Shown piece after piece: positions 1 to 64,000 of a DNA stretch of 64,000 nt. The notes beneath the pieces are model-generated. The model did no database searches. It was not told where the DNA came from and worked only from the letters and a program-made list of their open reading frames with translations. Location of the stretch: NCBI RefSeq assembly GCF_000223905.1, contig NC_015948.1, forward strand, positions 310,001 to 374,000, given 5' to 3'. The stretch is from Haloarcula hispanica ATCC 33960 (GTDB lineage: Archaea; Halobacteriota; Halobacteria; Halobacteriales; Haloarculaceae). Numbering within the stretch: position 1 is the stretch's first letter; each line of letters begins with the position of its first letter. Position numbers and translations under genes: made by a program.

Positions 1-971
1 TTCAGGATCACTGGCAGGCAATGTACCGCGGCGGCTTCTACCGCGGCGGCCCGGTCCTGATGTCTGCCATCGCCGGCATCGACCAAGCGCTGTGGGACAT
101 CAAGGGCAAGCAACTCGGCGCGCCGGTCCACCAGCTACTGGGCGGGCAGGCCCGGGACCGGATTCGGGTGTACCAGTGGATCGGCGGTGACGAGCCCTCC
201 GACGTGGCGAACGCCGCTCGGGAACAGGTCGACGCCGGGTTCACAGCGCTGAAGATGAACGCGACGCCCGAGATCGAGCGCGTCGACAACCCGGCCACTG
301 TCGAGGCCGCCGCGACCCGCCTCCGGGAGGTCAGGGAGGCCGTCGGCCCGGAGGTCGACATCGGCGTCGACTTCCACGGCCGCGTCACGAAGCCAATGGT
401 CAAGCGCCTGGCGTCCGCGATGGAGCCCTACGAACCGATGTTCATCGAGGAACCGGTGTTGCCCGAACACAACGACGCGCTGCCGGCGCTTGCGGCCCAC
501 ACCGACATCCCGATTGCGACCGGCGAGCGGATGTATTCGCGCTGGGACTACAAGGAGGTGTTCGAGGACGGGGCCGTCGACGTGATCCAGCCGGACCTCT
601 CCCACGCCGGCGGCATCACCGAGGTGTACAAGATCGCGTCGATGGCCGAGGCCTACGACGTGGCGATGGCCCCGCACTGCCCGCTCGGCCCGGTCGCGCT
701 GGCGTCCTGTGTTCAGGTCGACGCCTGCTCGCCCAACGCTCTCATCCAGGAGCAGAGCATCGACATCCACTACAACGAAACCACCGACGTGCTGGACTAC
801 CTTGCCGACCCGTCGGTGTTCGACTACGAGGACGGGTTCGTCACTGTCCCCACCGACCCCGGACTGGCTATCGACATCGACGAGGCGTTCCTCCGGGAGC
901 AGTCCCAGCAGGACGTCGACTGGCACAACCCCGTCTGGCGACACGACGACGGCAGCGTCGCCGAGTGGTAG
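1..971 (+). CDS. Gluconate/galactonate dehydratase, enolase superfamily (5' truncated)
   Basis: C-terminal part of a sugar-acid dehydratase. The open frame runs in from the window edge, so the ATG at 21 is internal. The family removes water from D-galactonate or D-gluconate to give the 2-keto-3-deoxy acid, which feeds the semi-phosphorylative Entner-Doudoroff route used by haloarchaea. The DgoD-type motifs appear in order: VDFHGR (metal Asp and acid/base His), FIEEPV and TGERMYSRWDYK (metal-binding acids) and APHCPLGP (general-base His). The DgoD-like signature is strong, but sequence alone does not separate gluconate from galactonate. The KDPG-type aldolase at 55020-55670 could act later in the same pathway but is not linked to it. 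Confidence 0.88.
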   Translation, partial: QDHWQAMYRGGFYRGGPVLMSAIAGIDQALWDIKGKQLGAPVHQLLGGQARDRIRVYQWIGGDEPSDVANAAREQVDAGFTALKMNATPEIERVDNPATVEAAATRLREVREAVGPEVDIGVDFHGRVTKPMVKRLASAMEPYEPMFIEEPVLPEHNDALPALAAHTDIPIATGERMYSRWDYKEVFEDGAVDVIQPDLSHAGGITEVYKIASMAEAYDVAMAPHCPLGPVALASCVQVDACSPNALIQEQSIDIHYNETTDVLDYLADPSVFDYEDGFVTVPTDPGLAIDIDEAFLREQSQQDVDWHNPVWRHDDGSVAEW

Positions 972-1095
972 CTCGGCGGCTCCTCATCGGTAACTGGCTA
1001 TCCTCTCGCACTCTCTCACCGGACAACTGTGAGACCGGCAGCACGGACACGCACCAAAGGAAAGGGCTCATATTCCGCGCCCGATACGTACCTGT

Positions 1096-1755
1096 ATGGC
1101 CTCCTCAACGTCGTGGAAGCGCGATTTCGCGAGCGGCCTTATTATCCTGTTGCCGCTGCTGGTGACGGTTTACGTTATCATCTATCTCTACTCTATCCTC
1201 GCGTCCGCGGCGGTCATCCCGGCGATTGACGGCGAACTGCTAGCGGCGCTCGGACTCCCCTCGGGAACGTCGTCTGTCGAACTCGCACGGGTGTTCACGA
1301 CGCTGATTATCTTCATCCTCATCGTGTTCTCTATCGGCTATCTGATGCGGACGGCCTTCGGCGACATCGTCGAACGGGCCATCGACGACGCGATGAACCA
1401 CGTCCCCGGGCTCCGGGTGGTGTACAACGCCTCGAAGATGGCGGTCGAGACGGCTGTCGGGGGAACCGAAGAACTCCAGGCGCCGGTGAAACTCGAAGTG
1501 TGGGACGGGATGCGGATGACCGCGTTCAAAACGGGCCAGACGACCGAGGACGGCCGCGAGGTGCTCTTCTTGCCGACAGCGCCGAACATCACGACCGGCT
1601 ACGTCGTCGAGGTCGAACCGCACCGCTACGAGGAAATCGACGAGCGCGTCGAAGAGGCGCTGACACGGATTCTCAGCGCCGGGTTCGGCGATACGGACCG
1701 TAGTACCGCCACGCCGATTCCGGTCGCCGACGAGGAAGACCTCGCGGACGATTAG
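1096..1755 (+). CDS. DUF502 family membrane protein
   Basis: A 219-residue protein of the DUF502 family, whose biochemical role is unknown. Two hydrophobic segments (about residues 13-38 and 66-88) sit in the first half. The remainder is a soluble acidic domain with conserved-looking stretches such as PGLRVVYNASKM and LPTAPNITTGYVVEV, typical of the family. It is monocistronic. A TATA-like tcatatt lies about 25-30 bases before the ATG and there is no clear Shine-Dalgarno, which fits a leaderless message. It converges on ilvE, with only about 20 bases between the stops. Confidence 0.8.
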   Translation: MASSTSWKRDFASGLIILLPLLVTVYVIIYLYSILASAAVIPAIDGELLAALGLPSGTSSVELARVFTTLIIFILIVFSIGYLMRTAFGDIVERAIDDAMNHVPGLRVVYNASKMAVETAVGGTEELQAPVKLEVWDGMRMTAFKTGQTTEDGREVLFLPTAPNITTGYVVEVEPHRYEEIDERVEEALTRILSAGFGDTDRSTATPIPVADEEDLADD

Positions 1756-1775
1756 CCGCGCGGTTCAGTACCCGC

Positions 1776-2708
1776 TCAGACGTAGTGGAACCACTCTTCG
1801 CGGTCGCCGCTCTCGATGACGTCGAAGAAGGCTGACTGGAGTTCGTCGGTGACCGGTCCCTTGGTCCCTTCGCCGATCTCGTTGTCGTCGACGCTTCGGA
1901 TGGGCGTGACCTCCGCCGCCGTGCCGGTAAAGAACAGCTCGTCAGCGGTGTATAGCTCACCGCGGGAGATGGTCGCTTCCTCGTGGACGGTGTAGCCCAT
2001 CTCCTCGGCGAGCGTGATTGCGGTGTTGCGGGTGATGCCTTCGAGGATGCTCTCGGCCAGTCCGGGCGTGTAGATTTCTCCGTCCCGGACCATGAAGATG
2101 TTCTCGCCCGGCCCTTCGGCGACGTTGCCTTCCTTGTTCAGGACGATAGCTTCGGTGTAGCCGTTCCGGCGGGCCTCCTCGCCGGCGAGCATGCTGTTGA
2201 CGTACAGCCCCGTCGTCTTGATGTTGGTCGGAATCTGGCTGGAGGCGTGCTTGCGCCAGGACGACACCATCACGTCGACGCCCTCTTCCAGCGCTTCCTC
2301 GCCCAGATACGCGCCCCACGGCCACGCGGCGATGGTGGTCTTCGTCGGGCAGTCCTTCGGGCTCACGCCGAGCGAATCGAAGCCGTAGTAAACGATGGGG
2401 CGGATGTAACACGACTCGAACCCTTCCGTTTCGATGAGTTCCGTCGTCGCCTCGGTGAGTTCGTCCTTGCTGAACTCGATGTCGAGGTCGTAGGGCTTCG
2501 CGGACTTGTACAGGCGGTCGAGGTGTTCTTCCCAGCGGAAGACGGCCGGCCCCTGCTCGGTGTCGTAACAGCGAACGCCCTCGAAAACGCCGGTCCCGTA
2601 GTGCAGCGCGTGCGTGAGGACGTGGGTCTGAGCGTCCTCGAAGTCGACGAACTCGCCGTCCATCCAGATGCGGTCGGTTCCCTCGAACATCTCTGGACGG
2701 TCGCTCAT
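1776..2708 (-). CDS. ilvE: Branched-chain amino acid aminotransferase
   Basis: A PLP-dependent class IV transaminase of 310 residues that moves the amino group between glutamate and the 2-oxo acids of leucine, isoleucine and valine, the last step of their synthesis. Lys164 in NIKTTGLYVNS is the expected PLP Schiff-base lysine. VAEGPGENIF is the cofactor-phosphate signature of the family. I chose the ATG at 2708 (MSDRPEM) because it has a strong GGAGGGG ribosome site and the family N-terminus begins there. The frame stays open 72 codons further upstream, but that part looks non-coding. The start overlaps the stop of a 25-codon upstream ORF (ATGA), suggesting coupled translation. Confidence 0.93.
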   Translation of the reverse strand: MSDRPEMFEGTDRIWMDGEFVDFEDAQTHVLTHALHYGTGVFEGVRCYDTEQGPAVFRWEEHLDRLYKSAKPYDLDIEFSKDELTEATTELIETEGFESCYIRPIVYYGFDSLGVSPKDCPTKTTIAAWPWGAYLGEEALEEGVDVMVSSWRKHASSQIPTNIKTTGLYVNSMLAGEEARRNGYTEAIVLNKEGNVAEGPGENIFMVRDGEIYTPGLAESILEGITRNTAITLAEEMGYTVHEEATISRGELYTADELFFTGTAAEVTPIRSVDDNEIGEGTKGPVTDELQSAFFDVIESGDREEWFHYV

Positions 2709-2782
2709 CGCACGACCCCTCCGGTGAGTTGACAGTCGTGATGCCCGCGGGTGATGCCTCCTGCTGTCTCGTCGTGTGTCAT
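2705..2782 (-). CDS. Short upstream ORF overlapping ilvE (25 residues)
   Basis: This frame begins with ATG at 2782 and reads MTHDETAGGITRGHHDCQLT then five more residues, stopping on the TGA that shares ATGA with the ilvE start. A TTAA-containing TATA-like element lies about 25-30 bases before its ATG, so a leaderless ilvE transcript would begin close to this codon. The ilvE ribosome site (GGAGGGG) lies inside it. It may be a leader peptide for translational coupling or a tiny HHxC protein. Nothing in its composition (one Leu, one Ile, two Val) argues strongly for classical attenuation. Function unknown. Confidence 0.4.
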   Translation of the reverse strand: MTHDETAGGITRGHHDCQLTGGVVR

Positions 2783-2922
2783 ATCTACCCCATTGATTCC
2801 CTTGGTTAAGAGTGTTGACGATACCCCCGCGGGTCAGGGTCGCGTTGTCTCGTACGGCCAGTACGGAGCACTGCCCCGGCGAGCACAAACGCTTTAGTGG
2901 AATCTGGCCGTCCGCACCGCAC

Positions 2923-3153
2923 ATGTCCTCCCTGAAGCGGTCGCTCCACCGCAGCGTCGCTGTCCTGTTGCTTCCGCTGGGCCTGCTCCTGATTCAGGCC
3001 GAGGTCATCACGCGAAATCTCTCCGGCGTCGTCGAATCACCGGTGCCCGGGCTCTCTCGGGCCGTGGGTATCGCTTTGTTCACTGGAGCGACGCTGTACC
3101 TCGTCGCCAGCGGTCTCAGACAACTTGCAGCGGCGGCGGATACTCCATTCTGA
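2923..3153 (+). CDS. Small membrane protein, unknown function
   Basis: A 76-residue protein with two hydrophobic stretches (about residues 9-24 and 42-62) separated by a short polar loop, probably a two-pass membrane protein. I chose the ATG at 2923 over the open-frame start at 2812 because the upstream part is rich in Pro, Arg and His and lacks haloarchaeal codon bias. The sequence aacgcttta about 30 bases upstream may be the promoter. It is divergent from ilvE and has no operon partner. I recognise no family. Confidence 0.55.
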   Translation: MSSLKRSLHRSVAVLLLPLGLLLIQAEVITRNLSGVVESPVPGLSRAVGIALFTGATLYLVASGLRQLAAAADTPF

Positions 3154-3289
3154 CTCGCAAACCGGTCCAGTCCCGTGATTGCTGGAAATAAACACTGGCT
3201 GTCTGCTTCCCACACTGTCGGACGTTGCTCTCTCAATAATTCTGCGGCACGGAGTGGTGACTACTCTGTCTCAGCTACAGCCACCAGTA

Positions 3290-3964
3290 TCAGTCGAATC
3301 GCTCTAGCAGGCTGGCACCTTCGACGTACACAAGCCCTTCGCGGTCGGCGTAGGCCCGCGCTGCTGCCGGGGGCAGCGCTGCGCCCGTCTCATCGTCCAG
3401 CATCTCACAGACGACAGCGGCTTCTGGCTGGTCGGCTGCGGCCGCGAGCGCGAGCGCGAGTTCGGTGTGGCCCTCGCGGTCGGCCAGGCCGTCCGGGGCT
3501 GCCCGGAGGAGGTGGACGTGGCCCGGTGACCGGAAGGCATCGCTGAACGCGTCCGGGGCCGGGTCCGCCGCGACGGCGGCCAGTTCCCGAATCGTCAGCG
3601 AGCGGTCGTCGTCGGTGATCCCGGTGAACGTGTCGCGGTGGTTCACCGTCAGCGAGAACGAGGAGCGCTCGTCGTAGGCGAGGTCGTGGTCGGCCGCCGT
3701 CGGATGGTCGAGGACCTCCTGCATGAACGGCAGTTCCAGCGCCTCGGCGACGCGGTCCGAGAGCGCGACGCAGACGAGGCCCCCGGCGTCGTTGCGCATC
3801 CGGGCGACGGCGTCGGGGCTGACGGCCCCGGCCGGGTAGACGAGGTCGGTTTCGCCTTCGCGGTCGGCGGCGTCGTGGATCAGCACCGGCTCGCCGCGGG
3901 CGAAGGCGGCGACGGCGTCGGCCACGCTGTCGGCGTCGACGGCGGTTTCCTCACTCCGAGACAT
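3290..3964 (-). CDS. ribB: 3,4-dihydroxy-2-butanone 4-phosphate synthase
   Basis: Converts ribulose 5-phosphate to 3,4-dihydroxy-2-butanone 4-phosphate and formate, supplying the four-carbon unit of riboflavin. The 224-residue length is right for a stand-alone Rib[16 protein letters not shown] near residue 32 is the metal- and substrate-binding acidic loop, and [17 protein letters not shown] and [10 protein letters not shown] match the two other conserved blocks; the glycine and the histidines are in place. It overlaps the riboflavin kinase/regulator gene by 14 bases and is probably transcribed with it from the same regulated promoter. Confidence 0.93.
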
Positions 3965-4649
3965 GCACGATCACCTCGTCACCGTCGGCCAGTTCCAGCA
4001 CCTCGCGGAGCTTCTCGGGCGCGATTACTTCGAGTTGCTCCTCGCCGTGGTGGGTTCGCTCGGGCGCGATGACGTGGGCCGGCTCGTACTCGCCGTCGCT
4101 GCCCTCTATCGAAGCGGGGTAGCAGTACGCGGGGCCGTACGTCCGCTCGTCGTCTTCCCACCCCTCGATGGTGACCGGTTCGATGGCGCTCATCCGCGCT
4201 CGCTTGCGGACGCTCTCGGCCGTGAGTTCGAGGTTGAGCGTGCCCGCGAACGGCTCGTACCCCAGTCGCTCGATGAACTGCTCCATGTAGCCCGGCAGCG
4301 TGATGTAGTGTCGTCCCTCTCCCATCCCCGAGGTGACGACGCCGGTCAGGTCGACGCTGGCGTCGGACTCGAAGATCCGCCGGTAGTCGGCGTACTCCGA
4401 CTGGAGGCGGCGTTCACCGTCCCCGGTCAGTTCGACCTCTTGCCCGTCGCTGACGATGTCCCGGGCCAGTAGCCCGGCGTCTTCGAGCCGCTGGAGCCGC
4501 CGCGAGGCGGTCTGGTTCGAGGCGTCCAGCCGTTCCGCGAGATCGGCACAGGATACCTTTGCCGACTCGTCGAGCGCACCGTCGAGGGCGAGCAGTTTCA
4601 GCGTCGCCAGTTCGTCCCGACCGACGCCCTGTCCCGTTGATTCAGCCAT
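3951..4649 (-). CDS. rbkR: CTP-dependent riboflavin kinase fused to DNA-binding domain (RbkR)
   Basis: A bifunctional protein of 232 residues. The N-terminal winged helix-turn-helix (about residues 10-85, including [19 protein letters not shown]) is followed by an archaeal CTP-dependent riboflavin kinase domain (about 95-232) that makes [15 protein letters not shown] and [10 protein letters not shown] are its characteristic blocks. Archaeal proteins with this layout, named RbkR, are known to regulate riboflavin genes. The ATG at 4649 (MAEST) fits the domain start; the open frame extends 42 more codons, across the predicted operator. The downstream partner is ribB. Autoregulation through the three half-sites at 4691-4715 is my inference. 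Confidence 0.9.
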
Positions 4650-4689
4650 GCATTGCAGTAGGGATTCCCGCCGGATAAGCATACCGAAG

Positions 4690-4715
4690 GTGGAATGCAT
4701 TCCACTTTTGGAATG
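4690..4715. promoter_or_regulatory. Probable RbkR operator: triple TGGAATG half-sites
   Basis: A perfect 16-base palindrome GTGGAATGCATTCCAC (4690-4705) is followed after four bases by a third half-site, TGGAATG (4709-4715). This gives two overlapping inverted repeats, one with zero spacing and one with a 4-base spacer. It lies 41-66 bases before the rbkR ATG, directly upstream of the TATA-like element (cttatcc on the minus strand, about 4670-4680). The position and symmetry suit binding by a dimeric winged-helix regulator, most simply RbkR itself. Confidence 0.65.
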
Positions 4716-4803
4716 GAGAAAAACTGGTACGGGGTTGGTAGCAGAAGCGCGTCTTACCGTTTCTACTGGATACAATTCAAGCCGCTGCCTAACACGTTCG
4801 GCC

Positions 4804-4823
4804 CTATCACACTGCTGTGATAG
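4804..4823. repeat. Perfect hairpin, 8-base stem
   Basis: CTATCACA (4804-4811), a CTGC loop and TGTGATAG (4816-4823) form a perfect stem-loop in the gap between rbkR and the hypothetical gene at 4915-5319. It lies about 92 bases past the stop of that gene and 155 bases upstream of the rbkR start. No T-tract follows on either strand, so it is not an obvious terminator. It could be an operator or an RNA hairpin. Confidence 0.45.
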
Positions 4824-4914
4824 ATGATAAGACGCGGCTGGGAGACACTGGTCGAAAATGCATCATGAGACCGCGAAACCGGGTATCGGCCCCGATTCGT
4901 TTCGATTGGGCTAT

Positions 4915-5319
4915 TCAGAGGCTGCCTTCGAGCAACGAGACAATGGACTCTGTCCGTTTGTCGACTTTGTCCATGTTGGTGCATGGCTCTTTATCAACCG
5001 TGAGGACTCCATCGCTGTAGTTGATCTCACCAGTCATCCCTGCGACGTTCTTGAACACGACCGACTCCAGCTCTGCTTCAAGCGCTTCCCGCCCCAATTT
5101 GTCGCTACAGATTGCCTCGAAGGCACTGATTGTCGGTAGAAAATAGACTTTCGTCCACCCTTCGAACCAGAGCTCTTCGTTGACTCTCTCGTCGATAAGT
5201 GATTCCCACTGGATATCGAGATCGACCTCAAAACCCGCTGCGTCGTCAATTGAATCCTTTAGCGACGGCATTTCTTCTTCCTGAAACTCCTTTACTTTTC
5301 GCTTACTTTTTAGATCCAT
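4915..5319 (-). CDS. Hypothetical protein, 134 residues
   Basis: I do not recognise this gene. It encodes an acidic, apparently soluble protein, with a basic start (MDLKSKRKVKEF) followed by a mixed alpha/beta-like body and no signal peptide or membrane span. Third codon positions are less GC-rich than in flanking genes and the surrounding sequence is AT-rich, suggesting a recent arrival or an accessory gene. The reading frame is open throughout, and an AT-rich promoter region (taatattaatgg) lies directly before the ATG on the minus strand. A partial orphan toxin, immunity or phage-type protein cannot be excluded. Confidence 0.55.
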   Translation of the reverse strand: MDLKSKRKVKEFQEEEMPSLKDSIDDAAGFEVDLDIQWESLIDERVNEELWFEGWTKVYFLPTISAFEAICSDKLGREALEAELESVVFKNVAGMTGEINYSDGVLTVDKEPCTNMDKVDKRTESIVSLLEGSL

Positions 5320-5633
5320 TAATATTCACGCGATTGAAAATACGCCCCCTTATGTATTTAATACTATTCTTTCGGACTACGATCTTTCACTACGAGTGGC
5401 ACTCCTGAGTGGTGTCTGGCCAGTTCTTTCCACTCCTACGCAAACTCGAAAAGAGCGCTCTCGATAGGACAGAATCAAACCCACCGGCTCCATTCCTCTG
5501 GATCTGTAAGAACAAGCGGATTAACCGCTATTCAACGGAGCAGGCGAAAAAGCGACTGCCTTCGCTCACGGTTTCGCTGTTCGCATTGTGGTCCCACTCC
5601 GCTCGACTTGCGTCCCGATGTCGTACATGGCAC
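5320..5633. other. Gene-free AT-rich interval
   Basis: About 310 bases between the hypothetical gene and taw1, which both read leftwards. The left half (5320-5400) is AT-rich and holds the likely promoter of the hypothetical gene. The right half has short open frames, all continuations of non-coding shadows. I see no RNA gene or repeat here. Confidence 0.6.
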
Positions 5634-6614
5634 TCAGTACTCGACGAGCGAATCCTGCTCCCAGAACTCGCTCGACTTCTCCAGTTTCGGAACCCATGTG
5701 TTCTCGTCCTCGGCGAGCATCGCCACGCGGGAGTCTTCGACCTCCTTCAGCACGTCGTGGTCGGGGAGGTACTCGCCCATCTCTCGTGTGAACTCCCGGA
5801 CCTCGCTGTGGTCGGGCATCGAGTCGCGGTCGAGGCGGCCCCGCGAGTGGCCGACGTGCATGTACGCCTTCATCTCGACGAAGTCCGCATCGGCCCGGTC
5901 ACACATCGCCGCGTACCACTCGGGGTGGTGCATGTTGTGGCCTTTGACCAGCGTCGTCCGGATGACGGTGCGGGTGTCGTCTTTCTCGGCCAGCACGTCC
6001 AGCGTATCGATGAGCGAGTCCCAGGCGTCGTCCTCCATCGCCTGCACCGTCGAGTCGAACGTCTGGCGGTCGGCGGCGTCGACGGAGACGTACAGTTGCG
6101 TGGGGTCACACCGCTCCAGCATCTCCGTGTTGGTCCCGTTGGAGACGAGGAAGGTGGTGATGTCGCGGTCGTGGAACTCCTCGATGAGTTCCGGCAGGTG
6201 CGGGTAGAGCGTGGGTTCGCCGTCCAGCGAGATGGCGACGTGGCGCGGTTCCATCGCCTGGTCGAACACCTCGCGCGGGACTTCATCGTTGCCCCCGAAG
6301 CCCGACAACAGTTTCCGCTGGAGTTCCACGGAGGCGTCGGCGACCGCCGCGGGGTCGTCCCACTCCACGTCGCCGAGTTCGTAGGCGTGGCCGGCGTGGT
6401 CCCGCCAGCAGAACACGCACCGCTCGTTGCATTTCACGACCGGCGTCATCTGGATGCAGCGGTGGGACTCGATACCGTAGAAGATGTACTTGTAACACTT
6501 CCCTTCGCCGCGAAGGGCGTTTTTCGTCCAGCCGCAGGTCTGGGCGGCCGTGTGGTTCTCGCTGTGGTAGGCCGGGTCCGAGACCTGCTTCGGACCGCCG
6601 TCGGCGTCACTCAT
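5634..6614 (-). CDS. taw1: tRNA 4-demethylwyosine synthase (radical SAM)
   Basis: A radical-SAM enzyme of 326 residues that condenses N1-methylguanosine-37 of tRNA-Phe with pyruvate-derived carbons to build the tricyclic 4-demethylwyosine. The CNERCVFC motif (Cys62, Cys66, Cys69) binds the SAM cluster. Cys27, Cys40 and Cys53 have the spacing of the second iron-sulfur cluster known in archaeal Taw1. SLDGEPTLYPHLPEL matches the family. I chose the ATG at 6614 (MSDADGG); a TTG five codons upstream is possible but less likely. It is not in an operon. The large open frame on the opposite strand (5409-6710) is a shadow. Confidence 0.93.
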   Translation of the reverse strand: MSDADGGPKQVSDPAYHSENHTAAQTCGWTKNALRGEGKCYKYIFYGIESHRCIQMTPVVKCNERCVFCWRDHAGHAYELGDVEWDDPAAVADASVELQRKLLSGFGGNDEVPREVFDQAMEPRHVAISLDGEPTLYPHLPELIEEFHDRDITTFLVSNGTNTEMLERCDPTQLYVSVDAADRQTFDSTVQAMEDDAWDSLIDTLDVLAEKDDTRTVIRTTLVKGHNMHHPEWYAAMCDRADADFVEMKAYMHVGHSRGRLDRDSMPDHSEVREFTREMGEYLPDHDVLKEVEDSRVAMLAEDENTWVPKLEKSSEFWEQDSLVEY

Positions 6615-6696
6615 TGCTGTCGGCTTCAACAGCCAGCGGCAAAAACTCCCGGATGTTGCGCGTCAGTCACGATACGCTCGGACCGCGTGTGGCAAC

Positions 6697-6834
6697 TTAC
6701 GTCAGCTTGACGATGGGGTTGCTCATGTGGTGGCCGACGACGTTGCCGTTCTCCATGATCCGGTCGTAGCCATCGTCGTCAACTTCGATTCGGGTTTCGC
6801 TGTCCTTCTGCATCAGATAGAGTGTTTTGTTCAT
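6697..6834 (-). CDS. Small conserved-looking protein, 45 residues
   Basis: A short frame starting at ATG 6834 (MNKTLYLMQKDSETRIEVDD) and ending with SNPIVKLT. It is acidic in the middle, predicted soluble, with a beta-strand-rich look and two adjacent histidines (VVGHHMSN). Codon use is haloarchaeal, with G or C at most third positions, and an AT-rich stretch (ctagtagttctgg, further upstream tatac) precedes the start, so I consider it a real small protein. Function unknown. It is divergent from the zinc-ribbon gene at 6979-7146. Confidence 0.6.
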   Translation of the reverse strand: MNKTLYLMQKDSETRIEVDDDGYDRIMENGNVVGHHMSNPIVKLT

Positions 6835-6978
6835 ACACCTGTGGATGCCCCTGATAGGCAAGACCAGAACTACTAGGTGTATAGATACGCGCTGTGATGT
6901 ATGCTATATGTATCAAACCCCGGCGGAGATGTATCTCAGCCGGAAGATTTTGGGGGCTCCGGATAGTGAGTACATAGT

Positions 6979-7146
6979 ATGGGTGTGCTTGACACGGTCT
7001 CCGAGCTGTTCGGCTCCGGGGACCAGCACTACCGGTTCCGCTGTGACGACTGCGGGACCGAGTTCGCACAGCGCGTGGCGACAGTCGAGGACCTGACCTG
7101 TCCGGAGTGTGGCGCTGGGGCGGTGCGGCCGGCCGAAGCGGCGTGA
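6979..7146 (+). CDS. Small zinc-ribbon protein, 55 residues
   Basis: Starts MGVLDTVSELFGSGDQHYRF and carries two zinc knuckles, CDDCG and CPECG, spaced as in a rubredoxin-like zinc ribbon. It is one of three tiny CxxC-CxxC proteins in this window (the others are at 51077 and 51338). Haloarchaea encode many such proteins and the known ones act as regulators or adaptors, but no specific role can be read here. The region before the ATG is AT-rich. It converges on the AhpD-like gene. Confidence 0.7.
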   Translation: MGVLDTVSELFGSGDQHYRFRCDDCGTEFAQRVATVEDLTCPECGAGAVRPAEAA

Positions 7147-7171
7147 GGTTGGGGTGCCACTAAGCCCCGAG

Positions 7172-7744
7172 TCAGCGGCCCAGATCGTAGAACTCGTCGT
7201 TCGGACGGATGTCGGCGAGCTGTGCCAGCCGGTTCGAGAGGTTGAAGAAGGCGGCGACGCTGCCGATGTCCCAGATCGCGCGGCGGCTGTAGCCGTGGTC
7301 CTCCAGCCGTTCGAGGTCTGCGTCCTCGATACGGGCGGGCGATTCTGTCAGCTTCACCGCGAAATCCAGCATCGCCTTGTGCGTCTCGTTGATGTCCGCA
7401 GTTCGGTGGTTCGCGGCGACCTGCTCGGCGAGCTTGGGTGCGTCGGCGTAAATACGCAGCAGCGCACCGTGGGCGACGATACAGTAGAGGCAGTCGTTGA
7501 CGCCGCTGACGGCGACGATTATCATCTCGACTTCCTCGCGTTCCAGCGCCGTCTGCTCGACCAGCGCGTCGTGGTACGCGAAAAAGGCCCGGAAGTGCGA
7601 GGGACGATAGGCCATCGCCGGGAAGATGTTCGGCGTGAAGCCGGCGCGTTCGGTCTCCTCTTCGATGCGTTCCTGCAGGTCTTCGGGGAGGTCGTCGATG
7701 TCGGGGGTTTCGAACCGAGCCATCACTGTGTCGGAGTCTGCCAT
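7172..7744 (-). CDS. AhpD-like peroxidase-related protein
   Basis: A 190-residue protein of the carboxymuconolactone decarboxylase/AhpD superfamily. The redox centre CLYCIVAHG (Cys85, Cys88, His92) follows the conserved acidic REEVEM helix, as in the peroxidase-related enzymes that reduce hydroperoxides using a CxxC pair. An all-alpha fold is expected. I chose the ATG at 7744 (MADSDTV); the open frame runs 17 codons further with no support. It probably acts in the cytosol against organic hydroperoxides, but the electron donor is unknown. No operon partner is seen. Confidence 0.85.
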   Translation of the reverse strand: MADSDTVMARFETPDIDDLPEDLQERIEEETERAGFTPNIFPAMAYRPSHFRAFFAYHDALVEQTALEREEVEMIIVAVSGVNDCLYCIVAHGALLRIYADAPKLAEQVAANHRTADINETHKAMLDFAVKLTESPARIEDADLERLEDHGYSRRAIWDIGSVAAFFNLSNRLAQLADIRPNDEFYDLGR

Positions 7745-7892
7745 ACCACACGTCCGTCCGGCCGCGGCTTGAAAGTTAGCTGCCTGTCTGGCCATGGCTG
7801 GCGAGAGCTGCTGTATAGTTCTTCCGGGGACGTGGCACGAGGTCGAACAGCCACGCCGGCTCTTTTGCTAGGCGGCGCGACCGTTCGTATGC

Positions 7893-8366
7893 ATGTCAAC
7901 GACGACAGAGACGACACAGACGTACGATGTCAGTACCGGCAACTGGAAAGCCGGCGTGCTCGGCGGTATCGCCGGAAGCGCCGTCATGGGCGCGTTGATT
8001 CTCGTGATGAACACCGCGACGCTCGCCGTCGCAATCCCGTCCCTGTACGGGCTCGCGCCGCCGCCGAGCCCAGCGGCTGGCCTCGTCGTCCACCTCTCCC
8101 ATGGGGCCGTGATGGGCGTGATGTTCGCCGGGCTGGCGAGGGTCCTCAATCTGGAATCGTCCGGCAAACTGCTTGGGCTCGGCGTCGGCTGGGGCGTCGC
8201 CACCTGGGTGCTCTTTGCCGCGCTTCTGATGCCAGTCTGGCTCGGTGCGGTCGGCTCGCCGGCCTCCCCGCCGTTCCCGAACTTCGCGCCGCCGTCGCTG
8301 CTGTGGCACGTCGTCTACGGGGGCGTCCTCGCGGTCGTTTACGCCGCGACCGTGGACCGCATCTGA
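7893..8366 (+). CDS. Four-helix membrane protein (DUF6789-like)
   Basis: A 157-residue integral membrane protein with four hydrophobic segments (about residues 20-48, 62-84, 92-115 and 135-155) and a proline-rich loop (LAPPPSPAAG, ASPPFPNFAPP). Its glycine-rich helices and conserved histidines at helix starts (VHLSHGAVMG, LWHVVYGG) recall haloarchaeal DUF6789-type proteins, sometimes annotated loosely as histidine kinases although no kinase domain exists here. It converges with the regulator at 8395. Function unknown. Confidence 0.7.
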   Translation: MSTTTETTQTYDVSTGNWKAGVLGGIAGSAVMGALILVMNTATLAVAIPSLYGLAPPPSPAAGLVVHLSHGAVMGVMFAGLARVLNLESSGKLLGLGVGWGVATWVLFAALLMPVWLGAVGSPASPPFPNFAPPSLLWHVVYGGVLAVVYAATVDRI

Positions 8367-8394
8367 GACCCAACCTGAGCCGTCGCGGTCGCCG

Positions 8395-8919
8395 CTACTG
8401 CTCCTGAAACACGGTCCACTGTCGCTCGTCGGTTCTGGCGTCGGCTATCGCCTCGACCTTCTCGCGCTGCAGGTCGTCCAACTGCGCAGTCGCCAGCCGA
8501 ATCCACGACAGGAACTCCCCGCGGAGCCGCTCACGCACTACTTCAGGCGGCTGTGGCGTGTAGACGTACACATGCCCGCCCTCCGGCCTGATTCGCCGGC
8601 GCTTCTCGACGACGCCGAACTCCGCGAGATGGTTGAGATGGCGCGCGACGACGCTCCGGTCGTAACCGATCTGTTCGGCCAGTGCTGCCACGGTCAACTC
8701 ACCGCCCTCCATCACGCAGAGACAGACGTCCAGCTCGGTACCGGACATCTCGAAGACGGTCTGCAGCAGGGTTTCGAGCGACGGCTCGCTGACCGCCGCG
8801 TCCGTCGCCTCGGTCGCCGCCATCGGCTGGCCACAGCACTCCGGCCGGTTCTCGCCGATACCGATGCCGCCGCAGGTCGCACACTCGAACAGTCGCGGTT
8901 CGTCGGCGGAGGGTGTCAT
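8395..8919 (-). CDS. Winged-helix regulator with N-terminal zinc finger
   Basis: A transcription regulator of 174 residues. An N-terminal cysteine cluster (CATCG near residue 13, then PECCGQPM) probably binds zinc. Residues about 50-125 form a winged helix-turn-helix (LTVAALAEQIGYDRSVVARHL), related to TrmB/MarR-like archaeal regulators, ending in a wing (GGHVYVY). The C-terminal helix is probably for dimerisation. The target is unknown. Divergent nfuA, 146 bases away, is a candidate, and the cysteine cluster could sense metal or redox state, but that is a guess. Confidence 0.78.
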   Translation of the reverse strand: MTPSADEPRLFECATCGGIGIGENRPECCGQPMAATEATDAAVSEPSLETLLQTVFEMSGTELDVCLCVMEGGELTVAALAEQIGYDRSVVARHLNHLAEFGVVEKRRRIRPEGGHVYVYTPQPPEVVRERLRGEFLSWIRLATAQLDDLQREKVEAIADARTDERQWTVFQEQ

Positions 8920-9064
8920 ACGACGGGCTACTCACCCCGCCGGTAGAAGCTTCAGGTATGGTCGGAGTAACTACGGGCGGGTGCCGGCGGGTCGCGGTTT
9001 CTCGCCCGTCATATAGATGTTAGTCCAAAGGTCTAAGCCCTCCCGGGACGGAATACAATTCACT

Positions 9065-9439
9065 ATGAGCACTGACACAGAGGACGCCAACGACCTGCGC
9101 GAGCGAATCACGAACTTCCTGCGTCGCAACTTCCCCCAGATCCAGATGCACGGCGGGAGCGCGGCCATCGAGGAGATCGACCGCGAGGAAGGCAGCGTCA
9201 CGATCCGCCTCGGCGGCGCCTGTTCCGGCTGTGGCATCTCACCGATGACCATCCAGGCCATCAAGACGCGCATGACCAAGGAGATCCCGGAGATCAACGA
9301 GGTCACCGCGCGCACCGGGATGGAACAGCAGGAAGGGATGTCCGGCGGCAGCGGCGGCATGAGCCCCTCGTTCCCCGGCGAGTCCCGCGGCGGCGACGTC
9401 GGCGGCGACGAAGACGAAGGCCCCGAAGCGCCGTTCTGA
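9065..9439 (+). CDS. NifU-like iron-sulfur scaffold/carrier (Nfu domain)
   Basis: A 124-residue protein made of one NifU C-terminal (Nfu) domain. CSGCG (Cys53 and Cys56) is the pair that binds a bridging iron-sulfur cluster between two monomers. It carries assembled clusters to target enzymes and so works with the SufU and SufS genes at 22363 and 24102. The C-terminus (about residues 90-124) is a Gly/Ser/acidic tail. I chose the ATG at 9065 (MSTDTED), preceded by the AT-rich gaatacaattcact; the open frame goes 16 codons further but lacks support. Confidence 0.88.
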   Translation: MSTDTEDANDLRERITNFLRRNFPQIQMHGGSAAIEEIDREEGSVTIRLGGACSGCGISPMTIQAIKTRMTKEIPEINEVTARTGMEQQEGMSGGSGGMSPSFPGESRGGDVGGDEDEGPEAPF

Positions 9440-9454
9440 GGCCAGCTCTCGATC

Positions 9455-9460
9455 TTTTTT
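9455..9460 (+). terminator. Oligo-T terminator after nfu gene
   Basis: A run of six T residues 16 bases after the nfu stop. Archaeal RNA polymerase terminates at U-rich tracts without needing a hairpin, so this plausibly ends the nfu message before carS. Confidence 0.4.
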
Positions 9461-9561
9461 AGACTCGTGGCTAGCCGCAGGTGTGGAAGCGTCTCTGTGA
9501 GTCGCCGGTGCTGCACCAGCGAGTCACACAGATTAAGACGACGGGGGCAGACGGCGGGGAT

Positions 9562-10107
9562 ATGGAGACGGTCGACACTGTCGTCTGGGCGCTGTGGGCG
9601 ATGTTGCCGGCGTACATCCCGAACAACGCCGCGGTTCTCGCCGGCGGCGGCAGACCGATAGACGGCGGCCGAACGTGGGGCGGGCGGCGGGTGCTCGGCG
9701 ACGGCAAGACCTGGCGCGGGACGCTGATCGGAACCGCCGCCGGGACGTTGCTCGCGCTCGGACTGACGCAGGCCGCGCCCGGCGTGAGCGCTGCACTGGG
9801 GACCGACCTCCCGACGTTTTCGCTCCGTGCGGGACTTGGACTCGCCTTCGGCGCGATGCTTGGAGATATCGGTGCGTCCTTCCTCAAACGCCGGACTGGC
9901 CGCGAGCGCGGCGCCGCGTTCCCCGGACTGGATCAACTGGATTTCGTCGTCGGAGCGTTGCTCTGTGCGGTCGTGGCCGCGCCGTCGTGGTTCACCGAGA
10001 CGTTCACGCTCCCGGTGCTGGTCGTCGTTGTCGTCGCGACGCCGGTGTTACACGTCGTCACCAACGGTATCGCCTACCTGCTCGGGCTGAAAAACGAGCC
10101 GTGGTAA
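9562..10107 (+). CDS. carS: CDP-archaeol synthase
   Basis: Transfers CMP from CTP to 2,3-di-O-geranylgeranylglyceryl phosphate, giving CDP-archaeol, the activated precursor of all archaeal phospholipids. The 181-residue length and about five membrane helices fit CarS. Signature blocks are [15 protein letters not shown] at the start, [20 protein letters not shown] (a CdsA-like nucleotide-binding loop) and [11 protein letters not shown] with [10 protein letters not shown] near the C-terminal catalytic region. I chose the ATG at 9562 (METVDTV). It is a single gene, and the next gene starts about 65 bases later. Confidence 0.93.
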
Positions 10108-10171
10108 CGCCCCGTAGCGGCCCGCAGAGTGCACCCTAGAGCTACTTGTGTCGCCCACGAAACCACTCTCG

Positions 10172-10444
10172 ATGGCCCTGACCAATTCCCTCCCGGTTGT
10201 TAGACGTGCCCCGCCGGTCATTCGACGCGCGATGGCTGCCGGCGTGCTCTGTACGGCGGTCTTTCTGCCGGTCATGTACGTGCTCCTGCACGCGTACGTA
10301 GTCCTCACAGTAAGCGTGGGTCCCGTCGACACACTCAACGGACTGATCGACTTTGCACTCGTCGCCGGCGGTCTGACGACGTTCGTCGCGGGATTCGTTT
10401 CGCAGCTCCTGACCGAGACGTTCCTCGCCAAGCGGCCTGCATAA
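10172..10444 (+). CDS. Small membrane protein, unknown function
   Basis: A 90-residue protein with two hydrophobic segments (about residues 20-45 and 52-75) after a short Arg-rich N-terminus. I chose the ATG at 10172 (MALTNSLP); a GTG eight codons earlier at 10148 is an alternative. Both ends are consistent with a two-helix membrane protein carrying its N-terminus in the cytosol. It lies just before hemC on the same strand, with a 56-base gap that could hold the hemC promoter. I recognise no family. Confidence 0.55.
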   Translation: MALTNSLPVVRRAPPVIRRAMAAGVLCTAVFLPVMYVLLHAYVVLTVSVGPVDTLNGLIDFALVAGGLTTFVAGFVSQLLTETFLAKRPA

Positions 10445-10500
10445 CGACATCGAACCGACGAAGAAGTGCGCTTTTACGCGCTGACCGAGGAGTGTCGGGT

Positions 10501-11670
10501 ATGACAACACGCGGGGAGACACTGCAACTAGCGACGCGGGGCTCTGACCTCGCGTTACGGCAGGCGGCGACGGTTCGGGATTCGCTGAGCAGTCGCCGGC
10601 TGTCGGTCGAACTCGTCGAGGTGGAGACGACGGGCGACCAGATACGGGATGAACTCATCCACCGACTGGGCAAGACCGGCGCGTTCGTTCGCAGCCTCGA
10701 CGAGAAGGTGCTCGACGGCGAACTCGACGCGGCGGTCCACTCGATGAAGGACATGCCGACCGAACGGCCCGAGCGCCTTGTCGTCGCGGCGGTCCCCGAG
10801 CGGGCCGCCGCCGAGGACGTGCTGGTGACGCCGGATGGCCGCTCACTCGACGAACTACCGGAAGGCGCGACCGTCGGTACGTCGAGCCTGCGACGCAAGG
10901 CGCAGTTGCTCGCCGAGCGCGACGACCTCACCGTGGAGCCGCTCCGGGGCAACGTCGACACGCGCATCGCGAAGCTGCTGGCCCCGTCGCTCCAGCAGGA
11001 ACACCAGGAGCGCCACGAGGCCGAACAGGAGCACAAGGGCGACGCCGGCGACGGGGACGACGCTGACCTCGACGCCGACGAGGAAGAGGAACACCCCTAC
11101 GACCGCACGGTCGAGGAGTGGTTCGACGACCTCACCGAGTTCGAACGGCGGGCGATGGAGCGGGACCCGGACGTCGAGTACGACGCCATCGTGCTGGCGA
11201 AGGCCGGCCTCCACCGGGCCGGGCTCACGCGTTACGTCGGCATGTCCGACCTCGACCCCGACCGGTTTGTGCCGGCCCCAGGGCAGGGCGCGCTTGCGGT
11301 GACCGCCGTCGACGGCGACCTCGCGCTGGACATCAAGGACCGACTGGACGACCCACAGACCCGCGTCGAGACGACCGTTGAGCGGACGATTCTCGAAGAA
11401 CTCGGCGGCGGCTGCGTCGCGCCGATCGGCGTCCATGCTCACCTGGAAGGCGGTGTCGTCCACACGCGGGTGCGCGTACTCTCACAGGACGGCACCGAGG
11501 AGGTCTCGGTCGGCCGCGACATCCCGGCCGAGTACCACATTGACGCGGCACAGGACCTCGCAGCGGAACTCGCCGAACAGGGCGCTGACGACCTCATCGC
11601 CGAGGCCAAGCGGGACTCGACGGAGGCAGACGACGACGCTTCGACGGCGCGGGAGGAAGACGAGGAATGA
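10501..11670 (+). CDS. hemC: Hydroxymethylbilane synthase with acidic insertion
   Basis: Joins four porphobilinogens into hydroxymethylbilane, the first linear tetrapyrrole. HSMKDMP carries the catalytic Asp, GNVDTR the substrate-binding Arg, and Cys305 in GGGCVAPIG holds the dipyrromethane cofactor. At 389 residues it is about 75 longer than usual. The excess is a highly acidic, charged insertion (about residues 161-224, including AEQEHKGDAGDGDDADLDAD) exactly between DTRIAKLL and YDAIVLA, which are adjacent in normal enzymes. The start is ATG 10501. It is the first gene of a hemC-cobA-hemD operon with 4- and 1-base overlaps. Confidence 0.94.
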   Translation: MTTRGETLQLATRGSDLALRQAATVRDSLSSRRLSVELVEVETTGDQIRDELIHRLGKTGAFVRSLDEKVLDGELDAAVHSMKDMPTERPERLVVAAVPERAAAEDVLVTPDGRSLDELPEGATVGTSSLRRKAQLLAERDDLTVEPLRGNVDTRIAKLLAPSLQQEHQERHEAEQEHKGDAGDGDDADLDADEEEEHPYDRTVEEWFDDLTEFERRAMERDPDVEYDAIVLAKAGLHRAGLTRYVGMSDLDPDRFVPAPGQGALAVTAVDGDLALDIKDRLDDPQTRVETTVERTILEELGGGCVAPIGVHAHLEGGVVHTRVRVLSQDGTEEVSVGRDIPAEYHIDAAQDLAAELAEQGADDLIAEAKRDSTEADDDASTAREEDEE

Positions 11671-12428
11671 CGGACGCTGCACCCGGCAAGGTGTATCTGG
11701 TCGGCTCCGGTCCCGGCGACCCGGACCTGCTGACAGTCAAGGCAAAGCGCCTGCTGGAGGAGGCCGACGTGGTGTTGCACGACAAGCTCCCCGGCCCCGA
11801 AATCATCGGGATGATTCCCGAGGAGAAACGCGAAGACGTGGGCAAACGCGCCGGCGGCGAGTGGACGCCCCAGGAGTACACTAACGCCCGACTGGTCGAA
11901 CTCGCCGAGGAGGGTAACACCGTTGTCCGACTGAAAGGCGGCGACTCGATGGTGTTTGGCCGCGGCGGCGAAGAACTGGCCCATCTCGCGGAGAACGGAA
12001 TTCCCGTCGAGATCGTTCCGGGAATTACGAGCGCTATCGCCGGCCCCGAAGCCGCCGGGATTCCGGTCACGCATCGGGACTACACCTCCTCGGTCTCCTT
12101 CGTCACGGGCCACGAGGACCCAACGAAGGACGAATCGGCCGTCGACTGGGAGGCCCTGGCCGCGACCGGCGGCACGCTCGTCGTCCTGATGGGCGTCGGC
12201 AAACTGCCGCAGTACACCGAGGCCCTGCGCGAGACGGGGATGGACCCCGATACGCCGGTCGCCCTCGTCGAACGTGCCACTTGGCCGGACCAGCAAGTCG
12301 CTACCGGGACGCTCGACAGTATCGTCTCGGTCCGCGATGAGGCCGATATCGAACCCCCCGCGATCACCGTCATCGGCGAGGTGGCCGGCGAGCGCGAGCG
12401 GGTGGTGGAGTTCCTGGAGGGGTACTGA
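11667..12428 (+). CDS. cobA: Uroporphyrinogen-III C-methyltransferase
   Basis: Methylates uroporphyrinogen III twice with SAM to give precorrin-2, the branch point to sirohaem, cobalamin and the alternative haem route. The 253-residue length fits a single-domain SUMT. GSGPGDPDLLT (residues 13-23) is the first SAM-binding loop; RLKGGDSMVFGRGGEE and VVPGITSAIAGPEAAGIPVTHR are the other two signatures. The start overlaps the hemC stop by 4 bases (ATGA) and the stop shares one base with hemD, so the three are translated together. No CysG-type dehydrogenase is fused to it. Confidence 0.94.
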   Translation: MTDAAPGKVYLVGSGPGDPDLLTVKAKRLLEEADVVLHDKLPGPEIIGMIPEEKREDVGKRAGGEWTPQEYTNARLVELAEEGNTVVRLKGGDSMVFGRGGEELAHLAENGIPVEIVPGITSAIAGPEAAGIPVTHRDYTSSVSFVTGHEDPTKDESAVDWEALAATGGTLVVLMGVGKLPQYTEALRETGMDPDTPVALVERATWPDQQVATGTLDSIVSVRDEADIEPPAITVIGEVAGERERVVEFLEGY

Positions 12429-13216
12429 TGCGCGAGGAACCGCGCCTCCGCGTGGCTGCCTTCAGGCCTGCCGACGACCGCCTCGATAGCGCGGTCGAAC
12501 TGCTGGAATCGCTCGGCGCCGACCCGGTCCCGGACCCGATGCTGGCGGTCGAACCAGCGGCGGCCGGCGACACCGACGGTGACGGCGACGACGGCCCGGT
12601 CACGCCGCGCACCGACGCCGACTACGTCGTCCTGACCAGCAAGACCGGCGTCGAACTCGCCGCCGAAGCCGGCTGGGACCCCGGCGAGGCGACGGTGTGT
12701 GCCATCGGCCAGTCGACCGCCGAGGCGCTTCACGAGGCCGGCTACGGCGTCGACATCATCCCCGCGGAGTACTCTTCGACGGGACTCGTCGAAACGCTGT
12801 CCGGGGCGGTGGCCGGCACAAGAGTCGAAGTCGCCCGGTCGGACCACGGCTCTGCGGTGCTGACTGACGGGCTGGAGGCTGCCGGCGCGTACGTCCACGA
12901 AACCGTGCTGTACCGGCTGGTCCGGCCAGCGGGATCGGGCGAGTCCGCGGACTTGGCGGCCACCGGGGACCTCGACGCGGCGCTGTTTACCTCCTCGCTC
13001 ACGGTCGAGCACTTCCTCGATGCGGCCGCGGAGCGCGGCGTCCGCGAGGCCGCCATCGACGGGCTGAACGAGGCTACCGTCGGCGCGATCGGCGAGCCGA
13101 CGCGGGAGACGGCCGAAAACGCCGGCATCTCGGTCGACGTCGTCCCCGACCAGGCCGACTTCGAGGCGCTGGCCTGCGAGGCCGTCGAGGCGGCGGCCCC
13201 GACACACTACGAGTAA
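12428..13216 (+). CDS. hemD: Uroporphyrinogen-III synthase
   Basis: Closes hydroxymethylbilane into uroporphyrinogen III with inversion of ring D. HemD is poorly conserved, but the 262-residue length, the two Rossmann-like halves (VAAFRPADDR at the start, then GTRVEVARSDHG in the middle) and the conserved-type motifs VVLTSKTGV, CAIGQSTAEALHEAG and AALFTSSLTVEHF all fit. Its position as the third gene of the hemC-cobA-hemD operon settles the call. It converges on the PspA gene, with 36 bases between the stops. Confidence 0.9.
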   Translation: MREEPRLRVAAFRPADDRLDSAVELLESLGADPVPDPMLAVEPAAAGDTDGDGDDGPVTPRTDADYVVLTSKTGVELAAEAGWDPGEATVCAIGQSTAEALHEAGYGVDIIPAEYSSTGLVETLSGAVAGTRVEVARSDHGSAVLTDGLEAAGAYVHETVLYRLVRPAGSGESADLAATGDLDAALFTSSLTVEHFLDAAAERGVREAAIDGLNEATVGAIGEPTRETAENAGISVDVVPDQADFEALACEAVEAAAPTHYE

Positions 13217-13252
13217 CGAGACTCGGACGGCGGTTTCGGCGTTTCTTCGGAG

Positions 13253-13978
13253 CTATTCTGCGGCCTCTTCGACGGCCTCGCGCTCGTCCATCTCGGCCCG
13301 CAGCGTCGCCAGTTCGTTCTCGACGGCCCGCTCGCTGGAGAGCCGGTCGAGTTCCTGGTCGATGGAGTCACCGTCGTCGAGTACCGATTCGAGCTGGCCG
13401 CTTTCTTCGAGTTCTTCGAGCGCGGCCGCGCGCGCCTCCATCTGCTCCGTGCGCTCAGTCGCGCGCTCGATGGAGCGGTGCACGTCGGCCATCGTGTCGC
13501 CAGCGCCGGTAAACGCCTCCGAAACCCGCGCCGACGCCTCGGCGGCCTGATAGCGGGCTTTCATCGTCTCTTTTTTCGTCCGGAACTGCTCTATCTGGCT
13601 GCTCAGTTCGGCCCGCTTGCCGACCAGCCGGTCCTGGGTCTCCTGTAAGTCGTCGATCTGGCCCGTTAGATCCGTTATCTGGCTGACGTTCACCTGCTTC
13701 TTCCCAAGCGCTCGGCGTGCGAGGTCGTCGCGCCCCTCCTGCAGGGCGGCCCGGGCCTGCGTATCGTGTTTCTCGACGTTCGACCGCAATCGGGTTCGGT
13801 GTATCTCCAGGCGTTTCTTCTGGGTCGTCACGTCGGCGATACCGCGGGTCACGTCCTGCAGTTCGTCTCGCATCTGTTCGTATGAGTAGTCAAGTTCCGC
13901 CGCCGGGTCCGAAGTCCGACTGAGCAGGGCGTTGAGCTTGGCGCGGATGGCGAACGCGAACCGTTGGAGCAGACTCAT
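13253..13978 (-). CDS. pspA: PspA/IM30 (ESCRT-III-like) family protein
   Basis: A 241-residue coiled-coil protein of the PspA/Vipp1 family, peripheral membrane proteins that form helical rods and protect or remodel membranes under stress. The N-terminus MSLLQRFAFAIRAKLNALLS is an amphipathic membrane-binding helix, followed by a long charged coiled coil (about residues 25-170) and a shorter acidic C-terminal helix region. The ATG at 13978 is the only sensible start. The region upstream (13979-14140) is long and AT-rich (attataataacag and tttaatacgg), consistent with a regulated promoter. Confidence 0.88.
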   Translation of the reverse strand: MSLLQRFAFAIRAKLNALLSRTSDPAAELDYSYEQMRDELQDVTRGIADVTTQKKRLEIHRTRLRSNVEKHDTQARAALQEGRDDLARRALGKKQVNVSQITDLTGQIDDLQETQDRLVGKRAELSSQIEQFRTKKETMKARYQAAEASARVSEAFTGAGDTMADVHRSIERATERTEQMEARAAALEELEESGQLESVLDDGDSIDQELDRLSSERAVENELATLRAEMDEREAVEEAAE

Positions 13979-14194
13979 CGGGATTGCTCCGGTCGGACAG
14001 GAACTCGAAGCGATACCGACTGCGGCTCGGTCGTGACAACACTCATGTCACCTCGTATGACTGTAGCCATTATAATAACAGGGTATTACTCGATTTAATA
14101 CGGGGTTAATCGGCTAAAACGACGGAAATCCGCGGTTATTCGAGCTTACCGTCTGACTACTTGATGGGGTGCCGGAATCAATCGATGGACGACG

Positions 14195-14449
14195 ATGACA
14201 CGAACCCTACTGCGCACGGTCGGCACGCTGGTGCTCGCGCTGACACTCTTCACAGCGGCGGCCGCGGCTGCGCCCGCGGTGGACGGTGACGACGGGACGA
14301 ACGCCGTCGGCCCGCCCGGCGGTCTCCCGGATCAGGTCCCTGACTTTGTGACAACGATCATCGAAGCGATTCAGGAGTTCCTCGCCGGTGGGAGCGACGA
14401 CAGCCCCGGCTCGGACGTGAGTGGGGCGGCGACAGGGGCCGGGACGTAG
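14195..14449 (+). CDS. Small secreted protein, unknown function
   Basis: An 84-residue protein with a Sec-type signal peptide (basic MTRTLLR start, hydrophobic core TLVLALTLFTAAAAAAP, cleavage near residue 26) and a mature part of about 58 acidic residues, containing VPDFVTTIIEAIQEFLAGG and a Gly/Ser/Asp tail. It ends four bases before the next gene, so the two are likely a two-gene operon. I recognise no family. The mature segment could be a short amphipathic peptide exported to the surface. Confidence 0.55.
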   Translation: MTRTLLRTVGTLVLALTLFTAAAAAAPAVDGDDGTNAVGPPGGLPDQVPDFVTTIIEAIQEFLAGGSDDSPGSDVSGAATGAGT

Positions 14450-14453
14450 ACCG

Positions 14454-14999
14454 ATGAACGGAAAGCTGCTCGCCGTCGGCGGCGCTGTCGTGCTCCTGCT
14501 CGCGGGTGTCGGCGGCGCGTTCGTCGCCGGCCTCGGCCCGTTCCAGGCGGAAAGCAGCGGGCAGGACCTCTCGGAGTTCCCGACGGAGACGCCTGATAGC
14601 GATACCGCCAGCACTGAGGACGGAACCAATGCTGACGGCGGCGCGGCCAGTACCCCGCCGTTTGCGTTCACCGTCGATTCCATCGAGGAGTGTGGCCAGA
14701 CCTGTCGTGACGTGACTTCCACGCTGACGAATCAGCAGAACAGTACGGCGGCGGAAATCACCGTCTACACGCGGATTTACGCCGGGAACTCCACCGACGA
14801 CGGTGACGTGGTCTGGGAGGGCTCCGAGGACGTGGGGACGCTCGAAGCTGACGAGTCCTACACCACGACCCGGCGCGTCGACCTGTCGTTCCGCGACGCC
14901 TACGCTATCGAACAGGCGGACGGCTGGATAACCATCCGGACGACTGTCGAGACGGCCGACCGGACCGTCACGCTCAGCGACCAGCGGAAGGTCGCCTGA
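14454..14999 (+). CDS. Membrane-anchored extracellular protein, unknown function
   Basis: A 181-residue protein with one N-terminal hydrophobic segment (residues about 5-27) that anchors it or acts as a signal, a disordered Ser/Thr/acidic linker (about 30-70), then a beta-sandwich-like domain (about 75-180). A Cys pair spaced ECGQTC, the sequons NST and the pattern of short strands suggest an extracellular Ig-like/FxLYD-type domain. I chose the ATG at 14454, just after the stop of the small secreted protein. Probably co-exported with it; function unknown. Confidence 0.6.
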   Translation: MNGKLLAVGGAVVLLLAGVGGAFVAGLGPFQAESSGQDLSEFPTETPDSDTASTEDGTNADGGAASTPPFAFTVDSIEECGQTCRDVTSTLTNQQNSTAAEITVYTRIYAGNSTDDGDVVWEGSEDVGTLEADESYTTTRRVDLSFRDAYAIEQADGWITIRTTVETADRTVTLSDQRKVA

Positions 15000-15041
15000 C
15001 GGGGCAGGCCGCTCCGGGACGACTGACTGCGCGTCTGAACG

Positions 15042-15048
15042 TTTTTAT
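15042..15048 (+). promoter_or_regulatory. TATA-like box of the DHH nuclease gene
   Basis: TTTTTAT in a GC-rich setting, centred 30 bases before the ATG at 15075. This spacing and the lack of a Shine-Dalgarno fit a leaderless transcript. Confidence 0.5.
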
Positions 15049-15074
15049 GCCGGAGCGCACCTATCCTCGGTACG

Positions 15075-16538
15075 ATGACTACGACCGGCCCCGTTCCAGC
15101 GCTCGCCGACCGCGCGGCCGCCTGCGCCGACCGACTCCGGGCGGCCGACCGCGTGTTGCTGGCCTCCCACATCGACGCCGACGGGCTGACCAGCGCCGCC
15201 ATCGCCACCGCGGCGCTGTCGCGGGCCGGCATCCCCGTCGAGACCGTGTTCAAGAAGCAACTCGACGCCGCTGAGATCGAGAGCATCGCGGCTCGGGAGT
15301 ACGACACCGTGCTGTTCACGGACTTCGGGTCCGGCCAGCTCGACGTGATCTCCGAACACGTCGCCGCGGGCAACTTTGAGGCGATCATTGCCGACCATCA
15401 CCAGCCGTCGGCCCCGGACGACTGCCACTCCGACGCGGTCGTCGACACCGACGGCTACGCCGACTTCGAGACGCATCTCAATCCGCTACTCGAAGGTATC
15501 AACGGCGCGTCGGAGCTCTCGGGTGCAGGCGCAGCGTACGTCCTTGCCCGCGCGCTCTCGACCGGGGAGACTGACAACCGCGACCTCGCCGCGCTGGCGG
15601 TCGTCGGCGCAGTCGGGGACATGCAGGCCGTCGGCGGGGAACTCGTCGGAGCCAACGCCGGTCTCGTCGAGGAGGGCATCGCCGCCGACGTGCTGGAGGA
15701 GGGCACCGACCTCTCGCTGTATGGCAAACAGACCCGACCGCTGCCGAAGCTACTTGAGTACGCCACGGAAGTTCCGATTCCAGGGATTTCGAACGATCAG
15801 GCTGGCGCGACGCGGTTCCTCGAAGGCCTCGGTCTGGACCTGAAAGCCGATGGAGACTGGCGGACGTGGGCGGACCTCTCCGACGACGAGCGCCAGACCG
15901 TCGCCAGCGGGCTGGTCCAGCGTGCCGTCGAGCGCGGCGTCCCGGCGGACAAGATCGAGACGCTCATCGGCACGACCTACACGCTGACTGCGGAACCGCG
16001 CGGCACGGAACTCCGGGATGCGAGCGAGTTCTCGACGCTCCTGAACGCCACGGCCCGCTACGAACGAGCGGACGTGGGACTGGCGGTCTGTCTCGGCGAG
16101 CGCGACGCACCGCTGGAGCGGGCGCGGACACTGCTGTCGAACCACCGCCGGAACCTCTCGGAGGGACTCACGCTCGTCAAGGAGCGCGGCGTCACCCAGG
16201 CCGGGACCGTCCAGTGGTTCGACGCCGGTGACGCCATCCGCGAGACCATCGTCGGCATCGTCGCCGGGATGGCGCTGGGGACCGACGGCGTCGATTCGGA
16301 CAAGCCAATCATCGCCTTTGCCAGCACCGACGAGGACGAGACGAAAGTGTCCTCGCGGGCGACCGGCCCGCTGGTCGGCCGAGGCGTGGACCTCTCGGTC
16401 GTGATGCGCGACGCCGCCCAGGCCGTCGGTGGCGATGGCGGCGGGCACGACATCGCAGCGGGCGCGACTATCCCGACCGGCGAGGAATCAGCGTTCATCG
16501 AGGCGGCCGACGAGATTATCAGCGAGCAAGTCTCGTAA
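15075..16538 (+). CDS. DHH family phosphoesterase (RecJ-like exonuclease)
   Basis: A 487-residue DHH/DHHA1 protein, likely a single-stranded nucleic-acid exonuclease of the archaeal RecJ/GAN group. Motif I is SHIDADGLTS (Asp34 and Asp36), motif III is ADHH (Asp107 to His109), and the C-terminal DHHA1 domain ends with the substrate-binding GGDGGGHDIAAGA near residue 455. These bind two metal ions and the DNA or RNA backbone. In archaea, members bind the CMG helicase (GAN) or degrade RNA, and this sequence does not say which. Monocistronic, with a leaderless-type promoter. Confidence 0.88.
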   Translation: MTTTGPVPALADRAAACADRLRAADRVLLASHIDADGLTSAAIATAALSRAGIPVETVFKKQLDAAEIESIAAREYDTVLFTDFGSGQLDVISEHVAAGNFEAIIADHHQPSAPDDCHSDAVVDTDGYADFETHLNPLLEGINGASELSGAGAAYVLARALSTGETDNRDLAALAVVGAVGDMQAVGGELVGANAGLVEEGIAADVLEEGTDLSLYGKQTRPLPKLLEYATEVPIPGISNDQAGATRFLEGLGLDLKADGDWRTWADLSDDERQTVASGLVQRAVERGVPADKIETLIGTTYTLTAEPRGTELRDASEFSTLLNATARYERADVGLAVCLGERDAPLERARTLLSNHRRNLSEGLTLVKERGVTQAGTVQWFDAGDAIRETIVGIVAGMALGTDGVDSDKPIIAFASTDEDETKVSSRATGPLVGRGVDLSVVMRDAAQAVGGDGGGHDIAAGATIPTGEESAFIEAADEIISEQVS

Positions 16539-16633
16539 CCAAGCCGTCACAAACAGCGCGGTAGGGTGACTGACGACGCTGCCACCAGTATCAGCAATAA
16601 AAGCTATACGTCCGCTTCTCCGAACACCCCACG

Positions 16634-16867
16634 ATGGACTCTCGGGGCCTGTTCGATATCGCGCTCGTCGTCGTCGCCGGCCTGTTAGCCTACACTGAGA
16701 CGTTCGGCTTCGCGAATCCGCGGACGACGCTGCAAGAGATTATCGCAGCTATCGCCAGGCTGGACATCCGTGTCTTTCTCGTCCTGGGTGGCATCTTCGG
16801 CATCTGCTTCGTCGCGTATCTCACGATGTATCTCCCCCAGAAGGACGCACGCACGATACAACGGTGA
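16634..16867 (+). CDS. Small two-helix membrane protein
   Basis: A 77-residue protein with two hydrophobic segments (about residues 8-24 and 46-68) and a charged C-terminus (LPQKDARTIQR). ATAAAA about 30 bases before the ATG looks like its promoter. There are no cysteines or recognisable motifs. It stands alone between the DHH nuclease and the DUF5783 gene, all on the + strand. Function unknown. Confidence 0.6.
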   Translation: MDSRGLFDIALVVVAGLLAYTETFGFANPRTTLQEIIAAIARLDIRVFLVLGGIFGICFVAYLTMYLPQKDARTIQR

Positions 16868-16960
16868 TACTGTCGGCCGTAACTATGTCTGGATAGTCGC
16901 CACCCCTGGGAGGCGAAATTCGTCACAGACGTACAGCCGACAGTATGAACATCGGGCCAT

Positions 16961-16967
16961 CTTTATC
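16961..16967 (+). promoter_or_regulatory. TATA-like box before the DUF5783 gene
   Basis: CTTTATC centred 27 bases before the ATG at 16991, consistent with a leaderless start. Confidence 0.45.
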
Positions 16968-16990
16968 CCCAGCCCTGTACCGTTCTGACA

Positions 16991-17308
16991 ATGACAGAGT
17001 TCGACCCCGAGAAGTTCGAGGACAAGTACGCGAACTACTTCCCGGAGCTCCAGAAGGCCTACAAGAACGCCTTCGAGCGGATGAACGACGCGTACGACTC
17101 AGAACTGGTCCACGCGATCGACCAGCAGGTCCTCAACGAGTCGGAGCCGTTCTACGAGGACGGCGAGTTCAGTGTCGAACTGCCGGAGAACCCGACCGAG
17201 CGGCTCTCGGCGATCATCGTCGACGACGAGAAACTCGACGCCGTGCTCTCCGAATACGTCGACGAGATTGAGCGCGAACTGCGCCGCGTCTTCGACATCG
17301 ACGACTGA
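16991..17308 (+). CDS. DUF5783 family protein
   Basis: A 105-residue, very acidic protein of a family seen only in haloarchaea (DUF5783); the name is from memory of the family, not a search. It is all-helical in appearance, beginning MTEFDPEKFEDKYANYFPEL and ending RRVFDIDD, with no cysteines, signal or membrane segment. Its strong conservation in the group suggests a cytosolic housekeeping role. It converges with the DUF4350 gene at 17387, leaving 78 bases between the stops. Confidence 0.75.
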   Translation: MTEFDPEKFEDKYANYFPELQKAYKNAFERMNDAYDSELVHAIDQQVLNESEPFYEDGEFSVELPENPTERLSAIIVDDEKLDAVLSEYVDEIERELRRVFDIDD

Positions 17309-17386
17309 CTGCACTCGCCGCGGTTCGGCAATTGCTGCGTTATTCCTGTTCTGCCGGTATCTCCGACGAGAGCGGGCGGTGACGCC

Positions 17387-18463
17387 CTACTGGTCGGCCC
17401 TCATGGTCTCGTTCGGTTCGGGCGCTGGGGTTGAATCCGGCTCGGACGGCAGTGCGCCGCCACCGCCCGTTCCGGCACCAGGGAGCGAGCCGCCAGGTCC
17501 GGACTCGCCGGAGTCTGCGGGCTGTGGTGCGTCTGCGGGTGATTTCTCGCCTGTAACGAGGAAGTCAAGCAGATTCCCGACTAGCTGTTCGTTGTCGGCC
17601 CGGTAGAGGAACTCCTGTGTGAAGACGTTCGTGTCACCGACGGTGACGACGTTCCCCGAGCGGGCAACGACGCCGTACGTGTCCTGTCGCCGGGTCTTCG
17701 AGAGCGTTGTCTGTTCCGTCGTAGTGACCACGGTGTCGCCACCCTGAACGGGGAGTGCGGCGTAGAAGACCGTTCGGTCGACGCCCTCTGTGAGTTCCGT
17801 ATCGCCCGTCGGCGTCGCGTAGACGTTCTGGTAGTTGGTGTCATACTCGTGCATGTTGTACAGGTAGCCGTTCCCGTACGAGAGGCCGTACTGACTCGCC
17901 AGTGGGGCCATCGGCATGGTCACGCTATCGGAGCGAACCGGGCCGAACAGCCCCAGTCCGGCGGGACTCGCCTGTGACGGCTCGTTCAGCAAGAGCACGC
18001 GACCGCCTGCATCGCTGAACTCGGTCAGACCGTTCATCTCACTCTCGGTGTAGCGCTGTTCCGCGCCGAGAACGACGAAGGCGTCAGCCGAACGCAGTGA
18101 CTCGTTGAGCGGGCTTCCGCTCTGTCGCTCACCGACGTGGTAGCGTACCGTCGCTCCGTTCTCGGTCAGGGTCGATACGAGCGGTGTGAGCGCTTCGCGG
18201 TCGATGTCGCCGGCGTGAGCGACGTCGATAACGACGACCTTCCCGGACGCGTCAGCCGACATCGAGAGGTCACCGCTCTCGGCTGCCGGCGTCGCGACGG
18301 ACTCGTCGCTGTTGAACGACGGGGCGTTCACCTGGGTTACATCGGGGGCCGCCTGACTGCCACCACCACCGCCGATTGCTACGGTGCCGACGACCGCCGA
18401 GAGGATGAGGATACCGACGAAGAATCCTGCTCGAACGACCGTACTTGAGCTATTGGCTGCCAT
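17387..18463 (-). CDS. DUF4350 domain protein, membrane-anchored
   Basis: A 358-residue protein with an N-terminal hydrophobic anchor (about residues 10-32), an extracellular DUF4350 domain (a Rossmann-like fold related to GATase1, here about residues 75-300: VVVIDVAHAGDIDREAL, ADAFVVLGAEQRYTESE, GGRVLLLNEPS) and a disordered Gly/Pro-rich tail (GGSLPGAGTGGGG). The start at ATG 18463 lies one base from the stop of the S49 protease gene, so they form an operon. DUF4350 proteins usually neighbour MoxR/DUF58 genes; pairing with a protease is less usual. It may be a partner or substrate-recognition factor. Confidence 0.8.
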   Translation of the reverse strand: MAANSSSTVVRAGFFVGILILSAVVGTVAIGGGGGSQAAPDVTQVNAPSFNSDESVATPAAESGDLSMSADASGKVVVIDVAHAGDIDREALTPLVSTLTENGATVRYHVGERQSGSPLNESLRSADAFVVLGAEQRYTESEMNGLTEFSDAGGRVLLLNEPSQASPAGLGLFGPVRSDSVTMPMAPLASQYGLSYGNGYLYNMHEYDTNYQNVYATPTGDTELTEGVDRTVFYAALPVQGGDTVVTTTEQTTLSKTRRQDTYGVVARSGNVVTVGDTNVFTQEFLYRADNEQLVGNLLDFLVTGEKSPADAPQPADSGESGPGGSLPGAGTGGGGALPSEPDSTPAPEPNETMRADQ

Positions 18464-18464
18464 T

Positions 18465-19391
18465 TCAGGCACCTCCCTGTGCGCTGCTGTTGTAGACGAC
18501 TTGCTGATTTTCCGGCGTGCCGTATATCATGAGGAAGTGGACTGTGTCGACGCCCTGGAACGTGTACGGTGCGCCTTCGGCGGCGACGGTAGCGTTCCCA
18601 CCGGCTTCACTCCCGCCACTGAGCAGGAACAGCCCCCGTGGGTCCGCGGGGTTGCGGTACACGACCTGATACTCCGAGAGGTCGGCGGCTTCGGCCGCGC
18701 CGGCTATCGCGGCTTCGAGTCCACCGACTTCGTCCGCATAGCCGGTCTGGACTGCGCGACCGCCTTGATAGGCTGACGCTTCAGCGACAGTCTCGCGGGA
18801 CACGTTGAGCCTGTCACCGCGTTCGGTCATGACTGCCCCGACGAAGGCCCGCTTCATTGATTCGAGACTGGCGTAGTATTGGTCGCGCGTCATACCTCGA
18901 TGGGCTTTGTCGGGTCCAGTGGTGGCGGCGGAGCTCAGACCGTCGCTCGGCGCGGTTCCGATGACGCCGACGTGGCCGACGAGACTGGCCGGCGTCACGT
19001 AGATGCGGTCGCTCGGGACCGCGGTGTAGTACGCGCCGGAAGCGGCGTACTGGTTCACACTCGTATACACCGGTTTTTCGGCCGAGAGCCGCTTGACCGC
19101 CAGATACATCGATTCACTGGCGGCGGCGCTTCCCCCTGGACTCGATACCCGGAGGACGACCGCTTCGACCGACTCGTTGCTGCGGAGTTCGCGGAGCTCC
19201 TGTATCGTGTCCTGTGAACTAGAGCCGGAGATTGTTTCGTCGATGTTCACTACAGCGACGTACTGTTCGTCACCCTCGGCGACCGACGCCGCATACGGCA
19301 CGACGGCGGCACCAATGAGAATGGCGATAACCGCAAGTACCGTATATGATTGGAGGGCAGTTGCGACCCGTCTATCGATTGGGTTGTTCAT
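18465..19391 (-). CDS. S49 family signal peptide peptidase-like protease (SppA type)
   Basis: A 308-residue membrane-anchored serine protease. An N-terminal helix (about residues 16-36) is followed by the ClpP-like S49 domain. SSPGGSAAASE forms the oxyanion region, Ser118 in YAASGAYY is the likely nucleophile and Lys162 near TGPDKAHRG the likely general base. SppA enzymes degrade leftover signal peptides or misfolded membrane proteins. The start is ATG 19391; the GTG eight codons before is less likely. The sequence cataataa-like ctaataaaagc upstream serves as the promoter. It is followed directly by the DUF4350 gene. Confidence 0.87.
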   Translation of the reverse strand: MNNPIDRRVATALQSYTVLAVIAILIGAAVVPYAASVAEGDEQYVAVVNIDETISGSSSQDTIQELRELRSNESVEAVVLRVSSPGGSAAASESMYLAVKRLSAEKPVYTSVNQYAASGAYYTAVPSDRIYVTPASLVGHVGVIGTAPSDGLSSAATTGPDKAHRGMTRDQYYASLESMKRAFVGAVMTERGDRLNVSRETVAEASAYQGGRAVQTGYADEVGGLEAAIAGAAEAADLSEYQVVYRNPADPRGLFLLSGGSEAGGNATVAAEGAPYTFQGVDTVHFLMIYGTPENQQVVYNSSAQGGA

Positions 19392-19514
19392 GCGACAACA
19401 TAGATTCGCTGTCACGTTAGCCTAATAAAAGCATAGCCTGAACTGCTGGGTCAGAAGTCGCCGGACCGGAACGACATGAGAAGTTTCCTTACTGTCGACC
19501 TGCAACTGATATCT

Positions 19515-21524
19515 ATGGATCAACGAAAGCCGCCAGCCACGGAAGAGGGCTGGTACGCGCTGCACGATTGCCGGAGTATCGACTGGGACGCCTGGCGCGA
19601 GGCCCCCCAGCGAGTCCGCGACCGTGCGCTCTCGGAGGGGATCGGCTTCCTCGACGCGTACGAAGCCGTCGAAGACGCCGAGGAGGGACAGACGGCAGTG
19701 TACACCGTCATGGGTCACAAGGCGGACATCATGATCCTCCACCTGCGGCCGACGATGGGCGACCTCGACGCGGCCGAACGGCACTTCGAGCAGACGGAGT
19801 TCGCCGCCTTCACCGAACAGGAGTTCTCGTACGTCTCCGTGACGGAGGCCTCAGGCTACACCGAGAAGTCCCGCGAGTACTTCGAGGGTGAGGTAGACGA
19901 CGACTCCGGGTTGGCCCAGTACATCCAGGCCCGACTCCACCCCGACGTGCCCGACGACGAGTTCGTCTGCTTCTACCCGATGAGCAAGCGCCGCCAGCCC
20001 GACCAGAACTGGTACGACACCTCCTTCGAGGAGCGGGCGGCCCACATCAAACGCCACGGCGACATCGGCCGCACCTACGGCGGCGACGTGAACCAGATGA
20101 TCGCCGGCTCCATCGGCTTCGACGACTGGGAGTGGGGCATCACGCTCTGGAGCGACGACATGCGCCACATCAAGGAGCTGCTGACCGAGATGCGCTTTGA
20201 CCCCTCGACCTCGCAGTTCGCCGAGTTCGGCCCCTTCTACGTCGGCCGGCGGTTCGATCCCTCGGAGTTGCCGGCCGTGCTGGCCGGCCAGCGGGTGCCG
20301 ACCGACGACGAGTCGGTTCCGGAGACGCCGGCGGACGTTGCGGAACACGAGCACGCTCCGACTGATGCCGGCACGAGTCACAGCCACGCCGAAGAGCCGA
20401 CGGCGAGCGACGCACAGGCCGGGGCACACGCCGGCGGGGACACCGATAGTCACGGCGGTGCCCACCCCGGCAGCGCCAGCGAGGGTGACCATCCGCATTC
20501 GGAGGAATCGTCCGACGGGGATGACTCGGGGTCGTCGAGCAGTTCGGGCGGCCGGCCGGACGTCTCGGCCGACTTCGAAGAGGTCGACGACGCCGCACAG
20601 CGGCTCGGTCGGCTGGGACTGCACGAGGGCGACGCGTACGACGCCGGGGACTACGCGCTGGTGTTTCACTCCTCGGCGGATGCGGAGGACATCGTCGACG
20701 ACGTGTCCGACCTCGAGAGCAGTTTCGACCACTACGACCGCCACGTCCGGACGGCCGTGCGCGCCGACAGTGGCCAGACCTACGTCGTCAGCATCTGGAC
20801 GGCGAAAGACGCCGCCGAGACGGCGGCCGGGTTCCTGTCCGATATCGACGGCGTCGAGGAGCAACTCGGCGGCCCGCTCGGCGAGGGTGCCGAGAGTAGC
20901 GAGACCGAGGCCAACAGCGACGCCCAGACCGCCGAGTCGTCGCAGTCGATCCGCGAGACGCTCGAGTCGGCGGGCGTCTACGCCGGGCAACCGCACGGCG
21001 AGGACGTGTACGCGCTGGTCGTATACTCCGAAGCTGACGCCGAAACGCTCGACGAGGAAGTCGCAGACCTCCGGAGCGCGTTCGACCGCTACGACACCCA
21101 CGTCCAGACGACGGTGTACGGCGACACCGACGGCGATGTCGCGGCTGTCGCGTCGCTGTGGGACACCGAAGACGCCGCCCAGACCGCCAGCGACTACCTC
21201 ACCGACCTGCCCGGTGTCGTCGGCCGCCACGGCGAGGGCGACGGGTTCGGGACGATGGGGATGTTCTACACGGTCAAGCCTGAGTACCACGACGACTTCG
21301 TCGAGAAGTTCGACACTGTCGGCGGCCTGCTCGAAGAGATGGACGGCCACCGCGAGACCTCGCTGCTGTTCAACCACGACGACGCGAACGACATGTTCAT
21401 CGCGAGCCAGTGGGACTCACAGGAGGATGCGATGGCGTTCTTCCGTTCGGACGACTTCTCGGAGACGGTCGACTGGGGTCGCGACGTACTGGCTGACCGA
21501 CCGCGGCACGTCTTCCTGGCCTGA
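19515..21524 (+). CDS. pitA: PitA: chlorite dismutase/HemQ-like protein fused to ABM-type domains
   Basis: A 669-residue multidomain haem protein. Residues about 1-265 are a chlorite-dismutase/coprohaem-decarboxylase (HemQ) fold, with NWYDTSFEERAAH and RHGDIGRTYGGDVNQMI (the expected proximal His) and FDDWEWGITLW. A 90-residue acidic, His-rich linker (9 His in about 55 residues) follows. Then come two ABM-like repeats (about 365-465 and 480-590) and a canonical antibiotic-biosynthesis-monooxygenase domain at the end (GMFYTVKPEYHDDF). Haloferax PitA has the Cld-ABM fusion. The haem-biosynthetic role is my inference. The start ATG 19515 fits the family. Confidence 0.9.
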   Translation: MDQRKPPATEEGWYALHDCRSIDWDAWREAPQRVRDRALSEGIGFLDAYEAVEDAEEGQTAVYTVMGHKADIMILHLRPTMGDLDAAERHFEQTEFAAFTEQEFSYVSVTEASGYTEKSREYFEGEVDDDSGLAQYIQARLHPDVPDDEFVCFYPMSKRRQPDQNWYDTSFEERAAHIKRHGDIGRTYGGDVNQMIAGSIGFDDWEWGITLWSDDMRHIKELLTEMRFDPSTSQFAEFGPFYVGRRFDPSELPAVLAGQRVPTDDESVPETPADVAEHEHAPTDAGTSHSHAEEPTASDAQAGAHAGGDTDSHGGAHPGSASEGDHPHSEESSDGDDSGSSSSSGGRPDVSADFEEVDDAAQRLGRLGLHEGDAYDAGDYALVFHSSADAEDIVDDVSDLESSFDHYDRHVRTAVRADSGQTYVVSIWTAKDAAETAAGFLSDIDGVEEQLGGPLGEGAESSETEANSDAQTAESSQSIRETLESAGVYAGQPHGEDVYALVVYSEADAETLDEEVADLRSAFDRYDTHVQTTVYGDTDGDVAAVASLWDTEDAAQTASDYLTDLPGVVGRHGEGDGFGTMGMFYTVKPEYHDDFVEKFDTVGGLLEEMDGHRETSLLFNHDDANDMFIASQWDSQEDAMAFFRSDDFSETVDWGRDVLADRPRHVFLA

Positions 21525-21543
21525 ATCAGAGGCCAACTGTTCG

Positions 21544-22305
21544 TTAGTGACTGGCGACGAACCGCAGCCGCCGGTAGTCGACGGTCCACGTCTCAGTCTC
21601 GGTGTCGTATAACGTCGGTCGCAGCCGGTCCTCGATACTGTCCAGAACGGCTCCGTGGTCGCGTTCGGGGACCGGAGCCAGCACCGAATCGCCGAACATT
21701 TCGAGCCATTCTCTCAAGCCCGCGCTACCGCCTTCAAGCGGTGTCGGACGGTCAAACAGCCACGCTGCGGTGACCTCCAGTCCGTGCGCTTCGAGACGCG
21801 ACGTGTACTCGCCGAGGCTCGGGAAATACCACGGGTTCCCGGTCTCGTAGCCCCGTTCGGCGAGTACCGAACGGACCGCTGTTTCGACCTGTGAGACGTT
21901 CCCCTGGCCGCCAAGTTCCGCGACGAAGCGACCGCCTTCGTCCAAGGCCTCGGCGACCATCGACAACACGGCGTCGTGGTCGTCGCTGGGTATCCAGTGC
22001 AGTGCGGCGTTCGAGAAGACAGCGTCGAACGTGCCGGGGTCGTAGTCCCGGGCGTCGGCGACCTCGAACGTCAGGTCGGGGTACTGCTCGCGAGCCTGAG
22101 CGACCATCTCTTCGGCGGCGTCGATGCCGACCACAGCCGCACCCCGGTCGGCGATTTCGGCCGTCAGGTGGCCCGTGCCACAGCCGATATCGAGGACGCG
22201 CTCGCTCGGCTGCGCGTCCACCAACTCGACCACGTCCGCTCCGTACTCGGCGACAAAGCTGTGTCCCCCGTCGTAGTCGTCGGGGTCCCACTCGTTTTCC
22301 GGCAT
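21544..22305 (-). CDS. SAM-dependent methyltransferase, class I
   Basis: A 253-residue methyltransferase resembling the trans-aconitate 2-methyltransferase family. VLDIGCGTGHLT is motif I (SAM loop), VVGIDAAEEMV motif II and FDAVFSNAALHWI motif IV/post. The C-terminal part (WLFDRPTPLEGGSAGLREWLEMF) is the substrate lid typical of this group. The substrate cannot be deduced, and small-molecule carboxylates are only a family association. It converges on pitA, with 19 bases between the stops. Confidence 0.8.
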   Translation of the reverse strand: MPENEWDPDDYDGGHSFVAEYGADVVELVDAQPSERVLDIGCGTGHLTAEIADRGAAVVGIDAAEEMVAQAREQYPDLTFEVADARDYDPGTFDAVFSNAALHWIPSDDHDAVLSMVAEALDEGGRFVAELGGQGNVSQVETAVRSVLAERGYETGNPWYFPSLGEYTSRLEAHGLEVTAAWLFDRPTPLEGGSAGLREWLEMFGDSVLAPVPERDHGAVLDSIEDRLRPTLYDTETETWTVDYRRLRFVASH

Positions 22306-22362
22306 TGACTGGGCTATCGCCCGAGTGGAATGAAAAGCGTACTGCCGGTGTGTGATTCCGTC

Positions 22363-22791
22363 TCAGTCGTCGTCTTCGGTCGTCGTCCGGTCGATGTCCT
22401 TCTCGCCGAAGTAGATCTCCGCCCCGTCCTGAGCCACCTTCTCGGCGAGGACGGCACATTTCACCCGCATCGGCGAGATGTCGACACCCAGCATCTCTGT
22501 GATGTCGTCGCGGTCCATCGCTTCTAGGTCCTCGACCGCCATCCCGGCTAGCTCCTGTGAGAGCATCGACGCCGAAGCCTGAGAGATGGCACAGCCGTCG
22601 CCCTGGAAGGCGACCCGCTCGATGGTCTCCTCGCTCTCGTCGAGGACGACATCCATCCGTATCTCGTCGCCGCACATCGGGTTCTCGCCGATGTGGGTAA
22701 ACGTCGGGTCCTCGATCTCCCCGTAGTTCCGCGGGTTCTTGTAGTGATCGAGGATCTGCTGCCGGTACATGTCCGAGCCACCGATACCCAT
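22363..22791 (-). CDS. sufU: SufU-type Fe-S cluster assembly/sulfur acceptor protein
   Basis: A 142-residue IscU/SufU-fold protein. Conserved Cys40 (NPMCGDE), Cys67 (GDGCAIS) and Cys112 (RVKCAVL) with Asp42 bind zinc or the nascent cluster; the 18-residue insert before the third Cys makes it SufU-like rather than IscU. It accepts sulfur from the SufS cysteine desulfurase encoded 1.3 kb away at 24102-25349 on the same strand. No stand-alone sufBCD is in the window. An AT-rich gap (aattaaactatgatac) before the ATG is its promoter region. Confidence 0.92.
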   Translation of the reverse strand: MGIGGSDMYRQQILDHYKNPRNYGEIEDPTFTHIGENPMCGDEIRMDVVLDESEETIERVAFQGDGCAISQASASMLSQELAGMAVEDLEAMDRDDITEMLGVDISPMRVKCAVLAEKVAQDGAEIYFGEKDIDRTTTEDDD

Positions 22792-22950
22792 AATTAAACT
22801 ATGATACGGCTGTCAGTCGGAAAAGCGTTCCGAGGTATCGGTTCGCATGTATTTTCCTTCGGCAGGGACCGCCCCGACGGTCTGTGAGCACTGACCGACG
22901 CTCTCCCGTCAGTAAGCAGTATTTACTATCGCAGCTCGTTCTGTCAACAC

Positions 22951-23427
22951 ATGGGGCAGAACGACGCTTCGGCTTCGACCGACTGTGCTGTCCGACCCGT
23001 GGGGTTCGTCAGCGATGCGCCGGTAATCCGACAGATTGGCGACCGGTCGCTGTATCTCGGAAACAAACACGCGGCACGACCCGAGACACACGACCAGTCC
23101 TTCGACTACGTGCTTTCAGCGACGAGCGAGGCGTACCCGCTCACGACCGCCCACCATCCGCTCACTGACGGCCCGGGGAACGAGTGGGCGGCGTTCGAGG
23201 CGGCCGTCGATACCGCCCGGCGCTTCGTCCGAGCGGACGGTCCGGCACTGATTCACTGCAAGGCTGGCGTCTCCCGGAGTTCGACGCTGCTTGCGACGGC
23301 CATCGCCGCCGAGGAGGACCGCCCGCTCTCGAACGCGCTGGCGGCTGTACAGGAGGCCCGGCCGATTGCGACGCCGAACCCCGCTCTCTATGAGCTAGCT
23401 GTCATTTACCTCGCTGCGGACCCGTGA
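22951..23427 (+). CDS. Dual-specificity protein phosphatase
   Basis: A 158-residue cysteine-based phosphatase. The P-loop HCKAGVSRSS (residues about 102-111) is the canonical HCx5R signature, and the preceding Asp-containing loop (YPLTTAHHPLTDGPGNEW) holds the likely general acid. The fold is the minimal DSP type with no extra domain, so the substrate could be phospho-Ser/Thr/Tyr, a phosphoinositide or RNA. It is inserted, on the opposite strand, between the sufU and sufS genes. Function in haloarchaea is unknown. Confidence 0.83.
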   Translation: MGQNDASASTDCAVRPVGFVSDAPVIRQIGDRSLYLGNKHAARPETHDQSFDYVLSATSEAYPLTTAHHPLTDGPGNEWAAFEAAVDTARRFVRADGPALIHCKAGVSRSSTLLATAIAAEEDRPLSNALAAVQEARPIATPNPALYELAVIYLAADP

Positions 23428-23451
23428 TTTCCCGATACGTACCTATTGGAC

Positions 23452-23991
23452 CTACTCCGTGACGGCGTTCTCGTCTTTCGTGACGACTTCGTCGCGGACT
23501 CGGTCGACCCACAGCGCAACCGGCCAGTCCTCTGTCTGGTACGGCTCATTCCCTTCGAGCAATTCGAGGCGTCCGACCGAGTCCGACGGCATTGCGACCA
23601 GTCCCTCGTGACTGGTTTCTCCCACAGATTCTATCTTGTGTCGTGCCCCACCGGGTAGATAGACGAACTCGAGTCGTTCAGCCCGGATTACTTGCTCGCT
23701 TCCGTCTTCGCGTTTCAGCGTGTATCTGGCGGCACCATCGAGGCACAGACACACCTCGTCGAAACTGGGTGCGTGCGTGTGCCAGTCAATGACCGCGCCA
23801 GGGTCCATCTCGAAGTACAGCAACTTGAATTCGTTCGTGATACACACCGGGTACGTCCGGATGTCGTCCCCACCCTGCTCGAAGTGGCTGGCGTCGTCGA
23901 GCGACACCTTGTACATCGTTTGATCGGGAAGGTGCGTGTAATCGAGGGCTTCCGGCGTCAGCGGCCGCTCCGCTTCATCGGTATCAGTCAT
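23452..23991 (-). CDS. Cupin domain protein
   Basis: A 179-residue single-domain cupin. Motif 1 is GAVIDWHTHAPSFDEVCLCLDGAARYTL (two His, one Glu; the metal site), and motif 2 is LPGGARHKIESVG. Such proteins bind a divalent metal and act as dioxygenases, isomerases or sensors; the substrate is unknown. It begins after a striking inverted repeat (23996-24015) placed between TATA and ATG, so it is likely repressed by an unidentified regulator. Its stop lies close to the end of the phosphatase gene. Confidence 0.8.
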   Translation of the reverse strand: MTDTDEAERPLTPEALDYTHLPDQTMYKVSLDDASHFEQGGDDIRTYPVCITNEFKLLYFEMDPGAVIDWHTHAPSFDEVCLCLDGAARYTLKREDGSEQVIRAERLEFVYLPGGARHKIESVGETSHEGLVAMPSDSVGRLELLEGNEPYQTEDWPVALWVDRVRDEVVTKDENAVTE

Positions 23992-23995
23992 TGTT

Positions 23996-24015
23996 CCGCC
24001 GAAAGTTATCGGCGG
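23996..24015. promoter_or_regulatory. Inverted repeat over the transcription start of the cupin gene
   Basis: CCGCCGA (23996-24002) and TCGGCGG (24009-24015) form a perfect 7-base inverted repeat with a 6-base spacer, ending 4 bases before the cupin ATG. A TATA-like ctatatg lies about 34 bases before the ATG on the minus strand, so the repeat covers the likely start of transcription. It could be an operator or a 5' RNA hairpin. Confidence 0.5.
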
Positions 24016-24101
24016 TGTGTCATATAGGTGGCGTGCACCGCGGTAATGTAAAAAATTGCCAATAAATCACTCCGCAACTCCGACGGAGACTGCGAGTGGG
24101 A

Positions 24102-25349
24102 TTACGCGAACAGCTGGCGGGCGTCGTCGATAGCTGAAACGAGCTTGTCCACTTCTTCACGCGTGTTATAGATGTAGAACGAGGCTCGTGCGGAGGCGGG
24201 GACGCCCATCTTGTCGTGGAGGGGCTGGGTGCAGTGGTCGCCGGCGCGGATGGCGACGGCGGAGTCGTTGAGGATCGAGGAGAGGTCGTGGGCGTGGACC
24301 GAATCGAGGTTGAACGCGACCAGACCGCCTCGTTCCGTTCCCGCGGACGGGCCGTACGTCTCCACGTCGCCTTCGTCCCGGAGTTGTTCAAGCGCGTACT
24401 GGGCGAGTTGTTCCTCGTGGCGCTGGATTCGTTCCATACCGATGTCGTCGAGGTAGTCACAGGCCTCCGCCAGCGCGATGCCCTGGCAGATGACGGGCGT
24501 GCCGGCCTCGAACTTCCAGGGGAGGTCGTTCCAGGTAGCGTCCTCGAAGGTGACCTTCTTGATCATCTCGCCGCCGTAGAGGTACGGCTCCATCTCCTCA
24601 AGCAGGTGCTTCTTGCCGTAGAGGACGCCGATACCGGTCGGACCGGCCATCTTGTGGCCCGAGAAGGCCAGGAAGTCAGCGTCGATGGCTTCCACGTCGA
24701 CTGGGCGGTTCGGGACCGACTGCGCGCCGTCGACGAAGATGTACGACCCGTGGTCGTGGGCGATGTCCGCCAGCTCCGAGACCGGATTGACCGTGCCGAG
24801 CGTGTTCGAGACGTGGACGACGCTGACCATCGCGGTATCGTCGGTGATGATCTCGCGGGCGTGGTCCATGTCGAGCGTGCCGTCCTCGTCGACGCTGATG
24901 TACCGACACGTCGCGCCGGTCTTCTTGGCGATCTGCTGCCAGGTGACCAGCGAGGCGTGGTGTTCCATCTCCGTGAGGACGACCTCGTCTTCTGGCCCGA
25001 GTTCGTTCAGGCCCCAGGCGTAGGCGACGAGGTTCTCACTCTCCGTCGTGTTCTTCGTAAAGACGATTTCCTCGCGCTCGCCCGACGCGCCGATGAACTC
25101 GGCGACGCGGTCGTGGGCCTTCTCGTAGGCGACGCTGGCCTCCTGGCTGAGTTGGTGGAGGCCGCGGTGGACGTTGGCGTTCGTCGTCCGGTAGTAGTCA
25201 GCGATGGTCTCGACGACCGGCTCGGGCGTCTGCGTTGTGGCCGCGTTGTCGAGGTACACCACCTGCTCGCCGTCGAATTCGCGCTGGAGGATGGGGAAGT
25301 CCTCGCGGATACGCTCCACGTCCAGTAGTTCAGATTCAGCGTGTCCCAT
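24102..25349 (-). CDS. sufS: Cysteine desulfurase, SufS type
   Basis: A PLP-dependent enzyme of 415 residues that splits cysteine into alanine and an enzyme-bound persulfide for iron-sulfur cluster assembly. FSGHKMAGPTGIGVLYG carries the PLP lysine, and RAGDHCTQPLHDKMG, near the C-terminus, the catalytic Cys of group II (SufS/CsdA) enzymes. The group II length and short Cys loop match. It pairs with SufU (22363-22791), from which it is separated by a phosphatase and a cupin gene. The start ATG 25349 gives the usual MGHAESELLDVERIREDFP opening. Confidence 0.94.
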   Translation of the reverse strand: MGHAESELLDVERIREDFPILQREFDGEQVVYLDNAATTQTPEPVVETIADYYRTTNANVHRGLHQLSQEASVAYEKAHDRVAEFIGASGEREEIVFTKNTTESENLVAYAWGLNELGPEDEVVLTEMEHHASLVTWQQIAKKTGATCRYISVDEDGTLDMDHAREIITDDTAMVSVVHVSNTLGTVNPVSELADIAHDHGSYIFVDGAQSVPNRPVDVEAIDADFLAFSGHKMAGPTGIGVLYGKKHLLEEMEPYLYGGEMIKKVTFEDATWNDLPWKFEAGTPVICQGIALAEACDYLDDIGMERIQRHEEQLAQYALEQLRDEGDVETYGPSAGTERGGLVAFNLDSVHAHDLSSILNDSAVAIRAGDHCTQPLHDKMGVPASARASFYIYNTREEVDKLVSAIDDARQLFA

Positions 25350-25565
25350 TACCTCTATACAGGGACTCGACAGGCAACATTCCTTCGGTCGCAGGTATTA
25401 CGGAACGGTTCGACGAGAGTGCGGCCAGTCAATGTGACAGCCTGCAGACGGGCCAGTAAACGAGCGCTCAGCACCACCGCAGCCGCGTTGACGATTAGTG
25501 GCGTTCCGGAGCGCGAACCGGCGGGGTTTCCTGACAGGCGGGACAACTGACTGGCGTATCTCCGT

Positions 25566-26945
25566 CTACTCTACGGGTCCGCGCCCGACGGTGTAGACGC
25601 GATGACTGGTGTCAGACAGGGTCAGTGTGTCCCGTCCGTCGATGACGACTGAGCCCGCTGGTCGGCCTATCGAGTCCCAGTCTAGCGCCCCGAACTCGTC
25701 GTGCGGTGTGACCATGACGATAGCGTCGTAGTCCCGCTCTGACGCCCGAGAAAGTGGTAGCTGCTCCAGGTCGAACTCGGCGGTATCGTCGAGAAGCGGG
25801 TCGATCCCGTCGACGTCGGCCCCGGCCGCTGACAGCCTCTCTGCGATTGGACGGGCCGGCGATGTCTGCGTTTCCTCCACACCGGGTCGATAGGTCAGCC
25901 CGAGCACAAGGACGCTGGCCGCGGCCAGTTCCACGCCGTCGGCGGCCAGTTCCTCGCGGAGTGTCTCGACTGTAAACACCGGCATCGAATCGTTGACCTC
26001 GCGTGCGGTTTCGAGCAACGGCGCCTCGGTGTCAAACGGTTCGATGAGGAAGTGGGGGTAGACCGGGATACAGTGGCCACCAACTCCGGGTCCAGGATCG
26101 TGGATGTCACAGAACGGTTGCGTGTTGGCAGCCTCGATTGCTGCCCGAACGTCGACGTCAAGCTCGTCGGTGAACGTCGCTAGCTCGTTTGCCAGCGCGA
26201 TGTTGACATCACGGTACAACCCTTCAAACAGCTTGACACATTCGGCAGTGGTTGCGTCGGCGACAGCGATAACACCGCTGTCGTTGATACTGGCGTAGAT
26301 GCACTCTGCCAGTCGGGTGCTCTCATCGTCGACACCGCCAACGACCTTCGGGTACGCGCCGCGGATGTCCTGAATAGCGCGTCCACTCGCGGTCCGCTCG
26401 GGACAGAATGCGACACCGAACGCATCGGTCTCTAAGCCGGCTGCCGCAGCGATGCCGGGCCGGACGTGGTCAGCAGTCGTCCGTGGTGGAACGGTGCACT
26501 CAACGAGGACGAGGTCGCCGGGCGCGACGCCCTCCGCAATCCCGTCGATAGCAGCGTCAAGCATGGAGAGATCGGGCTCAGACGTGTCCGTAAGTGGTGT
26601 TGGTACGATGACGACGTGAACGGTCGCTGCAGCCGCCGCAGCGGCCGGGTCAGACGTCGCGCGAAGTTCCCCGGCGGCGACACAGTCTGCCACTAAATCG
26701 GGCAGTCCCGGTTCGCGCTGGACGTGGCAGTTGCCAGCATTGACACTTTCAACGACTGCCGGATCGATGTCGACACCGATGACAGCGCCACAGACGTCGG
26801 CAAACACAGCAGCCAGAGGGAGCCCCATCTTGCCGAGTCCGTACACTGCCACCGGAAGGGTTCCGTTTTCAAACGCGGTTTGAACCTGCTCGGCAGTGGC
26901 GTCGTTCCCGTAAACGCCACCTACTGACTCAGTCTGTCTGTGCAT
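25566..26945 (-). CDS. UDP-N-acetylglucosamine/UDP-sugar 6-dehydrogenase (WbpA-like)
   Basis: A 459-residue NAD-dependent nucleotide-sugar dehydrogenase that oxidises C6 of a UDP-sugar to the uronic acid. AVYGLGKMGLPLA is the NAD loop, EGLYRDVNIALANE the central helix, and GVGGHCIPVYP contains the catalytic Cys of the family. It resembles WbpA/WecC enzymes that use UDP-GlcNAc or UDP-ManNAc rather than UDP-glucose (inferred from the neighbours). The ATG at 26945 overlaps the end of the WbpB-like gene by 17 bases. It is the last gene of the four-gene sugar cassette. Confidence 0.85.
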   Translation of the reverse strand: MHRQTESVGGVYGNDATAEQVQTAFENGTLPVAVYGLGKMGLPLAAVFADVCGAVIGVDIDPAVVESVNAGNCHVQREPGLPDLVADCVAAGELRATSDPAAAAAAATVHVVIVPTPLTDTSEPDLSMLDAAIDGIAEGVAPGDLVLVECTVPPRTTADHVRPGIAAAAGLETDAFGVAFCPERTASGRAIQDIRGAYPKVVGGVDDESTRLAECIYASINDSGVIAVADATTAECVKLFEGLYRDVNIALANELATFTDELDVDVRAAIEAANTQPFCDIHDPGPGVGGHCIPVYPHFLIEPFDTEAPLLETAREVNDSMPVFTVETLREELAADGVELAAASVLVLGLTYRPGVEETQTSPARPIAERLSAAGADVDGIDPLLDDTAEFDLEQLPLSRASERDYDAIVMVTPHDEFGALDWDSIGRPAGSVVIDGRDTLTLSDTSHRVYTVGRGPVE

Positions 26946-27921
26946 TGGTGGTGAACTCCCTTTCCGAAGACCCCGCGTCGAACGCTTTTCGGTCAATTGT
27001 CTGTGCTAACTCGACGGCTCGGATCCCGTCCTCACCTGTGACACGCGGTTGGCTGTTCGTCTGTACAGCATCGAGGAAGGACTCGAGTTCGCGTTTGAGT
27101 GGTTCCCCGGTGCGTACTGCCGGCTTCTCGACGATACTCTCATGGCGGTACCGGACCTCGTTGTCCGTCGCAACGTACTCCGGAACTGACTGGCGATGGA
27201 CTTCTAGTGACTGATCAATGAAGTCAGCAGTCACGTAACAGGAATCCGCGGTGATTTTGAACTGGCGGATCTTCTTTTCTGTGACCCTGCTCGCCGTCAG
27301 TGAGCCGATGACTCCGGAGGAGAACTCTAACGTTGCTGTCGCGTATCGGCCCTGTGCAGCGCCGCTGACCTGAATATCTGATACTGCGGACGGCAGGAGA
27401 TGACAGATCAGATCGATGTCGTGTATCATGAGGTCGGTGACTGCCGAGTCCTCAACGGTGCGATCGACTGACGGCCCTAGCCGTTTGGCCGACACAGAAA
27501 TAACATCGATATCTGCGAGGATCTCCTCTAAGACCTCTGTCACAGGGTTGAACCGCTCTATATGGCCTACCTGAAGGGTCACGTCCACGGCATCCGCAGC
27601 GTCGATGAGGTCGCGTCCGGTCGCAGTCTTCACGACCAACGGCTTTTCGATCAACATCCCAGTCCCAGCGTCAATACACTGTCGAGCAACCTCGGCGTGG
27701 TACCGCGTCGGGACGGCGATTGAGACCGCATCGGCTTGCTTGCACAGGTCCGCGCTGTCACAGGCCCGGACCTCATTTTTGTCAGCGATCTGCTTTGCTC
27801 GGTCCGCGTTGGCGTCGGCCACACCGATCAGCGTCGCACCGGACAGTTCGTTGTAGACACGGGCGTGGTGTCGACCCATTGCTCCGACGCCAACAACTCC
27901 GACATCGAGCGTCTCACCCAT
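26929..27921 (-). CDS. Gfo/Idh/MocA oxidoreductase (WbpB-like)
   Basis: A 330-residue NAD(P)-dependent oxidoreductase. VGVVGVGAMGRHHARVYNEL is the Rossmann nucleotide loop, LIEKPLVVKTATG the EKP motif that holds the cofactor, and VGHIERFNPVTEVL the conserved catalytic segment. Next to WbpA-, WbpE- and WbpD-like genes, it most likely oxidises C3 of UDP-GlcNAcA to the 3-keto form (WbpB step). The ATG at 27921 overlaps the aminotransferase gene by 8 bases, while the open frame begins 54 codons earlier inside that gene. Substrate assignment is inferred from the cassette. Confidence 0.85.
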   Translation of the reverse strand: MGETLDVGVVGVGAMGRHHARVYNELSGATLIGVADANADRAKQIADKNEVRACDSADLCKQADAVSIAVPTRYHAEVARQCIDAGTGMLIEKPLVVKTATGRDLIDAADAVDVTLQVGHIERFNPVTEVLEEILADIDVISVSAKRLGPSVDRTVEDSAVTDLMIHDIDLICHLLPSAVSDIQVSGAAQGRYATATLEFSSGVIGSLTASRVTEKKIRQFKITADSCYVTADFIDQSLEVHRQSVPEYVATDNEVRYRHESIVEKPAVRTGEPLKRELESFLDAVQTNSQPRVTGEDGIRAVELAQTIDRKAFDAGSSEREFTTNAQTD

Positions 27922-28987
27922 ACGTCTGGACCACCTCCCCAACTCGCTCGATCTCACGCTGCTCCAGCGCCGGATGTACCGGAAGTGAGCATACTTCCGC
28001 AGCTGCGCGCTTCGCTTCGGGCGTGTCGGCAGTAACACCGCTGTACGCCTCTTGTTCGTTGATCGGGGTCGGGTAATAAACACCGCATCCGATATCGTGT
28101 GCGGTGAGATGGTCGATCAATCCATCTCGGTCCCGACAGCGAACAGTGTACTGATTGTAGGCGTGCCGGCGGTCGGACGGTTCGACAGGAGTCGTTAGGT
28201 CAGTTGCCGAGAGTGCGTCAGTTAGTATCGTCGCGTACTCTCGCCGGGTCGCGACGTACTCTGGAAGGCATTCTAGTTGTGCCAGGCCGATAGCGGCGGC
28301 GATACTCGTCATCCGGAAATTATGCCCTACGTCGGTGTATCCCTCGTCGCCACGACCGTGGTTGACGAACCGCTCGGTCCGACCCGCGACCACAGGATCG
28401 TCGGTGACAACCATCCCACCCTCGCCAGTAGTCATGTTCTTTGTTGGATAAAAGGAGAAACAGGCCACATCGCCGAGACTACCGACCGGCTCGCCGCTGA
28501 CGGCCGCTCCATGGGCCTGTGCCGCGTCCTCCACCAGCGGGATGTCATGCTCGTCAGCGATCCTTCGCAATCTGGTCATGTCGGCAGGTAATCCGTAGAG
28601 ATGAACAGCGATGATAGCGTCGACGGCCCCATCGTGGGCCGCAATAGTCCGTTCAACGCTGTCGGGGTCTAAGGTGTACGTTGCCGGAGCGATGTCGGCA
28701 AATATCGGCTCCGCCCCGGCGAGGCGAACTGCGTTCGCGCTCGCGATGAACGAGAACGTCGTCGTCAGGACACGGTCGCCACTTCCGATGCCAAGTCCTT
28801 TCAGCGCGGCGTGGAGGGCTGTGGTCCCGTTAGCGGTAGCAACGGCGTGGGACACCCCACAGTGCGTGGCGAACTCGGTTTCGAACTTTCGCACCTGCGG
28901 GCCATCCGCCAGCTGTCCGCTATCGAGCACTGCTTGCACCCGCTCGCGCTCCGCATCCCCGATGTCGGGTGTGGCAAGGTTGATCAT
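27914..28987 (-). CDS. DegT/DnrJ/EryC1 sugar aminotransferase (WbpE-like)
   Basis: A 357-residue PLP-dependent aminotransferase of the sugar-nucleotide type. FSFYPTKNMTTGEGGMV carries the PLP Lys, and GTTALHAALKGLGIG plus EDAAQAHGA are the other family blocks. In the Wbp pathway such an enzyme transaminates UDP-3-keto-GlcNAcA at C3 to the 3-amino sugar. Its 4-base overlap (ATGA) with the acyltransferase upstream and 8-base overlap with the oxidoreductase downstream mark one cotranscribed cassette. A WecE-like role for other amino sugars is the alternative. Confidence 0.88.
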   Translation of the reverse strand: MINLATPDIGDAERERVQAVLDSGQLADGPQVRKFETEFATHCGVSHAVATANGTTALHAALKGLGIGSGDRVLTTTFSFIASANAVRLAGAEPIFADIAPATYTLDPDSVERTIAAHDGAVDAIIAVHLYGLPADMTRLRRIADEHDIPLVEDAAQAHGAAVSGEPVGSLGDVACFSFYPTKNMTTGEGGMVVTDDPVVAGRTERFVNHGRGDEGYTDVGHNFRMTSIAAAIGLAQLECLPEYVATRREYATILTDALSATDLTTPVEPSDRRHAYNQYTVRCRDRDGLIDHLTAHDIGCGVYYPTPINEQEAYSGVTADTPEAKRAAAEVCSLPVHPALEQREIERVGEVVQTYG

Positions 28988-29568
28988 TGCTCTAGCCTGT
29001 TTCGTGTATCTAGTTCAGGCGGTAGTGGTTCGTGGCTGGCCGGGACGCCGACTGCCAAGCTATTCGGCGGAACATCCGTCGTGACGACTGCCCCTGCAGC
29101 AACAAAGCTGTGCTCGCCGATGGTCACATCGGGTAACACCGTGGCGTTCGCCCCGACAGTGACTCCGTCCTCAATAGTTGGCCCCGCCAGTCCACCGTCG
29201 CTACGCACTGGATATCTGTCGTTTGTCAGGACTGCATGTGGGCCGAGGAAGACGTTGTCCCCGATGGTTGTCTGAGACGGGACGTACACACCTGTCTGAA
29301 GGCTAACATGAGAGCCAATGTCCGTCTTCCCATCGATAACAGCGTTCGTTCCGAGTACGACATCGTCACTGATGGTTGTATGCTCCCGCACCAGTGCGTT
29401 GTGTCCCGTGACAAACGATGCTCCAACGGCGACGTCACAGTAGATTACTGTCCCGGCACGTACTGTTGCCGCTGTGCCGAGGACTGTCGGTGAGACATCG
29501 TCATTGTACTCGTAGCCCACCGTCGCCTGTGGCGAAATAGTTGCGCTCTCACCCACCTCAGCTTGCAT
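28984..29568 (-). CDS. Hexapeptide-repeat N-acetyltransferase (WbpD-like)
   Basis: A 194-residue left-handed parallel beta-helix acyltransferase. Repeated [LIV]GxxxxI units run through residues about 20-165 (for example VGASFVTGHNALVREHTT, TIGDNVFLGP), and the loop GHNALVREH includes a catalytic-type His. In the cassette it would N-acetylate the 3-amino group to give UDP-2,3-diacetamido-2,3-dideoxy-glucuronic acid. It is the first gene of the four-gene cassette and has its own AT-rich promoter region of 245 bases upstream. Confidence 0.85.
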   Translation of the reverse strand: MQAEVGESATISPQATVGYEYNDDVSPTVLGTAATVRAGTVIYCDVAVGASFVTGHNALVREHTTISDDVVLGTNAVIDGKTDIGSHVSLQTGVYVPSQTTIGDNVFLGPHAVLTNDRYPVRSDGGLAGPTIEDGVTVGANATVLPDVTIGEHSFVAAGAVVTTDVPPNSLAVGVPASHEPLPPELDTRNRLEQ

Positions 29569-29814
29569 AGAATTCGATACCTCCGCTCACCCTGTTGCTC
29601 GTAAATACGTTGTTCAGCAGGAAAGGAACCAGCGTGTTACTGGCCGAGTACTGCTCTCCATACCACCAACAAGCCCTATGGTTAGAAGGCATGTCCAAGC
29701 GGCTATTTTTACTATACAGGTTTTATTATAAAGCATATATTCTATATAATACTACCATACCTATCAGTAAGTTATTCTTTTCAACGAATAATTATATGCA
29801 CAGTACCTGTAAAA
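29569..29814. other. AT-rich spacer upstream of the sugar cassette
   Basis: About 245 bases of unusually AT-rich sequence (for example tattatatagaatatatgc on the minus strand) separate the sugar cassette from the FemAB-like genes. It probably holds the cassette promoter. A 96-codon + strand frame crossing it has no haloarchaeal codon bias and I do not count it. No repeat or RNA gene is apparent. Confidence 0.5.
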
Positions 29815-30840
29815 TCAGGAGTACTGTACAAACCACCGATACAGTTGCAGTAGTGAATCGATACCGGCTCCGCTCCGCTCCATAGAGTAGAACCCGGTTA
29901 GCTCGGGCCCGAAATGGAGTTTATACCTGTTTAGACGGGGGTCACCTGCACCCACCAGTTCATAGGCTGTTCGCCCCCGCTCGATCGCATCAGTAATCCC
30001 TCGCCAGATGAGCAACTCATTGACCGGGAGGTCCACATGATCGGGGGGCTTGACGTTCCCGAGCCAGCCCGAAATTGTGTCTCCGTCGTCGTAATAAATG
30101 TGCCCGCCGACGACATCGCCATCCACTCGGAGAACGTAGGGGCGGATTTGCCCCGGTTGAAGCGCTTCGTAGAGCCGCCCGGGGAACCCAGTGGGAACGG
30201 GGAACGGCTCGCCCTGCTCGTTGTACCGGCTTTCAACGTGGTGCATCACCGTCTCAGTCGCGTCGAGTCCTTCCTCAGAGATCGTGTACTCGGACTCCGA
30301 CTCCTGCCCGATACGGAGCCGCCGACGCGCCTCGCTGGTAAACCGGTCTCGAACGGCGTCTTTTCCACCAGAGAGGTCGGTGACATACGTATACTCCGGC
30401 CGAACTGTACAGTCATTCCACTTGAATTGCCGGACGTCATCGAGCCCGGTTGGCGACCGCACTCGGAGGTACTTCGGATCAATCGTGTCTTCGATATACT
30501 CGAATGCCGCATCGATGAATCCCTGCCGACGTCGCTCCCGCTTGCGTTGTTTGGGGTCCCCTCGAACGACGAACGCCGGACCAAGTCGGGGAATCCAGAG
30601 GTTCGGTGGCGGGGAAAAAACAGCACTGAACGGCCCCTTGCGAAGCTCGAAGATCGGCAAGACACCGATCGGTTCCTGTCCCTTGAACCCCATCAGCCGG
30701 TGGAGTTCCGTCCCTGACTCGGCTGCCAGTTGCTCTAGAGCCGCACACCGGTGAAAGACAGTAGCGTGTGGCGAATGTTCAAGAGCGCTATCCCACTCTT
30801 CATGTCGGTCTGTCCCGACGCACTCAATCTCGATACTCAT
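29815..30840 (-). CDS. FemAB/BioF2-like acyltransferase 1
   Basis: A 341-residue GNAT-fold protein related to FemAB peptidyltransferases and the BioF2-like domain. The middle holds the conserved pattern SEARRRLRIGQESESEYTIS and, near the C-terminus, VVGGHIYYDDGDTISGWLGN and YELVGAGDPRLNRYKLHFGP, typical of the acyl-transfer domain. Archaea have no peptidoglycan, so it likely attaches an amino-acid or acyl group to an amino sugar or lipid-linked glycan (inference). It is adjacent to a second paralogue-like gene (27-base gap). Confidence 0.78.
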   Translation of the reverse strand: MSIEIECVGTDRHEEWDSALEHSPHATVFHRCAALEQLAAESGTELHRLMGFKGQEPIGVLPIFELRKGPFSAVFSPPPNLWIPRLGPAFVVRGDPKQRKRERRRQGFIDAAFEYIEDTIDPKYLRVRSPTGLDDVRQFKWNDCTVRPEYTYVTDLSGGKDAVRDRFTSEARRRLRIGQESESEYTISEEGLDATETVMHHVESRYNEQGEPFPVPTGFPGRLYEALQPGQIRPYVLRVDGDVVGGHIYYDDGDTISGWLGNVKPPDHVDLPVNELLIWRGITDAIERGRTAYELVGAGDPRLNRYKLHFGPELTGFYSMERSGAGIDSLLQLYRWFVQYS

Positions 30841-30867
30841 TGTCGTGGTTTGGTTCCAATTGTCATC

Positions 30868-31947
30868 TCAGTAGTTCTGTCCGCGATAGAGCCGGCGCCC
30901 GAATTTGAACGCACGCCAGGCGACCGCCGAAAGCCCTCTGTCCCACTGGACGATCGGGCGGACCGCTGGTCCGTACTGTGACTTGTACGAAAACAATCCG
31001 TCTCTGAAGTCCGCACCTGTCGTGCCGAAGTCGTAGCTCTCGAAGCCAGCGTCAATGGCCCACTGAATGGCCGCGCCATGGAGCTGTTCCGATGTCCCGT
31101 ATTCGTAGGCTGACGTCTCCGGAACTGCCGAAAAGTAGTATCTGAGGGCTGACTGCTCCTCATCTACGATGCAGATGTGTCGGCCGAGGGTATCGCCCTC
31201 GCGGCGAGCAGTAAACACCTCGACTCGTTCGTCCATGTGTTCGGCAAGCGCCTCAAAGAAGGCCATTGGAAAGCTATCCGCTCCGATTCGCTCCATGTTC
31301 TGGACGTAGTCAGCATGGATCGAGGCCAGCATCGAGCCATCGAAGTCAGTCCGTTCGACGGTGACTGCGTCGTTGCGTAGTTCCGTCCGTCGTGTCCGGT
31401 CCATTCCGGACTCGATACGGTCCCACCCGGGCGTGAGGTCAAGTACGAGTCGGCAGGAAGTGACCGTCGATTCATACCCCTGACCGATGAGATACTTACT
31501 GTATCTGTTCTGTGCCTGGCTCCCCGTCCGGATTTTGTGCGAAAGCGCCTGCCGTGGCGCTGCTGTTATGAGTGCCGACAGCATCGCATCGAGACACGCC
31601 TCGTGGTCTGTGGCGATTACTGGACCGCCAGTGCCGGGATGGAGCGACACTAGACGCTCAGTTGGCAGGTGGCAAGCCGTCGCTTCCACAACCCGATCGG
31701 GGCCCGGTAGATCCGCTGGGTCGGGGGTTGCAACCGGTACCAGGACGGTCGGAAGCACGGCAACCGGGTTCGATCCTTTCGTCACGACCGCATGATAGGC
31801 CGGCCGATCCAGACCTGCTTCGACTGCCCGGAGCCATTCGTACCGGTGGAACACCGTTCCGAGGTCCGACTGTGTGACGAGATTGTTCCACTGGTTCGCG
31901 TTGACGGCTCTAACTGTACTGTGGATCGTCGTCTCGTGAGCAGTCAT
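30868..31947 (-). CDS. FemAB/BioF2-like acyltransferase 2
   Basis: A 359-residue GNAT-fold protein of the same superfamily as its neighbour but clearly divergent from it. Recognisable features are FHRYEWLRAVEAGLD near the start, ELRNDAVTVERTD and a C-terminal GLFSYKSQYGPAVRPIVQW, in the position of the FemAB LYRFK-like segment. The start ATG 31947 overlaps the stop of the glycosyltransferase upstream by 4 bases (ATGA), so the two are coupled. Acyl donor and acceptor are unknown; modification of the same glycan is the simplest idea. Confidence 0.75.
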   Translation of the reverse strand: MTAHETTIHSTVRAVNANQWNNLVTQSDLGTVFHRYEWLRAVEAGLDRPAYHAVVTKGSNPVAVLPTVLVPVATPDPADLPGPDRVVEATACHLPTERLVSLHPGTGGPVIATDHEACLDAMLSALITAAPRQALSHKIRTGSQAQNRYSKYLIGQGYESTVTSCRLVLDLTPGWDRIESGMDRTRRTELRNDAVTVERTDFDGSMLASIHADYVQNMERIGADSFPMAFFEALAEHMDERVEVFTARREGDTLGRHICIVDEEQSALRYYFSAVPETSAYEYGTSEQLHGAAIQWAIDAGFESYDFGTTGADFRDGLFSYKSQYGPAVRPIVQWDRGLSAVAWRAFKFGRRLYRGQNY

Positions 31948-32867
31948 GCACACCTCCGGTCGATAGCTGATCGGTATACTGCGGTCAGACGCTCTGCCAT
32001 CCGATTCAGACGTAGCGGCTCGACAGCAGCCCGTCCGTGGACAGCCTCTGACGACTGGAGGGTCGCTGTAAGTGCCGTCGTGAGTTCTTCGTCGTCCGCG
32101 CAGACGGCAGACCGAGCGGCCCCATCGATCAGACTCGCGACGTCACCGACATTTACCGAGACCACTGGTGTATTACACGCCAGCGCCTCTTTGACCGCGT
32201 TCGGTGACCCCTCGTGGGTCGAGGTCAGTATGAGCGCATCTGCGGCGTTCATGTATGTCGGGACCCGGTCGTGGGCGACCCCATGGACGACCTCAAGCGA
32301 GACCGGCGTGTCGAGACGCTCGTTGACCGCATCTATGACACGGACGGCTCGGGGATGGTCCTTTTCGGCACGGTCGGGGTCGTAAGGAAACAGCACATGA
32401 TACCTGCTGTCATCCCAGCCCAACGTCTCTTTGGCAGTTTCGGTCGGGACTGGCTCGAACTGCTCGAAATCGACGGCATGAGGGATCACATGACACGCTT
32501 CTCCAAGCGCATCAGCCATGGCCGAAGACATTACGACGACTTCGTCAGCGAGCGTGGCACACTGGCGACTCAGCCGGTCGTACTGGCCGAAAATGTCCGA
32601 TCCCCATAACGACAGGACGACCGGACGGGTCGGCTGTGCCAGTGCCATCGGCGCAGTCAATCCATAGTTAGCGTGGACGAGGTCGTATTGCCACGGGGCG
32701 GCACTGAGCGATTCCGTGTAGAACCGGAGATACGCCATCGGTGACCGAGTAGCTTCGTCGCCACCGGGCACCTCCAGAACCGTACAGTTGATGCCGTGAC
32801 GCTCCAGCGCTTCGACTTGCTTGTGAAAAAACGGCCGCCGGGTTGTCACAAGCTGAAGAACGTCCAT
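31944..32867 (-). CDS. Glycosyltransferase family 4
   Basis: A 307-residue GT-B glycosyltransferase, somewhat shorter than the usual 350-400. LVHANYGLTAP and VLSLWGSDIFG in the N-terminal half bind the acceptor, and MNAADALILTSTHEGSPNAVKEALACNTPVVS is the classical donor-nucleotide motif with the EX7E pair. It transfers a nucleotide-activated sugar, retaining configuration, onto a growing glycan at the inner membrane face. Sugar identity unknown. It is coupled by ATGA to FemAB-like gene 2. Confidence 0.87.
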   Translation of the reverse strand: MDVLQLVTTRRPFFHKQVEALERHGINCTVLEVPGGDEATRSPMAYLRFYTESLSAAPWQYDLVHANYGLTAPMALAQPTRPVVLSLWGSDIFGQYDRLSRQCATLADEVVVMSSAMADALGEACHVIPHAVDFEQFEPVPTETAKETLGWDDSRYHVLFPYDPDRAEKDHPRAVRVIDAVNERLDTPVSLEVVHGVAHDRVPTYMNAADALILTSTHEGSPNAVKEALACNTPVVSVNVGDVASLIDGAARSAVCADDEELTTALTATLQSSEAVHGRAAVEPLRLNRMAERLTAVYRSAIDRRCA

Positions 32868-32922
32868 CGGGATTTACTCCCTCTTTGTGGCAGGAGTGGT
32901 CGCTGGGTCCTGCCAGAGACAC

Positions 32923-33915
32923 TCAGTCACGCACATCCACCTCTGTCCCAGAACTCTTCCGGTGGTCGAGGACCACTCCGAGCGAAAAGACGAGGACGCC
33001 AAACAGGTTTGCGAGCGCCGCCGCTGTAAGTCCAGTGTCTTGTGCCAGCCCCAGTACGCCGGCGACCAGTCCGACGCAGATCGCACTGAAACCAGCGACG
33101 TAACACAGTACGAGCGGGTAGACTCCCTCTCGGACGTATGCTCGATCCAGTCGTGAACAGAAGTTCCGCACCAACAGCCACGAGACCTTTGGAATGTACT
33201 CCCGGTAGCGAATACTCGACTCGGCTTCATCGTACTTCGCTGGCATCGGAACATCTGCAACCCGCATCTCACTGACGCTGAGTTCCACAAGCAGATCGTT
33301 GCAGTACCCGTAGTACTCGTACATCTCGTCAAGGTCGATCGCCAACAGCGCCTGCCGTGATATGGCTGTATACCCGTTCTGGGGGTCTGTTATCCTCCAA
33401 TAGCCCGACGCGACCCTTGTCAACGCTGTGAGGATCGCATTGCCGACAAGCCGGGCACGGGGCATCGATTCACGATACGCCGGTCTGTGGAGACGGTTAC
33501 CCTTCGTGTAGTCCGCCTCGCCGTCGATGATGGGATCGAGGAATGAGTCGAGAATACTCGGGTCCATCTGCCCATCACCGCCCATCACGGCAGTTACGTC
33601 AATGTGGTCCCGCAACGCATGGCGGTAGCCTGTTTTGATCGCGCCACCGACGCCGCGATTGGTTTCGTGGCGTATCGGGCAGACTCGCTGTTCAAACCCA
33701 CCATCTGTTTGCACGGATTGCTCCGGATTGGATGGGGCATCCGCCTGGTCCAGTCTTGCGTGTGCCTGAATTTCTGTCCATGTGTCGTCCATCGAGCAGT
33801 CGTCGATAGCGTAAATCCGGTCGACGTATTCCGGAATTGTATCGATGACAGTACCGACAAGTCCTGCTTCGTTGTACGCTGGGACAACCACACCAACAGT
33901 GTGCCCTCTATACAT
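32923..33915 (-). CDS. Glycosyltransferase family 2 with two C-terminal membrane helices
   Basis: A 330-residue GT-A enzyme. VGVVVPAYNEAGLVGTV and AIDDCSMDDT open the domain, and MGGDGQMDP contains the metal-binding DxD-type pair. The catalytic domain ends near residue 230, and two membrane helices follow (about 257-278 and 290-312). This layout matches dolichol-phosphate sugar synthases and related polyprenyl glycosyltransferases that load lipid carriers. I chose the ATG at 33915 (MYRGHTV), two codons after a possible GTG. A 155-base AT-rich gap precedes it. Confidence 0.87.
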   Translation of the reverse strand: MYRGHTVGVVVPAYNEAGLVGTVIDTIPEYVDRIYAIDDCSMDDTWTEIQAHARLDQADAPSNPEQSVQTDGGFEQRVCPIRHETNRGVGGAIKTGYRHALRDHIDVTAVMGGDGQMDPSILDSFLDPIIDGEADYTKGNRLHRPAYRESMPRARLVGNAILTALTRVASGYWRITDPQNGYTAISRQALLAIDLDEMYEYYGYCNDLLVELSVSEMRVADVPMPAKYDEAESSIRYREYIPKVSWLLVRNFCSRLDRAYVREGVYPLVLCYVAGFSAICVGLVAGVLGLAQDTGLTAAALANLFGVLVFSLGVVLDHRKSSGTEVDVRD

Positions 33916-34076
33916 CCTCACCCATCAGGCTGAGACAGTCAACTGGCCCCACCAAGGCCTCGCTCGATCGCCTAGCACATATGTATAGTATCATATCTCT
34001 CTGCTAACTCCACAGATAGTGTGGCGATGGCTGACTCTCAGTTAATTATAAGTTCATTATCGGTAGAAGGATATCC

Positions 34077-35006
34077 TTACCAGGTCTGCTGCGGGGCCGA
34101 GCCGACAGTCCGCTGTGCGACTGTCTCCATGGTCCGGACCGCGAGACCCGGCCCACGCTTTTGATCGATATATGATAATACCGACTCCATCCGCTTGATC
34201 CCCGCGTCGTTGATGAGATTGTTTGGATGAAGCCAGAGGTGGAAGATTCCATCACCACCGTCGACCTGATCGACCCCTCGCTGGACCATTTTGACAACGG
34301 GGTCAGCCCACAGTGTCTCTGTTATCTGGCGAGCCCATCCTTCGAAGCAAAACAGTAACAGCGACGCCGGGATCTCAACGAGTCCATGCTCGTCGACACG
34401 AGGATGGACAATGGGCGGCGTAATTCCTAGCGGCGAGCCACTGACGGCCCGAACCAGTGGCGTCAATCGATTGTCGGTGTGCCAGCACGGTGGTTGCCGC
34501 CCACGGTAACAACGAAAACCCGATCTCGCAAGGACATCGCGATGTGCAACACGGTTACGTGGGAACACGAAACTGGACAACTCAATTCCGCAACGGTCGG
34601 CGAGCTTGTGACACCGCCCCAATTCGGCCGCCGCAACAGACTTCGAGGCCCTGCTAGACTGGAAATTAACGTGCGAAAAGGAATGACAAGCGATTTCGTG
34701 GTCGACTGTCGCGTCGGCAACTGTGTCAATGAGATCCGGCGCGCACCACAGTTCCTCATGCTCTGAGGGCCGTTCTCTGTCAAACCACGCCGCATTGAGC
34801 GGGTGGTTCGGGTGTCGACCATCACAGTCTTCAAGGAACAAGTGGCCAACGACCGCCCAAGTGGCGGGAAGATCATACTTTTCAAACAGGTCCAACAACT
34901 CTAGCCACATCTCTCGGGCGCGCGCGAGTCGTCGCTCTGGTAAGACCGGGAAATCGACAAACCCCCATGCGAGTTCGGCGTCCAGCGAAATGACGACGGT
35001 CCCCAT
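34077..35006 (-). CDS. Polysaccharide deacetylase family protein
   Basis: A 309-residue NodB-fold protein. VVISLDAELAWGF holds the first catalytic Asp, and HEIACHSFSHVNF is the HxxxH metal motif. WAVVGHLFLEDC and HLWLHPNNL match other conserved blocks. It likely removes acetyl groups from N-acetyl sugars of the surface polysaccharide. The exact start is unclear: ATG 35006 (MGTVVIS) starts at the domain edge, while ATG 35084 would add 26 residues and overlap the upstream gene by 23 bases. No signal peptide is visible, so it may act on cytosolic or lipid-linked precursors. Confidence 0.8.
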   Translation of the reverse strand: MGTVVISLDAELAWGFVDFPVLPERRLARAREMWLELLDLFEKYDLPATWAVVGHLFLEDCDGRHPNHPLNAAWFDRERPSEHEELWCAPDLIDTVADATVDHEIACHSFSHVNFQSSRASKSVAAAELGRCHKLADRCGIELSSFVFPRNRVAHRDVLARSGFRCYRGRQPPCWHTDNRLTPLVRAVSGSPLGITPPIVHPRVDEHGLVEIPASLLLFCFEGWARQITETLWADPVVKMVQRGVDQVDGGDGIFHLWLHPNNLINDAGIKRMESVLSYIDQKRGPGLAVRTMETVAQRTVGSAPQQTW

Positions 35007-35061
35007 CGATTGGGTGTCTTCAGGATCTAGGGTGTTAGTAACGTTCTCCTTAGAGTACTTT

Positions 35062-36786
35062 TTAGCGCCGTGGACACCCCACATCGCCGTCAGGAATGTT
35101 CTGTCCGTAGTGGTTGTTCCCGAAATGAAGGTTTGTTAATGATTCGACATGTGGCTGGATGACTGCTTCGTTACCCCGACCCGCCGATGGCTGCTTTGGG
35201 TTGTAAAACCAGTTGTGGTGGATCTCACCACGGTCTTCGGGGACGCCACGGATGCTGACGTGCGTTCCCGGTTCCTCAGGATGTTGACCAACGTGTCGGA
35301 GGGGCGTGAAGGTGTTATGATGGATCAGCAGCGTCGTTCCACCCGGCTGATGTGTTCCGACCTGGTAGGATGGTGTTTCGGTGCCGCCAAAGTGATTGTA
35401 TCGGACCTCGTATCCGGCCTCCCCGGTCCCACTCGCAACAGAATGGCGATTAAAGTTGAATCTGTTGTACTCTATAAGCGTATTGTCCCCGTCTAAACAT
35501 TGGATACCGTAGCCCAGTCCGCCCATGGGGTTGTCGTGGATATGGCAGTGATGGATATGTGTCGACGTTCGGAGTTTGAGTGCTGCGTGGTTGAAACCCC
35601 ATAGCTCGGTGTTGTCGATTTCACAGCCTGCTCCCTCAACGGTGACGCCACTGGATACCGGGGTACCGTACTCGCGATATCCGGTTTCGGGTCCACTGAT
35701 CCGGAGTCCGGTCAATCGGACATCCTCGCTCAGGCCCATGAGGTGTTCATAATCGATGACGCCAGTGGAGATCTGGCCACCCGACGCGCCGTCGATACCA
35801 CGGTTAGAAGCGAGGGTTACTCCGGTAGGCACAGTTAGCCGGTCACTTCCGGTAACTGGTGAGGCATCAATGGTAGCGTCGCCAGCAACGTAGACAGTAT
35901 CGCCGCGGCCGGCAGCATCCAGTGCAGTAAGCAACTCGGAGAGTGTCTCGACTACGTAGTTGGCATCTGACTCAGGAACCGTGTTGGCATACCCGCTGCC
36001 ACCGCCGATCTCTGTAGCCGGATCTGGAGACCGCTCAAACGGCGAGAGGTCGATCTGCTTCCCATCAACGTATACCGCAGCGAACGGCTCAACGGGCCCG
36101 AAGTCGACAATCTCGCCGGAAAAGTAGTACTGGTCGCCGTAGCCGTTACCAGTATATCCGTCGATCGTCCAGGTGTCGTCGTCGTTACGGACGATGCTGT
36201 CATTGTCGTCAGCGGCGTTTTCCGTATCACCAGTACACGGAATCGGCTCACCCGTCGTCGTCAGTTCGTAATCGAGTTCAGAAGGGTCTTCCGTGGTCTG
36301 TATCTCAACGACGTGGTCAGCAGGCGCAACTACCTCCGAGACTGTCACTACCGCTCCGTCCAGCCGGATTTCGTAGTTCCCACTGGCATTGAAACCGGTA
36401 ACGATACCGTTGATCTCGTAGCTATCGCCGAATCCATTGCCTGTCCGCCCAATTGCAGTCCACGTTTCGTCGTCGTTTTTCGCCACGCTATCGTTGGCCT
36501 CTGCTGCGTTCTCGCCGTCATTTACCGGGACGATCTCGCCTGTTGTAGTGAACTCGTAGCGCACGTCAAGGGAGCCAGTCTCGCTTTGCTGATCCGTTGA
36601 AATTATTTCGAGAGTACGAGAAGATGGCATTCCAAGTCCATTCGGAATCATCGGTACTGTACTTGCAGCCAGTATGCCTCCCAGTAGCTGCCTTCGTGTC
36701 AGTAGTGACCGTCCCTCTTTGGTGGAGTCCGCACTAGAACTGGCCCCATCATAACTGTGGGGTAGTATGTAATCCTTTTCGACCAT
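35062..36786 (-). CDS. Tat-exported right-handed beta-helix protein with N-terminal tandem repeat
   Basis: A 574-residue exported protein. A Tat signal (SLLTRRQLLGGILAAS, near residue 30) follows a short N-terminal extension. Residues about 75-250 hold two tandem copies of an 80-residue beta domain with shared blocks (EFTTTGEIVPV/ELTTTGEPIPC; DDETWTAIGRTGNGFGD/DDDTWTIDGYTGNGYGD). From about 270 on is a pectate-lyase-like parallel beta-helix (VVETLSELLTALDAAG, GVTVEGAGCEIDNTELWG, HHCHIHDNPMGG, HHNTF, HHNWFYN). It probably binds or cleaves a polysaccharide outside the cell. It has its own TATA-like promoter (ctttattcc). Confidence 0.8.
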   Translation of the reverse strand: MVEKDYILPHSYDGASSSADSTKEGRSLLTRRQLLGGILAASTVPMIPNGLGMPSSRTLEIISTDQQSETGSLDVRYEFTTTGEIVPVNDGENAAEANDSVAKNDDETWTAIGRTGNGFGDSYEINGIVTGFNASGNYEIRLDGAVVTVSEVVAPADHVVEIQTTEDPSELDYELTTTGEPIPCTGDTENAADDNDSIVRNDDDTWTIDGYTGNGYGDQYYFSGEIVDFGPVEPFAAVYVDGKQIDLSPFERSPDPATEIGGGSGYANTVPESDANYVVETLSELLTALDAAGRGDTVYVAGDATIDASPVTGSDRLTVPTGVTLASNRGIDGASGGQISTGVIDYEHLMGLSEDVRLTGLRISGPETGYREYGTPVSSGVTVEGAGCEIDNTELWGFNHAALKLRTSTHIHHCHIHDNPMGGLGYGIQCLDGDNTLIEYNRFNFNRHSVASGTGEAGYEVRYNHFGGTETPSYQVGTHQPGGTTLLIHHNTFTPLRHVGQHPEEPGTHVSIRGVPEDRGEIHHNWFYNPKQPSAGRGNEAVIQPHVESLTNLHFGNNHYGQNIPDGDVGCPRR

Positions 36787-36887
36787 TCAGGAGTACATTA
36801 CTAATAATGGAATAAAGCGTAATTACGACTACCGCATCTTTCGAGGCCAAGTAACTACCAGTTACGATTCAGTTGGCAGGAACAGAT

Positions 36888-38210
36888 TCAGACAGTAAGC
36901 CGAACCTTCCGCACGGATGAGTCGATAAGAGACAGCGGCTCGCCGGGAACCTGAATGGTTGAGTCGGTTATTAGGCACTCGTCTGCACTGGTGAACCTAA
37001 CTCCATCGCGCCCCGCTCCCGACTGCTTGATTACGCAGTCCCGCAGTACTGTTCTGTCTCGATCAGCGATAACAACGGCAGCACCGTCGGCTGCGTCGCC
37101 AGTCACACTAACGTTCTGGAGAGTAAGTGGTGCCCCGGTGCCGCCACTGTCCCCACTGATGGCCCTGACCGCATTGTACTCGTCTTTGTCGACGTGGATC
37201 GTCGTGTTGCGAAGGGTTGCAGAGTCGTGGTCGGGGTGATAGACGATAGCACCGAATCCGGGGCCTGCGTCACTAGTGATAGTGATATCACAGTCGCTGA
37301 TGAACTGCCCGGACTGGGCACGTAGCCTGATGCCGCGGACGTTTAGCTTCTCCAGTGACGGGTACGGTGGTACCGAATCGACGCGAACCGTGACTCCGTA
37401 AGCCGTCGATCCGGTCGATCCCAGCCGAACGTTAGCGATGTTGTTATTTGCGTACAGACCCCCTCTGACGTGTACAACGCCGTCCCGACCCGTATAGTTC
37501 CGACTGCTTCGGCCCGGTGCGGAGGCGTAGAGTCCGTTATTGGGGAAGTTAGCGACAGTGCAGTTCTCGAACCGAAGTGTCCCGGCGTGGTTTTTACCGA
37601 CGAAGACACCAACACCGTTCCCCCCTTGATGTCCACCGTCGGGGGCAGAGACATCTCTCACAACCCCTGTCGAATCCGGGTCGCGCACGTCAAACCGGAA
37701 CCCGACATGTGGTGTCGTCCGGTCCTGATCCGGCAATTGACCACGGATTCTGAGGTCCTGAGCCAGAAAGTCACCATTAGCAATCACCCTCAGGGTGTTT
37801 CCGAATCCCGGCCGTGAAAAGTCAAATGTCAGTCCTTTTAAAAGAAGGTCTTCGATACCCTCGAACGTAATGAGTGAGCGCTGATCGCTGGCTGGTGTCG
37901 CGGGCTCAAACAAGACCTGCGCCTCGGGCTTCGCTCGTAGACCCAAGTTACGAACAGGGCCGACGTCGAGGGAGCCAAGACGGTACCTTCCCGCGGGGAA
38001 CTCGATGAGTGTATCATCATCGATGTACCCCTCGAGGACGTTGTCGATCCGTTCCGACCCATCGGGGTCTGCACCCGCTGCAATGGCGTTGACGACAGTG
38101 TCGAATCGCGACTGGGTCGTGACAGTCCCGGGGTAGCTAATACCGACTGTCAAGGCCGTAGCGGCGATCCCCTTAATAAATCTCCGCCGCGTCCGCTGAC
38201 CTCCATTCAT
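36888..38210 (-). CDS. Tat-exported parallel beta-helix protein
   Basis: A 440-residue exported protein. RTRRRFIKGIAATALTVGIS is a Tat signal, and the mature part is a right-handed parallel beta-helix (NAIAAGADPDGSERIDNVLEG start, then many short turns such as GLTFDFSRPGFGN, ENCTVANFPNNGLYAS, RDCVIKQSGAGRDGV). Folds of this kind include pectate lyases, alginate epimerases and glycan-tailoring enzymes, but I see no clear catalytic set. It is the first gene reading leftwards after the divergent glycosyltransferase and has a 14-base palindromic TATA region 22-35 bases upstream. Confidence 0.78.
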   Translation of the reverse strand: MNGGQRTRRRFIKGIAATALTVGISYPGTVTTQSRFDTVVNAIAAGADPDGSERIDNVLEGYIDDDTLIEFPAGRYRLGSLDVGPVRNLGLRAKPEAQVLFEPATPASDQRSLITFEGIEDLLLKGLTFDFSRPGFGNTLRVIANGDFLAQDLRIRGQLPDQDRTTPHVGFRFDVRDPDSTGVVRDVSAPDGGHQGGNGVGVFVGKNHAGTLRFENCTVANFPNNGLYASAPGRSSRNYTGRDGVVHVRGGLYANNNIANVRLGSTGSTAYGVTVRVDSVPPYPSLEKLNVRGIRLRAQSGQFISDCDITITSDAGPGFGAIVYHPDHDSATLRNTTIHVDKDEYNAVRAISGDSGGTGAPLTLQNVSVTGDAADGAAVVIADRDRTVLRDCVIKQSGAGRDGVRFTSADECLITDSTIQVPGEPLSLIDSSVRKVRLTV

Positions 38211-38231
38211 TGCTGCCTGTAGCCGTCTGAG

Positions 38232-38245
38232 GTATTATATAATAC
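38232..38245 (-). promoter_or_regulatory. Palindromic TATA region of beta-helix gene
   Basis: GTATTATATAATAC is a perfect 14-base palindrome centred about 28 bases before the ATG at 38210. It is the probable TATA box of a leaderless transcript. The symmetry may also let it serve the divergent glycosyltransferase or a regulator. Confidence 0.55.
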
Positions 38246-38423
38246 ACCCCTTACCATCGATAGGTCGGGTGGCTCTCGCTGCCTTCCCGTGCGGTCTCCG
38301 GGTTGTGTGCGCATAACTCCCCTTTACTTATGACCGTAACCGTAGACTTTCGGTGCAAATGATAGCAGGAACAATCACACGAGGCACTCGACCCGTACCG
38401 GTGGGTCTGTAACCCCTGAGCCG

Positions 38424-39632
38424 ATGGCACAGCGTCGCTCTCTCCTATTGATTCATCACCGCGATGTTAGGTCACCGTTCAGCGCGACTGTCCCACACTA
38501 CATCTCGACAAAGCTTGCAGCTACACACACTGTTCATGTCATCTGTAGCGCCGACAAAGACCACGATGCAGGCGGTACTGGTAACACGTCAGTCGTTTAC
38601 CATCCGATCCGAACCGGCAATACCCGCCTCGTTTCGACGATAGCGTTCTTCATCATCGCCACACTGTACGCGACCGTACTCGGGGCTCGGCATCGGTTCG
38701 ATGCCACCTATGGCTTCCAGAGAACCCTCGTTCAGGCATGGGTTGGCGCTATTGCTGGTGACTCGCGCTTTGTCGCTGGTCTTCAGGTGGTTCCGGTCCG
38801 ACAGAAGCGTGACTTTGTCATGTCTAGACAGGCAGATATGTCGCCCGCGGAGCGCCTCTCCGTCATGATCTGGGCAGGGTACGCCGCCGCAGTCAAAGTG
38901 GCTTTGCAGCGGTGTGATCAGGTCACCTGTTTGACTGAGGGGATCCGTCAAGTCACCGAACAGGAGTACGGGCTGGACCTCTCGTCGGCGACAGTCATCG
39001 GAATGGGCGTTGATACTGAGACGTTCGAGCCCGCTGACGGACGACAGACTGGTGACTCCTTCTCTAGACCACTGACCGTGACATACGTTGGATCGCTCGG
39101 CGCAGCCAGGGGGCTCCCACACGTTATTGAAGCGCTCGCAGAGTGTGGCGAGACGTTTGAGTTCCATATCGCGGGTGATGGCCAATCCGGTTACATCGAT
39201 GCAATGCAGGCAAAGGCTGCGAAGTTGGGAGTGGCTGACCAGATCGTCTGGTACGGACGAGTGCCCCACAGTGACGTCCCAGGGCTGTTGACCCGGACTG
39301 ACGTGGCCATTTCTCCGCTAGAGGATATCGAGTCGTATCGAATCAGTTACCCGGCGAAACTGCTCGAATACATGGCAGCCGGCGCAGTCGTCATGGCAAC
39401 AGATATTCCGCCACACCAGCGCCTGATTACGGACGGAGACAATGGGCTCCTGTACGATGGAACAGCAACGGGGCTTTGCTCGGCGATCGAGCAGTGTCTC
39501 GATGACCCGGCTCTTGCCGGTCAAATCGAGCGCACGGCCAGAGAAACTGCTGAGGCGCATGACTGGGACACTGTTGTCGACAAACACGCCGTAGCGCTGT
39601 TCCCAACTACGCCCAACCAAGCGACCCCATAG
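38424..39632 (+). CDS. Glycosyltransferase family 4 (lone + strand gene of the locus)
   Basis: A 402-residue GT-B glycosyltransferase. TVTYVGSLGAARGLPHVIEAL is the start of the donor domain, HIAGDGQSGYIDAM follows, and DVAISPLEDIESYRISYPAKLLEYMAAGAVVMATDIP carries the EX7E-type sugar-nucleotide site. A hydrophobic stretch (VSTIAFFIIATLYATVLG) in the N-terminal half may dip into the membrane. It converges on the flippase gene with a 26-base overlap of coding ends. It is the only gene of the locus on this strand; donor sugar unknown. Confidence 0.87.
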   Translation: MAQRRSLLLIHHRDVRSPFSATVPHYISTKLAATHTVHVICSADKDHDAGGTGNTSVVYHPIRTGNTRLVSTIAFFIIATLYATVLGARHRFDATYGFQRTLVQAWVGAIAGDSRFVAGLQVVPVRQKRDFVMSRQADMSPAERLSVMIWAGYAAAVKVALQRCDQVTCLTEGIRQVTEQEYGLDLSSATVIGMGVDTETFEPADGRQTGDSFSRPLTVTYVGSLGAARGLPHVIEALAECGETFEFHIAGDGQSGYIDAMQAKAAKLGVADQIVWYGRVPHSDVPGLLTRTDVAISPLEDIESYRISYPAKLLEYMAAGAVVMATDIPPHQRLITDGDNGLLYDGTATGLCSAIEQCLDDPALAGQIERTARETAEAHDWDTVVDKHAVALFPTTPNQATP

Positions 39633-41025
39633 CCTGCCGCAACTGGATTCGGATACCGGAGTTAGCCAACAACAGCCCGGCGTAACTCAACACGCCGACT
39701 CCGAGGCCAACGCTGAGACGAAGCCAGCCGGGATCGAAGGGACGAATCACCAGCGCAACCGTACCAGCCATCAGTGTCGCCGCGATAGCGCTCCAAACGA
39801 TTCGTTTACGGGGGAGTGGAATGCGGACGAACTGCCGCACGTAATAGATTGACACCACGGCGGCCGCCGCCGCGCTCAGAGTCGTTGCGACCGCTGCTCC
39901 ACGGATACCGAAAGACGGAATGAGCGCGAGATTAAGAACAACGTTCGCACTGATAGCGACGACACTGCCCCGGTAGCCCAGTTGCGGCGCATCCATTGCG
40001 TACAGTGCCGGACCGATAACAAGCTGTACTGACCGGAGGATCTTCTCTAGCATAAACACAACCAGCACAGGATAGCCCGCGGCAGCCGCGCTTCCGAAGA
40101 TAGTAGTCAAAAGATCGGGGCCAAGGACGACTGCACCGGCGAACGCTGGAATAGTCGCGTACAGCGACAGCTGAACCCAGGTTCGGAAGGCGTCTTCAAT
40201 GCGTTCAAACCGGTCCCGGTCGTGCCATCTTGAGATCTGTGGGAACAACGATGTGCGGATAGCGTTGGTCAACAGCAGCGCGACAGCGGCAACCCGCCAG
40301 GCGATTTCGTACACACCGACCAGTGATACCGGGACGAACAGACGGAGGATCGCCACGTCGATCCACTCGTAGACGATTCCGCTGACACTCCCGACGAACA
40401 GGTACCGCCCGAATCCAACGAGTGCGTGCGCCCGGTCCAGTCGAGGCCAGCCCACTCTGATATCGAGCCGTGCCATGGCTCCGAGCGCGGCCGCGAGGTC
40501 GCCCAGCACGAACCCGAGAACGAGGCCACTTGCACCCATTCCATTTACCACGAAAACGGCACCCGTTCCAACCCAGGTCAGCTTCCCGAATACTTTCACC
40601 GCTGCGTTACGCTCAACCTGGAATTCCCCCGCGAGCAGGCGCAGCGAAAGCTCTCGGACCTGTCTGATGACGAGGCCGGTGACCAGAATGGGTACAACGC
40701 CCGGAATGCCGATATACTGCTCAACATAGGAGGCAAATGCCACTAGACCGGCCAGCCACGGCAGCACCAGCAGTGTCTTGACGACGAGTGCCGTCCCGAG
40801 AACCTCGCCCATCGGGGCAGCAGCCGAAAGCTGTTTTTCAACCGCCTTCGAGATGCCCAGATCAGCGGGGATATTGAGCATCCCAATGACTGCCTGAAAA
40901 AGAAAGAACGACCCGATAGCCCCAGTGCCCATGGCTCGAGTGAACCCGGCAACCGCTGCAAACTCGATGATCGCGAGTGCGATATTTCCGGAGAATAACT
41001 TCAGGACGGCCGTTCTAACTTCCAT
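39607..41025 (-). CDS. Oligosaccharide flippase, Wzx/MATE-like
   Basis: A 472-residue integral membrane protein with about 12-14 helices, of the polysaccharide-biosynthesis (Wzx/RfbX) family. It begins VLKLFSGNIALAIIEFAAVAGF and continues with the charged-residue-in-helix pattern of flippases, such as FQAVIGMLNIPADLGISKAVEKQ and TNAIRTSLFPQISRWHDRD. It would move the polyprenyl-linked glycan across the membrane after assembly. Its 3' end overlaps the + strand glycosyltransferase. A related role in N-glycan export (AglR-like) is possible. Confidence 0.88.
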   Translation of the reverse strand: MEVRTAVLKLFSGNIALAIIEFAAVAGFTRAMGTGAIGSFFLFQAVIGMLNIPADLGISKAVEKQLSAAAPMGEVLGTALVVKTLLVLPWLAGLVAFASYVEQYIGIPGVVPILVTGLVIRQVRELSLRLLAGEFQVERNAAVKVFGKLTWVGTGAVFVVNGMGASGLVLGFVLGDLAAALGAMARLDIRVGWPRLDRAHALVGFGRYLFVGSVSGIVYEWIDVAILRLFVPVSLVGVYEIAWRVAAVALLLTNAIRTSLFPQISRWHDRDRFERIEDAFRTWVQLSLYATIPAFAGAVVLGPDLLTTIFGSAAAAGYPVLVVFMLEKILRSVQLVIGPALYAMDAPQLGYRGSVVAISANVVLNLALIPSFGIRGAAVATTLSAAAAAVVSIYYVRQFVRIPLPRKRIVWSAIAATLMAGTVALVIRPFDPGWLRLSVGLGVGVLSYAGLLLANSGIRIQLRQAMGSLGWA

Positions 41026-41153
41026 ATAGCAACACCAGTACCTCGTGGACTGCGCTGGTATCCATTTGTTAGCAGGGGATTATCTAGCTATAGCAAGGCG
41101 TACCGCGATTGAAACCGATGCATACCGACGGGATAGACGGTGCCTGTATCGGT

Positions 41154-42209
41154 TCAATCGTTACCACCAGTTCGGATAAGCTCGACCATGTGCTCCGTTA
41201 CGTCACGCTGCTGTGCCAGGAGCCGCTTACGTTCGCGCTCCCAGCGCTCCGCGTCGTCGTCAGACAGCAGAGAGTCGGCCCGGTCGATGGCCGCTGTCCC
41301 ATCTGTATACGAGTACAACAGCTCCCGCTCCTCCAGTTCGAGGAAATTGTGCATATCGTTGTCTCCGACGACGGAATTTATTCGGATAGCTGGTGTCCCC
41401 AGCAGGGCAGCCTCAGTTGGCATCGTCTGTGAATCACCGATATAGAGGTCGGCAAAGTAGAGGAGGTCATGGACCAGATGCGGCGGGACAGCGAGCTGAT
41501 GCCGGTCGTACTCTGTCGGCAAGTCCCCCTCACAGGTAATATACACCTCGCCCCGATCACATAGCTGCTCAACGAGCTGTGACCTGGCGTCCGTGTCGAG
41601 TCCCTTTTCACCGATATCGTGGTACGCATCCCAGCCCGCCAGTCTGACCACGGTGTAGGTCGCATCTGGGTTGACACCGTGGGCTCGTAGACGCTCTGGG
41701 TCCGGCTTGAACCGGTCGGGGTGGAGGTACGCTAGCTCCTGGAACCCGACCGTGTGTGACTGTCCAAAGGGAACGTGAAAGTCCATCCCCGGTGGCGAAC
41801 AGATATCGTCGACGAATGGGAGCGTGAGTCCGTGATACAGCAGCCGAACCGTCCGCGGGCGAAGGACTGTGTCCATGTACACAAGGTTCCGACAGCCAAG
41901 CGCAGTGGCGACGTGGACCGCTGGCGGGGCCAACCGCGCGACGATTACGGAGGGATCAAACTCACGGGCCAAGTTGTAGAGCCGCCGCTCTCGCTTCGCA
42001 AGCTCGGCTGTCAGCTCCACTAGCCCGTCGCTTTCGGTGGTAAGTGTGACGTAGTCCAGTCCCTCGGCCGAGAGCAGGTCAACCGTCATCTCCTTCTCGC
42101 GAGCAGCCACGAGCGTCTCGAAGCCCTCTGCTTCGAGCTCCCGGGCGGCATATTTGAAAAGATGGACCTGTGCGGGATGATTGACGCTGAACAGGACTCG
42201 TTCACTCAT
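41154..42209 (-). CDS. DUF354 family protein (GT-B-like)
   Basis: A 351-residue protein of DUF354, related to glycosyltransferase GT-B folds. ILFSVNHPAQVHLFKYAAREL-type start (here MSERVLFSVNHPAQVHLFKY), the middle LGCRNLVYMDTVLRPR, and the C-terminal YIGDSQTMPTEAALLGTPAIRINSVVG are the signature elements. The last resembles the nucleotide-sugar pocket of epimerases/glycosyltransferases. DUF354 genes frequently sit in archaeal surface-glycan clusters. Exact reaction unknown. Confidence 0.82.
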   Translation of the reverse strand: MSERVLFSVNHPAQVHLFKYAARELEAEGFETLVAAREKEMTVDLLSAEGLDYVTLTTESDGLVELTAELAKRERRLYNLAREFDPSVIVARLAPPAVHVATALGCRNLVYMDTVLRPRTVRLLYHGLTLPFVDDICSPPGMDFHVPFGQSHTVGFQELAYLHPDRFKPDPERLRAHGVNPDATYTVVRLAGWDAYHDIGEKGLDTDARSQLVEQLCDRGEVYITCEGDLPTEYDRHQLAVPPHLVHDLLYFADLYIGDSQTMPTEAALLGTPAIRINSVVGDNDMHNFLELEERELLYSYTDGTAAIDRADSLLSDDDAERWERERKRLLAQQRDVTEHMVELIRTGGND

Positions 42210-42360
42210 CGGCTGTCTCTCGTCGACGTTGCAGTTTCAGAACTGGGTCCCTCGTGGGCCAGTATCCATCGGTGCATAAGATCTAGTATTCCTGCAAGCG
42301 ATGGCCAGTAATTTATACTCGAATTAGCTGTCGAGAGTCCGAGGCTATACGCGGATGGGG

Positions 42361-43341
42361 TCATGGTAATCGTACCTCGACAGGGACAGACACCACTCTG
42401 AGTGCATTGTCCCGCGTGGGTGTTTCCGGGGCTTGTCCCTCATACAGGAGCACGACGACGGTGCCGTTGCCCGACGGTCCATCGAGTTGCACGCTCACGT
42501 CGTCCGTTACCGGGATCGACGGTCGAGCGGTAACAGACGTCCGCTGCCTGACTGACCAGGAACCGGAGCCGTTCCCCGACTGGCGCTCAAATCCGACAAC
42601 GTACGTGTACTCTTGGGACGTATCGCCGTGGTGTTCGATTTGGACTGTGTAGTTACCCGTATCACCCGGGAAATAGACGCCCTGGTAGCCTTCGATGGTC
42701 ACATTTCCTGCAGCGTTCTCAGTTCCGATTGCGAGTTCGGCGTTCGCCGTTGCTCCGTTTCCATCGAGAACCACTACGCCAGCGACGGTGACCAGTACCA
42801 CTGCAACGACGGCGGCCAAAACCGGTAACACGTCGATACGTGACTCGATGCCGAGCACTTCGCGTCCAATCCCGCCGTCCACCGGCGGCTCCCAGCCTGT
42901 AACAGTCCGCCGGCCCGCAGCGACGGCACAGCACCCAACTGTCACGGTAGCGGCGACAGCACAGATCAGCGAGAGGCGAATCCGAGTCACCATCGAGAGG
43001 CCATACAACACCATCGGAAGTCCCGATGCGCTTGCGACAACTGCGAGTGTCACACGTTCGACCGGGACAAGCCCGTTTAGCCGGTTACGAGGTCGCGTAG
43101 GCGGGGCTCGGCTATCGCTTGTGACTGATTTGACAGTCAAGCTTGGGAAGATCGCAGCGACCAGAGCATATCCCGGCGCGAACAGCAACACTGGCAGGGC
43201 AACGGGGATCCGTGCCGTCGGTCCCAGCCATCCCGGAGACTGCAACACCGAAGCCACCACGGTCGTATAGCTGGCGACGAGTAGCAAATCGGCGTACGGC
43301 CCCGTCCGGTGTAGCAGCCGGTTACACAGTGAGTGAATCAT
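42361..43341 (-). CDS. DUF1616 family membrane protein
   Basis: A 326-residue protein with four or five membrane helices in the first 200 residues (for example LPVLLFAPGYALVAAIFPSL, conserved in DUF1616, and VLPVLAAVVAVVLVTVAGVVVL) and an extracellular C-terminal beta-rich domain with several sequons (NVT, NYT, NGS, NGT). DUF1616 proteins accompany archaeal glycosylation and sortase-related loci, but their function is unknown. It lies directly after the GT-C-like gene (6-base gap), so the two are cotranscribed. Confidence 0.82.
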   Translation of the reverse strand: MIHSLCNRLLHRTGPYADLLLVASYTTVVASVLQSPGWLGPTARIPVALPVLLFAPGYALVAAIFPSLTVKSVTSDSRAPPTRPRNRLNGLVPVERVTLAVVASASGLPMVLYGLSMVTRIRLSLICAVAATVTVGCCAVAAGRRTVTGWEPPVDGGIGREVLGIESRIDVLPVLAAVVAVVLVTVAGVVVLDGNGATANAELAIGTENAAGNVTIEGYQGVYFPGDTGNYTVQIEHHGDTSQEYTYVVGFERQSGNGSGSWSVRQRTSVTARPSIPVTDDVSVQLDGPSGNGTVVVLLYEGQAPETPTRDNALRVVSVPVEVRLP

Positions 43342-43347
43342 CGGTAG

Positions 43348-45306
43348 CTACCCTGACACCTCGAAAGTACGGCAGTACTGGACCGCCCCATTGTTATAAA
43401 CTACGGCCGAATCGGACGGACAGACGAGTTCCCTGTCAAGCTGTACTTTTTTGAACCGACCGTTAGCAGTGATGATTGGCGACCCAGTGGACTGATAGCG
43501 CCGGTACACCCGGTCTCTGCTCTCAAAGCCACCGCTATCGGTGTCGTACTCTAACGGCCGCGACGACTGGTTTTGCCAGAGTGGAAACACCATCCGGTAA
43601 GGGTGATCGGTCACGACTGTACTCCGATCCTGTGGCCGGAGCGCTGAGATCGATTCCACCGCGGCCAGCTCAGATTCCGTGTGTGAGTACCGCGGGTATG
43701 CTTCCTCAAAGGCAGGGTTCTCGAGCGTCGCCTTACGTGAGACGAAGACTGACCCGGGGAACACAAGCGCGAGAATCAGCATACAGGCGACGACAGTACG
43801 GGTCCCAAACTGTTGTGTGACGTATCGCAGGCCAAATACGCCAACGATTGCCATCAGGACATAGAGGAACGCGAACCATCGATCCGGAATGAAGACGTTG
43901 ATGCCAAACAATGGGAGCCCCAGTGTGAATACAAGCATAATCCCCGCGCCGACAACAAATATCGCGGAGAGTTGGGTGAGGCGGTGTCGCTGAAGCAACA
44001 CCAGTAGTCCCAGCACTAGCAGACACAGCAGGATCGAGAACCCCATTGCGTCAACGAGAGTCACTGCAGTGGGGACATCTTGCACGATTGAGGCGGGCAG
44101 TTTTTCACTGGCGGCGTTACTGCTGCGCAGGTTGAGGAAGCCGGCACCTGAGAGGTCGCTGCTGAGCAGTACAATCATCCGGCCGATGAATGACTGGTCT
44201 CCATAGGGCGTAACCGACCAGAACCCCATTGCCAGTACCGTCGTCGTACCGAACAGTCCAATCGTGTTTACCGTTGGAATCTCCGAGGGGACGCGGTCCG
44301 CGACGCCACTGAGATAGTCCGTATGGTCTGTGACGAACTTGGCGACGACACCGGCACCAAGCAGTGTAAGCACGATGAACGTCGACACCTGATGGACCAG
44401 CACGACCGACAGACAGCAGTACAGCGTAAGCGCATACAGTGGGCGTCGGGTGTCGGTGTAGAACAGCTTCGTTAGTCCGAACAGGACGGCGGCGAAATAA
44501 ACGAGCCCAAGACTGTTCGGGATAACGTCGATACTCCAGCGCAACATATAATCGCTCATCGTGAACAACGCTGCAGCGAGAAGCGAGCCCCGTACTGCCA
44601 GCATATACCGGGCTGTACTGTATACTAGTAGTGGCGTCATCGGAATGACGAGTGCGACGCTCGCAAACATGGCTGTCCGGAGACTGGATCCGAACAGCGC
44701 CGCACCGCTGACGACGAGTATGTGATACACCGGCGCCACCGAGTACTTCGACTCGGAGATAGCAGCGGTTGTTCCGGCGGACTGTATGTCCGCGATGAAC
44801 TGGGTTACGTGAACCCATGTGTCGACGCCAATGAATCCTGGAGTGGTCAGCAGGGCAGTGTACTGGATCACGAGCAGGAGCCCGAGCAGTTCTGCGAGCA
44901 CGACCCGGGGGCGCAATGCCGATGTCTCAGCGAAAACGATCTGCGCAATGATTGCCGTGCCAATGACGCCGCTCACGAGATGGAACTGAATCGTCCGGCC
45001 GTTCTGGAGAGCCCCAAGCAACGCCAGGGATCCAATTCCAACGATGACAGCCGTCTCTACGACCCGTACCGCGTTCTTTCCCACGAACGCTGTCGTGTGC
45101 GTGCGTGCTTCGTCGGTTCGTAGCCACCCCGCCAGATATGTCAGGCCAGCAACCCCACCACATAACGGGACTATGAGAACAAATATCTCTGTTGTGAACA
45201 GCACCAGTGGCGCGAGCAGTACTGTGGCAACTATTCCGACACAGGCGATAACAACGTCTCTCGGAACGGACTTGCGACTGATTTTCGGGACCGACGGCAG
45301 ATTCAT
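43348..45306 (-). CDS. Multi-spanning membrane protein, GT-C glycosyltransferase-like
   Basis: A 652-residue membrane protein with about 13 helices and an extracytoplasmic C-terminal domain (about residues 545-652). The loop after an early helix, TTPGFIGVDTWVHVTQ with an acidic residue, followed by ESKYSVAPVYHIL, resembles the lumenal catalytic loop of PMT/GT-C glycosyltransferases, which use lipid-linked sugars. It could polymerise the repeat or transfer it to protein. No EXT1 family motif such as WWDYG was found, so it is not an AglB-type oligosaccharyltransferase. It is the first gene of the locus in transcription order. Confidence 0.72.
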   Translation of the reverse strand: MNLPSVPKISRKSVPRDVVIACVGIVATVLLAPLVLFTTEIFVLIVPLCGGVAGLTYLAGWLRTDEARTHTTAFVGKNAVRVVETAVIVGIGSLALLGALQNGRTIQFHLVSGVIGTAIIAQIVFAETSALRPRVVLAELLGLLLVIQYTALLTTPGFIGVDTWVHVTQFIADIQSAGTTAAISESKYSVAPVYHILVVSGAALFGSSLRTAMFASVALVIPMTPLLVYSTARYMLAVRGSLLAAALFTMSDYMLRWSIDVIPNSLGLVYFAAVLFGLTKLFYTDTRRPLYALTLYCCLSVVLVHQVSTFIVLTLLGAGVVAKFVTDHTDYLSGVADRVPSEIPTVNTIGLFGTTTVLAMGFWSVTPYGDQSFIGRMIVLLSSDLSGAGFLNLRSSNAASEKLPASIVQDVPTAVTLVDAMGFSILLCLLVLGLLVLLQRHRLTQLSAIFVVGAGIMLVFTLGLPLFGINVFIPDRWFAFLYVLMAIVGVFGLRYVTQQFGTRTVVACMLILALVFPGSVFVSRKATLENPAFEEAYPRYSHTESELAAVESISALRPQDRSTVVTDHPYRMVFPLWQNQSSRPLEYDTDSGGFESRDRVYRRYQSTGSPIITANGRFKKVQLDRELVCPSDSAVVYNNGAVQYCRTFEVSG

Positions 45307-45630
45307 GTTTGGCCGTCAGCTGTCCTCCACCAGATCATGGTCCCCCCTTGCGTGATACGATACTTTGTTAACCAGATCTTTCGGCGTAACCAGCCTGAAA
45401 ACGGCTACTTTCCGCGAATGAATGTGTAATAATACCACGGCACACAGGCGTGGTGAGCAAAGTCCGCAATCTCTCGCTAGTCAGACATTTCGGGATATGT
45501 TGTGTACCGCCTAAGAGGTGCTCTACTCTCTAAAAAACCGGTAATGAGGCGTTATTAGACTGATGAGGCTTCTTTCGGGGCACCCTGTACACTGGCTGTC
45601 GTCCGCTATCGATAGCGGGAACATATGGAC
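45307..45630. other. Intergenic region right of the glycan locus
   Basis: About 324 bases with no supported gene. It holds the promoter of the glycan locus, a small inverted repeat (ACCACG 45434-45439, CGTGGT 45449-45454) and, close to the neighbouring gene, a perfect 16-base palindrome CCGCTATCGATAGCGG (45603-45618) 13 bases after the stop of that gene on the minus strand. No T-tract follows, so a terminator role is uncertain. No transposon ends could be identified. Confidence 0.5.
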
Positions 45631-46077
45631 CTACTCGGAGTCAGACTCAGCAGCCATCATGTGCTGTTCCCGGTAGGTATCAAGCAGGTAGTTGTCCCAG
45701 ACGAGGTCTCCGAGGACGTGGGCGTACAGGACGAGGGCGGTAAACAGCGATAGCGGCTCGGAGACGAGCCAGAGGCCGACCACGACCACGCCGCCGATGA
45801 GGTGATGGCTGAGGAGCCGCTGGAGCGGCCAGAGGTCCTGCGGGCCGAATATTACGTCCTGGTCGAACACCACTATCTCGGGGTTCCGGAGACAACGGCG
45901 GAGGGCGGCCCAGTCGCCGGTCTCCAGTCTGGCCACGGCGAAGTGGTCAAAGTCGATGGCGACGCCGACGACGACCGCGTAGCCGACGGCGGCCCACCAC
46001 GGAAGGGGGACCGGCAGGACGGCAACGCCGACGGCCCCGACGGCCGCGGAGACGATGGCGTGATCTCGGGAATACAT
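45631..46077 (-). CDS. Membrane protein, YdjM/DUF457-like
   Basis: A 148-residue membrane protein with about three or four helices. DFDHFAVAR within the second helix and the paired His in LLSHHLIGGV recall the YdjM/LexA-regulated, metal-dependent-hydrolase-like family (DUF457), although it is shorter than most and the assignment is tentative. I chose the ATG at 46077 (MYSRDHAIVSAAVG); the open frame continues 102 codons beyond, without support. A 16-base palindrome lies after its stop. Function unknown. Confidence 0.65.
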   Translation of the reverse strand: MYSRDHAIVSAAVGAVGVAVLPVPLPWWAAVGYAVVVGVAIDFDHFAVARLETGDWAALRRCLRNPEIVVFDQDVIFGPQDLWPLQRLLSHHLIGGVVVVGLWLVSEPLSLFTALVLYAHVLGDLVWDNYLLDTYREQHMMAAESDSE

Positions 46078-46141
46078 ACGTGTCCCTCTCGATGGGCGTT
46101 CGCAAAGACTGTCGGGGTCGGGCTTGCGGTAGCGACCGCAG

Positions 46142-46432
46142 TTACATCCAGAGCAGTTGTGCGTGGCGCGTCTCGCCCAGATCGAGGACGTTCTCCTCGT
46201 CGACGAAGCCGTGTTCGACAGCAACATTGACGGCGTCGTCGCCGACGATGTTGGCGACCGAACAGCGTGCGAGACTGTCGACGATTTCGTCTTCGGTAGC
46301 CGTTTCGCCGCCGTAGAACTCCTCGTTGACCGTGAGCGATACGGGGCCGTTCTCGAACGTTTCGCCCATGATGTCAGGGTCACAGACGGAGACGAGCAAC
46401 CCCTCGTCGGTGTCGCGTTCGTTGAGTATCAT
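46142..46432 (-). CDS. DUF424 family protein
   Basis: A 96-residue archaeal protein of the DUF424 family. It contains VCDPDIMGETFENGPVSL and a C-terminal DDAVNVAVEHGFVDEENVL, as the family has. These small proteins are encoded beside translation or RNA genes in archaea and may bind nucleic acid, but no function is proven. The start overlaps the stop of the TPR gene by 4 bases (ATGA), so the two are cotranslated. Confidence 0.85.
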   Translation of the reverse strand: MILNERDTDEGLLVSVCDPDIMGETFENGPVSLTVNEEFYGGETATEDEIVDSLARCSVANIVGDDAVNVAVEHGFVDEENVLDLGETRHAQLLWM

Positions 46433-47157
46433 TCAAGCAGTTGCTGTTCGGCCTCCTCGCGCATCTCGTCGACTTCCTCGGCCAGCTCCTCGGCGCGGTC
46501 GAACTCGCCGACCTCTTCGAGGGCGCGGGCCTTCTCTTCGAGCACGTCGGCGTTGCGGAAGCCGAGGCGGACTGCGTTGTCGAACGCGTCGATGGCCTCG
46601 TCGGCCAGGCCGCGTTCCAGCAGGAAGAAGCCGCGGTTGTACCAGCCCTCGCCGAAGCGCGGGTCGATTTCGACGGCGCGCTCGGCGTGTTCGAGTGCCT
46701 GCTCGGAGCGGCCGGACTTCCAGAGCGCGTACGCGAGGTTCGTCTCCGCTGTGGCGGCGTGGTCGGACTCCTCGTCGAAGTTGAGCGCTTCCTTGTACGC
46801 GCCGATGGCGGCGTCCCACTCTTCGAGTTCCGCGTGGGCCGCGCCCTTGTTCGTCCAGGCCTCCTGTTTGAGCCGGTCGTCGTCCGTGTACTGGGCGACG
46901 CGCTCGAACGTCTCGGCGGCCTGTTCGTGGCGGTTGATGTGCATGTACTCCAGGCCGACATCGAGCAGTTGCTCTGGGTCGACGGCGTCAGAGGAGACGT
47001 TCCGCTGGTCCAGCAGGTCGGTGACGACACGCGAGTCGACGGGGTCGACCTTGTCCGGGTCCACCTCAAACTCCGGCGGTTCGAGATCGAACCCCTCGTA
47101 GGGGTCGTCGAACCCCTGGCCCTCGGAGAAGGCGTGGTCGTCGTCGTGGTCTGTCAT
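46429..47157 (-). CDS. TPR repeat protein
   Basis: A 242-residue acidic protein with a disordered Asp-rich N-terminus (DHDDDHAFSEGQGFDDPYEG) and about five tetratricopeptide repeats from residue 70 on, for example AWTNKGAAHAELEEWDAAIGAYKEAL, whose small and aromatic positions match the TPR consensus. It probably acts as a protein-binding scaffold. It is the first gene of a two-gene operon with DUF424, started at ATG 47157 rather than the 14-codon-longer frame. Confidence 0.85.
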   Translation of the reverse strand: MTDHDDDHAFSEGQGFDDPYEGFDLEPPEFEVDPDKVDPVDSRVVTDLLDQRNVSSDAVDPEQLLDVGLEYMHINRHEQAAETFERVAQYTDDDRLKQEAWTNKGAAHAELEEWDAAIGAYKEALNFDEESDHAATAETNLAYALWKSGRSEQALEHAERAVEIDPRFGEGWYNRGFFLLERGLADEAIDAFDNAVRLGFRNADVLEEKARALEEVGEFDRAEELAEEVDEMREEAEQQLLE

Positions 47158-47241
47158 GCCTCCTGATTGACGGCCAATCCGGTTAAGGGCTACGTCCACG
47201 GCTCGTGAAGATTTAGGTGTCCTGCGGTCGGATTCCCGGAT

Positions 47242-47640
47242 ATGCGGGACCCACTGGCAGTAGACGCGTTGCTCGTCTTCTTCGGGGGTGTGTTCGCAGT
47301 CGTTAGCTGGGCTGCTCTCACCTCAAACCAGACCTCGCTGTCGCTGTCCGCCGCTGGAGCGGGCGTTGCAGGAACGGTCGTTCTGGCGGTTCTCGTCGGA
47401 CGCTACTACGCGCAGCTACCGGCGTTCGGGCGCTGGGTATCCAGTCCGGCAGAGACGCCCCGGGCACGAGCGCGGGTAGCCCTCCTGATTGTGGCGGCCA
47501 TTCTCGTCCGGCTATCTCTCGGTCTCCTTCCCGACACCGCCATCCCCGCTCTCTTCGGCGTCGCGGTCGCAATGGTCGCTCTGGGACTCGGACATAGTCT
47601 CTGGCGGTGGCATACAGCCCCAGATCACAGCAGTCACTGA
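47242..47640 (+). CDS. Four-helix membrane protein
   Basis: A 132-residue membrane protein with four hydrophobic segments (about residues 10-24, 38-56, 74-91 and 98-119) connected by short loops, and Arg/His-rich ends. It carries no cysteine and no recognised motif. It is divergent from the TPR gene, with an 84-base gap for both promoters, and is followed 44 bases later by thpR on the same strand. Function unknown. Confidence 0.6.
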   Translation: MRDPLAVDALLVFFGGVFAVVSWAALTSNQTSLSLSAAGAGVAGTVVLAVLVGRYYAQLPAFGRWVSSPAETPRARARVALLIVAAILVRLSLGLLPDTAIPALFGVAVAMVALGLGHSLWRWHTAPDHSSH

Positions 47641-47683
47641 CCCCGTCGTAGCTTTCTTGCGGACACGACCGGAACCGCTAGCT

Positions 47684-48247
47684 ATGGCCAACCGCCTGTT
47701 CGTCAGCGTCGATCTGGACGGGCTCGAAGACGCTATCGAGAGCGTACAGGAACGCTTCGACGGCGTCTCTGGGCTTCGGCTGACCGACCCCGAACAGGCC
47801 CACATCACGCTGAAGTTCCTCGGCGACACCGACCCGGACCGCGTTGACGACATCGTCACTGCTCTCGAAGGGGCGGTCGAAGACAGCGGCGTCGAGCCGT
47901 TCGAAGCCGAGTTCGGCGGTCTCGGCGTGTTCCCGGCGCTGTCCTACATCAGTGTCGTCTGGGTCGGTGTCCGCGACGGACAGGGTGGCGCGGAACTGAC
48001 CGCGTTGCACGAAGCCGTCGAGGCCCGGACCGTCGCGATGGGGTTCGACCCGGAGGACCACGAGTTCACGCCGCACGCAACCATCGCCAGGATGGACCAC
48101 GCCGGCGGCAAAGAGACGGTACAGGACACCGTCAAGAACGAGGACCCGGATGTCGGTCGCCTGCGTGTCGAGGAAATCCGGCTGAAAGAGAGTGAGCTGG
48201 GACCTGACGGCCCGACGTACCGGACCGTCGAGTCAGTGTCATTATGA
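47684..48247 (+). CDS. thpR: RNA 2',3'-cyclic phosphodiesterase
   Basis: A 187-residue enzyme of the 2H phosphoesterase superfamily that hydrolyses 2',3'-cyclic phosphate at RNA ends and can ligate tRNA halves in vitro. The two catalytic HxTx motifs are HITLKFLG (about residue 44) and HATIARM (about residue 131), typically spaced. It starts MANRLFVSVDLDG at ATG 47684. Small archaeal ThpR proteins have the same length. It could act on tRNA splicing or repair intermediates. Confidence 0.9.
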   Translation: MANRLFVSVDLDGLEDAIESVQERFDGVSGLRLTDPEQAHITLKFLGDTDPDRVDDIVTALEGAVEDSGVEPFEAEFGGLGVFPALSYISVVWVGVRDGQGGAELTALHEAVEARTVAMGFDPEDHEFTPHATIARMDHAGGKETVQDTVKNEDPDVGRLRVEEIRLKESELGPDGPTYRTVESVSL

Positions 48248-48439
48248 GTGTGTGCCGTCTCGGCCAGCGGGGTTGCTGTCGGTGCGTGTTCTACACGGAC
48301 ACTGTTGGCGTGCATTTGTTGTCATATATCTGTTAGAATGCGTGTTGTGGCGTCGGGACTATCGTAGCACTGGCCTATAACCGAGTGAGGGGCGTCAATT
48401 AGCCGCTTGAGAACCTATTTACAGCGTGCCAGCAGACTG

Positions 48440-48505
48440 TTTAGGCCGACCAAAACAAATCAGGTTAGTGACAATTTTTATCGGTCCGAGCGGCGTAGGA
48501 CCGAT
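48440..48505 (+). promoter_or_regulatory. Regulated promoter of the ZIP transporter gene
   Basis: Three elements are stacked before the ATG at 48506. TTTAGGCCGACCAAAA (48440-48455) resembles a DtxR/SirR-type metal-regulator box with one imperfect half. CAATTTTTA (48472-48480) is a TATA box at -28. ATCGGTCC (48480-48487) and GGACCGAT (48498-48505) form a perfect 8-base inverted repeat with 10-base spacer abutting the ATG, over the expected transcript start. Metal control is my inference. Confidence 0.6.
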
Positions 48506-49318
48506 ATGGTCGCCGTTGAGAACGTTGCTTTCGTGTTCGTTGCGGGGTTGCTTACGGCGCTTGCCACCGGCCTCGGTGCGATCCCGTTCTTTCTCGTTGA
48601 TGAGTTCTCCGACAGATGGAACGTCCTGCTGTGGGGGCTGGCCTCGGGAATCATGGTCGCCGCATCGCTCTTCGGACTCGTCCGGGAGGGGCTGGCATAC
48701 GGGTCGCCGCTGCTGATGATTCCCGGCATTCTCGCTGGCGTCCTGCTCGTCGTCGTTGCCCACGAACTTCTGGATGACTTCGACCAGTCACCCGAGCAGT
48801 TCGAGCGGGCCGACTTCAAGAAGCTTCTGCTGATTCTGGGCATTCTGACTGTCCATAGCTTCCCAGAGGGCGTCGCCGTCGGCGTCTCCTTCGCGGAACT
48901 CGGGCTGGAGTCGGCCACGCCCGAATCCGCTGTGGGTATCCTCGGCGTCTCCGTCCCGCTGCTGGCTGTGTTCATGACTGTCGCCATCTCCATCCACAAC
49001 GTCCCTGAGGGGACTGCTATCGCCATCCCGCTCCGTTCGCTGGGTGTCAGCGAGTGGAAGATGGTCTGGTGGGCGGTGTTCTCCTCGCTGCCACAGCCGG
49101 TCGGGGCCGTTATCGCGTACTACTTCGTCACGCTGGCGAAGGCATTTCTCCCGTTCGGCTTCGGCTTCGCCGCTGGGGCGATGGTGTATCTCGTGCTCAC
49201 GGAGTTCGTCCCCGAAGCGCTGGAGTACGGCGACGGCTTGCCGGGTGGCGGTAAACGCGAACTAACTGCCGGCGTCGCCGTCGGGGTGCTGGCGATGGTA
49301 CCGCTGGCGTTCGTTTAG
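48506..49318 (+). CDS. ZIP family metal transporter
   Basis: A 270-residue transporter with about eight helices. HSFPEGVAVG (His117) in helix 4 and HNVPEGTAIAIP (His164) in helix 5 are the metal-site signatures of ZIP proteins; the rest, such as ALATGLGAIPFFLVDEFSDR, fits the ZupT/GufA group. It likely imports zinc, iron or manganese into the cytosol. The start ATG 48506 follows the inverted-repeat promoter. The stop codon overlaps the end of the lipoprotein gene on the other strand by four bases. Confidence 0.9.
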   Translation: MVAVENVAFVFVAGLLTALATGLGAIPFFLVDEFSDRWNVLLWGLASGIMVAASLFGLVREGLAYGSPLLMIPGILAGVLLVVVAHELLDDFDQSPEQFERADFKKLLLILGILTVHSFPEGVAVGVSFAELGLESATPESAVGILGVSVPLLAVFMTVAISIHNVPEGTAIAIPLRSLGVSEWKMVWWAVFSSLPQPVGAVIAYYFVTLAKAFLPFGFGFAAGAMVYLVLTEFVPEALEYGDGLPGGGKRELTAGVAVGVLAMVPLAFV

Positions 49319-49830
49319 AAGGGCAGTTTGCTTCGGATGACGGTGAGGTCGACGAAGGCCTTCAACGGATCGTCGTAGTCATCGACGCGTGTTTCCATCC
49401 GGTAGTTCGAGTGGTCGACGGCGAAGAAGTACGGCCCGGGTTCGTCCAGTGACTCCCGTGCGCCGCCGTCGTCCGTGGACGCCTGATAAATATCCGACCC
49501 CGCCGGCTGGACCGCTGTCTGGCTGAACTTGGGGTTCCCCGGCGGTGTCTCGTCGGGCTCCCGACCCTTGATGAACGTGTCGTACTGCTCGAACTGCTCG
49601 CGGTCAGTAAAAAAGTACACGTTGAACGGGATGTCCGCTTTGACGATATACCGTAGCTCACCGCCGGGGTCAGACACGTCAGGGATCTCCTCCTTGATCC
49701 ACGCCTTGTGCGGGTTGACTCTGACGTCCTGTTGCACGCTGACGACGACCTCACCGCCCCCACCCATGCAACCAGAGCCGACGGCTGTCGCACTGACACC
49801 CATTGTCTGGAGGAATCTCCGGCGCTTCAT
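49315..49830 (-). CDS. Tat lipoprotein, unknown function
   Basis: A 171-residue exported lipoprotein. MKRRRFLQTMG is a Tat signal with a lipobox ending at Cys21 (VGSGC), so the mature protein is anchored to the outer face of the membrane. The mature domain is acidic and probably a beta-sandwich, with VKADIPFNVYFFTDREQFEQYDTF and PGPYFFAVDHSNYRMETRV. I do not recognise it; the latter motif resembles small ligand-binding or cupredoxin-like folds without metal ligands. It is convergent with the ZIP gene. Confidence 0.75.
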   Translation of the reverse strand: MKRRRFLQTMGVSATAVGSGCMGGGGEVVVSVQQDVRVNPHKAWIKEEIPDVSDPGGELRYIVKADIPFNVYFFTDREQFEQYDTFIKGREPDETPPGNPKFSQTAVQPAGSDIYQASTDDGGARESLDEPGPYFFAVDHSNYRMETRVDDYDDPLKAFVDLTVIRSKLPF

Positions 49831-49920
49831 CCATTGATAATCAGGGCCACGGACTACTTAGTTCTACGTCCGCAGTTATAGCCGCTGATAACGGGCCGCG
49901 ACCGGCTCGAAAAGGAAGGA

Positions 49921-49928
49921 ATTTAAAC
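49921..49928 (+). promoter_or_regulatory. TATA box of the ribosomal protein operon
   Basis: ATTTAAAC is centred 30 bases before the rpl39e ATG. It is preceded by a purine-rich BRE-like aaaaggaagga. No Shine-Dalgarno follows, so the message is probably nearly leaderless. Confidence 0.55.
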
Positions 49929-49953
49929 CACGGCGCGGAACAAGCACCATACC

Positions 49954-50106
49954 ATGGGTAAGAAATCGAAGGCTACGAAGAAGCGACTGGCCAAACTCGA
50001 CAACCAGAACAGTCGAGTCCCGGCCTGGGTCATGCTCAAGACGGACCGCGAGGTCCAGCGCAACCACAAACGACGCCACTGGCGGCGCAACGACACTGAC
50101 GAATAA
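49954..50106 (+). CDS. rpl39e: Ribosomal protein eL39
   Basis: A 50-residue, very basic protein of the large subunit, lining the exit tunnel. It begins [19 protein letters not shown] and ends [12 protein letters not shown], as in haloarchaeal L39e. It is the first gene of the conserved archaeal operon rpl39e-rpl31e-aIF6. The stop TAA and the next start ATG overlap (TAATG), which couples translation. Confidence 0.95.
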
Positions 50107-50384
50107 TGAGCGCCAGTGACTTCGAGGAGCGTGTCGTCACCGTCCCGCTCCGAGACGCGCGAGCCGAACCGAACCACAAGCGCGCAGACAAGGCGATGAT
50201 CCTCATCCGCGAGCACCTCGCCAAGCACTTCTCTGTCGACGAGGACGCCGTCCGCCTCGACCCCTCGATCAACGAGGCGGCCTGGGCCCGCGGCCGCGCC
50301 AACACGCCGAGCAAGATCCGTGTTCGCGCCGCCCGCTTCGAGGAAGAGGGCGAAGCCATCGTCGAAGCAGAGACCGCAGAGTAA
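50106..50384 (+). CDS. rpl31e: Ribosomal protein eL31
   Basis: A 92-residue large-subunit protein located at the exit region near the tunnel, which it shares with factors of the SRP. It starts [20 protein letters not shown] and includes [20 protein letters not shown] and [19 protein letters not shown], diagnostic of L31e. It is acidic at both ends, as in halophiles. It overlaps rpl39e by one base, and aIF6 starts two bases after its stop. Confidence 0.95.
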
Positions 50385-50386
50385 CG

Positions 50387-51052
50387 TTGCTCCGCGCGGC
50401 TTTCTCCGGGTCGTCGTACGTGGGTGTGTTCGCCCGTGCGACCGACGACTGCGTGCTGGTTCGCCCAGACTTAGACGAATCGCTGCTCGACGACCTGAGC
50501 GACGAACTCGGCGTTCCGGCCGTGCCGACGACCGTCGGCCGCTCCGGGACCGTCGGTGCGCTCGCGACCGGCAACGAGAACGGGCTGGTCGTCTCCGAAC
50601 GCGTCCGTGAGACCGAAATCGAACGGATTCAGGATGTCGTCGACGTGCCCATCACCAGAATGCCCGGCCGGATCAACGCCGCCGGCAACGTCGTCTGCTG
50701 TAACGACTACGGCGCGTACGTCCACCCCGACCTCTCTCGGGATGCCGTGCAAGCGGTCAAGGATGGGCTGGACGTACCCGTCGAACGCGGCGTCATCGCC
50801 GGTGTCACGACCGTCGGGACCGCCGCTGTCGCCACCAACAAGGGCGTGCTCTGTCATCCGAAGGCCACGGACGGCGAACTCGACGCCCTCGAGGACATCC
50901 TCGACGTGCCGGCCGACATCGGGACCATCAACTACGGTGGTCCGCTCGTCGGCTCCGGGTTGCTCGCCAACGACCACGGCTACGTCTGTGGCTCGGACAC
51001 CTCCGGGCCGGAACTGGGCCGTATCGACGCGGCGCTCGGCTACATCGACTGA
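50387..51052 (+). CDS. eif6: Translation initiation factor aIF6, TTG start
   Basis: A 221-residue anti-association factor that binds the large subunit and blocks early joining of the small one. It has the pentein five-fold pseudo-repeat ([58 protein letters not shown]). The family N-terminus ([17 protein letters not shown]) requires initiation at a TTG codon at 50387, two bases after the rpl31e stop; no in-frame ATG lies at a suitable place. Cotranslation from the ribosomal genes may make the weak start work. Confidence 0.94.
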
Positions 51053-51076
51053 CGCGGTTTTCATTCTGCCGCCCGC

Positions 51077-51241
51077 TCAGGACGGATGCTGGTGGCTGAG
51101 TTTCTCCGCCACCACGCTCGGAACGGGCAGTCCGCAGTCCCCACACGCCCAGGCCCGACTGGTTCCGCCCCGCTCCAGCGTCAGGTCCTGCCTGAATCGC
51201 AGGGCCGCACCGCACTCGCACTGGTAAGTCGTCTCGCTCAT
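51077..51241 (-). CDS. Small zinc-ribbon protein, 54 residues
   Basis: Starts MSETTYQCECGAALRFRQDL and has two Cys pairs (CECG and CGDCG), a zinc-ribbon arrangement. I chose the ATG at 51241 over the open-frame start 15 codons upstream. It lies between aIF6 and the small zinc protein at 51338, on the opposite strand. One of three tiny zinc-ribbon genes in this window; function unknown. Confidence 0.7.
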   Translation of the reverse strand: MSETTYQCECGAALRFRQDLTLERGGTSRAWACGDCGLPVPSVVAEKLSHQHPS

Positions 51242-51307
51242 AGCTGGCTGTACGTATTGCCCCGGGAAATCCATCGGGGCCGGCAACCATGACAGCTCGT
51301 GTCAAAG

Positions 51308-51316
51308 AATAATATA
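51308..51316 (+). promoter_or_regulatory. TATA-like box of a small zinc-ribbon gene
   Basis: AATAATATA centred 26 bases before the ATG at 51338, the spacing expected of a leaderless haloarchaeal gene. It stands out from the GC-rich surroundings. Confidence 0.5.
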
Positions 51317-51337
51317 GTGCGTCCCCAAACGTCACGT

Positions 51338-51475
51338 ATGGTCCAGCGAACACCGCCCGCGGAAGACCAGAACCGCCTCGTCTGCCGGAAGTGTGACTAC
51401 TCGACAGGTGTACTCCGCCCGTCCTGTCCCGAGTGTGGCGGCGATATGGTGTACGCCCCGGCGTCCGAGGAGTAG
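51338..51475 (+). CDS. Small zinc-finger protein, 45 residues
   Basis: Begins MVQRTPPAEDQNRLVCRKCD and carries two Cys pairs, CRKC and CPECGG, in a rubredoxin-like zinc ribbon; the C-terminus is MVYAPASEE. Its excellent promoter (AATAATATA) and GC-rich third codon positions argue it is real. It lies just before rpl18a, so it could be a ribosome- or transcription-associated zinc protein, but that is only from proximity. Confidence 0.7.
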   Translation: MVQRTPPAEDQNRLVCRKCDYSTGVLRPSCPECGGDMVYAPASEE

Positions 51476-51597
51476 GCCCGTCGCTCGTTTTCCAGCCGTG
51501 TGGCCGTCGCAGTCGCTGGGTAGCGGCGGCTACTCTTGTGGATGGTGGGACGGACGGAAGGGGAAGATACTTCCCTGCCCTGCCCGCACCTGCGTGT

Positions 51598-51771
51598 ATG
51601 AGCACGTACACTGTTCGCGGTAGTTTCCCGGCCCGAGACGGCCCACAGCAGTTCGAGAAGGAGGTCGACGCGCCAAACGAGAACGTCGCTGAGGAGCGCG
51701 TTTACAGCGACTTCGGCTCCCAGCACAACCTCAAGCGCACGCAGATCACAATCGAGGAGGTGGCAGCATGA
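51598..51771 (+). CDS. rpl18a: Ribosomal protein eL18a (LX)
   Basis: A 57-residue archaeal large-subunit protein LX, matching a single half of eukaryotic L18ae. The sequence MSTYTVRGSFPARDGPQQFE with QHNLKRTQITIEEV at the end is diagnostic. The stop overlaps the prefoldin alpha start by four bases (ATGATG region at 51768-51771), and ftsY follows. The rpl18a-pfdA-ftsY order is conserved in archaea and links translation to folding and targeting. Confidence 0.93.
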   Translation: MSTYTVRGSFPARDGPQQFEKEVDAPNENVAEERVYSDFGSQHNLKRTQITIEEVAA

Positions 51772-52229
51772 TGGGTGGTGGCGGCGGTGGCGGCGGCGGT
51801 CAGATGCAGCAGGTCGCACAGGAGATCGAGCAGATGGAGCAGGAAGTCGACGCTATCGACGAGGAAATCGAGCGCCTCCGCGACAAGCAGACTGACATCG
51901 ACGAGGCAATCGAGGCCATCGAGACGCTTGACTCCGGCTCCACGGTGCAGGTCCCGCTCGGCGGCGACGCCTACATCCGCGCGACTATCGAGGACATCGA
52001 CGAGGTCGTCGTCTCCCTCGGTGGCGGCTACTCCGCGGAGCGCGAGCAGGACGGCGCTGTCAGCACGCTGGAAACCAAGAAGGAGACGCTGGACGACCAC
52101 ATCAGCGACCTGCAGGAAGAGAAGGCCGAAGTCGAGACCGAGATGGAAGAGCTCGAACAGCAGGCCCAGCAGATGCAACAGCAGCAGATGCAGCAGATGA
52201 TGCAACAGCAAGAGCAGGAAGACGAGTAA
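51768..52229 (+). CDS. pfdA: Prefoldin subunit alpha
   Basis: A 153-residue chaperone subunit that forms a hexamer with beta subunits, catching unfolded chains for the thermosome. A Gly-rich start, two long coiled-coil helices (residues about 14-60 and 100-150) and the central beta hairpin (VQVPLGGDAYIRATI) are all visible, the last matching the conserved alpha hairpin. The C-terminus is a Met/Gln-rich tail. It overlaps rpl18a, and ftsY starts 7 bases after its stop. Confidence 0.93.
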   Translation: MMGGGGGGGGGQMQQVAQEIEQMEQEVDAIDEEIERLRDKQTDIDEAIEAIETLDSGSTVQVPLGGDAYIRATIEDIDEVVVSLGGGYSAEREQDGAVSTLETKKETLDDHISDLQEEKAEVETEMEELEQQAQQMQQQQMQQMMQQQEQEDE

Positions 52230-52236
52230 GGCCGCC

Positions 52237-53523
52237 ATGTTCGACGGACTGAAGGACAAACTCAGCGGGTTCACGAGTGACGTCGAGGAGGACGTCGACG
52301 ACGACGCACTCGAAGCGGAGGACGAACCGGACGCCGACGGGGCTGACGGGGAAGCAACTGCCGACCAGGCGGCCGACGCTGAGCCCGCAACGGACTCGCA
52401 GCCGTCCGAAGACGACACGCAGGCGGCTGCGGTCGAGAGCGACCAGCCACAGACTGGTTCTGAACCGCCGGCCGCTGACTCCGACGCGATAGACGAGCCA
52501 GCCACAGCGTCGTCTACGGCAGTCGAAGACACAGACGCGATCCAGGATGAAGTTTCCCAGTCTGACGACGCCACAGAGGTAGAGGACGACTCGGCATCCG
52601 ACACCGATTCGGAGTCCGAAGAAGACGACGACGGCGGCCGCGGTCTCGCCGCGAAGGCGAAGCTCATGGCGACCGGGAAGACGGTTATCGAGGAGGAGGA
52701 CTTACAGAGCCACCTCGACGACCTCGAACTGGCCCTGCTGTCGAGCGACGTGGAGATGAGCGTCGCCAACGAGATCCTCGACGGCGTCAAGGAGAACCTC
52801 ACGGGTCAGACCCGCCGACGGCTCTCCAGCACGGGGAACCTCGTCCGGGACGCGCTCCGGGAGTCGCTGTACGACGTTATCAACGTCGGCCAGTTCGACT
52901 TCGACGAGCGCGTCCAGCAGGCAGACAAGCCGGTAACCATCGTGTTCACCGGGGTCAACGGCGTCGGCAAGACGACCTCGATAGCGAAACTCGCCCAGTA
53001 CTTCGAGGAGCGCGGACTCTCGACGGTGCTCGCCAACGGCGACACCTACCGCGCCGGAGCGAACGAGCAACTGGAGAAACACGCCGAGAACCTCGACAAG
53101 AAGATCATCACCCACGAACAGGGGTCGGACCCGACGGCGGTCGTCTACGACGCCGTCGAGTACGCCAAGGCCAACGACATCGACGTGGTGCTGGGCGATA
53201 CGGCCGGCCGACTCCACACTTCCGACGACCTAATGGCCCAACTGGAGAAGATCGACCGCAACATCGACCCGGACATGACGCTGTTCGTGGACGAGGCGGT
53301 CGCAGGTCAGGACGCCGTCAACCGGGCGCGCGAGTTCAACGATGCGGCCGAGATCGACGGGGCGATTCTGACGAAAGCCGACGCCGACCCGCAGGGCGGC
53401 GCGGCCATCTCCGTCGCGCACGTCACCGGCAAGCCGATCCTCTTCCTGGGGACCGGCCAGGACTACGGCGACCTCGAACCGTTCGACCCCGAGGAAATCG
53501 TCGACAGCCTCATCGGCGAGTAG
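52237..53523 (+). CDS. ftsY: Signal recognition particle receptor
   Basis: A 428-residue SRP GTPase that docks the ribosome-SRP complex at the membrane. An acidic, disordered N-terminal domain (about residues 15-140, very rich in Asp/Glu) precedes the NG domain: GVNGVGKTTS (G1, residues 239-248), GDTYRAGANEQL (G2), DTAGRL (G3) and TKADADPQGG (G4). The long acidic leader is common in halophiles. It cooperates with SRP54, encoded at 57321-58733. Confidence 0.95.
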   Translation: MFDGLKDKLSGFTSDVEEDVDDDALEAEDEPDADGADGEATADQAADAEPATDSQPSEDDTQAAAVESDQPQTGSEPPAADSDAIDEPATASSTAVEDTDAIQDEVSQSDDATEVEDDSASDTDSESEEDDDGGRGLAAKAKLMATGKTVIEEEDLQSHLDDLELALLSSDVEMSVANEILDGVKENLTGQTRRRLSSTGNLVRDALRESLYDVINVGQFDFDERVQQADKPVTIVFTGVNGVGKTTSIAKLAQYFEERGLSTVLANGDTYRAGANEQLEKHAENLDKKIITHEQGSDPTAVVYDAVEYAKANDIDVVLGDTAGRLHTSDDLMAQLEKIDRNIDPDMTLFVDEAVAGQDAVNRAREFNDAAEIDGAILTKADADPQGGAAISVAHVTGKPILFLGTGQDYGDLEPFDPEEIVDSLIGE

Positions 53524-53559
53524 GCCTCGGACTTCGCGGTTACTTTTGCTGCTACCTGC

Positions 53560-54060
53560 GGCACATGAGCGGCCATTGTCGACCCTGTTTGTGTAGAACC
53601 CGGCGAGTTCGCGCTCTTCTGACGGGAACGCACCGCGTGCGATGCGGCAAATACTGCCACTCCATCGCAGGTGTGGTCGTTTTCGCCGACAGGGGCGCGT
53701 TGAAGTCGTTTGCTGTTCATGACTGGTCCACACAGTATCGTAGCGTGATACCAATGCAGACAATCGAACGACGCGACGTTTCCGGCGATGTGAGGAATGG
53801 GGCTGACAGTGGTCCGGCAGAGGGAGCCACCGATGTCTGATGGACGCTACTGCCGGCAGGTCGCGCCGGCTGATGTCGCACCCGAACTCATCGTGCTGTC
53901 GTCGGGTGACCGTGGTCTCCCTGTTGACGAGACACGGCTCGTAACTGACGGAGGCGGACCGATACCCGGTGTTCCAGACGACGGCGGCGACAATTACGGC
54001 TGCGGGAGTTCCCGCGGGCATGGGGATGCTGCCCACTGCGTCCAGGTTATGACGTTGCTA
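53560..54060 (-). pseudogene. Decayed archaeal type IV pilin gene (candidate)
   Basis: No intact gene covers this stretch, but the minus strand contains pilin-like pieces in order. A hydrophobic segment AVGSIPMPAGTPAAVIVAAVVWN resembles the N-terminal pilin helix (normally [22 protein letters not shown]). It is followed by ETTVTRRQHDEFGCDIS, resembling the TVTHEGGD block, then HIAGNVASFDC and VWTSHEQQTTSTR, matching the AGDxVTVD and VVWTS ends. The pieces lie in different frames and the N-terminal class III signal is scrambled, so it looks frameshifted. The assignment rests on my own alignment. Confidence 0.4.
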
Positions 54061-54287
54061 AACGGCGACTGAGCGATTTTGACAGCTAAAACGGCTGTCT
54101 GACTCACAACGCAGGGCCTGATATCGTGACCCGGGGACGAAGATACCTATGCGCTCGATAACCGCTCGGGAACAGTACGGATAGTTGTAACTCGGGTCTC
54201 GAACCACACCGCAACAGGCCGATGTTCGGCTATCGAGGTGTAGAACCACCCGTGAACTGGCCGAAATACCGGACTCGAACCATTCAT

Positions 54288-54302
54288 GATCTGAAACAGA
54301 TC
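54288..54302. repeat. Short perfect inverted repeat
   Basis: GATCTG (54288-54293), AAA, CAGATC (54297-54302). A tight 6-base stem with 3-base loop in the gap between the pilin relic and the PGNET lipoprotein gene. No clear role. Confidence 0.35.
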
Positions 54303-54341
54303 GTTTATGTTTGCTTTGCGAACCGGCCCACCTTCGGGTGT

Positions 54342-54381
54342 TGCTAAGCCGTTCTGTCGGCTCTCCGTCAGACGCTTAGCA
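54342..54381. repeat. Long imperfect hairpin upstream of the PGNET lipoprotein gene
   Basis: TGCTAAGC (54342-54349) pairs perfectly with GCTTAGCA (54374-54381). Inside, TCTGTCGG and CCGTCAGA pair with one mismatch around a CTCT loop, giving 15 of 16 pairs with small bulges (CGT left, C right). It ends about 42 bases before the lipoprotein ATG, just upstream of a TATA-like tcataaact. It could be a regulator site, a terminator of an upstream transcript, or part of a structured RNA. Confidence 0.55.
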
Positions 54382-54422
54382 GGTCATTCATAAACTGTCC
54401 GGCTTCTCTTCGGGCAAACGCT

Positions 54423-54968
54423 ATGGGACGACCCACATCTCGACGGAACGTTATCAAAATCGCAGGCGGCGCACTCGTGGCGCTGGCTGGCTGTAGTGAC
54501 ACTGGCGGCAGCGGTACGGAGACTGGCGGTGGCGGCGGTGCCGAAGCTCCGGGCACATCTACGGCAGCAGAGACTGACGCGATGACGGAAGCCGGTACGG
54601 AATCGCAGACGGAAACTGAAGCCCAGACCGAAGAAGGAACCGGGATGGATACCGAGACGGAACTGGGCGAGAACGAAACCGATGCTCTCGGAAACGAGAC
54701 GGAGATGTCGGATACTGAAACAGATCTGCCCGGCAATGAGACCGGAGTACCGGGGAACGAAACTGAAATGCCTGGCAACGGGACCGAGGCTCCAGGCAAC
54801 CAAACAGGCGTGCCCGGTAACGAAACGGAAAGACCAGAGAACGAAACTGGGACGGCCGGAAACGAGACTGCGGTTCCGGGCAACGAAACTGACCTGCCCG
54901 GCAATGAGACTGGAACGGCTGGGAACGAGACAGGCAACGAGACGACCGAGAACGACACCGGAACGTAA
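54423..54968 (+). CDS. Tat lipoprotein with PGNET repeats and dense N-glycosylation sequons
   Basis: A 181-residue surface lipoprotein. A Tat signal (RPTSRRNVIKIAGGALVALAG) ends with the lipobox Cys24. The mature part is entirely low-complexity: first Glu/Thr-rich (about 55-85), then about ten degenerate 8-10-residue units with the core PGNET (for example TDLPGNETGV, EMPGNGTEA). Residues about 80-180 hold 14 N-x-T sequons, one every 7 residues. There is no globular domain, so it is probably a heavily glycosylated, acidic surface spacer. Function unknown. Confidence 0.75.
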   Translation: MGRPTSRRNVIKIAGGALVALAGCSDTGGSGTETGGGGGAEAPGTSTAAETDAMTEAGTESQTETEAQTEEGTGMDTETELGENETDALGNETEMSDTETDLPGNETGVPGNETEMPGNGTEAPGNQTGVPGNETERPENETGTAGNETAVPGNETDLPGNETGTAGNETGNETTENDTGT

Positions 54969-55019
54969 GCCGCTGCCGCCGTGCCGGGCCTCGTTCTGCT
55001 CGGCCGGGTGAGATTGTTG

Positions 55020-55670
55020 CTACTCTCGGGCGGCCTCGACGGCGTCGACGAACGCCGCGGCCTGTTCGCGGACGCCGTCCATGTCGTCATTCTCGATTGC
55101 CTCGTAGTTGACCAGCGCTGAGCCCGCGCCGACAGCGACCGCGCCGGCATCAAAGAACTCGTCGACGTTGTCGGTCGAGACGCCGCCGGTCGGCATAATC
55201 GGGACGTCGCCGAGCGGACCCTGCAGCGCGCCGATGTGTGCCGGGCCGACCGTTTTCGCTGGGAACATCTTCAGGATGTCCGCGCCCGCCTCCATCGCGT
55301 CGGCGGCCTCCGTCGGCGTCATGACGCCGGGGATGGCGAGGACGCCCTCACGATTGCACACGTCGATGACGTCCTCGTTGAGGTTCGGTGCGAGGACGAA
55401 CTCCGCGCCGGCCTCGATGACGTTGCGGGCGGCGGCGGCGTCCATGACCGTGCCGGCCCCGATGATGGCGTCGGTGTCGTCCAGAGCCTTGTCGACCGCG
55501 GCGATCATGTCCGAGCAGCGCTTCGCGTCGGCCGTCAGTTCCAGCGCCGTGACGCCGCCTTCGTGGACGGCTGTCGCCACGTCGACCATCTTTTCCTCGG
55601 GAATCCCGCGCAGGACTGCCGTGACGCCGCTGTCGACCAGTTCCTGTTGTACCGCCTGTTTGCTCGTCAT
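55020..55670 (-). CDS. kdgA: 2-keto-3-deoxy-6-phosphogluconate aldolase
   Basis: A 216-residue class I aldolase of the Entner-Doudoroff pathway, splitting KDPG (and possibly KDG or the galactose analogue) to pyruvate and glyceraldehyde 3-phosphate. AGTVMDAAAARNVIEAGAEF and ADILKMFPAKTVG (Schiff-base Lys) are signature blocks, followed by IMPTGGVSTDN. The length and fold match the bacterial KDPG family (Eda) and not the DapA-like archaeal KDG aldolases. A kinase making KDPG is not in this window. The dehydratase at the left edge would act upstream. Confidence 0.9.
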   Translation of the reverse strand: MTSKQAVQQELVDSGVTAVLRGIPEEKMVDVATAVHEGGVTALELTADAKRCSDMIAAVDKALDDTDAIIGAGTVMDAAAARNVIEAGAEFVLAPNLNEDVIDVCNREGVLAIPGVMTPTEAADAMEAGADILKMFPAKTVGPAHIGALQGPLGDVPIMPTGGVSTDNVDEFFDAGAVAVGAGSALVNYEAIENDDMDGVREQAAAFVDAVEAARE

Positions 55671-55726
55671 GGGCGCAACTGTGATGGGGTGGCTGAAAAG
55701 CGTGTCTGAACCGCCGAGCCCCCTCG

Positions 55727-56101
55727 CTACGTGTCGGGGTCGTACGGCAGCGCGATGTCGGTCGGCGGCGCGCCGACGCCGAGGACCGTGACTGGCTTGT
55801 CGGCGTCGGCGGGGTTGTGCGCGCGGTGTGGGCTCTCCGGCTCGGCGACAAACACCTCGTCGGCCGAGACGACGTACTCCCCGTCGGGCGTTTCGACGTG
55901 AAGCGTGCCTTCGAGCACGTAGAACAGTTCCTCGCGCGTCTCGTGGTAGTGGTAGGTCCGCGAGAGGTCTTCGCCGGGTGCCATCTCGTAGGTAGCCGCG
56001 TGGAGTGCGTGGAGTTCGGCGGCGTCGGAGATGCCGCGCCGGTCACAGGGGTAGTCCGCAGTTTCCGACAGCGACTCGGGGTCGATCTGGTGATAGCCCA
56101 T
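55727..56101 (-). CDS. Cupin domain protein, sugar-metabolism neighbour
   Basis: A 124-residue single-domain cupin starting MGYHQIDPESLSETADYPC. The metal motif is TYHYHETREELFYVLEGTLHVET with two His and a Glu, and the second motif SPHRAHNPADAD. A GTG start 13 codons upstream is possible. It lies between kdgA and the carrier gene, and could be involved in the same sugar-acid metabolism, such as an isomerase or a sensor, but the substrate is unknown. Confidence 0.78.
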   Translation of the reverse strand: MGYHQIDPESLSETADYPCDRRGISDAAELHALHAATYEMAPGEDLSRTYHYHETREELFYVLEGTLHVETPDGEYVVSADEVFVAEPESPHRAHNPADADKPVTVLGVGAPPTDIALPYDPDT

Positions 56102-56149
56102 ATCGTCGGTGGGGGCGTCGGCGGGCAAAAGCGTGACCACGCTGGGGCA

Positions 56150-57058
56150 TCAGGTGAACAGCCAGACGAGGAGCGAAAGCGTTCCGATGGAGACCACTGT
56201 TGATGTGAAGACATTCAGCGAAGCGAACGCCGCGTCGCCGCCGAGTTCCGTCGTATAGACGTACGTCGACACTGCCGTTGGGGTGCCGAGCATCACGACC
56301 GCTGCGCCCAGCGCCGTCGTGTCCATCGACAGCGAGGAGTACACCAGCCACGCCAGCGCCGGCATCCACAGCACCTTCAGCCCGACGACGCTGACGGTCT
56401 TCTGCAGGTCCGACACCGGGAGGTCCGTGTCGAGCGTCGCACCGATACACAGCAGGGCGACCGGGAGCGCCAGTTCGGCCGGCGGACCGAGCGCACCGAC
56501 GAGTGGCTCCGGAACGGACAGCGACAGGACCGAGGCCGTGATGCCGGCCGCCAGCGCGATGAGCACCGGGTTCGTCACGAGTTTCCTGCACTCGCCCAGC
56601 AGCGAGGCGTCGCTGCCGTTGATGCGGACCAGCAGGAACACCGTCACCGGGACGTGGGTCACCGCGCCGATACCGAGGATGACGCTGGCGACGGCCGTCG
56701 CTTCGCTGCCCATCGTCGCTGCCACGAGCGGCAGCCCGAGAAACCCCATATTGCTGTGATACGACTGGACGACGGAGACGCTGCGGCGGTCGGGGGATTC
56801 CAGCCGCCGGTGGACGAGCCAGCCCAGCGTTATCGTCAGCGCGATGACGGCCCAGAAGCCCCCGAGCAACGCCGGCGAGATAATCTCCCGTAGCGGGCGG
56901 TTGTACGTGGACCGGAATATGAGCGCCGGCAGGGCGACAGTAAAGACGAGTGTGGTGAGGATATCCGTCCGCCGGTCGGTCAACAGCCCGAAGTGGCCGG
57001 CGGCGACGCCGGCCGAAAGAAAGGCGACCATGAATCCGAGCTGCCCGAGAACGCCCAT
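56150..57058 (-). CDS. AEC family (auxin efflux carrier-like) transporter
   Basis: A 302-residue membrane protein with about ten helices of the auxin-efflux-carrier family. Conserved features include FTVALPALIFRSTYN, YHSNMGFLGLPLVAATMG and GTPTAVSTYVYTTELGGD, the last matching the second pseudo-repeat of the fold. Such carriers export or import organic acids such as malonate or malate. The ATG at 57058 (MGVLGQL) fits; the open frame extends 30 codons further. Its neighbours kdgA and the cupin hint at an organic-acid cargo. Confidence 0.85.
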   Translation of the reverse strand: MGVLGQLGFMVAFLSAGVAAGHFGLLTDRRTDILTTLVFTVALPALIFRSTYNRPLREIISPALLGGFWAVIALTITLGWLVHRRLESPDRRSVSVVQSYHSNMGFLGLPLVAATMGSEATAVASVILGIGAVTHVPVTVFLLVRINGSDASLLGECRKLVTNPVLIALAAGITASVLSLSVPEPLVGALGPPAELALPVALLCIGATLDTDLPVSDLQKTVSVVGLKVLWMPALAWLVYSSLSMDTTALGAAVVMLGTPTAVSTYVYTTELGGDAAFASLNVFTSTVVSIGTLSLLVWLFT

Positions 57059-57285
57059 ATTGTCGACCAGTCGGTTCGACCTCTTCACCCTTTCGCCACC
57101 GGTAGACGTGGAATTAATCATGCAGATGCTGTCGCACACAGATAACACGTCTCGCCCGAAGATGGCCGGAAACGTGAGATGGACCTGCCGGTCGGCCCCG
57201 CTCCGATAGCAATGAGCGAATCAGCCTCAGCCGAACGGATACGGCAGTCATCCCAGCGGTTAGCGGGCGACAGCATGACAACAAG

Positions 57286-57294
57286 CCTTTACCC
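57286..57294 (+). promoter_or_regulatory. TATA-like box of srp54
   Basis: CCTTTACCC centred 31 bases before the ATG at 57321, with no Shine-Dalgarno between. Weak but suitably placed for a leaderless transcript. Confidence 0.35.
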
Positions 57295-57320
57295 GCGCCG
57301 TCGCGTATCTCGCGCTAACA

Positions 57321-58733
57321 ATGGTACTCGACGATCTTGGGAGTTCGCTCCGGGGGACACTTGATGACCTCCGGGGGAAGTCCCGGCTCTCCGAGGAGGA
57401 CATCGAGGACATCGTCAAGGAGATTCAGCGGTCGCTGTTGCAGGCCGACGTGGACGTCGGGCTCGTACAGGACCTCTCTGACAGCATCGAGACGCGCGCG
57501 CTGGAGGAGGAACCGCCGGCGGGGACGACCCCACGCGATTGGGTCCTTCGGATCGTCTACGAGGAACTGGTCGACCTCGTCGGCGAGTCGACCGAACTAC
57601 CGCTAGAAGAGCAGACCATCATGCTCGCCGGCCTGTACGGGTCGGGGAAGACGACCACGGCCGCGAAGATGGCGTGGTGGTTCTCGACGAAAGGGCTCCG
57701 GCCGGCTATCATCCAGACCGACACGGACCGGCCCGGCGCGTACGACCAGTCCAAGGAGATGGCCGAGCGCGCCGAGGTCGACTTCTACGGCGACCCCGAC
57801 GAGGACGACCCCGTGAAGATCGCCCGGGACGGGCTGGAAGCGACGGCGAACGCGGACGTTCGCATCGTGGACACGGCGGGCCGTGACGGCCTGAACGAGG
57901 AACTCATCGAACAGATCGAACGCATCGAACAGGAGGTCCAGCCCGACCGGGACCTGCTCGTACTGGACGCGGCGATGGGCCAGAGCGCCAAGAGCCAGGC
58001 CGCCGACTTCGAGGCGGCGATTGGCATCGACGGCGTCGTCATAACGAAACTCGACGGGACGGCGAAAGGTGGCGGCGCGCTCGCCGCCGTCAACGAGACT
58101 GACTCCACCATCGCCTTCCTCGGCTCTGGGGAGACGGTCAAGGACATCGAGCGGTTCGAGCCCTCCGGGTTCATCTCGCGCCTGCTCGGGATGGGCGACC
58201 TCAAACAGCTCACCGAGCGCGTCGAGCGCGCGATGGAGGAAACCCAGGAAGGCGACGAGGAGGACTGGGACCCCGAGGACATGCTGGAGGGGCAGTTCAC
58301 CCTCAAGGACATGCGCAAGCAGATGCAGACGATGAACAACATGGGGCCGCTGGACCAGGTGATGGACATGATTCCCGGGCTGGGCGGCGGGCTGATGGAC
58401 CAACTCCCCGACGACGCGATGGACGTGACCCAGGAGCGGATGCGGGACTTCGACGTCATCATGGACTCGATGACCGAGGAGGAACTGGAGAACCCCCGCG
58501 TCGTCGGCCAGTCCCGGACCAGGCGCATCTGTCGGGGCTCGGGCAAGCCCGAGGAGCGGGTGCGTGAACTCCTCCAGCAGCACAAGCAGATGGAGCAGAT
58601 GCTCAAGCAGTTCCAGGGCATGGGCGACGGCGACATGGAGCGGATGATGAAACAGATGCAACAGGGCGGCGGAGGCGGCGGTGGCGGCATGGGTGGCATG
58701 GGTGGCGGCGGTATGGGGCCGTTCGGCGACTGA
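57321..58733 (+). CDS. srp54: Signal recognition particle 54 kDa protein
   Basis: A 470-residue SRP GTPase that binds signal sequences and 7S RNA. N domain (about residues 1-90), then G domain with [10 protein letters not shown] (G1, residues 104-113), [11 protein letters not shown] (G3) and [11 protein letters not shown] (G4). The Met-rich M domain (about 320-470) has the expected [17 protein letters not shown]-binding loop and ends in a Met/Gly-rich tail ([14 protein letters not shown]). It partners with FtsY, encoded at 52237-53523. No 7S RNA gene was found here. Confidence 0.95.
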
Positions 58734-58842
58734 CGCCGCTTTCTCGGTCCGCGCGACGTGAGACGCGACGGTATTTTTGATGATCTATGCTCGAAATCCG
58801 GGCCAGAACTAAGGGTTGGCCCGTCCTACGGATGAAGCGAGC

Positions 58843-59241
58843 ATGTACGAAATTGTCGCTGGGATAGACAAAAGTGAGGCTCGTGGGACCGCCATCGCGG
58901 AAGCGATAACCGAAGTTCCGATGGACACCAGCCAGGTCCGTGTTACGCTGCTACACGACTTCGAGGAGAACCCCGAAGGCGCGTCCGTCGATCAGGTGGC
59001 CTCCGTGCGCCGGGCCCGGGAAGTCCTCGAGGAGGCAGGCGTCGAGGTGGCGCTGGAAGAGTCAAGCGGCGAACCGGCCGACGCGATCCTCCGCCTGGCT
59101 GACGAGCAGGACGCCGACATGATTGTCGTCGCCGGACGCAAGCGGACGCCGACGGGCAAGGTGCTGTTCGGCAGTGTCACGCAGAGCGTGATTCTCGGCA
59201 CGGATCGCTCCGTGCTGGTCTGCAGCGGCGAAGAGGAGTAA
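58843..59241 (+). CDS. Universal stress protein (UspA family)
   Basis: A 132-residue single-domain USP. It begins MYEIVAGIDKSEARG and contains the ATP-binding motif G-2x-G-9x-G(S/T), here GRKRTPTGKVLFGSVTQSVI near residue 96, followed by TDRSVLV. Such proteins dimerise and bind ATP or AMP under stress. The ATG at 58843 is preferred over a TTG 9 codons upstream. It converges with the thioredoxin-like gene, with 8 bases between the stops. Confidence 0.88.
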   Translation: MYEIVAGIDKSEARGTAIAEAITEVPMDTSQVRVTLLHDFEENPEGASVDQVASVRRAREVLEEAGVEVALEESSGEPADAILRLADEQDADMIVVAGRKRTPTGKVLFGSVTQSVILGTDRSVLVCSGEEE

Positions 59242-59249
59242 CGCCGCAG

Positions 59250-59933
59250 TCAGACGCCGTACACTTCCTCGACCCGTTCAGCGAGCGGCGACGGGTCCGT
59301 CCGGCCAGTGATCCGCTCGACGGGCTCGCCGTCCTCGAACAGCACGACGGCGGGTGCCGCGTTGACGCCGACCGACTGACAGAACTCCGGGGACCGCTCG
59401 CCGGCGAGGCCACCGACTGGAACGCCCTCAGGGAACGCGGCCAGCACGTCGTCTAATTCCTCTTTCATCGCTTCGCAGGGCTCACAGAACAGTTTCCACA
59501 CGGTGACGACACACCGGTCGTGGGCGTCGACGAAGGCCGCGTAGCTGTCGTCGTCGAGGTGTTCGACCGCGTCGGGGACCGGCGTCTCCGGACCTAGCTC
59601 GGTCGCCATCTGTGCCATCGTCGTCAGTTCCACGGTGGTGTACGAGTCGTCGACGTTCGACCGCAGGGTCAGGAACGTGGCGAACTCCTCGCGCGACACG
59701 TCGAGTTCGTCGACCCGCTCGGCCGCTTCGGCGGCCGAATCGAGGCCGAACACGTCGGCGACGGACTCGTGGAACTCCGTGTCGCCCATCGTCACGTAGG
59801 TGTCGTAGTACACCTCGCGGTCGGCCTCGAACGCTTCCGTCGTGCTGACTTCGTCCGTTTCCTCGTCGATGACGACGACACCTTCCGATTGCAGTGCGTC
59901 GAGTAACGCTTCGGGGGACTGTGTTTGGGACAT
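59250..59933 (-). CDS. Thioredoxin-domain protein, last gene of the liv operon
   Basis: A 227-residue protein. The N-terminal part (about 1-130) is a mostly alpha-helical acidic extension unlike any I know. The C-terminal part is a thioredoxin fold with the active site KLFCEPCEAM (CEPC) near residue 150 and the cis-Pro segment GVNAAPAVVLFEDG. The redox role is likely reduction of disulfides in a dedicated partner. It starts directly after the LivF stop (TAA and ATG touch), so it belongs to the transporter operon. Confidence 0.82.
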   Translation of the reverse strand: MSQTQSPEALLDALQSEGVVVIDEETDEVSTTEAFEADREVYYDTYVTMGDTEFHESVADVFGLDSAAEAAERVDELDVSREEFATFLTLRSNVDDSYTTVELTTMAQMATELGPETPVPDAVEHLDDDSYAAFVDAHDRCVVTVWKLFCEPCEAMKEELDDVLAAFPEGVPVGGLAGERSPEFCQSVGVNAAPAVVLFEDGEPVERITGRTDPSPLAERVEEVYGV

Positions 59934-60677
59934 TTAGACACCTAGGTACTTGTCGCGGGTCTCTTGGTCGTTCTGCAGTTCCTCGGCCGGTCCCTCGAAG
60001 ACCACTTGCCCGCGGTCCAGCACGTAACACCGGTCGGCGATTTTCATCGCCGCCACGGCGTTTTGTTCGACCAGCAGTATCGTCGTACCGTCTTCGCTGA
60101 TGCGTTCGATGGCGTTCTCGACGGACTGGATGATCTGCGGAGCAAGCCCCTCATATGGCTCATCGAGCATCAACAGGTCGGTGCTCTGATGGAGCGCGCG
60201 GGCGATTGCGAGCATCTGCTGTTCGCCGCCCGAGAGTGTTCCGGCTTTCTGGGAGCGTCGTTCGTCGAGTCTCGGGAAGTACTCGTAGATTTCCGCCGTC
60301 GACATCCCTTCGTCGCGGAAATCGAGCTTCCGCCGCCAGGTGTTTGTCTTGTTGCGGACGGTGTCCGCGAGGTGCAGGTTCTCCGCGACAGTGAGATCGG
60401 TGAACACGCGCCGTTCTTCCGGGACCAGCGAGATGCCGCGGACGGCGATGTCCTCTGGCGGGTCGTTGGTGATGTTCGTTCCGTCGAACTGGATCGTGCC
60501 GCTCCGGACGTCGGGCGGCGTCGCCCCGGAGATACACCGGAGCGTCGAGGTCTTCCCCGCTCCGTTGCGGCCCAGCAGGGCCGTGATCTCGCCGTCGTCG
60601 ACGTTCATCGATACGTCCTGAATGATGTGGCTCTCGCCGTAGTAGCCGTTGATGTTGTCCACGTCGAGCAGCGTCAT
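59934..60677 (-). CDS. livF: Branched-chain amino acid-type ABC transporter ATPase
   Basis: A 247-residue ATP-binding subunit. Walker A is GRNGAGKTST, the signature LSGGEQQMLAIAR and Walker B LLMLDEPYEGL. The short N-terminal VDNINGYYGESHIIQDVSM and the glycine-rich pattern match LivF rather than LivG. It energises the LivHM permease. It overlaps livG by four bases (ATGA). The family also covers urea and amide uptake, so the cargo is not settled. Confidence 0.9.
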   Translation of the reverse strand: MTLLDVDNINGYYGESHIIQDVSMNVDDGEITALLGRNGAGKTSTLRCISGATPPDVRSGTIQFDGTNITNDPPEDIAVRGISLVPEERRVFTDLTVAENLHLADTVRNKTNTWRRKLDFRDEGMSTAEIYEYFPRLDERRSQKAGTLSGGEQQMLAIARALHQSTDLLMLDEPYEGLAPQIIQSVENAIERISEDGTTILLVEQNAVAAMKIADRCYVLDRGQVVFEGPAEELQNDQETRDKYLGV

Positions 60678-61432
60678 TCTTCGACACCTCCGAGGTACGC
60701 TTCCTGCACAGCGGGGTCGTCCTGCACTTGGTCGGGGGTCCCCTTCGCGATGACTGACCCGCGGTTGAGGACGATGATACGGTCGGAGATGTCGAAGACG
60801 ATCTCCATGTCGTGTTCGACCAGCAGGAAGGTCAGGTCGAGTTCATCCTTGACTCGCTTGATCAGGTCGACGGTCGATTTCGTCTCCTCGGGGCTCATCC
60901 CGGCGGTCGGCTCGTCCATCAGCAGCATATCCGGTTCGGCGGCCAGCGCAATGCCGAGTTCGAGCCGGCGCTTGTTCCCGTAGTCGAGGCTATCAGCCTG
61001 GTTCTCGCGCTCGTCGTACAGCCCGACTGATTCGAGGACCTCGTTCGCCAGTTCGTCGACCGCCGGATAGCTGTTCTGGTTCCGGAAGAAGTTGAACCGG
61101 AACGAGCCGTGCTCGGCCGCCAGCGCCGCGATAGTCGCGTTCTCCTTGACGGTCAGTTCGGGGAAGATAGAGGCCGTCTGGAAGGACTTGCTCATCCCCC
61201 GCTGGACGACCTCGTGTGGGTCCATTCCGATGATGGAATCCCCTTGGAATGCGATCTCGCCGTAGCTCGGTTCGAGCCGTCTGGTGACGAGGTTGATGAA
61301 CGTCGATTTCCCTGCGCCGTTGGGTCCGATGAGGCTCACGCCTTCACCCTGTTCTATTTCCAGGTCCACCTCGTCGACGGCCGTGAGGCCGCCGAACTGC
61401 TTGGTGAGCCGCTCCGTTTTGAGGACTGTCAT
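60674..61432 (-). CDS. livG: Branched-chain amino acid-type ABC transporter ATPase
   Basis: A 252-residue ATP-binding subunit. Walker A is GPNGAGKST, the signature is replaced by DYGNKRRLELGIALA (as in LivG proteins, where the C-loop reads SYGxQRRLE) and Walker B is LLMDEPTAGM. It pairs with LivF as the heterodimeric ATPase below LivH and LivM. Overlaps of 4 bases link it to livM and livF. Confidence 0.9.
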   Translation of the reverse strand: MTVLKTERLTKQFGGLTAVDEVDLEIEQGEGVSLIGPNGAGKSTFINLVTRRLEPSYGEIAFQGDSIIGMDPHEVVQRGMSKSFQTASIFPELTVKENATIAALAAEHGSFRFNFFRNQNSYPAVDELANEVLESVGLYDERENQADSLDYGNKRRLELGIALAAEPDMLLMDEPTAGMSPEETKSTVDLIKRVKDELDLTFLLVEHDMEIVFDISDRIIVLNRGSVIAKGTPDQVQDDPAVQEAYLGGVEE

Positions 61433-62520
61433 TCGTCCTCACCTCCGACGACCATGTCACGAACGTAGTCGATACCGCCCCAGATTCCGTTCGGGAAGAG
61501 GACGACGGCGACGACGAACACGATGCCGAGAATGAGGTGCCAGAACGGGCCGAGCGTCTCGAACCCGCTGACGATATTCTCGATGTACAGGTACAGGCCA
61601 GCACCGAACAGCGGCCCGAACAGTGACCCGACGCCGCCGAGCACAGTCATGATGACGATGCGCCCGGACTCGGTCCAGTACAGCGACTGCAGGGGGACGT
61701 AGTTCCCCTCGATGGTGAACAGGCTCCCGGCGATGCCGGCGAAGGCCGCCGAGATGATGAACGCCATGAGCTTGTACCGCCAGACGTCCAGCCCGACGAA
61801 CTCCGCTCGGCGCTCGTTCTCCCGAATCGCGCGGAACACGGTCCCGTACGGCGAGTGCAGGATGCGGTTCGCCATCGCGACCGACAGCACAGTCATGACG
61901 GCGACGAACACGTACAGCATGTTGTCGACCAGCATCGACAGCGGGAACGGCACCCCGCCGTGGATGTCGATGACGCCCAGCAGGTGGCCGATATCCACGG
62001 AGGTGAACCCGTTCTCACCGTTCGTGAGGAACGCCAGCGGCGACGCCGCCAGATAGAAGGACATCTGGCCGAACGTCAGCGTCAGGATGGCGAAGTAAAT
62101 CCCGCCGCGGCGCAGCGACAGGAAACCGACGATCCACGCCATCAACACTGCAAACACCGTGCCGGCGAGCAACACTAGCAGCGGCGAGCTGCTCACGCTC
62201 GCGCTGAAGATACCGGCGGCGTAGGCCGCGCCGCCGAAGAAGACGGCGTGGCCGAACGACAGCAGGCCGGTGTACCCCAGCAAGATGTCGAATCCGACGG
62301 CGAAGATGCCGTAGATGAGTATTAGCGTCGCCAGCTGCGTGTAGCCGTTGAGGAAGTTGTTGAACAGGAACGGGAAGACGGCCACACCCACGACCGTGAG
62401 CAGCACCGTCGATATCTCCCGGTCGCGGAAGCTGGCCCAGCGGTCACCGAGACCGCCGGTGACCTCCGCCTCGGCGTCGGCCGCCGCCGTGGCAGTCGCG
62501 TCGCGCGGTTCGTCGCTCAC
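61429..62520 (-). CDS. livM: Branched-chain amino acid-type ABC transporter permease
   Basis: A 363-residue permease with about ten helices. GYTGLLSFGHAVFFGGAAY is the LivM signature, IRENERRAEFVGLDVWRYK the coupling-helix region that contacts the ATPases, and GVGSLFGPLFGAGLY the conserved C-terminal block. The N-terminal 30 residues are an acidic cytosolic extension. Overlaps its neighbours by 4 bases on each side. Substrate unresolved. Confidence 0.9.
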   Translation of the reverse strand: MSDEPRDATATAAADAEAEVTGGLGDRWASFRDREISTVLLTVVGVAVFPFLFNNFLNGYTQLATLILIYGIFAVGFDILLGYTGLLSFGHAVFFGGAAYAAGIFSASVSSSPLLVLLAGTVFAVLMAWIVGFLSLRRGGIYFAILTLTFGQMSFYLAASPLAFLTNGENGFTSVDIGHLLGVIDIHGGVPFPLSMLVDNMLYVFVAVMTVLSVAMANRILHSPYGTVFRAIRENERRAEFVGLDVWRYKLMAFIISAAFAGIAGSLFTIEGNYVPLQSLYWTESGRIVIMTVLGGVGSLFGPLFGAGLYLYIENIVSGFETLGPFWHLILGIVFVVAVVLFPNGIWGGIDYVRDMVVGGEDE

Positions 62521-63455
62521 GAGACATCAACCTCCGAGCCCAGCAGCCCCTGTGGACGCACCAGCAGGATTATCGCCGCGAGCGCGTAGATGCCGACCTG
62601 GCTCCAGGCGGCGTAGCCGGTCTGGATTAAGAGTACCTGCAGCGTCCCGAGCATCAGCCCGGCCACGACGGCCCCTTCTATCTTCCCGACGCCGCCGATG
62701 ACGACGGTCAGGAACGCCGGCACCAACTGTTCAGTGCCGATGTTGGGGTTGACGTTGGCGAGCGGGCCGCCGACGACGCCGGCCACGCCGGCGAGGGCGG
62801 CACCGATGCCGAAGACGACGAGGTACGGCCGGCTCAGTTTAATTCCCAGGAGGCGAACCATCTCGTCGTCGAGGGTACCGGCCTGAACGATGAGGCCGAA
62901 GTCAGTGTACTCGACGAGGGCGTACACGCCCAGAACGAGGACTGCCGTAATCGCGATGACGCCGAGTCGCCAGCGCGGGAAGTTCCCGACGACAGGCAGC
63001 GCGATGGGACCGGATGCCCACGAGGGCTGTGGGAACGGCTGGCTGTTCCCGCCGAGCATCGCTCTGAGCAGTTCCTGGACGATGATTGCGAGTCCGAACG
63101 TGACGAGAATCTGGTCGGTGTCGGGGCGGTCGTAGAACGCCTGTGCAAGGAATCGCTCCATCAGGAGGCCGATAACGAACACGACAATCGGCACGATGAC
63201 CAGTGCAGCAATGAATCCCAGTCCGATGCCGTATGACTGGATGCCCCATTCTACCAGTTGGCCGTCATTCAATGGAACACTTCCAGTTATGAACAGCCCC
63301 AGATACGCACCGACGAGGTACAGTGCCCCGTGCGCGAAGTTAACGAATTTTAGCGTCCCGAGGATAATCGACAGTCCGACCGCGAGCAGGACGTAAATCG
63401 CGCCCTGTTGCAACCCATTCAATAAGATGGTGAGGATGTCCGCGAGTAGCGTCAC
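62517..63455 (-). CDS. livH: Branched-chain amino acid-type ABC transporter permease
   Basis: A 312-residue permease with about eight to nine helices. LNGLQQGAIYVLLAVGLSIILG is the LivH signature start, LGIKLSRPYLVVFGIGAALAG the coupling region. I chose the GTG at 63455 because a GGGGGGAT sequence lies 6 bases before it, and the family N-terminus begins with a few residues before DILTILLNG; another GTG 7 codons upstream has no such site. Stop overlaps livM by 4 bases. Confidence 0.88.
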   Translation of the reverse strand: MTLLADILTILLNGLQQGAIYVLLAVGLSIILGTLKFVNFAHGALYLVGAYLGLFITGSVPLNDGQLVEWGIQSYGIGLGFIAALVIVPIVVFVIGLLMERFLAQAFYDRPDTDQILVTFGLAIIVQELLRAMLGGNSQPFPQPSWASGPIALPVVGNFPRWRLGVIAITAVLVLGVYALVEYTDFGLIVQAGTLDDEMVRLLGIKLSRPYLVVFGIGAALAGVAGVVGGPLANVNPNIGTEQLVPAFLTVVIGGVGKIEGAVVAGLMLGTLQVLLIQTGYAAWSQVGIYALAAIILLVRPQGLLGSEVDVS

Positions 63456-63536
63456 GCCGGATCCCCCCCACCGCACTCTTCTCGTACTCTCTGCGTATTC
63501 CTAATCATGCTAGTTTTTGTGTATCAAGTAAGGCAA

Positions 63537-63560
63537 CCTCATGCACTATAAATCATGAGG
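63537..63560. repeat. Hairpin between binding-protein and permease genes
   Basis: CCTCATG (63537-63543) and CATGAGG (63554-63560) form a perfect 7-base stem around a 10-base AT-rich loop that contains TATAAA-like sequence, 28 bases after the binding-protein stop on the minus strand. It may be a partial terminator or processing site that lowers permease expression relative to the binding protein, or part of a second promoter. Confidence 0.45.
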
Positions 63561-63587
63561 GGTACGGTCCCCTGCCCGGATTCTGCC

Positions 63588-64000
63588 CTATTCGTCGCCG
63601 TACTCGCCGAGTTCACACTCCGCGGCCGGTCCGGAATCGCACCCGTATCCGACGTCGTCTCGGGACGTGATCTCGACAATCTCGATGAAGTTCCCGTCGC
63701 CCTGCTCGCTCTCCGGCAGCCCTTGTGCGACCGGAATGTCACGCTGGGCCTGGTGGTCGCAGGCACGCATCGTCTCCTGACCCATGCCGATGTTGCTGTA
63801 CTCGTAGTCCTCCAGTTGGCGGATGACCTCCGGCGGGTAGAACGTGCCCGCTCGTTCGGCGGCGGCCGCGTACTGGAGCGTCTGGGCGTAGGCGAGCTGG
63901 GCCGGACCGGACGGGACGCGGTCGTACTCGTCCTGGAAGGCCTGCGTGAACGCGTTCGACGCCTCGTTGTCGATCTGGGAGTCCCAGGCGATCGTTCCGT
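63588..64000 (-). CDS. livK: Branched-chain amino acid-type ABC transporter substrate-binding protein (3' part)
   Basis: Last 137 residues or so of a periplasmic-binding-protein type I protein, continuing beyond the window. It shows a lobe end typical of LivK/UrtA-like proteins (EYDRVPSGPAQLAYAQTL, YEYSNIGMGQETM, then CDHQAQRDIPVAQ) and an acidic C-terminus with two Cys (DVGYGCDSGPAAECELG) near the end. It captures the substrate outside the cell and delivers it to LivHM. Located immediately before the permease genes, so the operon reads livK-livH-livM-livG-livF-trx. Confidence 0.85.
   Translation of the reverse strand, partial: GTIAWDSQIDNEASNAFTQAFQDEYDRVPSGPAQLAYAQTLQYAAAAERAGTFYPPEVIRQLEDYEYSNIGMGQETMRACDHQAQRDIPVAQGLPESEQGDGNFIEIVEITSRDDVGYGCDSGPAAECELGEYGDE

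Follow-up and report, generated by a model that had tools for sequence, protein, structure and literature searches.

The window analysed here, a stretch of 64,000 nucleotides from Haloarcula hispanica ATCC 33960 (positions 310001–374000 of contig NC_015948.1), carries between ftsY and kdgA a gene of 181 codons that starts with ATG, and its coordinates had been given exactly by the first-pass annotation (Table 1). The N-terminus of the encoded 181-aa protein, MGRPTSRRNVIKIAGGALVALAGC, reads as a Tat signal followed by a lipobox. The twin-arginine pair is R7-R8, within SRRNVIKIAGGALVALAGC, and L21-A-G-C24 has the invariant cysteine of a haloarchaeal Tat lipoprotein; the Pfam TAT_signal profile gave 12.5 bits, below its cut-off. 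Counting the cysteine, the mature chain comprises 158 residues, among them 38 Asp/Glu, 34 Thr and a single Lys/Arg. No Pfam domain above cut-off and no NCBIfam match were found in the protein. Both collections were also negative for S-layer domains and for the C-terminal PGF sorting signal of archaeosortase substrates, and the C-terminus was NETTENDTGT. The AlphaFold2 model, computed with 12 orthologues, had a mean pLDDT of 49, a pTM of 0.09 and no secondary structure, and the mature chain is predicted to be disordered. The earlier description of this ORF, a Tat lipobox start followed by low-complexity acidic repeats with the core PGNET, was confirmed. Proteomics may miss the protein, as it has almost no trypsin sites. 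An antisense ORF of 261 aa (54368–55153, reverse strand) was rejected as a gene and taken as the mirror of the low-complexity frame.

Table 1. Features of the lipoprotein locus (window coordinates).
Feature	Position	Strand	Basis
Hairpin of the first-pass annotation, not a conserved part	54342..54381	+	Perfect 8-bp arms confined to G000 and G001
Promoter block CTTAGCAGGTCATTCATAAA, with TATA-like TTCATAAA 28 nt before the ATG	54375..54394	+	Near-invariant in 15 orthologues
Sequon-repeat Tat lipoprotein gene, 181 aa	54423..54968	+	Orthologues in 15 genomes at the same place; dN/dS
Tat motif RRNVIK, residues 7–12	54441..54458	+	Sequence; RRNV(I/L)K kept in 15/15 orthologues
Lipobox LAGC, residues 21–24, predicted lipidated Cys24	54483..54494	+	Sequence; present in 15/15 orthologues
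Gly/Thr/Glu-rich linker, no sequons, includes conserved G-G-A-E-A-P-G-T	54495..54671	+	Sequence, orthologue alignment
Sequon array, 14 N-x-T, mostly 7-residue spacing, core xxPGNET	54672..54959	+	Repeat analysis, sequon count

The 14 sequons of the array fell within 96 residues (84–179) and consisted of 11 NET and one each of NGT, NQT and NDT, without any N-x-S. Each of the 14 Asn in the mature chain belonged to a sequon. The earlier count of 14 N-glycosylation sequons in about 100 residues was borne out. When the residues of the mature chain were shuffled (n = 5000), 3.2 ± 1.5 sequons were obtained, with a maximum of 10. The sequons of this exported-type chain were thus in excess of chance, as would be expected of an AglB-dependent N-glycoprotein, and the comparison of NET with TEN repeats described below pointed the same way. 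The tandem repeats, the predicted disorder and the density of glycosylation sites were those of a mucin-like protein. The units of the array differed among themselves at synonymous codon sites, which indicated that they are not recent copies at the DNA level.

Upstream of the gene, the 20-bp promoter block was nearly invariant among the 15 species with an orthologue, and its flanks diverged. The distance of the TATA-like element from the ATG suggested a nearly leaderless haloarchaeal transcript. The block was conserved beyond the needs of a plain TATA/BRE, and it may include an operator. It was ruled out as a genome-wide regulon site, since the genome held a single exact site and one more with a mismatch. 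The 40-base hairpin reported earlier does exist, but it forms no part of the finding: its 8-bp arms were perfect in only 2 of the 15 species, which ruled it out as a functional element, and an Rfam search returned no family (best E 0.93). Its 3′ arm makes use of the promoter block by accident, and its 5′ arm is found in only two species.

The spacer between ftsY and the gene is about 900 bp long. A decayed pilin had been placed there, and this claim did not hold: a Pilin_N profile search of the genome gave no match near 363.5–364.4 kb, and no pilin was found in the frames of the spacer. Instead, the first 250 bp (53524–53770) aligned at 77–79% with the region after ftsY in genomes G007 and G011, and the alignment reached the gene start MNTVERWKQ. 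This segment appears to be a remnant of the start of a nitrite/sulfite-reductase-like gene, the name being given by reading of the sequence. Such a gene follows ftsY in G007, G011, G020 and other genera, and is deleted in H. hispanica and its close relatives. A further frame of 91 aa (53797–54072) contained an aconitase/LeuD-like motif, GDNYGCGSSRGHG, with a Pfam Aconitase_C match below cut-off (E 0.031); it is possibly a gene fragment or a chance frame.

Orthologues were detected in 15 of 32 Haloarcula genomes, including those of H. amylolytica, H. vallismortis, H. argentinensis, H. sebkhae, H. japonica and H. mannanilytica. They always adjoined kdgA, and they lay downstream of ftsY wherever the examined stretch extended that far. 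They were 146–184 aa long with 9–15 sequons each, and the whole set contained one N-x-S. Summed over the 15 orthologues, 186 of 190 mature Asn were in sequons. The middle residue of the sequon drifted (NET, NGT, NQT, NDT, NAT, NVT, NKT, and NMT), whereas N and T were constant. Among the six closest species, the N and T positions were 100% identical in amino acid, a value somewhat inflated by the tendency of the protein alignment to pair NET units, and the spacers 72% identical. In these species dN/dS stayed below 0.4 in every region, with values of 0.19 for the linker and 0.36 for the spacers. Repeat number differed between species by whole units, and the reading frame was intact in all 15. 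Taken together, these comparisons indicated that the gene is real and under selection. The locus was empty or differently occupied in the other 17 of 32 Haloarcula species, and the protein is therefore dispensable at the level of the genus.

The other occupants of the locus pointed to its history. In seven genomes (G008, G012, G016, G021, G022, G025, and G026), the gene that directly follows ftsY, and runs in its direction, encodes a Tat lipoprotein in which the DUF4397 domain (PF14344, E 1.1e-38) is present twice. These lipoproteins shared with the 181-aa protein the ftsY-kdgA locus, the strand, the Tat signal, a lipobox within AGGALVALAGC and a Gly/Thr/Glu-rich segment after the cysteine. 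However, they had two domains and almost no sequons, whereas the 181-aa protein had no domain and 14 sequons; DUF4397 was matched neither in this protein nor anywhere in the H. hispanica genome, and the relation to that family is one of locus and signal peptide only. Two genomes, G002 and G009 (L167 2544–2843 and L168 2523–2846), contained short repeat-only Tat lipoproteins at the same position, built of acidic Thr-rich units (MGEETETGMG, with ETETGMG units) and devoid of sequons. Since such chains occurred in two species, the locus can apparently accommodate a spacer without sequons as well. Genome G010 had a form of 106 residues with three sequons, and seven Haloarcula genomes had no lipoprotein at the locus. 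In 20 genomes from other genera of the family, no comparable lipoprotein was found directly after ftsY on the same strand; one of them (L138) had an unrelated Tat protein of 463 aa there.

The similarity of the signal peptide to that of the 181-aa protein scored 57–75 for all eight other locus occupants compared and 34–54 for 13 unrelated Tat lipoproteins, the comparison set being drawn in part from weak matches. These scores supported one gene lineage with an exchanged C-terminal part, which is either a head with a linker or a stalk alone. The 181-aa protein thus probably belongs to the same lineage as the DUF4397 lipoproteins and represents the stalk without the head. The sequon form was a single clade (support 87–89), and the three-sequon form was its sister in the midpoint-rooted tree. 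In that tree, loss of DUF4397 was likely rather than gain, with low backbone support and a root that the outgroups did not supply, as the two outgroup kdgA sequences fell at different places in the genus tree.

The genome encodes the oligosaccharyltransferase AglB (TIGR04154, 929 bits, above cut-off). The S-layer proteins of H. hispanica carry an N-linked sulfated trisaccharide and also an O-linked disaccharide (PMC9943897). For Haloferax, 114 sites on 45 N-glycoproteins have been confirmed, and the protein with the most sites, 19, is HVO_2160 (PMC8241124). Like these AglB-dependent N-glycoproteins, which include the S-layer glycoproteins, the 181-aa protein bears export signals and multiple N-x-T sites and would be expected to use the same transferase. 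However, HVO_2160 is the largest protein of Haloferax volcanii, whereas here 14 sites are crowded into 96 residues of a chain of 158 residues predicted to lack a fold. The mucins and bottlebrush glycoproteins of eukaryotes offer a working analogy, since their dense sugar is likewise carried on a scaffold of disordered tandem repeats; there is no homology, eukaryotic mucins are O-linked, and the chain considered here has N-linked sites, is far shorter and would be lipid-anchored.

A period-7 NETx3 pattern was present in 66 of 391 haloarchaeal genomes and in 23 of 86 genera. The reversed pattern TENx3, which has the same residues, served as a control. It occurred in 3 of 194 haloarchaeal genomes, and NETx3, counted by hand among the same 194, in 37, an excess of about twelvefold. 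Of the three control cases, one was a 7-base microsatellite and another was embedded in a NET repeat. In genera other than Haloarcula, export signals were present on the NETx3 proteins with a readable start, except for L093, which is probably in a wrong frame; the starts of L070, L071, and L089 were off the locus and were left out of this reading. The excess of NETx3 and the export signals argued that the NET motif is kept as a sequon on exported proteins.

The best-supported reading is that the gene encodes a heavily N-glycosylated surface lipoprotein, a view that draws in part on the export and lipobox signals, the presence of AglB, the selected sequons and the excess of NET over TEN. We put at roughly two in three the probability that the protein is a disordered, lipid-anchored and N-glycosylated surface bristle, that is, an acidic chain built to carry many N-glycans. 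It would be exported by the Tat route and then anchored in the membrane through Cys24. At many of the 14 N-x-T sites, AglB would add the N-glycan of the species, of the sulfated trisaccharide type known from the S-layer; the 7-residue spacing of the sites may leave this filling only partial. The sugars together with the acidic residues would hold the chain stretched, hydrated and protease-resistant, and the stretched chain would act as a bristle or spacer between the membrane and the S-layer that displays sugar to the outside. We infer export, lipidation, site occupancy and the bristle role from the sequence.

An unlikely, though the most serious, alternative is that the protein is a usual haloarchaeal acidic disordered membrane spacer, little glycosylated, in which N-x-T is a by-product of repeat expansion. 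T/E/G-rich linkers were indeed frequent in the Tat lipoproteins of the examined loci, and the ETETGMG repeats of G002 and G009 fill the same locus without sequons. Yet a by-product does not agree with nearly all Asn lying in sequons over 15 species while the middle residue drifts and N and T remain, with the roughly twelvefold excess over the reversed motif, or with units whose synonymous differences exclude recent DNA copying. Still less probable is a reading as a relic, in which a former DUF4397 lipoprotein has shed its domains and now decays by drift. The shared locus and strand, the similar signal, the lack of any DUF4397 in H. hispanica and the variable orthologue length (146–184 aa) would fit a relic. 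The opposite holds for the unbroken frame of all 15 species, the dN/dS values under 0.4 and the near-invariant promoter block, and the array is richer in sequons than the short G010 form rather than poorer. A mainly O-glycosylated or repeat-variable recognition protein (a virus receptor or decoy, or a mating or adhesion tag), with repeat number as the varying trait, could be imagined from the 34 Thr of the mature chain, the whole-unit variation between species and the O-linked disaccharide of the S-layer, but dN/dS is well below 1 without any sign of fast diversification, no specific use is supported, and this is the least probable reading of all.

Beyond the surface bristle that we favour, a narrower proposal is offered tentatively, at somewhat less than even odds: the protein would be a dedicated N-linked archaeal "mini-mucin," a headless lipid-anchored stalk that came into being at a locus of DUF4397 lipoproteins and was kept only as a dense N-glycan scaffold, and similar stalks would have evolved repeatedly in other haloarchaea. 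Work on archaeal N-glycosylation has dealt mostly with S-layer proteins, archaellins and pilins. With a mature chain that is all sequon array, the 181-aa protein would offer a clean natural substrate with which to ask at what density AglB can load a chain and what dense sugar does on the surface of an archaeon. It would also illustrate how an independent protein can arise from a linker.

Five proteins from other haloarchaeal genera (L087, L088, L090, L097, and L099) resembled the 181-aa protein in being exported proteins with NET or NES repeats, and differed from it in their signal peptides and repeat units. Like the 181-aa protein, L088, L090, and L097 were repeat-only, sequon-rich Tat lipoproteins. 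Unlike it, L087 and L099 keep DUF4397 domains, and in L087, a lipoprotein, they are combined with a sequon-rich linker. Sequon stalks thus recur with and without heads. No paper on such a protein was found in the literature searched. The first-pass annotation knew of no described counterpart, and within this literature that stands for the exact protein; it does not extend to linkers made of sequon repeats or to sequon-rich Tat lipoproteins that consist of repeats alone, both of which recur in other genera, or to the DUF4397 lipoproteins of the same locus. What the gene encodes is probably a Tat lipoprotein of the haloarchaeal kind of which only a sequon stalk is left, and as such it is probably undescribed. 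An even richer sequence, L089, was observed in another genus of the family (G282), where a fragment with an open frame of 675 residues contained 55 sequons, 27 of them NET.
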